Shown one piece after another: positions 1 through 40,863 of a stretch of DNA of 40,863 nt; the stretch's first letter is position 1; each line of letters opens with the position of its first letter. This DNA comes from an uncultured Verrucomicrobiales bacterium. Lineage in GTDB: Bacteria; Verrucomicrobiota; Verrucomicrobiia; Verrucomicrobiales; Akkermansiaceae. The stretch lies in contig CALBVY010000042.1 in assembly GCA_937969495.1 (NCBI GenBank), positions 1-40,863 of the forward strand. The letters are read 5' to 3'. Made by a program: the position numbers and the translations under genes. The notes under the pieces were generated by a model that saw only the letters and a program-made list of their open reading frames with translations, searched no databases and was not told where the DNA came from.

Positions 1-2
1 AC

Positions 3-41
3 GTCTCCACGGGCAGCTCCGCGGAAGAAAAACTTGCCTAA
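3..41 (+). CDS. Possible C-terminal tail of a gene cut by the left edge
   Basis: Reading from base 3, the frame gives VSTGSSAEEKLA and then TAA at 39-41. This looks like an ordinary hydrophilic protein C-terminus. It is only 12 codons long, and frame 1 is also open (to a TAG near 150), so the assignment is weak. No function can be suggested. The rest of 42-179 holds no gene or clear terminator that I can see. Confidence 0.25.
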   Translation, partial: VSTGSSAEEKLA

Positions 42-179
42 TCCCACTAAAAAACATCTAATTCAAAGCAACCTTGGGTGTCATCAATTACGGCACAACG
101 ACCAATACCCTTCGGTGTCATTTTTATTTGGCTCAACACGCCATCAGTAGAGAGTCATGCATAATGGCGCAACACGTAA

Positions 180-938
180 TCATCGGCGCACTGGAATATC
201 ATTTTCAGCAAAGACCTCCTTTGCCTCCGCTACCGTGTGCTCACCAAAGTGAAAAATACTTGCGGCAAGGACAGCATCAGCTTTTCCATCTCTGAGAACG
301 TCAACCATATGCTCAAGATTCCCTGCACCACCAGATGCAATCACTGGGATATTAACCGCCTCACTAACAGCACGTGTCAGCTCAATGTCATACCCGGCTT
401 TGGTGCCATCTGAATCCATACTTGTTAGAAGAATCTCCCCCGCCCCACGCTCAGCACATTCTTTTGCCCACGCCACGGCATCTAGCCCTACTGGCGTGCG
501 TCCACCGTGGGTGTATACGCCCCATTTCTCTTTGCCCTCGCGCTTAGCGTCAATAGCAACAACGATGCATTGATTACCAAAAGCTGTGGCTCCTTCATTA
601 ATGAGTTCAGGCCGGTTCACTGCTGCGGTATTCACTCCTACCTTATCAGCACCAGCAAGAAGCATCTCACGCATGTCATCTACAGATCGGATACCTCCTC
701 CTACGGTAAGAGGGATAAAGCACTTCTCAGCAGTGCGACGCACGACTTCTACCATCGTTTTACGTTCGTCTGAAGAGGCTGTAATATCTAAAAAGACAAG
801 TTCATCCGCCTCCTGATGATTGTAGGCAATGGCACACTCAACAGGGTCTCCGGCATCGCGGAGATCAACGAAATTCGTGCCCTTGACCACGCGGCCATCA
901 GTGACATCAAGACATGGGATAATACGTTTGGCTAACAT
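180..938 (-). CDS. hisF: Imidazole glycerol phosphate synthase, cyclase subunit HisF
   Basis: HisF uses ammonia from HisH to turn PRFAR into imidazole glycerol phosphate and AICAR, joining histidine and purine metabolism in the cytoplasm. The 252-residue length is the normal family length. The start [12 protein letters not shown] places catalytic Asp at residue 11, and the second catalytic Asp falls at 130 (VVAID), both at canonical positions. The phosphate-binding motifs LTVGGGIRS and IASGGAG are intact. It is the last gene of a minus-strand run after uppP and a nuclease, 20 bp downstream of the nuclease stop. No other his gene lies in the window, so it is detached from hisH and the rest of the pathway here. 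There is no Shine-Dalgarno before the ATG. Confidence 0.98.
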
Positions 939-958
939 TGTTGGATCAATTAAAAGAG

Positions 959-1684
959 TTATCGGACACCCCAGGCACCGTAGTTTTTCGACTTAGCATA
1001 TTTCTCTAACTCGTAGAGATGTGATTTATGACGTGCCGCCGGGGTATTGTCGGGTAGTGTCATGGGTTTGGTATGAATCCTACCCAAACCCTGAGCTACC
1101 AGTAACTCGTGTAGATAACGTTCCTGCCCTTCCCACTGCACAATGACATAAGCATAAATTCTGTGAGACCCATAAACCTTTTCACGTGTGGTAGCGATTC
1201 TAAATCTCTTTCCTTTGAGAAGCTTTATAACGAACTTTTTTGCCACTACCCCTACTTGCGTTGTTTCATGCTGATCAAGCCCTCCCATGGCTGCACCTTG
1301 CTCAGAAATACGCTTGTGATTAGTGTCACCATTTCCATAAGTACGGGCGGCACTCTCAGGAGCATCCACATAATATAAACGCACTTCTTCTTTTCCCTTA
1401 GGGGTATTGATGTGAAAGCTATCTCCATCGTTGCCCCGGCGATCGATCAACTGACAGTCATCTAACAACTCAAACCGATCCGAAGACAACCTCACAGGGG
1501 TCAGTAAACTGGAGGCAACACCAGACTCCTCACTGGGAAGAGACATCTCCACATTTTCATCTCTCACTGAGCCTTCACGCTCCTGTCCGCCTTTTGTCTC
1601 TTTAAACTTCATCCAGGCCACCGCTGCGATCACAATGATGGTAAATACAGTACTAATGACGGTGTTTTTTTTCTTTCTTGCCAT
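959..1684 (-). CDS. Membrane-anchored thermonuclease (SNase-like) family protein
   Basis: A 241-residue protein with a lysine-rich N-terminus and one hydrophobic segment (about residues 8-25), so it is anchored in the membrane or exported. The SNase-like fold spans about residues 75-240. The motif [10 protein letters not shown] gives R102, D107 and E110 with the spacing of staphylococcal nuclease R35/D40/E43, and [10 protein letters not shown] supplies a plausible second catalytic arginine at R175. The catalytic set therefore looks complete, and phosphodiesterase activity on DNA or RNA outside the cytoplasm is likely. The linker at about 30-70 is acidic and serine-rich. It lies between uppP (46 bp upstream) and hisF (20 bp downstream) on the same strand, a grouping with no obvious functional logic. 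Confidence 0.85.
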
Positions 1685-1730
1685 AGATTTGTTAGGTTGT
1701 TTTTTCTAAGCTATACTCTGCCTAAGAGCT

Positions 1731-2585
1731 TTATCCTGCGAACGAGAAATAGAGGATACCTGAAATGCCAGCTGCAAAGCAGTAGTAGGCGAAATACTGA
1801 AATTTCCCCCGCCGAATTGCGGTCATCACTAAGGCTACCGCTAAAACCCCTACGATAAAGGCGCTCAATGCTCCTGCTAGGTATGGAGCCATCGTCTCTG
1901 GAGTAAATTTCTCTTTAAACTCATCCAATTTAAAAACCACTGCACCTACAATGGCTGGAATGGACATAAGAAAGGAAAACTCCGCAGCCTTTTTAGGATC
2001 TACTCCTGAGATAAGACCTGCAGTAATGGACGATCCACTGCGTGAAATACCAGGTAGAATAGCAATAGCCTGCCCTATGCCCATGGCAAGTGCGCCCACC
2101 CAGCCGAGCTTACGATGCTTAATCCGAATGATCCGTGGAGCTAATAACAGCGCACCTGTAACAAGTAAAAGACAAGAAACCACTACTGGATTATCATAAG
2201 CACGTTCAAAGACATCACCCAGAGTCACCTTCTCACTCTCACCTGTCACCGCATCAGTAGCAAACTTGATCGGCGTAATTACCAGCACAACAGCCGGAAG
2301 GGTGGCTAGCCCCAGAAGCCAAATCCAGCGGCGATCCTCTTCTAGTTCCTTCGTCCAGAGCGAGCGCGTCATATTCCATAATCGACGCCAGAAATACGCC
2401 AACACACTCATGAGCGTGCCTAGGTGTAGAATAACCTCAAAGACAATATCATTAGCCTCACCTTCAGCAAATGGCCTCATCCCCAGAAGAAACTGAGTAA
2501 GCACAATATGACCAGAGGATGAAATAGGGAGAAACTCGGCCAATCCCTGAACGATGCCGACGACGATAGCTTGCCAAATTTCCAT
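1731..2585 (-). CDS. uppP: Undecaprenyl-diphosphatase UppP (BacA)
   Basis: UppP is an integral membrane phosphatase that recycles undecaprenyl diphosphate to the monophosphate lipid carrier for peptidoglycan and other wall polymers; overexpression gives bacitracin resistance. Both signatures are present: GLAEFLPISSSGH near the N-terminus and PGISRSGSS in the second half. Several hydrophobic helices follow, ending at the C-terminus. The open frame continues upstream to 2660, but the conserved MEIWQAIVVGIVQGLAEF start at 2585 matches the family N-terminus and gives 284 residues. A weak GAGAGG lies about 12 bases before this ATG. It leads the uppP-nuclease-hisF run and is divergent from the DUF1460 gene. 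Confidence 0.96.
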   Translation of the reverse strand: MEIWQAIVVGIVQGLAEFLPISSSGHIVLTQFLLGMRPFAEGEANDIVFEVILHLGTLMSVLAYFWRRLWNMTRSLWTKELEEDRRWIWLLGLATLPAVVLVITPIKFATDAVTGESEKVTLGDVFERAYDNPVVVSCLLLVTGALLLAPRIIRIKHRKLGWVGALAMGIGQAIAILPGISRSGSSITAGLISGVDPKKAAEFSFLMSIPAIVGAVVFKLDEFKEKFTPETMAPYLAGALSAFIVGVLAVALVMTAIRRGKFQYFAYYCFAAGISGILYFSFAG

Positions 2586-2811
2586 AATAATAAGATGCCT
2601 CTCAAGTGGAGAACCGCAGAGAAAATAGTTAGCGTTGCTACTCAGGGCAAGAGCATTCAAGTAAAGTGTATCCAGAAAGCGGACAATTTACTGTTCTTCC
2701 ATAGGGTGAACTCAAATAGGCTATGAAACGATATGAAAAAGGCTCTGTGCCTCAGCTCGTTTTCTCGATTTCAAGTTTCCCATCTTCAAAAAAGAGGCTA
2801 TTTTATGAAGT

Positions 2812-3678
2812 ATGCGAATGTTCCTTATCGGGCTGCTCCTACTCCTACCTCTCACGGCTCACTCTGGAGAACACCTTCCCCTCTCCAGCACATTCAAAGG
2901 TCAGGAGAAATTCAACCAGATGGCGCGAAAAGCTGTGGCTGAACGCTGGGGGCGTCTTGATATCGGTAAGCGTATGGTCATGGTAGCCAAAGAACTAGAA
3001 GGTCTACCCTACAAGTCCTACACCTTGGAAATCCACAATCACATCGAGAGCCCATCGGTTAACTTTACCGGCATGGACTGCTGGACATTTTTTGAAACCT
3101 GTTTGGCATTTTGCCGCATGCTAGAAACACCTAAAAAACGCTACACACCACAGGATTTACTCAAGCAAATCGAATGGACACGCTACCGGAATGGTCGCTG
3201 TCAGGGTAATTATTTAGATCGTATTCACTACTTAGTGGAATGGTATGAAGATAACCATAAGCGCAAGAACATCAACGATCTTACCCGGAAGTTCCCCACC
3301 CAGAGAATGCAGAATCGATGCCAAGAAATGAGCCAACTATGGAAAAGCTACCGCTACCTCAAGCATAATCCAGATTTACGCCAGGGCATGGCACAGCACG
3401 AAAAGAGGCTGACACAGAAAAAATTTTACATGATCCCCAAACACAAAGTGGCTAGTATCGAAAGCCACCTTCAAAATGGAGACATCATCGGTATCGCACG
3501 TCACGATCATGGCAGCTATTGCTCGCATGTAGGCATCATCGTCAAAGACTCTCAAGGGCGAGCAAGATTCATGCATGCTTCCACTACCTATAAGAAAGTG
3601 GTCATTGATAGTAGTATCTCCAACTACCTGAAAAAATTCAAGAAGCATGCAGGCATTCTGGTAGCCCGTCCTAAATAA
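2812..3678 (+). CDS. Exported DUF1460 (NlpC/P60-like amidase-like) protein
   Basis: A 288-residue protein with a signal peptide (MRMFLIGLLLLLPLTAHSG). It matches the DUF1460 family, papain-like proteins thought to act as N-acetylmuramoyl-L-alanine amidases or cell-wall peptidases. The presumed nucleophile is C90 in FTGMDCWTFFE, and the presumed His is H239 in SHVGIIV. The C-terminal block HASTTYKKVVIDSSISNYL is also characteristic. The family usually has DCTTF where this protein has DCWTF. The start could be the ATG at 2812 or the next at 2818; AGAGG sits about 15 bases upstream. The giant secreted protein starts 42 bp downstream on the same strand. The substrate is inferred from the family only. 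Confidence 0.85.
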   Translation: MRMFLIGLLLLLPLTAHSGEHLPLSSTFKGQEKFNQMARKAVAERWGRLDIGKRMVMVAKELEGLPYKSYTLEIHNHIESPSVNFTGMDCWTFFETCLAFCRMLETPKKRYTPQDLLKQIEWTRYRNGRCQGNYLDRIHYLVEWYEDNHKRKNINDLTRKFPTQRMQNRCQEMSQLWKSYRYLKHNPDLRQGMAQHEKRLTQKKFYMIPKHKVASIESHLQNGDIIGIARHDHGSYCSHVGIIVKDSQGRARFMHASTTYKKVVIDSSISNYLKKFKKHAGILVARPK

Positions 3679-3720
3679 CGCGCATCTGAGCCCTCTTCAT
3701 TCATCAAATTCAAGATTACC

Positions 3721-6700
3721 ATGTTTTCTCTTATCCACCGCCTGCTACTCACTCTCGCCTTCACTTGGCTCTGCTCTCTCCAGCTTTTTGCGCAAGCGAA
3801 CCATGATAAAACAATCCGTCTGACAGCAACGATCCAAGAAACTCCGGATCAAATCCAGCTTAACTGGCTAGCGGCATCCAGTCCGTCATATTTGATTACA
3901 CATCAGAAAATATGGCGCCGCACCCCTGGAGCTACATCATGGGGAGATGAGTATGCTAGCCTATTACCCAGCGATCTCACTTATACAGATACCAACGTAA
4001 CCCCAGGCGAACGCTACGAATACAGAATTATCCGTCTGTTTTCCAATGGCCCGATCGTTTCCACTGGCTACATCGAATCTGGCATTCGCATAGCTGAGGT
4101 GGATCGGCGCGGCACTTTGATCCTTCTTGTTAAAGAGGATGCCGCCCTGGCTTTAACAACGGAGCTAACTCGACTACGCAACGATCTAGCCGGTGACGGC
4201 TGGCATATCATCCAAGAGAATATCACCGCTGCACAAACAGTCACCGATGTGAAAGCCATCGTTACAGGTCACTACAACAGCCCTTCCACACCTGATGTAA
4301 AAAGTGTCTTTATTCTCGGTAGAGTGCCCGTTCCTTACTCCGGTAACATCGCTCCGGATGGTCACACTAACAACCATCAAGGCGCCTGGCCAGCAGATGT
4401 TTTCTACGCAGAGATGGATGGCATCTGGACCGATACCTTCGTCAACATCACCTCTGCTCCCTCCCGGACAGATAATATCCCCGGTGATGGTAAATATGAT
4501 CAATCTATTCTGCCCAGTGCCGCAGAACTTCAGATTGGACGTGTTGACTTCAATGGGATGACCGTATTTCCCGATGCCAGCACCTCGGAAATTGACCTCC
4601 TCCGTCGCTACCTCGATCGTAACCACGATTACCGACATCTCCAAGGAAACTACACATCTGTACCGCGCCGAGGTCTTATTGATGATCACTGGGGGTACCG
4701 AGGTGAAGATACTTTTGCATCGAATCCATGGTGGAACTTTACTGCCTTCTTTGGAGCTAACAATGTCAGCAGCGCAAATTGGTTTAGCACCTTGGAAACA
4801 AACACCTATCTGTGGGCATTTGGTGGTGGCCCTGGCTCATACACCAGCGCGAATGGAATTGGCACATCAGCACAATTTGGCACGACTGATTCCAAGGCAG
4901 TCTTTTGTATGATGCTCGGCAGTTACTTTGGTGACTGGGATAACAACAATAATTTCCTCCGTGCCCCTCTTGCAAATACCACCGGAGGACTTGCTCTAGC
5001 CAATATGTGGACGGGCAGACCGCACTGGCATATTCACTCAATGGCAACAGGTAGACCTCTCGGCTACGGCACTCTCATTACTCAAAATAACTTAGGTGAC
5101 TACCCAACAGGTTTTGGCGGAGGGCAAGTCCATATCGCCCTCATGGGTGATCCATCACTCAGACTTTTCCCAGTCCAGCCGATCACCAGTTTAAGCAGCA
5201 CAGATACCCCAGGCAAAGTAAACCTCAGCTGGACGGCTTCTACAGACTCTAACATTCAAGGCTATGCCATCTACCGTGGCGCAGCCGGTGCCGATACCAC
5301 AGGAGATTTTGTCCGCCTCAATAACACCCTTGTTACTACGACAAGCTATGATGATCTCTCTGGTGTTCCCAATACCGCATACACCTACATGGTTCGTGCT
5401 GTAAAATTAGAAACCAGCGCCTCAGCAAGCTATCTAAACTCTAGCCAAGGCGTTTTTATCAACGCCACACCTGGCGCCGTCACCGGCCCTGAAATTTCTG
5501 TCACTGGAAATAATCAACCTATCCAGACAGGTTCTACCGGCTCACTTGAAAGTAACCATACTCACTTCGGATCTGGAGAGATCAGCCTTTTTTCAAACTC
5601 CTACACATTTACCATCACCAATGATGGCACCAGTGACCTCACTCTATCAGGCACTCCCATCATCAGCCTCTCAGGCACCCACTCTGCGGATTTCTCAGTA
5701 ACATTACAGCCCGCTACCACCTTACTACCAGCAACAACCAGCAGCACATTCAGCATAAACTTCTCGCCCTCAGCCGTAGGAGAGAGAACAGCCATTGTCA
5801 CAATCGACTCCAACGATGCCGATGAAGCCAGCTTTACATTTACCATCACCGGCATCGGCACACCCAACACACCCGATATCAATCTCCCCGTCAACAGCTT
5901 CGCAAAAACACTCGCCGCAGGTGCCACCGGAACATCAACCATGAACATTGAGAATAACGGCTTAGGAAACCTCGACTACAGCATCACTTCCAAATACCTC
6001 TACCGTGACTCCAATCATACTTCTGGCCCCACTTACCAATGGACAGATATCTCATCGGTTGGCACCGAAATCACAAGCTGGAGCGGCTCAGCAGACCCCA
6101 CAGACAATGGCGGCAGTGCAAGCATTCCCATTGGGTTTAACTTTCCATTTTTTGACAGTTTACACTCTAATCTCGTTGTCTCCACAGAAGGGTTCATCAC
6201 ATTTGGCAGCTGGTTAGATACCCCTGTTAACACTCTGAGCCTACCAAGCCTTGGCGCCCCTGAGAGCATCATCGCGGTATACTGGGATGACTTAGATCTC
6301 CGTTCATCTTATACGGCAGCAAATCAAGGCCGAGTTTACTACCTGCAAACCGATCCTGATACTTTCATCATTCAGTATGAAGGCGTCTATCAATTCAACT
6401 CTTCTCCATCCATCAGTGATGATCGGCTTAGTTGCCAAATTGTTCTGAAATCAACAGGTGAAATTCAGCTTTATTATAAGTCTGTGCCATCCACTGATCT
6501 CTACACAGTAGGTATACAAAATGCCTCTCTCGACGAGGGACTCACCATTGCTGCTAATTCAACTTTCCTCACAAACATGATGGCCGTCCGGATCTTACCT
6601 CCCGCAACAAGTATTGGTAACTGGCTCAGCACTAGCCCTACCACAGACACCGTGTTACCCTCAACAACTTCCAGCAACACCCTAACATTTAACCCTGCCA

Positions 6701-7590
6701 CTCTTCCATTTGGCTCTTACTACGGATGCCTTGTTATTCAATCCAATGATCCAGACTCACCTGTTCTCAATGTAGATCTAGAAGTAGAAGGGGGGCTTAA
6801 TCATGCCGAAATCGACTTAACAGGAAATAACATCGTCATCCCTTACAATAGCACAAGCCCCCATGTATCTAATCATACTGAATTCGGTGAACGCAGTAGC
6901 ACGGATCCTACTTTAACTCGCACTTTCACCATCACCAATAGAGGCAATAACAACCTAACACTTGGAGCCATTTCCATCACAGGTTCAGACTTTACGCTCA
7001 CAGCTCCTCTCACCAGCACGATCGCTCCAGGCGCGCTAACGACATTCCAACTCAGTTTCCCCATGTCAGCACTACCTGGGAATTATACAACTACGGTTAC
7101 CATCCCATCGAACGATGATAACGAGGCATCCTACAGTTTCCTGGTCTCCGCGACCAAACTAAGCAAACTACAGACGTGGCGTAAAACACACTTTGGCAGC
7201 TCTACCAATATCGGCTCTGGTGCCAACGATGCAGATCCAGATGCGGATGGCTTAGAAAACCTACTCGAATACGCTCTTAATGGTAACCCTAACACCCATG
7301 ACATCAACACTGTCTTACCCACTCACGCACAAGATCTCAGTGGTAGACTCCAGCTCATTTTCCATCGCTATGCAGATAAAACAGATATTAACTACATCGT
7401 TCAAGCAAGCAATAACCTAACAACATGGAATGACATCGCCTCCAGTACTGAGGGCGCGGCCATAATCAATCTCAGTGCTTTTGCCGTCAATGAAACAGCT
7501 ACCACCCCTGCTGTGGTCACAGTAACAGATACGGTAAGCCCTCTCACAGAAAGGTTTCTACGCCTTAAAATCGTAGACACTACTGAATGA
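3721..7590 (+). CDS. Giant secreted protein: degenerate gingipain-like domain, Fn3, two choice-of-anchor-D domains
   Basis: A 1289-residue exported protein with a signal peptide of about 24 residues. Residues 150-460 resemble the peptidase C25 (gingipain) fold: a strand-rich start, ILGRVPVPYSG, then GGGPGSYTSA and SYFGDWD. Aligned by eye with RgpA/B, the catalytic His position is P371 and the catalytic Cys position is S401, so it is probably not an active peptidase. After this come a fibronectin-III domain (about 483-583), a choice-of-anchor-D domain (591-717), a nidogen-like beta domain (755-960) and a second anchor-D copy (1027-1147). The C-terminus holds a DADPDADGLENLLEYAL calcium-type block common in Verrucomicrobia. 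Likely role: surface binding or adhesion. It overlaps the convergent dxr stop by 11 bp. Confidence 0.75.
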   Translation: MFSLIHRLLLTLAFTWLCSLQLFAQANHDKTIRLTATIQETPDQIQLNWLAASSPSYLITHQKIWRRTPGATSWGDEYASLLPSDLTYTDTNVTPGERYEYRIIRLFSNGPIVSTGYIESGIRIAEVDRRGTLILLVKEDAALALTTELTRLRNDLAGDGWHIIQENITAAQTVTDVKAIVTGHYNSPSTPDVKSVFILGRVPVPYSGNIAPDGHTNNHQGAWPADVFYAEMDGIWTDTFVNITSAPSRTDNIPGDGKYDQSILPSAAELQIGRVDFNGMTVFPDASTSEIDLLRRYLDRNHDYRHLQGNYTSVPRRGLIDDHWGYRGEDTFASNPWWNFTAFFGANNVSSANWFSTLETNTYLWAFGGGPGSYTSANGIGTSAQFGTTDSKAVFCMMLGSYFGDWDNNNNFLRAPLANTTGGLALANMWTGRPHWHIHSMATGRPLGYGTLITQNNLGDYPTGFGGGQVHIALMGDPSLRLFPVQPITSLSSTDTPGKVNLSWTASTDSNIQGYAIYRGAAGADTTGDFVRLNNTLVTTTSYDDLSGVPNTAYTYMVRAVKLETSASASYLNSSQGVFINATPGAVTGPEISVTGNNQPIQTGSTGSLESNHTHFGSGEISLFSNSYTFTITNDGTSDLTLSGTPIISLSGTHSADFSVTLQPATTLLPATTSSTFSINFSPSAVGERTAIVTIDSNDADEASFTFTITGIGTPNTPDINLPVNSFAKTLAAGATGTSTMNIENNGLGNLDYSITSKYLYRDSNHTSGPTYQWTDISSVGTEITSWSGSADPTDNGGSASIPIGFNFPFFDSLHSNLVVSTEGFITFGSWLDTPVNTLSLPSLGAPESIIAVYWDDLDLRSSYTAANQGRVYYLQTDPDTFIIQYEGVYQFNSSPSISDDRLSCQIVLKSTGEIQLYYKSVPSTDLYTVGIQNASLDEGLTIAANSTFLTNMMAVRILPPATSIGNWLSTSPTTDTVLPSTTSSNTLTFNPATLPFGSYYGCLVIQSNDPDSPVLNVDLEVEGGLNHAEIDLTGNNIVIPYNSTSPHVSNHTEFGERSSTDPTLTRTFTITNRGNNNLTLGAISITGSDFTLTAPLTSTIAPGALTTFQLSFPMSALPGNYTTTVTIPSNDDNEASYSFLVSATKLSKLQTWRKTHFGSSTNIGSGANDADPDADGLENLLEYALNGNPNTHDINTVLPTHAQDLSGRLQLIFHRYADKTDINYIVQASNNLTTWNDIASSTEGAAIINLSAFAVNETATTPAVVTVTDTVSPLTERFLRLKIVDTTE

Positions 7591-8737
7591 ACCCATGAGC
7601 AGAATGACGCGCATCAAGATCTGCTGAAATTAAAGTTTCAAGATCAGCAGCCTGGAGAGTGCAGTGAGCATCCATCACCTTACCCACAACATCAGCAATA
7701 TCAAGGTAGCCAATCAATCCATCACAAAAAGCATCCACAGCCACTTCATTAGCGGCATTAAAAACTGCGGGTAATGTCCCACCTTCTTCCCCCGCCCTAC
7801 GGGCTAATTGCAACGCAGGGAAATCTTCATAACGCGGCGCCTCGAACTCTAGCTTAGCGAGCTGCGCAAAATCTAACGGACTTAAGCCACCAACTACGCG
7901 ATCAGGCCAAGTAACGGCATATTGGATGGGGAAACACATATCAGTGTTACTCATCTGGGCAAGCACACTACCATCGATATATTCCACCATCGAGTGCACG
8001 ATGCTTTGAGGATGCACGATGACGTCGATCCTCTCCATCTCAATACCAAAGAGCCATCGCGCCTCGATCATTTCCAAACCTTTGTTAAATAGCGTAGAAG
8101 AATCTATCGTTATTTTACGTCCCATTTCCCAAGTAGGGTGTTTAAGAGCTTGCGCCAGCGTCACATGCTTAAGCTCCTCTGCAGAGGTCTGACGGAAGGG
8201 CCCACCAGAAGCAGTGAGAATCAATCGCGAAACCTCGCGCTCCCCCCCCTGATGGCCATTGAGACATTGAAAAATAGCGTTATGCTCACTATCTACAGGG
8301 AGCACATTGACCCCCTTTCGCTCGGCAGCGGCCATTACCAACTCTCCAGCCATCACTAAGATTTCCTTACTTGCCACGGCTAAGTCCTTCCCTGCCTCGA
8401 TCGCAGCCAGCGCAGGGTGTAGGCCAGCGGTCCCCACAATGGCTACCAACACCATATCCGCACCAGCTAATGTAGCTACCTCCAGTAGACCTTCCGGCCC
8501 TAAGTGGATCTGCACCCCCTCAGGCAAGGCCGCCCTTAGCTCACTTTCCTTAGATACGTCATAGAGAGCGACATGCTTCACGCCCGTTTCCTTAGCTTGT
8601 CGCGCCAGATCTACTACACTGGAATTCGCAGCGAGAGCAACGATTTCCATCCTATCAGGAATCTCTTTTGCTACTTTGAGTGTGCTGGTGCCAATAGAAC
8701 CAGTCGATCCTAACAAGACTACTTTACGTTTCTGCAT
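7580..8737 (-). CDS. dxr: 1-deoxy-D-xylulose 5-phosphate reductoisomerase
   Basis: Dxr converts DXP to 2-C-methyl-D-erythritol 4-phosphate with NADPH, the committed step of the MEP isoprenoid pathway in the cytoplasm. Its 385 residues are close to the family norm. The N-terminal NADPH-binding motif GSTGSIGTSTL is intact, as is the metal-binding PVDSEHNAIFQ. The helical C-terminal domain follows. The gene is 19 bp downstream of cdsA on the same strand, a classical pairing (cdsA-dxr, often with uppS before and rseP after), though neither uppS nor rseP is adjacent here. The 3' end overlaps the convergent 1289-residue gene by 11 bp. A run of eight G (C8 on the plus strand, 8242-8249) lies inside the coding region. 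Confidence 0.98.
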   Translation of the reverse strand: MQKRKVVLLGSTGSIGTSTLKVAKEIPDRMEIVALAANSSVVDLARQAKETGVKHVALYDVSKESELRAALPEGVQIHLGPEGLLEVATLAGADMVLVAIVGTAGLHPALAAIEAGKDLAVASKEILVMAGELVMAAAERKGVNVLPVDSEHNAIFQCLNGHQGGEREVSRLILTASGGPFRQTSAEELKHVTLAQALKHPTWEMGRKITIDSSTLFNKGLEMIEARWLFGIEMERIDVIVHPQSIVHSMVEYIDGSVLAQMSNTDMCFPIQYAVTWPDRVVGGLSPLDFAQLAKLEFEAPRYEDFPALQLARRAGEEGGTLPAVFNAANEVAVDAFCDGLIGYLDIADVVGKVMDAHCTLQAADLETLISADLDARHSAHGFIQ

Positions 8738-8756
8738 GGGTAAAAAATAAGGTCAA

Positions 8757-9734
8757 TCAATGAGACATCCACTTCAAACAAAAATAAAGTGCAGGAGCGG
8801 TAAAACATAAACTATCGACCAGGTCCAGAGCACCCCCGATACCAGGCAGCGTATTTCCAGAATCCTTCACTCCGATACTCCTTTTCAGAACAGACTCAGC
8901 AAGATCGCCCACTACCGCTAGAAGTGATAGAATAAAGCTTAACCCCATCACCCAGCCCCAGCAGCCAAGCACCGCAAGATCCTCTGGCAGCATGGCATAA
9001 AGGCCACAGCCCGCGAGCTGGGAAAAGAACAATGCCCCGCCAAAGCCCTCCCATGTCTTTCCAGGGCTAATGTGAGGAATCATCTTATGTTTCCCAATCA
9101 ATGACCCCGTAATATAGGCACCCATATCGGCAAATTTGGTAACCGCAATCAGCCAGATCAATAGCCAAGCACCAGACACCCCTCCATCTCCTCCATCAGG
9201 GTAAGGCAGCACTAACAAACGTGGTAAAAAGCTATACAGCACCGCCACGTAGACAAAGCCCAAGGTAGTTATCGCCACTTCGATCACAGTGTCTTTACCA
9301 TCTACAGCTCGGCGTAGCTGTAACACAAAGCCTCCTGTCACCACCACTGAAACAAATACTACATCAAGCGCTAATAACGATTCTAATGCATCATACCCCT
9401 CAAGGGCAATTTTTACCCCCACTGTCACCAAGTAAGCAACGCCCATTAACATCCCCCATCTCGGCTGTGATGGCATACCACCCTTGCGCGTCATTTGAAA
9501 ATACTCCCTAACGGTAAAAATCCCAAGTAATGTCAAAACACCCACAAATGCCCAAATGTTATCACTTAGAAAAACAAGCGTCACCAATGCCCATAAAAAT
9601 ACGGTGCTCATTAATCTAGCGCCAAAGACCTGCGCCTTGGATTTTTTAGGTTCGGAAGAAGAACTCATGGACATGGGTATCCAAGCGGGTTCCGAGGATA
9701 GTGGCAATGAGATTTGCGACAACTTTTCTCCCAT
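8757..9734 (-). CDS. cdsA: Phosphatidate cytidylyltransferase CdsA
   Basis: CdsA makes CDP-diacylglycerol from CTP and phosphatidic acid at the inner membrane, the branch point for all phospholipids. The protein has multiple hydrophobic helices and the motifs GKTWEGFGGAL and KDSGNTLPGIGGALDLVDSL. The usual PROSITE-type signature reads PGHGG..DR.D; here the His is Ile and the Arg is Leu, a variant I associate with PVC bacteria, so not a defect. The frame is open to 9761, but ATG 9734 has AAAGGTGA six or seven bases upstream, the clearest Shine-Dalgarno in the window, giving 325 residues. It precedes dxr by 19 bp. Confidence 0.94.
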   Translation of the reverse strand: MGEKLSQISLPLSSEPAWIPMSMSSSSEPKKSKAQVFGARLMSTVFLWALVTLVFLSDNIWAFVGVLTLLGIFTVREYFQMTRKGGMPSQPRWGMLMGVAYLVTVGVKIALEGYDALESLLALDVVFVSVVVTGGFVLQLRRAVDGKDTVIEVAITTLGFVYVAVLYSFLPRLLVLPYPDGGDGGVSGAWLLIWLIAVTKFADMGAYITGSLIGKHKMIPHISPGKTWEGFGGALFFSQLAGCGLYAMLPEDLAVLGCWGWVMGLSFILSLLAVVGDLAESVLKRSIGVKDSGNTLPGIGGALDLVDSLCFTAPALYFCLKWMSH

Positions 9735-9855
9735 GAAAATCACCTTTTTGTGCAACCACATCTTTTTTCCATGGTTTATACATCATGTTCGCAGCTCCCT
9801 CCTCACTCTAACGAGTAGCCAGAACACCATTCAAAACCAACAAAACACCAAACTT

Positions 9856-10290
9856 ATGAAAATGACCAAATCAATTATAACAGGAATCACAGCCGCACTT
9901 GCTCTCAGCTTAACCTCTCACGCAGAAGAAGGTAAAAAAGGCAAAAGGGATAAGGGAAATCACAAGCCAAGCCCTGAAGAGCGCGCAGCAATGAAGCAGA
10001 AGATGCTCGAGCGTTTTGATACTGATCAAGACGGTGAACTTAGCGATGAAGAGAAAAAAACCGCTCGTGAAACACTCAAGGCAGAGAACAAAAAGATCCG
10101 TGCTGCTGTTCTCGCAGAGTTCGATGCCGATCAAGACGGCAAACTCAGCAAGGATGAGCGCGAGGGCGTTCGTGAGTGGGTCAAAGAAAACTATCCTAAC
10201 GCCATCTTCAGAGGACCTCGTGGCGAAAAAGGTAAAGGCAAGGGCGGAAAAAAGAGAGGCCCCAGAGGTAATAAAGGTGCAGATGCGTAA
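9856..10290 (+). CDS. Exported EF-hand protein with basic Gly/Lys tail
   Basis: A 144-residue protein with a signal peptide ending near SHAEE. It carries two canonical EF-hand loops, DTDQDGELSDEE and DADQDGKLSKDE, each with Asp at loop positions 1, 3 and 5 and Glu at 12, so calcium binding is likely. The C-terminus is a strongly basic repeat of GPRGEKGKGKGGKKRGPRG type, which could bind polyanions. The frame continues upstream into the cdsA 5' region, but the signal peptide fixes the start at ATG 9856; there is no Shine-Dalgarno. A strong terminator follows, so it is probably a single-gene unit, divergent from cdsA. The exact role is unknown; small EF-hand exported proteins are common in Planctomycetes and Verrucomicrobia. 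Confidence 0.82.
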   Translation: MKMTKSIITGITAALALSLTSHAEEGKKGKRDKGNHKPSPEERAAMKQKMLERFDTDQDGELSDEEKKTARETLKAENKKIRAAVLAEFDADQDGKLSKDEREGVREWVKENYPNAIFRGPRGEKGKGKGGKKRGPRGNKGADA

Positions 10291-10319
10291 GCTAAGCTAC
10301 TAAACACCTCATTTTTGAC

Positions 10320-10353
10320 AAACGGAAGGGCTTTTCTGCTCTTCCGTTTTTTG
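10320..10353 (+). terminator. Intrinsic terminator after the EF-hand gene
   Basis: AACGGAAG pairs with CTTCCGTT around a loop that adds a GC pair, followed directly by a run of T. It lies 30 bases after the EF-hand stop. The convergent membrane-protein gene ends at 10363. Confidence 0.88.
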
Positions 10354-10362
10354 TGCCCTCCA

Positions 10363-11409
10363 TTAGCTTGGAGGCGTTGCATATAACCACCTATCTGAGA
10401 TGCAATCCTCAATGATTAAACCACGTTTTACGTCACCTTCTTTAGGAAATCGTAATTTCAGAATAAGCGGTAGTTTCGGGGTTGAGTAATTTGTGAAAAC
10501 GAGATTCATGACCTGCATCAGCTTACTACCTCGCTCCACATAGCCAAATACATGCTCTTTCTTATTACGGTCAGTGATGCGATAACATTGGTATTTCTCT
10601 TCATCATTAAATTCATAAGCATAGAAATGATCCATACTCACAATAACTCGCATAGCGATTGGATCAGTAGGTTTCTCCCGAAGGAAGTCCATCCATTCCA
10701 TCGGCTGAAAATACACATCCGTCTCCCAATCGACCAAAAACCGCTCATTAGAAATCTGCTCGATTGCTAAACTCTTTTCACCTCTATCCGTCTTTATTTC
10801 CGCAATCGTGAAGGGCCTGCCAGCAATCGCGCCGATGGATACCTCGCCAAATTTAAGAAACTCCTCAGGTTCTATTTTCTTATTCTGGTAAAACTGCTTC
10901 ATCAATGCACCCACTCTCTCTGGATGACGTGAGTGTAATAGCTTAGCCTCCACTGTCTCCGCAGCAAGGTATTCACTAACAGTGGACTTCAAGGCCTTCT
11001 GCATAGTATGGATTTCTCCTATGTCATCGGCCGTTTTTTGCTCAGGTTCATCTGTTTGCTCCACGACTTCTTCGATCTCATCTGGCGCCTTGTAGACTGA
11101 AAAAATAGCCCACAAGGTAAAACCAAAAATTGCTAAGAGTGCTAGCACAAGCCAACCATTAGCGGTTGATCTCTTTGGCCTCTCCCCCCATCCCTCTTCG
11201 TGATTTATCTCCTGAACATCTACATCCGGGGTTTGTTCGCCTGCTCTATTCTCAAGGTTCACATCCTTCATTACCCCTGTTCTATGAGACTTAACTGCAC
11301 CCTTTGACCCACCCTCCTTCGGCTCTAAGCGCAGAGGTTTTTCATCGGTAACAATTTTCAATTCTTGAGCTTTATTGGTTGGTGGTGATTTTTTATCCAT
11401 ATGACCCAT
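10363..11409 (-). CDS. Unknown single-span membrane protein
   Basis: I do not recognise this 348-residue protein. About 80 residues of charged, Lys/Glu/Pro-rich cytoplasmic sequence are followed by one membrane helix at about 86-106 (WLVLALLAIFGFTLWAIFSVY). An acidic linker and a roughly 220-residue domain outside the membrane complete it. The outer part is mixed alpha/beta in character (EYLAAETVEAKLLHSRHPERV, then strand-rich segments near the end), with no catalytic motif that I can see. A second ATG (11400, MDKK) is an equally possible start. The start lies only 15 bp from the divergent glycosyltransferase start as annotated, so one or both genes may begin further in. Confidence 0.75.
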   Translation of the reverse strand: MGHMDKKSPPTNKAQELKIVTDEKPLRLEPKEGGSKGAVKSHRTGVMKDVNLENRAGEQTPDVDVQEINHEEGWGERPKRSTANGWLVLALLAIFGFTLWAIFSVYKAPDEIEEVVEQTDEPEQKTADDIGEIHTMQKALKSTVSEYLAAETVEAKLLHSRHPERVGALMKQFYQNKKIEPEEFLKFGEVSIGAIAGRPFTIAEIKTDRGEKSLAIEQISNERFLVDWETDVYFQPMEWMDFLREKPTDPIAMRVIVSMDHFYAYEFNDEEKYQCYRITDRNKKEHVFGYVERGSKLMQVMNLVFTNYSTPKLPLILKLRFPKEGDVKRGLIIEDCISDRWLYATPPS

Positions 11410-11424
11410 CAGAAGTTCGGCTAA

Positions 11425-12579
11425 ATGCAGGGTCGACGCCGCTGCAACAAACAGATACTGTCATCTCCCGTGAGCAAAAGCAAGGCGGACATACTCATAC
11501 TAACAGCAGGCTTTGGCGATGGCCACAATAGTGCGGCTAGAAACCTCCACCTTGCTCTGGAGCGGCATTGTCAGGTTTTGCGCCTAGACCCCTGCGCCCT
11601 AGGCGCACCTTTTGTCAATGAGCGCTTACGGAGTTTTTACCGCATCATCACCACCCATGCACCATGGCTCTGGAGAAAAATCTACCTCTCCACCGAGAAA
11701 CAAGATTTCTCCAAGGAACGCCTCCCCATGATGCGAAAGCCAGAAGCCTTACTCGCCAAACTCATTACACAGCATCAGCCAAAAGCCATCGTCAGCACCT
11801 ACCCACTGTATCCCTATTTTCTTCAGCGTATTTTCACAGCTGGTATCGCCAAAGTCCCTGTTATTACCGTAGTGACAGACTCCATTGAGATCAATGCCGC
11901 CTGGAGGAAGGCTCCTACGGACTTCTGGCTCGTGACAGACGCACACACACGAGAAATGGTAACTCGCCAAGGACTCCCAGAAAAACGGGTAATCGAAACT
12001 GGATTCCCCGTAAATCCTCACTTTTCTGACCTACAGCCTATCACTGCCGATGATTCACTTAACCCCTTCAAAGCTCTCTATTTTCCAACGGCAAAAAAAC
12101 CCCACGTCCGACGCATAGCACGCGAGATCTTAAATTCCCACCCAAGTATCAAGCTCACCATCGTATTAGGCCGAAATGTCCGTAAGCTCCACTCCCGCGC
12201 TAAGGAAATCCAAAATAACTACCCTGATCGAGTAAAAATCAAAGGGTGGACAAAAAAAGTCCCTGAGCTCATCACCAGCCACCATGTGGTGATTGGTAAA
12301 GCCGGAGGTGCCACAGTCCATGAGTCACTTGCCGCCACCTGCCCAATGCTCATTCACCACTTAGTTCCAGGGCAGGAAGAAGGGAACCTCGCTCTACTTC
12401 GCCATCTTAATGGTGGCCACTTGGCTGATCAACCTGGCGCACTCGCATCCCAGCTCATGGAAATGCTCGCTGATAACGGCACTGCATGGCGTAAAATGAA
12501 GCGTGACTTAACAAGACATGCTCGCCCCAATTCAGCAAACACCGCTGCTACTTTCATTCTCAAACAAGCTAACCTTTAA
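11425..12579 (+). CDS. MGDG synthase / UgtP-like processive diacylglycerol glycosyltransferase
   Basis: A GT28-type, two-domain glycosyltransferase of the monogalactosyldiacylglycerol synthase/UgtP family, which transfers sugar from a UDP donor to diacylglycerol at the inner face of the membrane. The N-terminal signature is ADILILTAGFGDGHNSAARNL. The C-terminal nucleotide-sugar site is IGKAGGATVHESLA followed by PGQEEGN, where relatives commonly have KPGGLTxxEAL. Length is 384 from ATG 11425. A GTG at 11470 just before SKSKADIL is an alternative that would leave room for a divergent promoter. The HAD phosphatase gene starts 12 bp downstream and mgtE follows. Product sugar and lipid are inferred, not shown. 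Confidence 0.83.
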   Translation: MQGRRRCNKQILSSPVSKSKADILILTAGFGDGHNSAARNLHLALERHCQVLRLDPCALGAPFVNERLRSFYRIITTHAPWLWRKIYLSTEKQDFSKERLPMMRKPEALLAKLITQHQPKAIVSTYPLYPYFLQRIFTAGIAKVPVITVVTDSIEINAAWRKAPTDFWLVTDAHTREMVTRQGLPEKRVIETGFPVNPHFSDLQPITADDSLNPFKALYFPTAKKPHVRRIAREILNSHPSIKLTIVLGRNVRKLHSRAKEIQNNYPDRVKIKGWTKKVPELITSHHVVIGKAGGATVHESLAATCPMLIHHLVPGQEEGNLALLRHLNGGHLADQPGALASQLMEMLADNGTAWRKMKRDLTRHARPNSANTAATFILKQANL

Positions 12580-12591
12580 AACAACCATAAC

Positions 12592-13182
12592 GTGGATTTT
12601 CTATTCGATATTGGAAACGTCATCATCAAGGTGGATTTCATCCCTTCACTAAGGAGACTTATCCCCGAAAACACTGAAGATATTGACCGCAAATTAACCA
12701 CCATCCTAACCCAAAAAGATGAATTCGAGGCGGGAAGAATATCACCCGAGGAGTATTTCCCCTGGGCGGCAGAAACAATTGGGTTCTCAGGAAGTCAGCA
12801 AGAATTCCTCGAAGCCTGGATAGACATCTTCACCCCAAACCATGTTATGTGGCAAACTATCGAGACACTTTATGCTGAGGGTCACCGACTCATCCTATTT
12901 TCTAACATCAACAACCCTCATAAAGAACACCTGCTGCAAACTTACCCTATTTTTAACCGATTCGTGGGAGGCGTTTTTTCCTATGATACAGGACACATCA
13001 AACCTGAGGCTGAAATTTATCAACTCGCCATCGATACCTGGCAGCTCACCCCTGAAAATACCGCCTATATCGATGACTTAGCAGCTAATATAGCAGCAGG
13101 TAAAAAGGCAGGGTTCCAATGCCACCAATATGATACCAACGATCATAAACAATTCCTTCACTGGCTCAATGAGCTCGAATGA
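12592..13182 (+). CDS. HAD-family phosphatase, YihX-like
   Basis: A 196-residue HAD subfamily IA hydrolase with a GTG start, 12 bp after the glycosyltransferase stop, so probably co-transcribed. Motif I is FDIGNVI: the nucleophilic Asp is present, but the usual second Asp is Gly. The same FDLGNV form occurs in E. coli YihX, an alpha-D-glucose-1-phosphate phosphatase. Motif II is LFSNINN, motif III contains the Lys of GHIKPEAEIY, and motif IV is YIDDLAANI. All four are in order and spaced as expected, with a helical cap between motifs I and II. Next to a glycolipid synthase, a sugar-phosphate substrate is plausible but is inference. Confidence 0.84.
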   Translation: MDFLFDIGNVIIKVDFIPSLRRLIPENTEDIDRKLTTILTQKDEFEAGRISPEEYFPWAAETIGFSGSQQEFLEAWIDIFTPNHVMWQTIETLYAEGHRLILFSNINNPHKEHLLQTYPIFNRFVGGVFSYDTGHIKPEAEIYQLAIDTWQLTPENTAYIDDLAANIAAGKKAGFQCHQYDTNDHKQFLHWLNELE

Positions 13183-13201
13183 TGCTATTTCCTAAGTTTG
13201 G

Positions 13202-13220
13202 CATTTGGTTTTCCCAAATG
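13202..13220 (+). promoter_or_regulatory. Perfect hairpin in the leader of mgtE
   Basis: CATTTGG TTTTC CCAAATG forms a perfect 7-bp stem with a 5-base loop, 18 bases before the mgtE ATG and 19 after the HAD stop. It has no T-run, so it is not a good terminator. It might be an operator or a translation-control hairpin. The 56-bp gap is far too short for an M-box magnesium riboswitch. Confidence 0.35.
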
Positions 13221-13238
13221 TGACGTTAAAACATCACC

Positions 13239-14633
13239 ATGCCTGAGGAGTTGACATTAGACATTGAATCTTTAGAGAGTGCTATTTCTAAACAAAATGT
13301 CCCACAATTCACCCTAAGCTCAGAGGAGCTGCATTACGCGGATTTAGCCTCTGTATTTGAAGATCTAGACGATCAAGGGAGATCTTTTTTTACCCAGCAT
13401 ATTAACTTAGATCGGTTCCCTAACATCCTCGCAGAACTACCTGGATCTCTGATTGAGGAAACACTCGAACGTTTTGATAAAACAGCCCAAAAAGAAATCC
13501 TCGGCAAATTATTAGACGATGACCGAGCCGACATCCTTCAAGATGTCAAAGCCGAGTCCAGACCACAGTACCTCGCCCTACTTCAGCCCGAGGAAATGGA
13601 GGCCACGCGCAGCCTGATGCGCTATGACGAAGATACCGCTGGTGGCCGCATGACCACCCAGGTGGCACGCTTAACCCCACAGATGTCGGTCAGAGAAGCT
13701 CTTGATTTACTTAAGGAGAGCTACGATTCTGCTGAATCCCTCGCTCGTATCTACGTCGTAGATAAAGACGAACGCGTCGTAGGAAAGCTAAGGCTTCGCG
13801 ATCTAGCATTCAGCACACGCAGTGCCACCGTAGAACAAGTTATGCAAGAAGTGGACATCACCATTCTTGCCACTGCGGATCAGGAAGAAGCCGCCCAGAT
13901 ATTCTCCAAGTATGACATGACCTTACTCCCCGTAGTCAACGAATATGGAGCGCTACTCGGTGTCATCACGCACGATGATATTTTGGAAATTCTCGAAGAG
14001 GAATCGACCGAAGATATTGAGAAAATGTCAGGGATTGCAGGTGAACAATCTGAGGAAACTTACCTCAATACCACGCTCACCACCCACTTTAGACGGCGTT
14101 TTCCATGGCTTTTGATTCTAGCACTACTCGCCATCGCCTCTGGCTACGTTATGCTGCGCTATGAAAACGTCCTTAACAGCATCTTCCTACTTGCCCTCTA
14201 CCTCCCCATGGTAGTGGCCGCTGGAGGAAATACGGGTGGCCAAGCCGCCGCCATGGTCATCCGAGCCATGTCTCTAGGAGAATTAGAGGAAGGCACCACC
14301 AGAAAAGTCCTTATCAAAGAATCACTTCTCGGCGTCATGTTAGGTCTTGTCATGGGGGCTTGCATCGCCGTGATTACCATCTTGATTCTCCCTCTCTTCC
14401 AGCCTGAGCTACCTCTGGCAGTATCACTAGGTCAGTTTACCATCGCAGTCTCCGTAGCACTGGCCGCCCAGATCACTACCTCTACTCTTACTGGCGCCCT
14501 TCTCCCCATTGGTGCCCGTGCCATCAAGCTAGACCCTGCCGTTGTGGCAGCCCCAGCGATCACCACCTTGGTAGATATATCCGGCATGGTCATCTACTTT
14601 ACTGCTGCCCAAGCCATCCTCAATATCGCATAA
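13239..14633 (+). CDS. mgtE: Magnesium transporter MgtE
   Basis: MgtE is a homodimeric, Mg2+-gated channel of the inner membrane. This 464-residue protein has the full family plan: an acidic superhelical N domain (about 30-135; ILGKLLDDDRADILQDV), a tandem CBS pair (about 140-265; MTTQVARL and VMQEVDITILAT), a plug-helix region, then five membrane helices from about residue 285. The selectivity motif MVVAAGGNTGGQAAAM is intact. The start MPEELTLDIES has no Shine-Dalgarno, only a hairpin in the leader. It ends 54 bp before the convergent sucD, with a shared bidirectional terminator between them. Confidence 0.97.
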   Translation: MPEELTLDIESLESAISKQNVPQFTLSSEELHYADLASVFEDLDDQGRSFFTQHINLDRFPNILAELPGSLIEETLERFDKTAQKEILGKLLDDDRADILQDVKAESRPQYLALLQPEEMEATRSLMRYDEDTAGGRMTTQVARLTPQMSVREALDLLKESYDSAESLARIYVVDKDERVVGKLRLRDLAFSTRSATVEQVMQEVDITILATADQEEAAQIFSKYDMTLLPVVNEYGALLGVITHDDILEILEEESTEDIEKMSGIAGEQSEETYLNTTLTTHFRRRFPWLLILALLAIASGYVMLRYENVLNSIFLLALYLPMVVAAGGNTGGQAAAMVIRAMSLGELEEGTTRKVLIKESLLGVMLGLVMGACIAVITILILPLFQPELPLAVSLGQFTIAVSVALAAQITTSTLTGALLPIGARAIKLDPAVVAAPAITTLVDISGMVIYFTAAQAILNIA

Positions 14634-14668
14634 AAAAAGCGCCTCCACATGATATGGAGGCGCTTTGA
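14634..14668. terminator. Bidirectional terminator between mgtE and sucD
   Basis: AAAGCGCCTCCA and TGGAGGCGCTTT form a perfect 12-bp stem around CATGATA. A longer A run lies on its left, which is a T run on the minus strand for sucD, and TTT lies on its right for mgtE. It is stronger for the minus-strand transcript. Confidence 0.9.
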
Positions 14669-14686
14669 AGAAATCCGATGGCTTGT

Positions 14687-15577
14687 CTACAGCATACCAA
14701 CGAGAGTTTTACCCATGTCTGAGGGCGTCTCAGATACCGCAATACCGCATTCAGCAAGAATCTTTTTCTTTGCTTCAGCTGTATCATCAGCACCACCAAC
14801 AATGGCACCTGCGTGTCCCATTCTACGTCCTGGAGGTGCTGTGGCACCTGCGATAAATCCAGCAATAGGCTTGTTACAGTTTTCCTTAGCCCAACGAGCA
14901 GCTTCTGCTTCAGCATTACCACCAATTTCACCAATCATGATAATCGCCTCAGTCTCATCATCATCATTAAACATTTTAAGCACATCAAGATGCGATGTTC
15001 CATTAATAGGATCACCACCAATACCAACACAGGTACTCTGACCATAACCAAGCTCTGTAAGCTGATAAACAGCCTCGTAAGTCAGGGTTCCTGAACGTGA
15101 TACCACACCCACGTTACCGCGTTTGTGAATGTATCCGGGCGCGATGCCAATCCGGCACCCACCGTGAGAATCTTTACCATGGCCAGGGGTAACAAGGCCA
15201 GGGCAGTTTGGCCCGATCAAACGGGTCTTGCTGCCTTGCATCATTTCCTTCACGCGCATCATATCAGCGACGGGAATCCCTTCGGTAATACAGACAACGA
15301 GATCCAACTCAGCATCTACAGCTTCAAGAATAGCATCAGCGGCAAACGGTGGCGGCACAAAAATGGCAGAAACCGTAGCACCTGTTTCACCAGCAGCCTC
15401 AGAGACAGTATCGAAGACAGGAGTCTTCTCACCGAACGTCTGGCCCCCTTTACCTGGTGTAACACCGGCTACAATTTGGGTTCCGTAATCAAGGCTCAAT
15501 TGGGCGTGTTTGCCACCAAAGCCTCCAGTGATGCCCTGCACGAGCACCTTGGTATTTTCATCTACTAGAATGGACAT
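14687..15577 (-). CDS. sucD: Succinate-CoA ligase, alpha subunit
   Basis: The alpha subunit binds CoA and carries the phosphohistidine intermediate of succinyl-CoA synthetase, the TCA-cycle step that yields ATP or GTP. At 296 residues it is full length. The Rossmann CoA-binding start [16 protein letters not shown], the [14 protein letters not shown] segment and the phosphohistidine loop [15 protein letters not shown] are all intact. It follows sucC by 35 bp in the usual sucC-sucD order and ends in a strong terminator, so the pair is one transcription unit, possibly read through from proB. There is no Shine-Dalgarno before the ATG. Confidence 0.98.
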
Positions 15578-15612
15578 ATAAAATGGGTATTAGAAATTAG
15601 TAATTTAGGGTT

Positions 15613-16797
15613 TTAGCCGTTTACAGCGGCAACAGCTTTTTCAGCAGCATCATTGAGGCTAACTGCAGTAATAACATCGAGATCTGAACTTGCAATAAGC
15701 TCACGGCCTTTTTCTACGTTCGTTCCTTCTAGGCGAACAATGAGTGGAATATTAAGCTCCGTTTCCTTTGCGGCAGCTAAAATACCCTCCGCAATGATGT
15801 CACACTGCATGATTCCACCAAAGATGTTAACGAGGATTCCCTTCACATTAGGATCACCAAGGATGATCTTAAATGCAGCAGAAACCTGCTCTTTGGTAGC
15901 ACCACCACCAACATCAAGGAAGTTTGCTGGAGAGCCTCCACAATGCTGGATGATATCCATCGTAGCCATTGCTAAACCCGCACCATTCACAAGGCAGGCA
16001 ATATTTCCATCTAAACCGATATAGTTTAGATCATACTTAGATGCTTCTACTTCACGCGGGTCTTCCTCATCCGTATCACGATAAGCAACAATATCTGGAT
16101 GGCGGTAAAGAGCATTATCATCAAAACCAAACTTGGCATCCAGTGCAAGCACCTGACCATCTGGCGTTACCACAAGAGGGTTAATTTCCACCATCGAACA
16201 ATCACACTTGAGGAATAGTTGATACAGGTTGGAAATAAGCTTACCAAACTGCTTGGCCTGATCACCTGAGAGTTCGAGTGCTTTAGCTAGCTTACGCACT
16301 TCATAGCCCTGCAGTCCTGCCAGTGGGTGAATAAACTGACGCACAATCTTCTCCGGTGTGCTCTCAGCGACCTCTTCAATATCCATCCCCCCCTCGGTAC
16401 TGGCCACGATCACAGGACGGCATGTGTCTCGATCCATCAAAATCGCCAGATAAAGCTCACGTTCAATGTCTACCGCTTCTGCGATCATCACTTTGTTCAC
16501 GAGTTTACCCTCTTCACCTGTTTGTTTGGTAACAAGAGTCTGCCCAATCATTTTTTCTGCATATTCAGCAGCTTGATCGGCACTCTCAAGAATGTGCACC
16601 CCACCCTGGAAGCCGTTTTTAAACGTCCCCTTACCACGCCCACCGGCATGCACTTGAGCTTTAATAACTAGATTGCTACCACCAATGGCCTGAGCCGCGG
16701 CTTTAGCTTCTTCAGCTGTTCCAGCAACCTGTCCATTTGGACTAGCAACACCGTATTTTTCGAACAACTCCTTCGCCTGATACTCGTGAATATTCAT
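15613..16797 (-). CDS. sucC: Succinate-CoA ligase, beta subunit
   Basis: The beta subunit carries the ATP-grasp fold and the nucleotide and succinate sites of succinyl-CoA synthetase. This 394-residue protein begins with the canonical [17 protein letters not shown] and has [12 protein letters not shown] in the ATP-grasp domain. It has [10 protein letters not shown] (metal-binding Glu and Asn) and the C-terminal power-helix region near [16 protein letters not shown]. It heads the sucC-sucD pair. The 87-bp gap upstream to proB contains a plausible minus-strand promoter and two small dyads, so the pair may have its own promoter. No other TCA gene is adjacent. Confidence 0.98.
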
Positions 16798-16829
16798 GAA
16801 CTTTAAGCGCCTTGTGGCGCGGACGCGAG

Positions 16830-16858
16830 AAGCTAGTGCTCAGCACTCCTAGGGTCAA
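16830..16858 (-). promoter_or_regulatory. Candidate promoter for sucCD
   Basis: On the minus strand TTGACC (plus 16853-16858) is followed after 17 bases by TAGCTT (16830-16835), a good -35 box with a poor -10. The spacer contains the dyad AGTGCT-C-AGCACT, a possible operator, and a GCGCC/GGCGC hairpin lies closer to the sucC start. By-eye call only. Confidence 0.35.
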
Positions 16859-16884
16859 GATGAATCCATATTCATTGCGAAGAG

Positions 16885-17649
16885 TTAAGATGAGTTCTTG
16901 GTGAATCTCGTGCCAACTTCAGCACCAGCAACCAGATCATTTAACACTTCAGGCTGACGTCCACCGGCAATCACCGTTTCGACACCTGCCTCCAAAGCAA
17001 TACGCACTGCCTCGAGCTTAGAAGCCATCCCTCCGATAGAGAATTTCCCATGATCTTCACGTACATGACTGGTAACATCATCAATACTTGAAACCACAGA
17101 AATAACACTACCATCCTTTCTCTGAAGACCATTCACGGTGCTCAGAAGCACAAGAAGTCTGGCCTGAAGAAGGCGCGCTACTTTCGCAGAAAGCATGTCG
17201 TTATCCCCCACTCTTAATTCCTCCACAGAGACACTATCATTTTCATTAATAATCGGTACAATATCACCTTTTTCTAATAATTTATGAAGCGTGTTCATAA
17301 CAAGACCGCTACTCTGCTCGTTATCTAAATCCCCAGCCGTCAGGAGGAGCTGGGCGACATTCAGTCTAAATTTTTGAAAAATATTCTCATAAGCATGCAT
17401 AAGACGTGTCTGCCCCACAGCCGCACAGGCCTGCCGGGACGCTGTATCATCGGGGTATCCATCTAACTGCAAGGCTGAAACCCCTGCTCCTACTGCACCA
17501 CTAGATACCATCACCACAGGGACACCGGAAACGATCAGCTCGGAAACAGCCGTCACCAAACGAACCAACGAGGCCTCATCTAAGGTGCCGTCCTGCTCCC
17601 TTGTCAACACACCCGTGCCAATCTTGATTACTACAATAGCTTCAGACAT
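16885..17649 (-). CDS. proB: Glutamate 5-kinase, short form without PUA domain
   Basis: ProB phosphorylates glutamate to gamma-glutamyl phosphate, the first step of proline synthesis. The amino-acid-kinase domain is complete: VVIKIGTGVL, VVMVSSGAVGAG, VPIINENDSVSVEEL with GDNDMLSAKVA, and FSIGGMASKLEA. At 254 residues it ends after this domain, whereas E. coli ProB (367 residues) adds a C-terminal PUA domain. Short forms without PUA are known in several phyla, so this is probably natural. It starts 21 bp after the pyrophosphatase stop on the same strand. proA is not in the window. Confidence 0.95.
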   Translation of the reverse strand: MSEAIVVIKIGTGVLTREQDGTLDEASLVRLVTAVSELIVSGVPVVMVSSGAVGAGVSALQLDGYPDDTASRQACAAVGQTRLMHAYENIFQKFRLNVAQLLLTAGDLDNEQSSGLVMNTLHKLLEKGDIVPIINENDSVSVEELRVGDNDMLSAKVARLLQARLLVLLSTVNGLQRKDGSVISVVSSIDDVTSHVREDHGKFSIGGMASKLEAVRIALEAGVETVIAGGRQPEVLNDLVAGAEVGTRFTKNSS

Positions 17650-17670
17650 ATAAAAAATTTCTAAGGGTTC

Positions 17671-19365
17671 CTAGCGATGCGCAGCTGCCACACGGAGCGC
17701 TTGGCACACCGCAGGGAAGACTTGCTTTTTTCTACTCACTACACCGGGAGCTTGGAACACACCACTTTCATCACATTCATAAGGCAGAGCCGCAATAATC
17801 TCTTGATTACCACTGACCAATAGCACGCTGTAGTGGCTGATGATATCCGTGACAATCAGGAGCGCTAGATCATAGCCTTTAACATCTATCAGATCTTCAA
17901 GCGCGGCATCAAGTTCATCACGGCGCTTACCAAAGAGATCCAGCCCACTCTCCTCAACATGCGAGATACTCACTTTGGAGCCATGTTCTTCAAATACTTT
18001 CCGATCCGCAGCCACTGCTTCTACAGCCGTGTTATGGGCTAACAATGATCCAGAGGCGAAGAAATCACGGGTAAACTGCTCCGCATCTACACCTGCCACT
18101 TCACAGAGCAAAGGTAAGATTTCACGATCCAAATCAGATGTAGTAGGCGATGTTAGATTCAGCGTATCAGACACCATGCCTGCGATGAGGCAGAGAGCAA
18201 CTCCCTTGGGGATATCAATGCCCGCATAGCGATACTCACGCGCCACAAGCGTGGAGGTGGAGCCCACGGGTTCATTGAGATAGCGGATTGGCTCCCGTGA
18301 GATGAGATCTCCAGCGAGGCGATGATGATCAATCACCTCTGTCACCTCAGCTTCTTCCACTCCCTCAACGGCCTGTGAGTATTCATTATGATCCACCAGC
18401 ACGAGACGAATTTGCGGAGGGTCAATTAAATCAGACTTAGAAATAACACCAATCAAGGTATTATCACCTGGATCAACCACGGGGAAAAGATCCTGACGTT
18501 GTTGAGCAAGGCGCTTTCTTAAACCTTTCACCGAATCATCTGCAAAGATCTTCACCACCGTATCATCTAACGCATGAAGCACCACACGAGAACAGCGTAT
18601 CAGCTTAGCCACAGTGGCGGTATCTTGCCCACAACGCAGTACGGATACGCCCTTACTTTCGGCCTCTTTGAGTAAGCTCGCCTCCACCTCAAAACCACCA
18701 GTCACTACCAGCATACAGACGCCGTATTGGATCGCATCACGCTGTATCGCTGGTCGGTCTCCACAGATGACGACATAAGAACCTACATTACCATGAGCGG
18801 CAGCTTTTTCTAACCTATCTACCACGGTCTCTTGGCTGGAAGCTCCCACCAGCATAACTAACTGATCTTCCTCAGTAGTCAGTGGTGCACCACAGGCTAC
18901 CGCGTCCAGAGTCTTCGCGATTTTATCTGGTGATGCGCTGATTCTGCGGACTGATTCCGCATCGGTATCAGTGGGCATCAGCAGCTGTAGTAGATCGAGG
19001 TATTTCAGTAATCCACGCAGCTGACCTTGCGCATTAACAACAGGAATACTACGCACGCCACTGGACAACATTACTCCATATGCACTGAGAAAGGTATCAT
19101 GCTCATCGACTTTAATAACATCCTTCCGGCAGATCATTTCTGCGGTGGCAGAAACATCATCTAGTAATAAGGGTTTTTTCATCCCCGCCTGGCCTAAGAC
19201 CCACTCTGTACGCGCAGGAACTTTGCCACAGCGTGCCGCTTGAGCATTGGTAATACCTTTTTTATGAAGTAAATCGGCATAGCCGATAGCAGCACAGATG
19301 GCATCTGTATCAGGGTTTTTATGGCCGATCACGTAGAGCGGCATTTGGGCTTGTGGAGTAGGCAT
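17671..19365 (-). CDS. ppaC: Family II (manganese) inorganic pyrophosphatase with CBS/DRTGG regulatory insert
   Basis: Hydrolyses pyrophosphate to phosphate in the cytoplasm, drawing biosynthetic reactions forward. At 564 residues it is the long form. The DHH catalytic domain is split: the start VIGHKNPDTDAICAAIGYA gives the first metal ligands. A regulatory insert of about 60-300 holds CBS, DRTGG and CBS segments (FPVVDPGDNTLIGVISKSDL closes the second CBS). The DHH domain then resumes with VDHNEYSQA and EVIDHHRLAGD. A DHHA2 domain forms the C-terminus, ending with RKKQVFPAV. In this family CBS-bound adenine nucleotides regulate activity. proB lies 21 bp downstream. Confidence 0.93.
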   Translation of the reverse strand: MPTPQAQMPLYVIGHKNPDTDAICAAIGYADLLHKKGITNAQAARCGKVPARTEWVLGQAGMKKPLLLDDVSATAEMICRKDVIKVDEHDTFLSAYGVMLSSGVRSIPVVNAQGQLRGLLKYLDLLQLLMPTDTDAESVRRISASPDKIAKTLDAVACGAPLTTEEDQLVMLVGASSQETVVDRLEKAAAHGNVGSYVVICGDRPAIQRDAIQYGVCMLVVTGGFEVEASLLKEAESKGVSVLRCGQDTATVAKLIRCSRVVLHALDDTVVKIFADDSVKGLRKRLAQQRQDLFPVVDPGDNTLIGVISKSDLIDPPQIRLVLVDHNEYSQAVEGVEEAEVTEVIDHHRLAGDLISREPIRYLNEPVGSTSTLVAREYRYAGIDIPKGVALCLIAGMVSDTLNLTSPTTSDLDREILPLLCEVAGVDAEQFTRDFFASGSLLAHNTAVEAVAADRKVFEEHGSKVSISHVEESGLDLFGKRRDELDAALEDLIDVKGYDLALLIVTDIISHYSVLLVSGNQEIIAALPYECDESGVFQAPGVVSRKKQVFPAVCQALRVAAAHR

Positions 19366-19459
19366 AGCTAATTTCGGGCGCTACACTCTATGAAGTTAAC
19401 GCATTTGGCAATGCTGAGCTTGATTATTTAGCAGCGATGTAGGGCAGCTCAAGCTGCCT

Positions 19460-19903
19460 CTAAAAAACATCCATCACCCAATTCACATCCGGCAGCTCAC
19501 CCTCAATGAGAATCACCTCCACCACATCAAATCGCCAGGGCATATCCCTACGGCCGAGTAAGTGCAGCCACGAGTTAGCACCTCGCTCTATCAGCTCCTG
19601 CTTAGCTACATTCACTGCATCAAGTGGTCTACCAAAGCCCTTACTCGTTCTTGTTTTTACTTCCACAAACACAAGCGTATCATTATCCCTCAAGACAATA
19701 TCGACCTCTCCTCCTTTAGGGCCACGGTAGTTCCGGTAGAGCACCTTACCCCCACGCGCTCTTAGTTCAGCACAGGCGATGCACTCTCCGAGATCGCCTA
19801 TTTCCATCTTCGAAAGACGATCGCCGCCCCGCTTATGAAGACGACACGCTGAATTAAGCAAGCGGCTAAAACGCCTGTGATAGAATGACCCAACTTTTAA
19901 CAT
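19460..19903 (-). CDS. yraN: YraN/UPF0102 family putative endonuclease
   Basis: A 147-residue protein of the UPF0102 family, which has a restriction-endonuclease-like PD-(D/E)XK fold and resembles archaeal Holliday-junction resolvases; its cellular role is unsettled. The motif is visible: GDLGECIACAELRARGGKVL, then GEVDIVLRDND and VFVEVKTRTSKGFG, supplying Asp and Glu-x-Lys. The N-terminal extension before MEIGDLGE is about 33 residues, basic, and longer than usual, so translation could begin at the ATG at 19807 instead. The frame also opens three bases earlier with TTG. It lies 26 bp after the cytochrome b562-like gene on the same strand. Confidence 0.9.
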   Translation of the reverse strand: MLKVGSFYHRRFSRLLNSACRLHKRGGDRLSKMEIGDLGECIACAELRARGGKVLYRNYRGPKGGEVDIVLRDNDTLVFVEVKTRTSKGFGRPLDAVNVAKQELIERGANSWLHLLGRRDMPWRFDVVEVILIEGELPDVNWVMDVF

Positions 19904-19929
19904 CAACTCATCATCTATACTGAGAAAGT

Positions 19930-20370
19930 TTAGTCATCGGTATACTTTTTATGACCATCCTTTTTGGTTGCCTTCACCTTACTGACCGCGGCATCCACCT
20001 TGGCTTGATCTTCTTCGAGATAGGCTATTTCCAACTCACAGAGAGCCACATAGCTCATCCCCATGATCCGGCGGTAGTCTGCAATAGCTTTGGACTTCTC
20101 CTTACCATCCTCCATGTCTTTGACTAGTGCTGGGATAAATTCCATCCCTTTACGGACCCCATCCGCTGCAGTGCGGGCAGCCTTAGCACCAGAAGCCCAA
20201 TCGCTTTTATCCATTTTACGGAGGCTTTTTAAAGCATCACTGGTCTGCTCCATGGCCGATTCTAGCGGCGTGCGCCCCTCTTCTTCATCCGCAGAAACAG
20301 ATGCTGAAAGTGCCAATGAGCCAATAAAAATAGGCAGGAAAAACCAGGTGGATAAGGTATTTTTTTTCAT
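19930..20370 (-). CDS. Periplasmic cytochrome b562-like four-helix protein
   Basis: A 146-residue exported protein (signal peptide to about residue 27). The mature part is almost all helical. Compared with E. coli cytochrome b562 from memory, the first helix LESAMEQTSDALKSLRKMD parallels LEDNMETLNDNLKVIEKAD, with M40 at the place of heme ligand Met7. The end KATKKDGHKKY parallels LKTTRNAYHQKY, with H140 at the place of heme ligand His102. Spacing is 100 residues against 95. This supports a heme b-binding bundle, though overall identity is low and the match has not been searched. It precedes yraN by 26 bp and is divergent from mutS. Confidence 0.68.
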   Translation of the reverse strand: MKKNTLSTWFFLPIFIGSLALSASVSADEEEGRTPLESAMEQTSDALKSLRKMDKSDWASGAKAARTAADGVRKGMEFIPALVKDMEDGKEKSKAIADYRRIMGMSYVALCELEIAYLEEDQAKVDAAVSKVKATKKDGHKKYTDD

Positions 20371-20481
20371 ACAAAAGTAGTAAAAGACCGCGTTTAACCT
20401 TTGTCAACAAATCTCAGATGAATTACCCCCACGCGTAGACTCGACAAGCCCCCTTCTCTCTCTTTACAAAGTAGCCAACAC

Positions 20482-23001
20482 ATGGCAGCAGGGAAAAACA
20501 CAGATAAGACAGAGAAAAAGCTCACCCCAATGATGGCGCAGTATCTAACGATGCGGCGCTCTCTACCAGATGACATCCTACTCTTCTATCGACTAGGTGA
20601 TTTTTATGAGATGTTTTTTGAGGATGCTAAAAATGCCTCCGCCATCCTCAACGTAGCTCTCACTAAGCGCAATGACATCCCCATGTGCGGAGTTCCGCAT
20701 CACGCTGCTCAGGGATATATCGCTAAATTAATCCAGGGAGGTAAACGCGTCGCTATTGCCGAGCAAACCACAGCACCAGAGCCAGGGAAAATCGTCGAAC
20801 GCGAAATCGCCCAAATCATTTCCGCTGGCACCGTGGATGACATGAGCCTGCTCGATGACACCCGCCACAACTACCTCGCCGCAGTCTACAGCACGGGGAA
20901 ATCCATTGGCCTCGCCTGTGCGGATCACTCCACGGGAGATTTTACCGTTTCCGAGTTCCCTAACAAAGAATCTCTCAGAGACGCACTTCAGCGTTTAGCC
21001 CCCAAGGAACTCATCATCCCAGACGATCAGATCAATACCTTTGGCCACCTCCCCGGATGCCTACCCTATGACGGCTATGCCTTTATTACGGATCAGGCAC
21101 GCTACGCACTCTGTGATCACTTTAAGGTGCAGTCCCTCCGTGGCTTTGGCTGTGATGATATGGCCGCCGCTATCTCTGCTGCTGGCGCCATTCTTCACTA
21201 CCTTTCTTTTCAACTACGCCGCTCTTGTGACCACCTCCGCACACTGTCCGTTAGACAAGATGGCGGACACGTCCTCATTGACGCATCATCCCAGAGAAAC
21301 CTTGATCTAGTTGACTCCCCTACAGGTAGAGCCCACTCATTGTTAGGAGCTCTCGACCGCACAGGAACTCCTATGGGAGCTAGGAAATTACGAGATTGGA
21401 TCCTACACCCACTTCACGATCTCATTACTTTAAACTCACGGCAGGAAATGATCGCCGCATTTCTCGCAGAGCCCTTTTTATTAGGCCAGTGCCGTGAATC
21501 ACTCAAGGGTATCCGTGATATCGAGCGCACCACTTCACGGCTTTCTCAGAACTCCGGTAACGCCCGAGATTTACTCTCTCTCTTTACATCCTTACAGAAA
21601 ATACCCGATCTCAAAAACCATCTTGAATCCCTCGCCGAGCACCTTCCTGGATCAGATTTCCATGCTCGGTTAGAAAGCCAGCTCCACATTTTTCCAGAGC
21701 TTACTGAACTTTTCGAACAAGCCCTCACCGATGAACCGCCAGCCAATACCCGAGATGGAGGCATCATCCGCGATGGCTTTAACGCAGAGCTTGATGAACT
21801 CCGCTCCGCCTCCTCCAGTGGTAAAAAGTGGCTAGCAGAACTCCAAGAATCAGAGCGTAAGCGCACTGGCATCGATACTCTCAAAATTAAGTTCAATAAC
21901 GTCTTTGGCTACTTCCTTGAGGTCACCAAAGCTAAGGTAGACATGGTTCCTGACGACTACCAACGGAAACAGACCATGGCCAATGCCGAGCGCTACATCA
22001 CCCCCGAACTCAAAGAGATGGAAAATAAAATTCTCGGCGCCGATGAACGTGCTAAGCAGCTAGAATACGAGGAATTTGTTAAACTCCGCCAAGCTGTTGC
22101 CAATGAGTTAGATCGGCTCCAGCAATGCGCTGAATCTCTCGCCACTCTTGACGTCTTACTCGGCCTCGCCGAACTCGCCCAGCTGCACCAGCACACCAGA
22201 CCCACACTGGATGAATCCCGTGATCTTGAAATCACCAATGGCCGGCACCCTGTGTTAGAGCAAACAATGATCGATGAAAAATTCGTTCCGAACGATACTG
22301 AAATAGCCACAGACACCGCGCGCCTCATCCTCATCACGGGTCCAAACATGGCCGGTAAATCCACCTACATCCGCCAAGTTGCCCTCATTACCCTGATGGC
22401 ACAGATCGGTGCCTACGTTCCTGCGGAAAAAGCAAGAATCGGCCTTGTAGATCGTATTTTCTGCCGTGTGGGAGCCTCAGACGATCTCACCAGTGGCCAG
22501 TCCACTTTTATGGTAGAGATGAACGAAACATCGCTTATCATCAATAACGCCACGGAGAAGTCCCTCGTCATTCTGGATGAAATAGGCCGAGGCACGGCTA
22601 CCTTTGACGGACTCTCCATCGCATGGTCTGTCGCTGAGCACCTCCACGATACTATTCAGTCCCGCACCCTCTTTGCCACCCACTATCACGAGCTTACAGA
22701 TCTCTCACGCAGCAAGGAAGCCGTAGAGAACTACAACGTAGCCGTTAGAGAATGGAACGATGACATCATCTTCCTTAGAAAAATCCTCCCCGGCACCGCT
22801 GATAAGTCCTACGGTATCCAAGTCGCCCGCCTCGCTGGTCTCCCCCCCGCCATCATCGATCGCGCCAAAGACATCCTCTCCCACTTAGAAATGAACTCCA
22901 CCCGCCCCGAGACCCAAGGCAAACCCAAGGCAAAAAACACCCGCACCAAGTCCAAGGATATGCCAGACGCAGATTCACCGCAGATGGATCTGTTTTCATA
23001 A
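20482..23001 (+). CDS. mutS: DNA mismatch repair protein MutS
   Basis: MutS recognises base mismatches and small loops and recruits MutL in an ATP-dependent way. At 839 residues it is full length. The mismatch-binding domain carries FYRLGDFYEMFFEDA with the Phe-x-Glu that stacks on the mispair. The connector, lever and clamp domains follow. The ATPase domain has Walker A GPNMAGKSTYIRQ, the signature region DDLTSGQSTFMVEM, and Walker B LVILDEIGRGTATFDG (usually GTSTFDG). A Lys-rich linker leads to an acidic tail, DADSPQMDLFS, which resembles a beta-clamp-binding motif (QMDLF). mutL is not in the window. The start has no Shine-Dalgarno. Confidence 0.98.
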   Translation: MAAGKNTDKTEKKLTPMMAQYLTMRRSLPDDILLFYRLGDFYEMFFEDAKNASAILNVALTKRNDIPMCGVPHHAAQGYIAKLIQGGKRVAIAEQTTAPEPGKIVEREIAQIISAGTVDDMSLLDDTRHNYLAAVYSTGKSIGLACADHSTGDFTVSEFPNKESLRDALQRLAPKELIIPDDQINTFGHLPGCLPYDGYAFITDQARYALCDHFKVQSLRGFGCDDMAAAISAAGAILHYLSFQLRRSCDHLRTLSVRQDGGHVLIDASSQRNLDLVDSPTGRAHSLLGALDRTGTPMGARKLRDWILHPLHDLITLNSRQEMIAAFLAEPFLLGQCRESLKGIRDIERTTSRLSQNSGNARDLLSLFTSLQKIPDLKNHLESLAEHLPGSDFHARLESQLHIFPELTELFEQALTDEPPANTRDGGIIRDGFNAELDELRSASSSGKKWLAELQESERKRTGIDTLKIKFNNVFGYFLEVTKAKVDMVPDDYQRKQTMANAERYITPELKEMENKILGADERAKQLEYEEFVKLRQAVANELDRLQQCAESLATLDVLLGLAELAQLHQHTRPTLDESRDLEITNGRHPVLEQTMIDEKFVPNDTEIATDTARLILITGPNMAGKSTYIRQVALITLMAQIGAYVPAEKARIGLVDRIFCRVGASDDLTSGQSTFMVEMNETSLIINNATEKSLVILDEIGRGTATFDGLSIAWSVAEHLHDTIQSRTLFATHYHELTDLSRSKEAVENYNVAVREWNDDIIFLRKILPGTADKSYGIQVARLAGLPPAIIDRAKDILSHLEMNSTRPETQGKPKAKNTRTKSKDMPDADSPQMDLFS

Positions 23002-23021
23002 AACAACAGTTCGGATAAAAA

Positions 23022-23549
23022 ATGTATACGCGATTAATATTAATCTGTGCATTACTTATTATAAGTGGGTGCCGTGAATCTGATGCTCCTGTAAGTGATG
23101 ATGCAGAGCTTTCCCCAGAGATTTGTATTGAAAGGTTGATCGAAGAGAGGGGGGAGATCACTTTCTACGGCTGGAATGGCATGGAGCATAATTGTGGCGC
23201 TCATTTCCGTTTGACCTTCATGAAGGAGAGGAAAGTGAAGCTAGACACACTCGGATACAACTTTGTTTTCGCACATGGTTCTTTTGACGTGGAAGGAGAT
23301 TCGCTGATTAATATTACCTTTGACAATATTAATGCTCCGGAGCTCGATAAACTTGAATATACGACCAATTGGCCTTCATTGAGGCTAACGAAATATGAGA
23401 GTCGTTTGCTGATCCATAGAGAAGATGGCGCTACAGCATGGCACATCGATTGGCCTCTATATCCCGAGATCACAGGAGATCTTTGGCCAATTAGTGCTTC
23501 GATCAGAAATACCGAACAAGATGCAGCACACAATCACATCCCCCGCTGA
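23022..23549 (+). CDS. Small lipoprotein of unknown function
   Basis: A 175-residue protein with a lipoprotein signal; the lipobox ISGC places the lipidated Cys at 17. The mature part is rich in beta strands and aromatic residues (ITFYGWNGMEHNCGAHFRLTF, then LRLTKYESRLLIHRE). I do not recognise the family. It starts 20 bp after the mutS stop, so it may be co-transcribed with mutS, with no evident functional link. Cysteines at positions 34 and about 60 could form a disulfide. Confidence 0.72.
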   Translation: MYTRLILICALLIISGCRESDAPVSDDAELSPEICIERLIEERGEITFYGWNGMEHNCGAHFRLTFMKERKVKLDTLGYNFVFAHGSFDVEGDSLINITFDNINAPELDKLEYTTNWPSLRLTKYESRLLIHREDGATAWHIDWPLYPEITGDLWPISASIRNTEQDAAHNHIPR

Positions 23550-23770
23550 TAGTTTAGAATGATTTCCGGCCACTCAACTTCAACCTTTTCGTCATGATTC
23601 GGGGCTTCAAAGAATTCATAAAAAAGCCGCTACCCCCTTGAGCAAGCTCGAAAGAATAACGGCAGTGTGAGTGTGAAGCTCACAGTGAGAGGGATACCAT
23701 CCCAAACACAGCCGCCCTATGATCAAGAACAAGGATAGCGTCAAGACATGCCTACTTGTTTTGACGAATA
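23550..23770. other. Non-coding gap with small dyads, no clear gene
   Basis: The 290-bp gap between the mutS-linked lipoprotein and the PVC cytochrome holds no convincing gene. It contains short dyads: GAGC-AA-GCTC near 23640, GTGAG/CTCAC around a 7-base loop near 23670, and GGGAT-ACC-ATCCC near 23693. None has a T-run fitting a plus-strand terminator, so how the mutS transcript ends is unclear. Confidence 0.4.
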
Positions 23771-23828
23771 AAAAAAATCCCCCTTCTTCAATCCAGATGA
23801 TGCAGTGGATTAAAAAAGAAGGGGGGAT
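23771..23828 (-). terminator. Terminator of the PVC cytochrome gene
   Basis: ATCCCCCTTCTT pairs with AAGAAGGGGGGAT, and within it AATCCA pairs with TGGATT. The plus strand has seven A on the left flank, which becomes a U run on the minus-strand transcript. It begins 12 bp past the stop codon. Confidence 0.85.
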
Positions 23829-23839
23829 CAAATCTAGAT

Positions 23840-26596
23840 TTACTTCAGGCTCATCAGATAGCCCATTAGGTCTGTAGCTTCCTGTTCATTAAGCCTGCTA
23901 ATCATCCCTGGAGGCATCGGTGAGACTGGTGATTCGGTGATTGACTCCACATCTGCCTCATCCACCTCGATGGTCTTTTCAAAATTAAAGGCATCATAAG
24001 CAACGACATAAAACCCATCATTTTCACCAAGAATCTTACCAACTACCGTACTACCATCTTTTTTCTTAATAACCTTAAAAGAATACTGGTTAGAAATCAC
24101 ATCACCAGGTTTGATGATGGCTTCGGCAAACTCCTTCGGCCCAAATCTCCCTCCAGAAAAGGTCATGTCAGGGCCTGAGCCACCACCCTTACCTTTAACT
24201 TCATGGCAAGCGGCACAGTAGCTGGCACGGAACATTTTTTCTCCATTGGCAAGATTTGCCTTTTTTAAATCGAGCGCTACCACTTCTTCTACTGTCCAGT
24301 TTTTCCCAGGGCCTTTGGGCATAGGGAGATTTTTAAACGGATCGCTAATGGTGACATCAAGCTCCCATGAAGAAATCATTTTTCTCTCTGCACGAGTTAC
24401 ATTTTTCAATGCCTCTTTATAAATATTTTTGATGAAATATTTATAACTCTTACCTCCATCTTTTTTAATCGCATCACTAAACCAGGTGAAATACTGTTTC
24501 CTCTGCTTCTCTGTCCATGGTGCTGTCACACCTTTCAGGCAGTAGACATAGTGAAGGCTCTGCGTGGAAGGCATGTTCTTCAGCATATTGATGATATCAC
24601 TTCCATAACGTTCATTTTTCCCAGCTAAAGCAATCCAATTTGGAGGAGTCACCTCCTTAGGCTCTGCGATAAGAGCAAGCGTTTTACCAATCACACTGGG
24701 CACTTGTAGGTAGCTAAGCATACGGCAGAGCTCACGATTTACATGTTCATTCTTACTTGGGAAATGTGGCTCCAGCTGAGTAGTTATCTGCGCTGTTAGC
24801 TGCGCTTCTGATTTCCCATGACGTGACATCAGAAGTGCTTGTGCACGGAGTAATTCCAGCTGTGCATCAGTATCTAGCTTCGCAAAATCAAGCTGAGCGA
24901 GCTGCTTGAGTGCTGCATGTGCCTGCTCCTTATCCCCTTGCCGGGCTACGGCCACAGCCATCTGGCATAGTGGGCGTTGATTTTTCTCAACACGCATTTT
25001 GCCAATCCATTGCTGCACAGGTAGATGCTCCAGTGCCACTCTGGCAGTAGAACGAATCACTCGATCCGAATGGCTGAGACTTGATAAAATCAAATCAAGG
25101 TCTCGATCTTCCCCCAAATGCATCGCTTCCAGCTTCCGGCGGAGCGCAAAGTCCTTAGGTAATGGTGAGGGTGAAATCGGCGCTGTGCTCTCTGCGCCTT
25201 CATAAGTGACGCGGTAGAGTCCAGAGCCGGCTCTACGCCCACCAATCATAAAATACATGGCTCCATCAGCACCTATTACAGCGTCTGTTAGCGGCAAACC
25301 GGTGCTTGATAAAAATGGCTCCCTTGTCCCTGTATAAGTAGCACCTGTGGGCTGAAGATGAACAGCATACATAGTGGCAAATGTCCAATCGAGAGCAAAC
25401 ACAGCACGCTGGTACTTCGCCGGGAATTTAGCACCAAGCCCTGCCACTACTCCTGTAGGAGAACCTGGTCCGATGTCCACAGCAGAGGGCATACTATCAA
25501 GATAATACTCAGGCCATTTCCCTGTACCATTCCGCCATCCAAACTCAGATCCACTAATTGCATGGCACATCCGTGTAGGGCGATACCATGGTGTGCCAAA
25601 GTCATATTCCATATCCGCATCATAGGCAATAAGCTCACCATGTTCATTAAATGCCATATCATAGACATTGCGGTAACCACTGCTAACAAGTTCCCACGTC
25701 TTAGCATCTGGGGAAAAACGGATAATCCACCCACCAGGAGCTTTCAGCCCACCAGCATGACCTTTACCATCAGCCATTCGTTTGAGTAAATGGTCTTCAC
25801 TCCAATTTTTAGTAGCAGAGAAACGGTCAACTTCCTTTGGTAAGTGTGTAAAATTCCCTGATACCATATAAATCCATTTCCCATCAGGAGAGGCTACTAA
25901 GGAGTGTGGACCATGTTCTCCACCCGTGTTAAGCTTTGCAAGCAGTTCAATTTTATCCAGCTCATCATCGCCGTTACTATCTGTTAGTCTGTAAATTCCA
26001 GGTGCTGTGATATGATTTGTTGCCACCGAAACATAAAGCGCACCTTGATGCCATAATAAGCCCTGAGCTCCTCCTATGGCTACTTTCGGGATTTTTTGTG
26101 TCTTTCTCTGAGCTTCTGTGATCTTTTTCTGAGCATCTTTAATTTCTCCATAAGCGTCTTCGATCTCTTTATTGGCCTCTTGAACATCTTTCTTCGCTGC
26201 TATTCTCTCTTGCTGAACTGCTATTCTCGCCTTCTGAGCTGCTATTCTCGCCTCCTGATTTTTTTTAATTTCTTTCTGAGCTGCTATTCTCGTTTCCTCA
26301 GCTGCTATTTTCGCTTTTTGAGCTGCTCCCAGTTTTACTTTAAGTGGCTCTACCTTGAATGGCTCAAGCGTCACACGGAAAAGCCCGCCATATTGATCAG
26401 AAGTAATCAGGCGCCCTTGATCGTCCCACGTCATCGCTACCCATGAACCCTGTCCTTGGGCAACTTGGTAGAGCTTCTCTACCTTAAACCCTTCTTGGAC
26501 AGTTATTTCAGATACTTTCTGGATTTTGTTTGCATGTAATGGAGAAGCAATCGTCAGTGATGCTGCAATAAAAGTAATGATTCGCGTGCTAGTCAT
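23840..26596 (-). CDS. PVC-type heme-binding protein: propeller with heptad-repeat insert, HEAT-like region, cytochrome c
   Basis: A 918-residue exported protein. The frame opens at 26680, but ATG 26596 gives a signal peptide ending at SPLHA. An N-terminal sorbosone-dehydrogenase-like propeller (VAMTWDDQGRLITSDQYGGLFRVT) comes first, then a helical HEAT-like middle. The C-terminal cytochrome c domain has C794-AAC-H798 and a likely Met ligand in VSPMPPGM. This architecture is typical of Planctomycetes and Verrucomicrobia; the substrate is unknown, with electron transfer from a periplasmic dehydrogenase reaction expected. Residues about 84-165 are an unusual Ala/Lys/Glu/Gln coiled coil that interrupts the propeller between LKVKLGAAQ and VAIGGAQGLLW. 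It is divergent from a double-thioredoxin gene. Confidence 0.9.
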   Translation of the reverse strand: MTSTRIITFIAASLTIASPLHANKIQKVSEITVQEGFKVEKLYQVAQGQGSWVAMTWDDQGRLITSDQYGGLFRVTLEPFKVEPLKVKLGAAQKAKIAAEETRIAAQKEIKKNQEARIAAQKARIAVQQERIAAKKDVQEANKEIEDAYGEIKDAQKKITEAQRKTQKIPKVAIGGAQGLLWHQGALYVSVATNHITAPGIYRLTDSNGDDELDKIELLAKLNTGGEHGPHSLVASPDGKWIYMVSGNFTHLPKEVDRFSATKNWSEDHLLKRMADGKGHAGGLKAPGGWIIRFSPDAKTWELVSSGYRNVYDMAFNEHGELIAYDADMEYDFGTPWYRPTRMCHAISGSEFGWRNGTGKWPEYYLDSMPSAVDIGPGSPTGVVAGLGAKFPAKYQRAVFALDWTFATMYAVHLQPTGATYTGTREPFLSSTGLPLTDAVIGADGAMYFMIGGRRAGSGLYRVTYEGAESTAPISPSPLPKDFALRRKLEAMHLGEDRDLDLILSSLSHSDRVIRSTARVALEHLPVQQWIGKMRVEKNQRPLCQMAVAVARQGDKEQAHAALKQLAQLDFAKLDTDAQLELLRAQALLMSRHGKSEAQLTAQITTQLEPHFPSKNEHVNRELCRMLSYLQVPSVIGKTLALIAEPKEVTPPNWIALAGKNERYGSDIINMLKNMPSTQSLHYVYCLKGVTAPWTEKQRKQYFTWFSDAIKKDGGKSYKYFIKNIYKEALKNVTRAERKMISSWELDVTISDPFKNLPMPKGPGKNWTVEEVVALDLKKANLANGEKMFRASYCAACHEVKGKGGGSGPDMTFSGGRFGPKEFAEAIIKPGDVISNQYSFKVIKKKDGSTVVGKILGENDGFYVVAYDAFNFEKTIEVDEADVESITESPVSPMPPGMISRLNEQEATDLMGYLMSLK
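26198..26323 (-). repeat. 21-bp tandem repeats encoding a 7-residue heptad
   Basis: Six consecutive 21-bp units at 26198, 26219, 26240, 26261, 26282 and 26303; five begin TGCTATT and one (26261) is diverged. Each encodes a seven-residue unit of RIAAQKA type on the minus strand. Units are whole multiples of three, so gain or loss keeps the frame. Confidence 0.9.
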
Positions 26597-26689
26597 GGTG
26601 GAAATTGATTGGAAATAGATAACATATATACGGAAAAATGATAATGATCTTTTCTTGAAAGGGCAAAAAAGCAGTGTCATATATCCATT

Positions 26690-27871
26690 ATGTCTAGATG
26701 GTTACCTTCTCTTACTTCTGCAATATTCATTTCACTTCCTTTTGCCGTGGCTCAAGCAAAGCCTGCGCCTATCAAGACGTTAGAGATTGGAGCCCAAGCT
26801 CCAGACTTTAATCTGCCTGGGGTGGATGGGGAAAATCATAGCCTCAAAGACTTTTCGGACTCTAAGGCCATGGTTTTCATTTTTACATGTAACCATTGCC
26901 CTGATGCCCGCGCAGCCCGTGGTAAGATGATCGCCCTCCACAAAGACTATAAGGACAAGGGGGTAAAAATCGTGGCGATTTCAGGAAATGACAATCAGGC
27001 TCTGCGGCTCGCTGAATTTAGCTTTTCCGTCTATGAGGATAGCTTTGATGATATGAAAATCGTTGCCAAAGAAGAGAATTACCAATTCCCCTACCTCTAC
27101 GATGGTGAGACTCAGGCCACAACCCTAGCCTACGGTGCCGTAGCCACTCCTCATGTCTTTATCTTTGATGAGCAGCAGAAGCTCCGCTATCACGGAAGAA
27201 TCGATGACGCTCGCCGTAGCCCTAAGGATATTGGGACTCCCTATGTGCGTCAGGCCTTGGACGCGCTTCTTACTGGAAAAGAAGTAGCCACTCCTATCAC
27301 GCGTGCTCACGGCTGCTCTACGAAGTGGACTTGGAAACGAGATGCCGTAGCTCAAGATGAAAAACGCTGGAAACAACTACCCATCACCTTAGCAGATCTG
27401 AATGAGGCCGAGGCAAAGGTTCTAGCTAAAAACAAATCCCAAAAACTACGTGTCATCAACTTCTGGTCCACCACCTGTGGCCCTTGTGTGGCTGAGTTCC
27501 CTGACCTCGTTAACATCGCTCGCCGCTATGACATGCGCCCCATGGAAGTTATCACCATCAGTACAGATCCTATCGCTGATCGAAGCAAGGTCCACAATTT
27601 CGTAAAAAATCAACATGCCGCCGCCTCACCCCGAGTAAGCCAGACACTGAAAGAGGAAGGCCGAAGCTCAAACAACTACATCTTTAGCGGAGAAAATATC
27701 GATCGACTCGCAGAAGCCATCGATCCCAAATGGAATGGCGCGCTACCACACACCGTGATCATCGCCCCCGGAGGCAAGGTAATCTGGAGACACAATGGTA
27801 AGTTTGACACCATTGAGCTACGCCGCCAAATCATCGGCTACTTCGACCATCAAGCCAAACACTCAAAATAA
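26690..27871 (+). CDS. Exported double-thioredoxin-fold protein (redoxin plus TlpA-like)
   Basis: A 393-residue protein with a signal peptide ending near VAQA. Domain 1 (about 30-190) is a redoxin/AhpC-TSA-like fold: GAQAPDFNLPGVDG, then FTCNHCPDARA with a CxxC (CNHC) and VATPHVFIFD carrying the cis-proline. It ends with the HGCSTKW motif seen in this group. Domain 2 (about 240-390) is TlpA/ResA-like: INFWSTTCGPCVAEFPDL, with CGPC and the cis-Pro in GALPHTVIIA. Both active sites look intact. It probably acts in periplasmic disulfide reduction or cytochrome c maturation, which fits its divergent neighbour, a CxxCH protein. That link is inference. Confidence 0.88.
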   Translation: MSRWLPSLTSAIFISLPFAVAQAKPAPIKTLEIGAQAPDFNLPGVDGENHSLKDFSDSKAMVFIFTCNHCPDARAARGKMIALHKDYKDKGVKIVAISGNDNQALRLAEFSFSVYEDSFDDMKIVAKEENYQFPYLYDGETQATTLAYGAVATPHVFIFDEQQKLRYHGRIDDARRSPKDIGTPYVRQALDALLTGKEVATPITRAHGCSTKWTWKRDAVAQDEKRWKQLPITLADLNEAEAKVLAKNKSQKLRVINFWSTTCGPCVAEFPDLVNIARRYDMRPMEVITISTDPIADRSKVHNFVKNQHAAASPRVSQTLKEEGRSSNNYIFSGENIDRLAEAIDPKWNGALPHTVIIAPGGKVIWRHNGKFDTIELRRQIIGYFDHQAKHSK

Positions 27872-27884
27872 ACCAGCAAGAGAG

Positions 27885-28211
27885 CTAACTCTGAAAATCC
27901 ACAGAATCACCCCGCTTATTTTTCCGTATCCGCACACTCTGGCGACCTCCACGCGCTGCGCGTAATGGATCAAAAATACTATCCATCCCCACATCTTTAA
28001 TCTCTGAAACAGATGCCATCAGCTCACCCAAGCGACCTTTAGGAAACCCTCGTTCACGGAACCAATGAAGGTATTCTGGAGGTAAATCCATGATAGGAAT
28101 CCCGTGCGGAGGAAACTTATCTGGACCGAACCGCCCAAACGGCATCATCGTATTACCTATTTCCCCGAGTAAATTCCTAAAATCCTCGCGATCAATCTCG
28201 GTGAAATCCAT
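27885..28211 (-). CDS. DUF3820 family protein
   Basis: A 108-residue protein from ATG 28211; the frame continues to a TTG at 28247 that is less likely. The core MPFGRFGPDKF, IMDLPPEYLHWFRERGFPKGRLGELM and VSEIKDVGMD match the DUF3820 family (putative quorum-sensing-regulated virulence factor, by name only), whose members have MPFGKYKG..L.DLP..YL.WF...GFP.G.LG. The biochemical role is unknown. The C-terminus is basic (RGGRQSVRIRKNKRG). It converges on the double-thioredoxin gene with 13 bp between stops. Confidence 0.82.
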   Translation of the reverse strand: MDFTEIDREDFRNLLGEIGNTMMPFGRFGPDKFPPHGIPIMDLPPEYLHWFRERGFPKGRLGELMASVSEIKDVGMDSIFDPLRAARGGRQSVRIRKNKRGDSVDFQS

Positions 28212-28377
28212 ACTGCTTACATTACCCACCCATCTCTGCTGAGGCAATCCCCAGAATGTGGTTATTTTATTTTGAATATTTCTTGAGCAAATTCGTCTCT
28301 ATCATAGAGTCATTAAGTGTGGAGGTGATAAACACCACCACGACTCCCCCAAATTAAAACAAACAGATACACTGATT

Positions 28378-28623
28378 ATGAAAAAACTACTCACTCTCAC
28401 TGCCGTAACAGCATCTTCCCTCTCTCTTCTAAGCTGTGATCCAGGCATGATGCGCCCTGCTCATCATGACGCAGCTATCGGTGCCGCCGCCGGTGCCATT
28501 GGCGGTGCTATCATTGGCAACCAATCTGGTAACGCTACTCAAGGAGCCCTCCTTGGTGCCGCCGCTGGTGGTGGTGTAGGCTACGCCGTTGGCCACAAAA
28601 AAGAACACACCACTGGCTACTAA
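28378..28623 (+). CDS. Glycine-zipper lipoprotein
   Basis: An 81-residue lipoprotein; lipobox LLSC gives Cys20. Residues about 35-75 form two Gly/Ala zipper helices (AIGAAAGAIGGAIIG and GALLGAAAGGGVGYAVG) separated by NQSGNATQ, the pattern of glycine-zipper 2TM domains found in small outer-membrane lipoproteins such as OsmB and SlyB relatives. It probably inserts in or oligomerises on the outer membrane. It is monocistronic with a strong terminator 25 bp downstream. Confidence 0.85.
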   Translation: MKKLLTLTAVTASSLSLLSCDPGMMRPAHHDAAIGAAAGAIGGAIIGNQSGNATQGALLGAAAGGGVGYAVGHKKEHTTGY

Positions 28624-28648
28624 GCCACTTTCCATACCAAAAACTTCA

Positions 28649-28686
28649 GAAAAAGAGGTAGCACGGTCCGTGTTACCTCTTTTTTG
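28649..28686 (+). terminator. Terminator of the glycine-zipper gene
   Basis: AAAAAGAGGTA-gCAC pairs with GTGt-TACCTCTTTTTT around GGTCC: a long stem with a T run. It lies soon after the stop at 28623. Confidence 0.9.
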
Positions 28687-28809
28687 GGTGCTACATGACC
28701 TACTCACGAATAATGACTTCTCTCATAGTCTCTTAATTTTTACTGACTCTCGGCTCTTTCCTTTTTCGTAGCACCGCTTATACTTTGATTTCACTTGTGT
28801 GCGAACGCT

Positions 28810-29949
28810 ATGATCAAACTCCTTTCATTCATCACGGTAATCATCGGCTCTCTCTGTGTCCAAGCTGCTCCAGAGGTGGCAACAGCTCCCGAAGCTAATA
28901 ACGACGACGTTCGGGTGACTATACTGGGATACCATGATTTTTCCAAAACTGAAAAAGCAACAGAGATGATTATCCCTACGGATAAATTCCGTAAGCAAAT
29001 GCAGGCTATCCGTGACCTGAAGCTAAATGTCATCACCATGCAGGAGTTCCTAGAATGGAAACGTGGAGAGAGAAAAATAGCGGATAAGTCTGTGCTGATC
29101 ACCATCGATGATGGCTGGAAATCCGTCTACACAGATGCCTTTCCTGTTCTCAAGGAGTTTGGCTACCCCTTTACCATCTTTCTCTACACCAACTACGTAG
29201 ACGGCGGCGGCAAAGCCTTAACCACGCCCATGATCAAGGAAATGCAAGAGCACGGCTGCACCATCGGCAGTCACTCAATATCACACCCCCACCCCACTAA
29301 AGTAAAAAAAATGCTGGCTAAGGGCACTGAGAAATTTACCACTTACATGCAAAAAGAGCTTGGTGAATCACGAAAAATCTTACGCGAAAAATTCACTGGT
29401 GATATCACCACATACGCCTATCCAGGTGGTTTTTTCTGTGATGAGATGTTTCCCATTGCCTCCGAAAGTGGTTATGAATGTTTATTCACCGTCGTTCCTG
29501 GTAAAACCCTCCGTAGCACATCTAACTTCACTTTACCGCGCTACATTATTCTTGGGACACACGATTATATTTTCCGAAATGCCACCAAGTTCAAAGCCAC
29601 CGCCACCAGCGCTAGCTCTGATGGAGCCATTGTCCAGTCTACCGATCATCCAGTGACCCCCGAACCAGGAGCCCTGATCACCAACCGTATGCCTATCATT
29701 TCTGCTGATCTCTCCAAGATAGAAAACCTCGATGTCCCCTCACTGATCATGCGCGTAGCTGGCTTTGGTAAAGTTCCCGCTCTTTATAACAGCCAGACCA
29801 AAACGATCTCATGGCAGGTTAATCGCACACTGCGTAGCCGCACGTGCGAAGTTATCCTCTCATGGCGAATCAAAGGCACCACCAAGTATGCTGATCCCAT
29901 GACGTGGATCTTCCGCATTAACCGTGAAGCCGCGTATCAGCCTCAATAA
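28810..29949 (+). CDS. Exported polysaccharide deacetylase (NodB/CE4 family)
   Basis: A 379-residue protein with a signal peptide (MIKLLSFITVIIGSLCVQA). The CE4 motifs are in order: MT1 ITIDDGWKS with the catalytic Asp pair, MT2 SHSISHPHP with the two His metal ligands, then YAYPGG as the third motif. About 110 residues after the NodB core, from roughly residue 265, form a beta-rich C-terminal part of no recognised family. It removes N- or O-acetyl groups from an envelope or external glycan; the substrate cannot be read from sequence. The frame opens at a TTG 15 bases earlier, but ATG 28810 leads directly into the signal peptide. ffh follows after 41 bp. Confidence 0.9.
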   Translation: MIKLLSFITVIIGSLCVQAAPEVATAPEANNDDVRVTILGYHDFSKTEKATEMIIPTDKFRKQMQAIRDLKLNVITMQEFLEWKRGERKIADKSVLITIDDGWKSVYTDAFPVLKEFGYPFTIFLYTNYVDGGGKALTTPMIKEMQEHGCTIGSHSISHPHPTKVKKMLAKGTEKFTTYMQKELGESRKILREKFTGDITTYAYPGGFFCDEMFPIASESGYECLFTVVPGKTLRSTSNFTLPRYIILGTHDYIFRNATKFKATATSASSDGAIVQSTDHPVTPEPGALITNRMPIISADLSKIENLDVPSLIMRVAGFGKVPALYNSQTKTISWQVNRTLRSRTCEVILSWRIKGTTKYADPMTWIFRINREAAYQPQ

Positions 29950-29990
29950 TTTTTCACCTCCTATTCTTTAACTTATTCTATTCATCCATC

Positions 29991-31391
29991 ATGTTCTCTT
30001 CCCTATCAGACAATCTCGATAAAACATTCCGCAACTTACGCGGAGTAGGTAAAATCTCTGAAAAAAACATCACCGATGCACTCCGTGAAATCCGGATGTC
30101 ACTGCTCGAAGCCGATGTAGAATTCTCGGTAGCCAAAGACTTCATCAGCAAAGTGAAGGAAAAGGCCATGGGCATTGAGGTCATCAAATCCATTAAACCT
30201 GGCGAGCAGATCGTTAAGGTATTCAATGACGAACTCACTGAACTGTTAGGAGGTGACGCGGTCCCCCTTGATCTAAATGCACCTGGCCACATCCTCCTCT
30301 GCGGTCTCAATGGTGCAGGTAAAACCACAACGGCTGGTAAGCTAGCCCTACGCCTAAAGAAAGAAGGCCGCCGACCACTCCTCATCGCCTGTGACCTCTA
30401 TCGACCAGCTGCCATCGAACAGCTCAAAACCCTTGCCAAGCAAGTAGATGTCCCGTGCTTTGCCCCAGAAGCAGGAGAGAAAAATGTACTTAAAGTCGCT
30501 AAACAAGCAGTTAAGTGGGCAAAAGACCAAAACGGCACCGTACTTATTTTTGATACTGCGGGCCGACAGGAAATGGACGAAAAACTCGTTTCCGAACTCA
30601 AGGAGCTTCACAAGTTTGTTAACCCAAACGAAACCCTTCTGGTAGCAGATTCCGCTACAGGTCAGCAGGCTGTCTCCGTGGCTCAACGTTTTGATGAAGC
30701 CGTTGGGATCTCTGGTATTATCCTTACCAAACTAGATGGCGACGCACGTGGTGGTGCTGCCCTTTCCATGAGACAAGTCACTGGCAAGCCCATTAAATTT
30801 ATCGGTGAGGGCGAGAAACTCGATCAACTCAGCATTTTCTATCCAGATCGTCTCGCCAGCCGCATTCTCGGTATGGGTGATATCGTCAGCATGGTAGAAG
30901 GTGCTGCTGAGAAGATTGATGAAAAGCAGGCAATGAATGCCGCCAAGCGCATGCAGTCTGGAAAGTTTGATTTTAACGACTTTCTTGATCAGATGAATAT
31001 GCTACGGAAGCTAGGCCCACTTGATGGATTGTTAGGAATGCTGCCTGGATTTAGTAAAATTAAAAAACAACTCCCCACCGATGCCCTTGACGAAGGCAGA
31101 ATGAAAAGAATGGAGGCCATCGTCCTCTCCATGACCCCCAAAGAACGTGGCCGCCCTGAACTAATCAAAGGCACCCGCCGCCGCCGCATCGCAGCAGGCT
31201 CAGGCAATACTATGTTAGAAGTAAATCGTTTTCTTAAGCAGTTCACTCAAATGCGTAAGATGATGAAATCTAAAGGAAAAATGAAAGATATGATGAAGCA
31301 GCTAGGAGGTATGGAGGGAATGGAAGGTATGGGTGACATGAAAGACCTCCTTGGTGGCAAGGGTGGTAAAATGCCCAAGCTTCCATTCTAA
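29991..31391 (+). CDS. ffh: Signal recognition particle protein Ffh
   Basis: Ffh binds 4.5S RNA and signal sequences emerging from the ribosome and delivers them to FtsY at the membrane. Its 466 residues have the N helix bundle, then the G domain: GLNGAGKTTTAGKLA (relatives usually GLQGSGKTT), DTAGRQEMDEKLV and TKLDGDARGGAALS. The M domain has RRRIAAGSGNTMLEVNRFLKQF for RNA binding and a Met/Gly-rich tail that lines the signal-sequence groove. The start MFSSLSDNLDKTFRNLRG is canonical. It converges on the kinase gene with 9 bp between stops. Confidence 0.98.
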   Translation: MFSSLSDNLDKTFRNLRGVGKISEKNITDALREIRMSLLEADVEFSVAKDFISKVKEKAMGIEVIKSIKPGEQIVKVFNDELTELLGGDAVPLDLNAPGHILLCGLNGAGKTTTAGKLALRLKKEGRRPLLIACDLYRPAAIEQLKTLAKQVDVPCFAPEAGEKNVLKVAKQAVKWAKDQNGTVLIFDTAGRQEMDEKLVSELKELHKFVNPNETLLVADSATGQQAVSVAQRFDEAVGISGIILTKLDGDARGGAALSMRQVTGKPIKFIGEGEKLDQLSIFYPDRLASRILGMGDIVSMVEGAAEKIDEKQAMNAAKRMQSGKFDFNDFLDQMNMLRKLGPLDGLLGMLPGFSKIKKQLPTDALDEGRMKRMEAIVLSMTPKERGRPELIKGTRRRRIAAGSGNTMLEVNRFLKQFTQMRKMMKSKGKMKDMMKQLGGMEGMEGMGDMKDLLGGKGGKMPKLPF

Positions 31392-31400
31392 TCAATGGAT

Positions 31401-32510
31401 TTACCCTTTCACTAGCTTCTGCACAAAACGCTCCATCTCAGGCTCCGCAGCCTCTATCAGCTCGACAAGCTTAAACTGCGTCCGTGCACGGTCAAGATTA
31501 TGACCTTCCCTGTGTGTCTTAAAGTAGACATCGCCCTCAAGGTGATCAGTCAGAAAGCGCATACCTATTTCCAGAGAAATTAATTTCCCAGAGAAGACAA
31601 GGTGCTTAATTTCCATATCAGATAAGCAGCTACAAGCATCCACATAACCTTGTGCCAGCGCTTCAAACATAGGCATCCGCATTTCCACTTTACTTAGATC
31701 ACGCTCATCTTCAGCAGCAGGACTAACAGCCGTGCGGACGAGATCACCAAAATCATAAAGTGATAGCCCCGGCATCACGGTATCGAGATCAATCACACAG
31801 ACAGCCTCATCCGTAGCGATATCCATCATCACATTATTGATTTTGGTATCATTGTGAGTGACTCGCTCTGGAAGCATACCAGCCTCTTTAAGATCAATTA
31901 ATTTGGAAACAATACCCTCACGCTCTTTGACAAAGTCTAACTCAGGCTGCACATCTACTCGTCGCCCATGAGAATCTTGTTCAGCCACTTCCATGAGCCG
32001 CTGAAAACGCTTTGGCGTATGGTGGAAGTCTGGAATAGTCTCGTGAATTTCATCGAGAGCGATATCGGCAACAAGATCTTGAAAAGACCCAAAAGCATGA
32101 GCCGCCTGATAAGCTTGGCGTGTGTTTTCTACAATATCATAGGTCTTACAGCCTTCGATAAAATTATAACATCGCCATAGCCCCCCGCCTTTCCCCGTAA
32201 TGTAAAACTGACCACTACGTGCTGGATAGAGGTTTAATGTCTGACCACCTTGATCCCGCTTCATCCGCATGACCTTCTCATTGATGTGACGCGTCACCAT
32301 CTCAACATTGCGCATCACCGCTGGAGGATCTAAAAATACATCTCCATTGATCCGCTGGAGAATATACCGCTCCACTCTACCATCACGCTTCTGAAAGCTG
32401 GCAATATACGTTGCGTTAATATGCCCACTTTCAATCACTTCACTGCCAATCAACTCACCACTGATGGCAAATTGGCTGACCACATCTTGAATAGGGTTAT
32501 CTTTCTCCAT
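31401..32510 (-). CDS. Aminoglycoside-phosphotransferase-fold kinase, NahK-like
   Basis: A 369-residue kinase of the APH fold. The catalytic loop is VTHNDTKINNVMMD, and the metal-binding motif is VIDLDTVMPGLSLYDFGDLVRT. Together with the N-terminal SGHINATYIAS and ERYILQRINGDVF these closely resemble N-acetylhexosamine 1-kinase (NahK) of Bifidobacterium and its Bacteroidetes relatives. A likely reaction is phosphorylation of GlcNAc/GalNAc at C1, but substrate residues were not checked. ATG 32510 (MEKDNP) is preferred over a TTG five codons earlier, and the preceding stop is only 4 bp away. It follows the low-molecular-weight phosphatase in an apparent operon. Confidence 0.82.
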   Translation of the reverse strand: MEKDNPIQDVVSQFAISGELIGSEVIESGHINATYIASFQKRDGRVERYILQRINGDVFLDPPAVMRNVEMVTRHINEKVMRMKRDQGGQTLNLYPARSGQFYITGKGGGLWRCYNFIEGCKTYDIVENTRQAYQAAHAFGSFQDLVADIALDEIHETIPDFHHTPKRFQRLMEVAEQDSHGRRVDVQPELDFVKEREGIVSKLIDLKEAGMLPERVTHNDTKINNVMMDIATDEAVCVIDLDTVMPGLSLYDFGDLVRTAVSPAAEDERDLSKVEMRMPMFEALAQGYVDACSCLSDMEIKHLVFSGKLISLEIGMRFLTDHLEGDVYFKTHREGHNLDRARTQFKLVELIEAAEPEMERFVQKLVKG

Positions 32511-32514
32511 CCCC

Positions 32515-32967
32515 CTAACAATCAAGAGCTTTTAAAATACCCGGAATAGCAAGATCAATCACCTCAGCTACCTCTTCATACGCGGCCTGATTCATCCCAT
32601 AAGGATCTGGCACATCCACACCTTGTAAGCCCTCTTCTGGATCAATAAAATCCGTAAGCAAGTTAACCTCTAACCCTGGAATCAGGCGGCTCAAGACATC
32701 TGCATGGGATTCACTCATAGCAATAATTAAATCTGCCTCCTTAACGAGATCTTGATCTACTTGGCGACTCTTAAATTGCTCCAGAGTAGCTCCCCTATCT
32801 TCGAGAATAGCCGTTGTCTCACGGCTAGCAAGCTGACCAGACATAGCTGCGACACCCGCAGATCCGACAGCGATTTTAGAACCTTCATCAAGTGCGGCAA
32901 CAAGTAACCCCTCCGCCATGGGGCTGCGGCAGGTATTTCCTGTGCAGATAAAAAGGACTGTTTTCAT
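32515..32967 (-). CDS. Low-molecular-weight protein tyrosine/arginine phosphatase
   Basis: A 150-residue phosphatase of the LMW-PTP fold. The N-terminal active-site loop is FICTGNTCRSPMAE, matching C-x5-R-S, and the catalytic general acid lies in VPDPYG. These proteins remove phosphate from Tyr (or Arg, as in YwlE) residues and in many bacteria regulate polysaccharide export kinases. The CTGNTCRSPMAE form is typical of the YwlE-like branch. The frame extends upstream to 33048 with no conserved sequence, so ATG 32967 (MKTVLFICTGN) is the start; no Shine-Dalgarno is seen. The next gene, the NahK-like kinase, is 4 bp away. Confidence 0.93.
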   Translation of the reverse strand: MKTVLFICTGNTCRSPMAEGLLVAALDEGSKIAVGSAGVAAMSGQLASRETTAILEDRGATLEQFKSRQVDQDLVKEADLIIAMSESHADVLSRLIPGLEVNLLTDFIDPEEGLQGVDVPDPYGMNQAAYEEVAEVIDLAIPGILKALDC

Positions 32968-33017
32968 AAGGAATAAAATACTGACGTTAAGATGAACACC
33001 TCCACCACACAGACAAT

Positions 33018-33056
33018 AAAAAAAGCAGAGCTTGCACAGAAGTAACAAGCTCTGCC
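33018..33056 (-). terminator. Terminator of the large lipoprotein gene
   Basis: GCAGAGCTTG (33025-33034) pairs perfectly with CAAGCTCTGC (33046-33055), with an A run on its left that becomes a U run on the minus strand. It ends the 739-residue gene, so the downstream phosphatase probably has its own promoter. Confidence 0.9.
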
Positions 33057-33074
33057 GTGAGAAATGATCAAAGA

Positions 33075-35294
33075 TTAATTAGCTTTCAAGTGCAGAGAAC
33101 TCCGTGTGCGCCCACCCTCACTGCGGGTGTGGAGGGTCATATTCTCCAATGTCTCTAATGCCTTCAGAGCTTTTCTAAGTTTTTCTTTATTAGCTATAAA
33201 ATTATCACGCTGGTTTTCATCAGTAAACACTTCTTCAGCATTATCTTCTATCAGCTTAAACCACTGCTGTGCATACGCGTTTAGAATTTTAAAATCTACC
33301 TTTAGCCACGCGCCATTGCGGCTAGCACCACCACCTTGCTTCGCGCTTTCTGCAAGCCCTTCGGAGAAAGTCTTGGAGGTAGACACAAAGAATAACTCAT
33401 CACTAACTGAAACGGACGGCACAAAGTCGTCATTCTGGAATGGGATGGGGACAAACCATGTCTTGAGATCATTTTTCTCACTACTCATGGGGACTTGCAT
33501 AGGGATTTCAGAACCTCGCATTTCACTGATCGTTTTAAGTATGTTTTCAATCGATGTATTAATGCGGCTCCAAGAAGCTTGCAGTTTCTTACGATCAGAA
33601 ACCTGGCTCACGTAAGCGATCCGAGGTACCTTACCCTGCTTACTAAGTGTCTTACTGAAATTAGGAATTTTGGGGAAAGTGCCATTGACATCAACGATAA
33701 GTGCAGACTCCGCTCCTAGGCCTGCGGAAAGATCCATACTGAGGGCTTTCCAAAGCTCAAGAGCATCAGTGCGGAATGTTGTATCAAAGAAGTCTAGCCC
33801 TCCCTTAAACTTGCTGAAGTCGGTATTATCAATGTCTAGTGCGGCGATACGCTTACTCACTAGGTAGGCAGTTTCGCCCAGAGTATCGATATACTTGATG
33901 AGTTTCTGATTGTATGCCTCATTGCTGGTCCAGTTCGCAAAAAACATCGTGCCCTCACCTGCATCCATCGGAGAAAATGTGTGGAGTTTCTCCGAATCAA
34001 GACAAGGCATGTTAGCCCCCCCATAAGCCTCAGCCTTAATACCATCTTCGAGATAGACGATGTATCCTGCGTCTGTAGAGGTAAAGAGCTTAGCGAGAGC
34101 TAGCCCTTGGTTAGCAAAATCTTCAAGGAGAGCCTCCACATCACGGGTATCCCCCAGTGCACCCGCTTCATTGAAGCCTTTGTTAGCACCGTTAACGGCG
34201 GAGCTAATCATACGGTAGCCTAATGAGGAGAGCCCGGTCACCATCTCTTCATCATAAAACCCCGCGTAGAGAATATTTTTATCAAGATAACCATCAATAT
34301 AAGCCATTTTTTCATTGGCACAGACAGACTCTTCTACCTTTTCAACGAGCACAAAATCTTCCTCTGATTGACCGACAAATAGAATGACGTACTCATTCAT
34401 AACACCGGATAGAATAATGAGGTTTTTCTTAGCTAATGAAGCCTTAAAGGTGTTGATATCATCAGTATCAATAAAGCTTTTGATGGTATCCATATCTAGA
34501 CTCTCTATAAGCTCTGCTAACTTGGCGCCTGAAATCTTATATCCTGCGAACTCACCCTCACCTTTTTTCACCGTTATCGGCTCCACCATTTCGCCACCAA
34601 ACATTTCGATCGTGGAAATGGCTCCCTCCATCTGCAGGGCAACGGCCTCTCGTAATTCTTCATCACTGACTTTTGAACCTTGATAGAAGGCTGGCATTTC
34701 AGCTTCTGCAAACATCGCCAGAACATCTTTGATCGCCCCATCAAGAGGCCCATCGAGAAAAACAGCTGGAGATTCAGGTGTAAATTTACCGTCACGCACT
34801 TGCGCATCTGCAACAAAAATACCAGTGCGTGCTCCGTAGTAACAAACACGCTCCAACAAACTCATCACAAGATTCGTTGCCTTAAGCGTTCCTTCTCCAT
34901 ATCCAACAAAATATTCCTCACCATACATAGCGAGCTGTGACGCCATTTGGTCATCCTCCATCAGATCTTCTAAGGTCACCCCTTCATCAGCCATACGCTC
35001 AAGGATAAATTCGCCAATGGGAGTTTTAATCAGCTGATCCAAAGCCTTACGACCATTGTAGAAAGCCTCGTAGGAAACCAAATCTTTAGGCATGTATTTA
35101 GCAAATCCAAGCTTAGCGGCACGTTCCTCAGCACTCGCTGTAGACTGAATAGTGTCAGGCTCAGATACTGCTTCAGCCCCTTGATCAGTGGGTGTAGCAG
35201 AATGATCAGACGAGGTAGGGGTGGCTTTCTCCTTACATGAGGTAAAGGCAACAATGCCTGAGATGAGGGAGATCAATAGGTATTTACGTTTCAT
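33075..35294 (-). CDS. Large lipoprotein of unknown function
   Basis: I do not recognise the family of this 739-residue protein. The N-terminus MKRKYLLISLISGIVAFTSC is a lipoprotein signal with Cys20, then a Thr/Ser/Pro-rich acidic linker of about 35 residues. The body is acidic and mixed alpha/beta, with phrases such as KDLVSYEAFYNGRKALDQL and GEGTMFFANWTSNEAYNQKLI; the FFANWT segment and the overall pattern recall DUF3352-type proteins, but this is weak. No catalytic motif is visible. It has its own terminator. Predicted location is the outer or inner membrane surface. Confidence 0.75.
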   Translation of the reverse strand: MKRKYLLISLISGIVAFTSCKEKATPTSSDHSATPTDQGAEAVSEPDTIQSTASAEERAAKLGFAKYMPKDLVSYEAFYNGRKALDQLIKTPIGEFILERMADEGVTLEDLMEDDQMASQLAMYGEEYFVGYGEGTLKATNLVMSLLERVCYYGARTGIFVADAQVRDGKFTPESPAVFLDGPLDGAIKDVLAMFAEAEMPAFYQGSKVSDEELREAVALQMEGAISTIEMFGGEMVEPITVKKGEGEFAGYKISGAKLAELIESLDMDTIKSFIDTDDINTFKASLAKKNLIILSGVMNEYVILFVGQSEEDFVLVEKVEESVCANEKMAYIDGYLDKNILYAGFYDEEMVTGLSSLGYRMISSAVNGANKGFNEAGALGDTRDVEALLEDFANQGLALAKLFTSTDAGYIVYLEDGIKAEAYGGANMPCLDSEKLHTFSPMDAGEGTMFFANWTSNEAYNQKLIKYIDTLGETAYLVSKRIAALDIDNTDFSKFKGGLDFFDTTFRTDALELWKALSMDLSAGLGAESALIVDVNGTFPKIPNFSKTLSKQGKVPRIAYVSQVSDRKKLQASWSRINTSIENILKTISEMRGSEIPMQVPMSSEKNDLKTWFVPIPFQNDDFVPSVSVSDELFFVSTSKTFSEGLAESAKQGGGASRNGAWLKVDFKILNAYAQQWFKLIEDNAEEVFTDENQRDNFIANKEKLRKALKALETLENMTLHTRSEGGRTRSSLHLKAN

Positions 35295-35371
35295 CGCCTG
35301 TTTGATTTAGGGCATGAGATGATTTTTTCAATTACAAAGGGGCGTATTTTTTATATCCTGGCTCTGGAAAT

Positions 35372-36199
35372 ATGCCTGAACTCCCAGAAGTAGAAACTAC
35401 CCGACGCGGTATCGAGCCCTATCTTGTTAGCAGAATCGTCACTCAACTTCACCTCAGGGAGCGCCGTATGCGCTGGCCCGTGGAGGATGCTGTGCTCGCT
35501 CTGGAAGGGGAAAAAATCAACGCCGTTCGGAGAAGAGCCAAATACATTCTGATAGATTGCTCAGCAGGCACACTCATTCTTCACCTCGGTATGTCTGGAA
35601 GTCTGCGTATCTGCCCGCAAGAAGCCGAACTACGGAAACACGATCATTTTATTGCTAAACTCGGCTCTGACACCCACCTAGAAATGCGGCTGCATGATCC
35701 CCGTAGGTTTGGTGCCGTGCTCTGGCATGATCAGGCAGATGGTGATGTTTACCAACACGCCTTACTTAAGAATCTCGGCCCAGAACCACTCAGTGACGCA
35801 TTTACCCCCACTACTCTCAGGGAAAGCTGCCGTGGCAGAAAAACAACGATCAAACAACACATCATGAATAATCAGGTAGTGGTAGGCGCTGGTAACATTT
35901 ACGCATGTGAAGCACTCTTTCGTAGCGGTATCCACCCTACTCGTCAGGCAGGTAAGATCTCTATCACAAGGCTTGCAAAACTAACAAAAAACATCCGCGC
36001 CGTTCTGATAGAAGCGATCCAGCAGGGAGGCACGACACTGCGTGACTTTGTCAACGAACAGGGAGATCCCGGTTACTTCAAGCAGAGACTCAATGTATAC
36101 GGGCGCGAAGGAAAACCCTGCCGAACATGTGGAAGCACGATTAAGCGCGTGGTGATCTCAAACCGCTCTACCTTTTACTGCCCCAAGTGTCAGCGGTAA
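35372..36199 (+). CDS. mutM: Formamidopyrimidine-DNA glycosylase MutM (Fpg)
   Basis: MutM removes 8-oxoguanine and formamidopyrimidines and cuts the backbone (beta/delta-elimination). The 275 residues are normal. The N-terminal proline nucleophile follows the start Met: MPELPEVETTRRGIEPYL. The helix-two-turn-helix has IKQHIMNNQVVVGAGNIYACEALF. The C-terminal zinc finger is CRTCGS...FYCPKCQR with all four Cys. The domain order and spacing are canonical. A short GGA before ATG is the only ribosome-binding hint. It stands alone on the plus strand and ends just before a likely terminator and the tRNA-Leu gene. Confidence 0.98.
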   Translation: MPELPEVETTRRGIEPYLVSRIVTQLHLRERRMRWPVEDAVLALEGEKINAVRRRAKYILIDCSAGTLILHLGMSGSLRICPQEAELRKHDHFIAKLGSDTHLEMRLHDPRRFGAVLWHDQADGDVYQHALLKNLGPEPLSDAFTPTTLRESCRGRKTTIKQHIMNNQVVVGAGNIYACEALFRSGIHPTRQAGKISITRLAKLTKNIRAVLIEAIQQGGTTLRDFVNEQGDPGYFKQRLNVYGREGKPCRTCGSTIKRVVISNRSTFYCPKCQR

Positions 36200-36229
36200 G
36201 AAATTTCCCATCAGGTGCTTACCTTTTTT
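36195..36229 (+). terminator. Probable terminator of mutM
   Basis: GGTAAG, including the stop codon, pairs with CTTACC around a 17-base loop, followed by TTTTTT. The short stem and long loop make this moderate evidence. Confidence 0.5.
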
Positions 36230-36240
36230 CACCACATCAC

Positions 36241-36270
36241 TTGACATTTCTGTCCAAATGCGCAGATTCT
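36241..36270 (+). promoter_or_regulatory. Promoter of the tRNA-Leu gene
   Basis: A perfect -35 box, TTGACA at 36241-36246, with a weak -10 (GATTCT, 36265-36270) after 18 bases. It would start transcription about 10-15 bases before the mature tRNA. Confidence 0.5.
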
Positions 36271-36288
36271 CGCTCGTCTCAATCACAG

Positions 36289-36370
36289 GCCGGTGTGGCG
36301 GAATTGGTAGACGCGCGTGATTCAAAATCATGTTTCCTCGGAAGTGCGGGTTCGATTCCCGCCGCCGGTA
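36289..36370 (+). tRNA. tRNA-Leu (anticodon CAA)
   Basis: An 82-base class II tRNA. Acceptor stem GCCGGTG pairs with CGCCGGT (with G-T pairs), discriminator A at 36370. The anticodon stem is CGTGA/TCATG with loop TTCAAAA, anticodon CAA at 36323-36325, reading UUG. A long variable arm (TTCC/GGAA) fits leucine, and the T arm is GCGGG-TTCGATT-CCCGC. The 3' CCA is not encoded, so it must be added enzymatically. Confidence 0.95.
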
Positions 36371-36389
36371 TTGATTACTCAATATTTTT
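36369..36389 (+). terminator. Weak terminator after tRNA-Leu
   Basis: TATTGA-TTAC-TCAATA followed by TTTTT, immediately at the 3' end of the tRNA. The A/T-rich stem is weak. Confidence 0.4.
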
Positions 36390-36458
36390 AGCCTGTGTTT
36401 TTCAAACGTTCTGTGAATATTTTCACATTCCACGCGGCATTGCCTAAAGATTCTGGGT

Positions 36459-37109
36459 TTAGCGCCCTAGCTTTTGATTAGTATCGCTGATAGACATACC
36501 CGTTTGATCTCTCCAGCTCTTAATCTCTGGTTGCTTAAAAATACGTCGCCGATTGTCTGTTTCAGCATCTGAACCGTAAGTGATCCGCTTACTGTCCTGC
36601 TCTCTAGCATTGCTCGTGTTAAATGCATTCACTCCATAGCTTTTACCATCTGCGGTGGCGGACTGGTTACTAGCACTCGCCTGTTTTCTTGCAAACCAAG
36701 GCTCGTTTTTATAACGGCTAGCATCTGTATTACCGCCGTATTTCTTACGGTTAAAGATGGTGTTACCCCCCCAACGCTTTTTGCGGTAGGAACTCTTAGT
36801 GTAGTCACGGCCATTGAAATCATGACCAGAGGCCGTGTAATTCATCTTCCCTTCCATACTGCTACGCAAATCTGATTGCATAACAGGATTTCCATCCTTG
36901 TCTTTGCCAACGGAGAATTTCTCGTCTCTCCCCCAAACGTCTTTTTTCACTTGTTTCTTGGTCACTGTTCGTTCAGCCGCACACGCTATCAAGAGCGCAC
37001 TTAAGCCAGCTAAGATCGCGAAACGCGCGTAGCCGACAAAAAAGTGAGTGCATTGATCATTTTTCACGGAATTTATTCTGCCACGGTTCACTTCACACAA
37101 CAAGTTCAC
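36459..37109 (-). CDS. Putative basic lipoprotein of unknown function
   Basis: A 216-residue protein; the first codon is GTG at 37109. A second GTG at 37067 would give a shorter, more usual signal. The hydrophobic segment ends in LLIAC, a lipobox. The mature part is hydrophilic and rich in Lys, Arg, Asn, Gly and Ser, with a near-repeat RKKRWGGNT / RKKYGGNT in the middle. It looks partly disordered. No family recognised. It follows the 191-residue exported protein by 9 bp on the same strand, so the two probably form an operon. Confidence 0.68.
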   Translation of the reverse strand: MNLLCEVNRGRINSVKNDQCTHFFVGYARFAILAGLSALLIACAAERTVTKKQVKKDVWGRDEKFSVGKDKDGNPVMQSDLRSSMEGKMNYTASGHDFNGRDYTKSSYRKKRWGGNTIFNRKKYGGNTDASRYKNEPWFARKQASASNQSATADGKSYGVNAFNTSNAREQDSKRITYGSDAETDNRRRIFKQPEIKSWRDQTGMSISDTNQKLGR

Positions 37110-37118
37110 ATTTCTGCA

Positions 37119-37694
37119 CTATTTCTTCTCACCAGTAAGAAGTTTCCACGATAGCTCTCCGTGGTCAATACGCCTGAGCTCAGATTCATACACCGCGTCC
37201 TCATTCCTAGGATCAATCGTGGCCGCGAGATCAATGAAATATCGAGCTAGTATCGTGTTAATTTTTTGCTCGTGCTTTTCCAGTAATTGACCACGGGCAA
37301 AAAGTAAGCTCGCAAAAACTTCATCCTCATAATCCGCCACCACGCGATCAGGAAGAACTCCACGTGCGAGCTGGCTATTGACAACCACACATTTTTTATT
37401 ACGCGGTGAAAGATGTAAGGCTAAACCTAGAATTTTACGCGCAAGACCAAGAGACTTCTGATCCGCATTCTGCTTTAGCACCATTTTAACTGCATAGGCG
37501 GCGAGATTCGAGGCATAGTCATCACGCTCACTATTCCCCATGGACAGATCCTCACCGAAAAGCCTCAGGTTGATTACTGGTTTTTTATAAGCCCCCTGAA
37601 AGTCCTGCTTTTGTTCCTGACAAAGAGCATCAAAAGCCCCACCAGAGATGAAAGTGAGAATAAGGAGACCTTGCAATATCTGCTTCATTGTCAT
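37119..37694 (-). CDS. Exported protein of unknown function
   Basis: A 191-residue protein with a signal peptide (MTMKQILQGLLILTFISGGAF). ATG 37694 is preferred over the frame's upstream ATG at 37724; GAGA lies a few bases before it. The mature part is helical, with TPR-like spacing (KSLGLARKILGLALHLSPRN and YFIDLAATIDPRNEDAVYESEL, the second resembling a TPR turn), but no confident domain can be named. The lipoprotein gene follows by 9 bp. It is divergent from the 5-formyl-THF cyclo-ligase. Confidence 0.68.
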   Translation of the reverse strand: MTMKQILQGLLILTFISGGAFDALCQEQKQDFQGAYKKPVINLRLFGEDLSMGNSERDDYASNLAAYAVKMVLKQNADQKSLGLARKILGLALHLSPRNKKCVVVNSQLARGVLPDRVVADYEDEVFASLLFARGQLLEKHEQKINTILARYFIDLAATIDPRNEDAVYESELRRIDHGELSWKLLTGEKK

Positions 37695-37736
37695 TATTTT
37701 CTCTTTGCTAGAGCAATCAAGCAAGCGGCAATTTCC

Positions 37737-38303
37737 ATGAAAGACAAAATAACATTACGGCGAGACATACGCAAAGTACAAGCCACAGCATCTTGCAGCG
37801 ATCTAACATCCGCGTCTCAACAAATTTGCACTCACCTCGTGAAGGCAGAGCAAATACTCAAGGGAGCGTCCACTATCGCCACCTATGCTGCTCATGGTCA
37901 TGAGGTAAATCTCTCCTCGCTCCATCAGTTACTCCCAGATTTACGGCTACTTTACCCTCTCTGTCATTCTGCTGGCAGGCTGACTTTTCACCATGTCCAG
38001 AACCCAACAACGCTCACTCCAGGGACACATGGCATTTTAGAACCTGATCCCCAGCAGCACAGCAACTTTACCCTCGATCACATCGATCTCTTTCTCTGTC
38101 CTGGACTCGCATTCACTCTAGATGGCATCAGGCTTGGCCAAGGTGGTGGCTTCTATGACCGGATCCTCAGCAGGAAAAATCCAACTGCACAAGTCATTGG
38201 CACATGCATGGATTGGCAAATATTAGAAAGCATTCCTTGTGAGGCACACGATATCCAGATGGACTATTTACTAACAGAGAAAGGCTTACAAAAAACAACC
38301 TAA
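37737..38303 (+). CDS. 5-formyltetrahydrofolate cyclo-ligase family protein
   Basis: A 188-residue enzyme (FAU1/YgfA/MTHFS family) that converts 5-formyl-THF to 5,10-methenyl-THF using ATP. The signature GQGGGFYDRIL near residue 145 is the family fingerprint, with LFLCPGLAF before it. The N-terminal MKDKITLRRDIRKVQ fits the usual basic start. The frame opens further upstream at 37611, but ATG 37737 matches the family. It is divergent from an exported protein and overlaps the convergent ybeY by 4 bp. Confidence 0.9.
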   Translation: MKDKITLRRDIRKVQATASCSDLTSASQQICTHLVKAEQILKGASTIATYAAHGHEVNLSSLHQLLPDLRLLYPLCHSAGRLTFHHVQNPTTLTPGTHGILEPDPQQHSNFTLDHIDLFLCPGLAFTLDGIRLGQGGGFYDRILSRKNPTAQVIGTCMDWQILESIPCEAHDIQMDYLLTEKGLQKTT

Positions 38304-38758
38304 AGCTCACTCGTCCACACTTGATCAAGAATTGAGCTCTGAAGAGCATTCATCTGTCCTTGGCCTTCTGTAGTGGCATCTTCATGCCCTGCCAAATGCA
38401 GGAGTCCATGAATAATATAGAGCATCACCTCACGTTCATAACCATTGGCAAACTCCTCTGCCTGAGCTCTTGCAGTCTCCACGCTAATAAGAATCTCCCC
38501 GTGATCAAAGGTAATCACATCCGTGGCGCCAGGAATATCCATAAAACGCATGTGAACATCTGCAATCGTAGCATCATCCACCAGACTAACCTCCAGCTCA
38601 TTTAGACTGGCTAATACACTCCGAGGTACACGTGCAGCTTCTAAAACGCGAGGTAACGCCACCACAGCAGCAGCCTCAAAAAGCTCTAATAACTCATCAG
38701 ACATCAGAATAGCTTCCTGATGATTATAAACCGTTATTTCCGGTAGCGGCAGCAACAT
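38300..38758 (-). CDS. ybeY: Endoribonuclease YbeY
   Basis: YbeY is a zinc endoribonuclease needed for 16S rRNA 3' end maturation and ribosome quality control. The 152 residues begin PEITVYNHQEAI and contain the conserved substrate region GATDVITFDHGEIL. The metal motif is HGLLHLAGHED: two His are conserved, but the third position of the usual H-x3-H-x5-H is Asp, as in some Bacteroidetes (GYKD). It is 14 bp after the 7TM-HD gene, the usual gene order in bacteria (phoH-7TM-HD-ybeY), though phoH is not here. Confidence 0.95.
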   Translation of the reverse strand: MLLPLPEITVYNHQEAILMSDELLELFEAAAVVALPRVLEAARVPRSVLASLNELEVSLVDDATIADVHMRFMDIPGATDVITFDHGEILISVETARAQAEEFANGYEREVMLYIIHGLLHLAGHEDATTEGQGQMNALQSSILDQVWTSEL

Positions 38759-38772
38759 AACAGAGAAAACAC

Positions 38773-40488
38773 TCAGCCTTTAACTTCGCTGACTTTTTTG
38801 CTCACCGCTACTGGCTGCGGCTTTTTTTTACTCTTAGTAGCGGAGGTATTTTTTTCAACCTGCCCACGGAGACTCACCTCACGTGCTGGTTCATGAACAT
38901 CATTTTTATTTTCCTTCCCCTTACTACCAGTCTCCTCATCTTTAGGGTAATCAATACGCGTATGCATCATGCTCCGTAAGGTGGCAGAAAAACTATCACA
39001 AGCACTCTTGATATCCCCCATGGTCAAACCACTATGATCTAGCTGACCACTGGTAACACGCGCCATAACAAGATCATTGACCAGATTTTTAATCTTCTGT
39101 GGCGTTGGCTTTTTAAGACTACGCGAGGCACTCTCTACACAGTCCGCCAGACTAATAATCCCGCTCTCACGTGAACTTGGGCCTGGGCCTGGATAGCGGA
39201 AGTTCTTGGCATCCACTTCTGGAATATCCTCCTTATTCTCCAGTCCTTCCTCCACTCTTTTTTCCACTTCATAGCGTAGATCCTTTGCCTTGTGGTAGAA
39301 GTAGCTCACTAGTGAATCACCATGATGTTCACGGATAACCTCAATGATTTTAGGATTAAGCTTATGTTTAATGGCCATATCTACACCATCTTTAACATGG
39401 GCGATGATAATAATAGCACTCATCGTAGGCGTTAGGCTATCGTGCGGATTAGTATCACCTTGATTTTCGATGAAATACTCCGGTTTTTTCAGTTTTCCAA
39501 TGTCATGAAAATATGAGCAAACCCTACACATAGCAGCATTAGCACCTATTTCCTCTGCTGCAGACTCCGCCAAAGATGCCACAACCATACTATGATGATA
39601 GGTTCCTGGAGCCTCTAGCTGTAATCGGCGCAGAAGCTTGTGATTCAAGTCACTAAGCTCTAACCAACTAATATCAGTAGTAATTAAAAATAAGGTCTCT
39701 AAAGCTGGTAATAGCCCACTAACCACCATGCCTGTCAGCATGCCACCTGCCAGAACTACCGCTATTTTAGGGAGTTCCTCTGAGACCCCCTTAGCTGAGT
39801 TCATGACCGTGAGATCAATTTTCCCATAAGCCATTGCAAGTAACATCGTGGCAGCACCAACGTAAAAACCAGCACGTAGCAGGCTCCCTCTCCGCCTCAC
39901 ATTCCGTGTCAGTGTCACCGCAATACAGCCTGAGATCAGATTAATACTTAAAAAGAAAAACAAATCAGACTCTGGCACCAACATACAGCCAAACAAAGCA
40001 ACACTCAGCGCCGAAAAGAACCCTGCATATCTCCCCAGCAGAACAGAGTGAATCAATGGCGCAAGGGCCAGCGGGGGCAAAAGTAAGATATAATCCCCCC
40101 CCCAGACATTGGCATGCACCAGCGAACAAGTCAGTCTCAATAAAATTAGATGCACAAGCACCCCCCCGAACACTAAGGCAACACTCCCATTTCTTACCTG
40201 TAAGCTATGATGCATATGGAAAAACAGAATCACACCTGCAACGAGAATCAGACACATCAGAATACGCTGAATGACCTGACCATCAAAAAGAATGCCCTCT
40301 GATGAGTAGTAAGCCATCGTCAAACATACAAGTGCCGCAAACACCGCATAAATCAGCAGCTTTACCCATCCACTCTGCTCCATGGAACCTACCACTGTGC
40401 TCCCACTCGTCTTCGTGCGGCGTTTCTTGCCGGATGACATACCACGCTGTGCGAGGCGCCATCGTTTAAAGGCATCAATGAATCCCAT
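38773..40488 (-). CDS. 7TM-HD phosphodiesterase (PgpH-like), without the extracellular 7TMR-HDED domain
   Basis: A 571-residue protein from ATG 40488 (MGFIDAFKRW); the frame is open to 40557. About seven hydrophobic helices (about 50-310) lead into a C-terminal HD domain: TYHHSMVVASLAESAAEE, then YFHDIGKLKKPEYF and IREHHGDSLVSYFY, with the metal-binding His-Asp intact. PgpH-type proteins hydrolyse c-di-AMP. Relatives carry a 7TMR-HDED domain before the helices; this one goes almost directly into helix 1, so the sensor is missing. The C-terminal tail (last about 65 residues) is lysine-rich and low in complexity. Contains runs of nine and seven G (40095-40103 and 40161-40167 as C). Confidence 0.88.
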   Translation of the reverse strand: MGFIDAFKRWRLAQRGMSSGKKRRTKTSGSTVVGSMEQSGWVKLLIYAVFAALVCLTMAYYSSEGILFDGQVIQRILMCLILVAGVILFFHMHHSLQVRNGSVALVFGGVLVHLILLRLTCSLVHANVWGGDYILLLPPLALAPLIHSVLLGRYAGFFSALSVALFGCMLVPESDLFFFLSINLISGCIAVTLTRNVRRRGSLLRAGFYVGAATMLLAMAYGKIDLTVMNSAKGVSEELPKIAVVLAGGMLTGMVVSGLLPALETLFLITTDISWLELSDLNHKLLRRLQLEAPGTYHHSMVVASLAESAAEEIGANAAMCRVCSYFHDIGKLKKPEYFIENQGDTNPHDSLTPTMSAIIIIAHVKDGVDMAIKHKLNPKIIEVIREHHGDSLVSYFYHKAKDLRYEVEKRVEEGLENKEDIPEVDAKNFRYPGPGPSSRESGIISLADCVESASRSLKKPTPQKIKNLVNDLVMARVTSGQLDHSGLTMGDIKSACDSFSATLRSMMHTRIDYPKDEETGSKGKENKNDVHEPAREVSLRGQVEKNTSATKSKKKPQPVAVSKKVSEVKG

Positions 40489-40727
40489 AGAATAAAAGGG
40501 TCGGTTTAAAAGATGTGAGTTATCGCTTGAGTTATCATCACCCAAATGAGTGAACAATCAGTTAGACAGAGAAAGGACGCTTCCGCGCCCTCTCAAGAGC
40601 ATGATGATAGCGTCTCAATCATGTTTTGGCAATCTTGATTTACCTTCTTTGAATCCAGAATATACGCATTCAGAAGAGACCTAATAATGCCATTGTTTCC
40701 ACGCTCAATCACTCTAGTCTACGACGC
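40489..40727. other. Divergent intergenic region
   Basis: This 239-bp gap between the 7TM-HD and the YchJ-like gene must hold two divergent promoters. A 30-codon open frame (40546-40638) starts with ATG but has no Shine-Dalgarno or recognisable product. I see no terminator or strong dyad. Confidence 0.4.
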
Positions 40728-40863
40728 GTGAGCGATACCCCAGATAACATCGAACAAGAAGATAACCTCCCCAAAAGCCGCGCAGAATCTCTCTGCCCAT
40801 GCAAAAGTAATTACAGCTACTACACATGCTGCATGCCACTACACTACCACAAGTCAAAAGCAG
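40728..40863 (+). CDS. SEC-C/YchJ (UPF0225) family protein, 5' part only
   Basis: From GTG 40728 the frame is open to the window edge and gives about 45 residues. It contains LCPCKSNYSYYTCCMPLHYH, matching the N-terminal SEC-C-type zinc motif of YchJ/UPF0225 proteins (C-x-C...C-C). Those proteins usually have CPCGSG..Y..CC..YH.G. The third position of the motif is K instead of G here. The start is by GTG only, so the true beginning could differ. The role of the family is unknown. Confidence 0.72.
   Translation, partial: MSDTPDNIEQEDNLPKSRAESLCPCKSNYSYYTCCMPLHYHKSKA

Follow-up and report, generated by a model that had tools for sequence, protein, structure and literature searches.

A predicted helical arm of 21-bp units in a propeller loop of a PVC-type cytochrome, possibly born in place from native strand codons

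The window, that is the whole analysed stretch of 40,863 nucleotides from an uncultured Verrucomicrobiales bacterium of the family Akkermansiaceae, encodes a PVC-type cytochrome with an array of twelve heptads inserted in a loop of its propeller. We consider it probable that this is a lineage-specific loop insertion, in which codons of a native strand were duplicated and expanded into a helical arm. In brief, the codons at the end of strand 1D (about GGA-GCA-GCT-CAA) would have been duplicated on the branch leading to the species, slippage or unequal recombination would have expanded the copies in 21-bp steps, and the units would then have diverged into two types. The outcome would be a helical arm of twelve heptads, likely a two-helix hairpin, on a probably exported propeller-cytochrome protein. 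Seven residues make up approximately two helical turns, and each unit added in frame thus lengthens the helix without a break. The more specific picture of a helical hairpin, coiled coil in one half, that was born in place from native strand codons near the mouth of the active site, with sisters that retain the ancestral state, is put forward tentatively, as a conjecture rather than an expectation.

Gene and domain organization

The cytochrome gene is located at 23840-26596 on the minus strand, starts with an ATG at 26596 and encodes 918 amino acids. A second in-frame ATG is found at 26680. In order, the protein consists of a putative signal peptide, the propeller, a middle region and a C-terminal heme domain. 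The probable Sec signal peptide, MTSTRIITFIAASLTIASPLHA (26531-26596, minus strand), was read from the sequence, and given this putative signal the protein is probably exported. The C-terminal heme-binding domain, at residues about 780-918, scores above the cut-off of TIGR02603 (82.1 bits vs 68.15) and contains the heme c motif CAACH, a CxxCH motif at residues 794-798 (24203-24217, minus strand). The identification as a PVC cytochrome, made in the original prediction, is thereby supported.

The N-terminal part of the protein matches TIGR02604 below the cut-off (77.8 bits vs 122.2). It should be noted that relatives without the insert also score below this cut-off, at 64-84 bits, and the insert is thus not the cause of the low score. 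On these scores we regard the protein as a diverged subfamily and not as a full TIGR02604 member. The nearest publicly named orthologue is encoded on an Akkermansiaceae contig and is 74% identical. The divergent neighbour at 26690-27871 of the window encodes a product that, as read from its sequence, resembles a redoxin/TlpA-like protein.

Insertion point and distribution among relatives

Aligned relatives without the insert read PLKVK-[T/M/I]GGAQGLLW directly. This places the insertion between VKLGAAQ and VAIGGAQGLLW, where it had been predicted, and where the relatives pass straight through. All features given here are on the minus strand. The last strand before the insert is strand 1D of the propeller (FKVEP, 26345-26359), which corresponds to strand 57-61 of the AlphaFold2 model and to residues 80-84 of the protein. 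It is followed by the 5' edge, KVKLGAAQ (26318-26341), a near-copy of the native strand end that resembles KVK[T/M]GGAQ of the relatives. The 3' edge is KVAIGGAQ (26063-26086), the native segment entering strand 2A, and strand 2A itself (QGLLWHQ, 26048-26068; model strand 154-160, residues 177-183) is the first strand past the insert. Based on the alignment and on connector lengths, the net insertion is 255 bp or 85 amino acids, residues 89-173 (26078-26332). Its exact ends are ambiguous because both edges resemble each other.

We measured the connector, defined as the stretch between the GLFRV strand and GGAQGLLW, in 73 distinct sequences. It spans 13-29 residues in 71 of these, including 26-29 residues in L021, L025 and L136, and 46 residues in L035, whereas it spans 99 residues here. 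The 72 other connectors contain no heptad repeats, and this excludes that all homologues share the coil. We did not find the coil in relatives from 14 genomes at the genus level, 289 at the order level and 286 at the class level (these samples overlap). A search with the insert and both flanks against the 289 order and 286 class genomes gave no foreign match spanning the insert.

In the phylogenetic tree the window sequence joins that of genome G011 and then that of G013, with support of 100/99 at both nodes, and neither of these has the insert. The simplest placement of the gain is thus on the terminal branch, later than the divergence from G011, and the insert appears to be lineage-specific and recent as judged from the sequences compared. 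We found no description of such a propeller-loop insertion in the literature.

Some observations were made on the other homologues. L035 (G007:C410), a more distant homologue from the same genus, has a Lys-rich connector of 46 residues following GIFRF, TYSADKTKARKDAPKPKKDKAKLLKLPN, which by its sequence we take to be an independent lengthening of the same loop. The orthologue of genome G009, L022 (G009:C179), is found in two ORF pieces of 593 and 236 amino acids, possibly due to a frameshift or an assembly error. At the cut-offs used, there is no propeller match in any listed genome of the sister genus g3 of the same family (e.g. G015 and G039-G041), and most other genera carry at least one match.

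The repeat array

Read in frame on the minus strand, the array is made up of twelve heptads in a strict and unbroken 21-bp register at 26087-26338. Heptads 1-6 are, in order, VKLGAAQ, KAKIAAE, ETRIAAQ, KEIKKNQ, EARIAAQ and KARIAVQ, and heptads 7-12 are QERIAAK, KDVQEAN, KEIEDAY, GEIKDAQ, KKITEAQ and RKTQKIP. Six AARIAAQ-type units were originally predicted. The repeat is real, but the units number twelve, and KEIKKNQ (26255-26275) departs from the AARIAAQ type; its closest unit is GEIKDAQ of the second half, with 15/21 bases identical. Heptads 2-7 (26192-26317, minus strand) are mostly of type A and heptads 8-12 (26087-26191, minus strand) are of type B. Units of type A are identical at up to 19/21 bases and pairs of different type at 7-15/21.

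TRF reports an array at 26187-26327 with a period of 21 and 6.7 copies. The lag-21 identity is 0.615, compared to a maximum of 0.459 among 5000 codon shuffles. Under a null model in which synonymous codons were drawn for the same peptide, the observed identity was reached in 0/5000 cases for the whole array, in 0/5000 for the first seven units and in 54/5000 for the last five. The units are thus alike at the codon level beyond what the peptide needs, and the array was built by in-frame tandem duplication, as growth by 21-bp units would have it. The unit pattern has six matches in the window, five of them inside the array, where 0.11 are expected.

Other arrays of period 21 exist in the 645 kbp of the organism's own genome that we covered (40 stretches and the window). 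A genome-wide habit of forming 21-bp arrays was considered and rejected, as the sole other array of at least 60 bases (L105) does not encode helical heptads. In-frame tandem repeats of 165 and 174 bp, with units of the FGxSVALSGDTALIGA type, are found in L095 (G000:C17, 1496-3218).

The two halves of the array differ in character. In heptads 8-12, position 3 is mostly Ile or Val and position 6 mostly Ala, an amphipathic I-x-x-A pattern with the classical 3-4 spacing, and the hydrophobic moment of this half is 0.463 compared to 0.135 in shuffles, none of which (0/5000) reach the observed value. In heptads 2-7 Ala is spread over three positions without a heptad hydrophobic stripe, and the moment of the first half is 0.075 compared to 0.126 in shuffles (p = 0.76). 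The predicted coiled coil thus fits the strongly amphipathic heptads 8-12, whereas heptads 2-7, going by their residue pattern, are better called an Ala-rich helix.

Predicted structure of the arm and the propeller

An AlphaFold2 model was made of residues 24-508 together with three relatives; adding 23 to the model numbering gives the protein numbering. The model has a pLDDT of 70 and a pTM of 0.72, with an arm confidence of about 50-77 in context. It places strand 57-61, helices 68-110 and 119-142 and strand 154-160 in this order, so the insertion lies in a propeller loop, flanked by strands. The first helix corresponds to heptads 2-7 and the second to heptads 8-12, and the break between them falls at AKKDVQEA, the junction of the type-A and type-B units. 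Modelled alone, the arm is one helix of 77 residues with a mean pLDDT of 89. A straight helix of approximately 115 Å cannot return to the adjacent strand, and a hairpin is therefore favoured for the monomer. By this geometric argument the arm most likely forms a hairpin of two helices, with its bend close to where the two unit types meet. A straight form of the rod in the original prediction is disfavoured, since it could not exit from one loop and re-enter it.

The modelled propeller matches PQQ sugar dehydrogenases, AA12 enzymes and aldose sugar dehydrogenases with Z about 28 over model residues 2-444, with 283-312 residues aligned, an rmsd of 2.6-3.3 and 12-21% identity. These matches are complete six-bladed structures, and on the model the propeller is of the six-bladed PQQ sugar dehydrogenase fold. 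With four strands per blade, the arm sits in the 1D-2A connection. The model does not show a propeller that continues uninterrupted through the coil, as it puts two helices between strands 1D and 2A. A sequence search of solved structures mainly returned cytochrome domains, in addition to a weak match to 2ISM.

In the sGDH fold, PQQ and the substrate are bound on the face of the D-A loops. We infer from the model that the arm projects from the 1D-2A loop on what is the active-site face in PQQ sugar dehydrogenases. The next D-A connection contains EHGPH (25904-25915, minus strand) with His228 and His231, which are invariant in 33/33 homologues and are a candidate equivalent of the catalytic His144 of sGDH. 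Arg309-Asn310 is likewise invariant in 33 homologues and aligns with GHRN of 2ISM in the weak sequence match. No PQQ synthesis genes scored over the cut-off in the genome; it should be noted that the search for PqqC was silent in the controls too.

Possible role of the arm

The arm is most likely tolerated, and its amphipathic second half may pack against the first half or serve as a contact, for which the protein itself, the cytochrome domain and an envelope partner are candidates. We consider a neutral, tolerated extension almost as likely as a surface for contacts. Such a neutral expansion would have been made by slippage, in frame, and would be harmless in a loop that tolerates differences in length, giving a helix that has neither partner nor role; we give it somewhat less than an even chance. 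It has the same origin as our preferred explanation and differs from it in function alone, so that our confidence in one overlaps with that in the other. It agrees with an insert that is missing from all relatives examined and hence young, in a loop that has been lengthened elsewhere (independently in L035, and in L021, L025 and L136). Differences between units 2-11 are spread evenly over the codon positions (116/133/127), so that no constraint on the peptide is apparent, and the first half without its hydrophobic stripe fits a neutral origin as well. However, the twelve heptads are in register with no stop, and the second half is more strongly amphipathic than expected from random drift.

Origin of the array

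That the array is flanked by KVKLGAAQ and KVAIGGAQ suggests seeding from the codons of the strand. The cores of the two edges are identical at 14/21 bases (p = 3.4e-4, i.e. 0.034% of random in-frame pairs within the same gene). When the residues or codons of the insert were shuffled, the match to the native edges gave p = 0.00135 at the protein level and p = 0.0047 at the DNA level; this match stems mainly from the 5' side, the 3' side alone giving p = 0.08 and p = 0.28, respectively. When the native segment was compared with the unit consensus, 20/798 other segments of the gene scored equally high, which places it in the top 2.5%, and the synonymous test gave p = 0.007. Based on these related signals of moderate strength, the codons of the native strand likely seeded the array.

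Alternatively, a foreign coiled-coil fragment could have been captured from another gene and homogenised afterwards. The genome does encode generic coiled coils, and these were the only matches in a search of it for a protein donor (E 0.05 and 0.2), while a search for a DNA donor in the same genome and in 57 relatives gave only matches of chance quality, 16-46 bases long. With no donor found in these searches, the native strand mirrored at both edges and the units matching each other at the codon level, we regard capture as unlikely.

According to the original prediction, the length may differ between strains, and a rod could present the domain or bind a partner. Read as a length-variable, Periscope-like spacer or rod, the array would vary in copy number from strain to strain and so adjust the presentation of the propeller or what it binds. 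Exact 21-bp units, the most similar of them identical at 19/21 bases, could in principle recombine, and probable export of the protein is in line with this. However, most units have diverged (7-17 of 21 bases identical), which lowers slippage, and an insertion in a loop cannot extend a stalk as a terminal repeat tract does; we hold this proposal to be quite improbable. An assembly artefact, conceivable in a draft genome of 98 contigs, is highly improbable since the array is in frame on both sides within an otherwise intact ORF, its units are imperfect and distinguishable and its edges are related to the host gene, but the exact copy number could be wrong in the assembly.

The preferred explanation, a loop insertion expanded from strand codons, gives a before-and-after case, with a plain loop in the nearest orthologues and a helical arm gained via 21-bp duplication in one gene. 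If the array was seeded from the strand, it would show how beta-strand sequence can give rise to a helical hairpin with no domain imported. Otherwise, we are dealing with a tolerated loop insertion of the ordinary sort, in the large and poorly characterised PVC cytochrome family.

Comparison with known systems

The PVC-type heme-binding CxxCH proteins (TIGR02604/TIGR02603, with a DUF7133/GSDH-like propeller) have the same propeller, middle region and C-terminal heme domain, but their connector is at most 46 residues long and has no heptad repeats (72 sequences), compared to 99 residues here. The PQQ-dependent sugar dehydrogenases, i.e. sGDH, Asd and the AA12 pyranose dehydrogenase, have the six-bladed fold in common with the cytochrome. 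The identity is low (12-21%), and PQQ use by the cytochrome is putative. We know of no helical arm in PQQ-dependent sugar dehydrogenases. In AA12 enzymes, too, the propeller is joined to a cytochrome domain, and among AA12 enzymes and sGDH the active-site loops vary in length between members (PMC6881789).

Periscope proteins are exported bacterial proteins with tandem repeats that could form a rod (PMC9704523), and the same can be said of the cytochrome, for which export is putative. They are surface-attached stalks with high identity between repeats and demonstrated variation in repeat number (PMC9704523), whereas the array described here is in a short internal loop, has diverged units and is represented by one genome per species. 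With regard to the mode of growth, the arm can be compared with repeats of seven codons in two unrelated proteins.

The C-terminal domain of RNA polymerase II is not helical, and the coil of LINE-1 is a trimerisation domain. Seven-codon units are reported to be gained or lost in frame in the RNA polymerase II CTD (PMC4882425) and in the coiled coil of L1ORF1p (PMC5940361), as we suggest for the propeller loop of this cytochrome.
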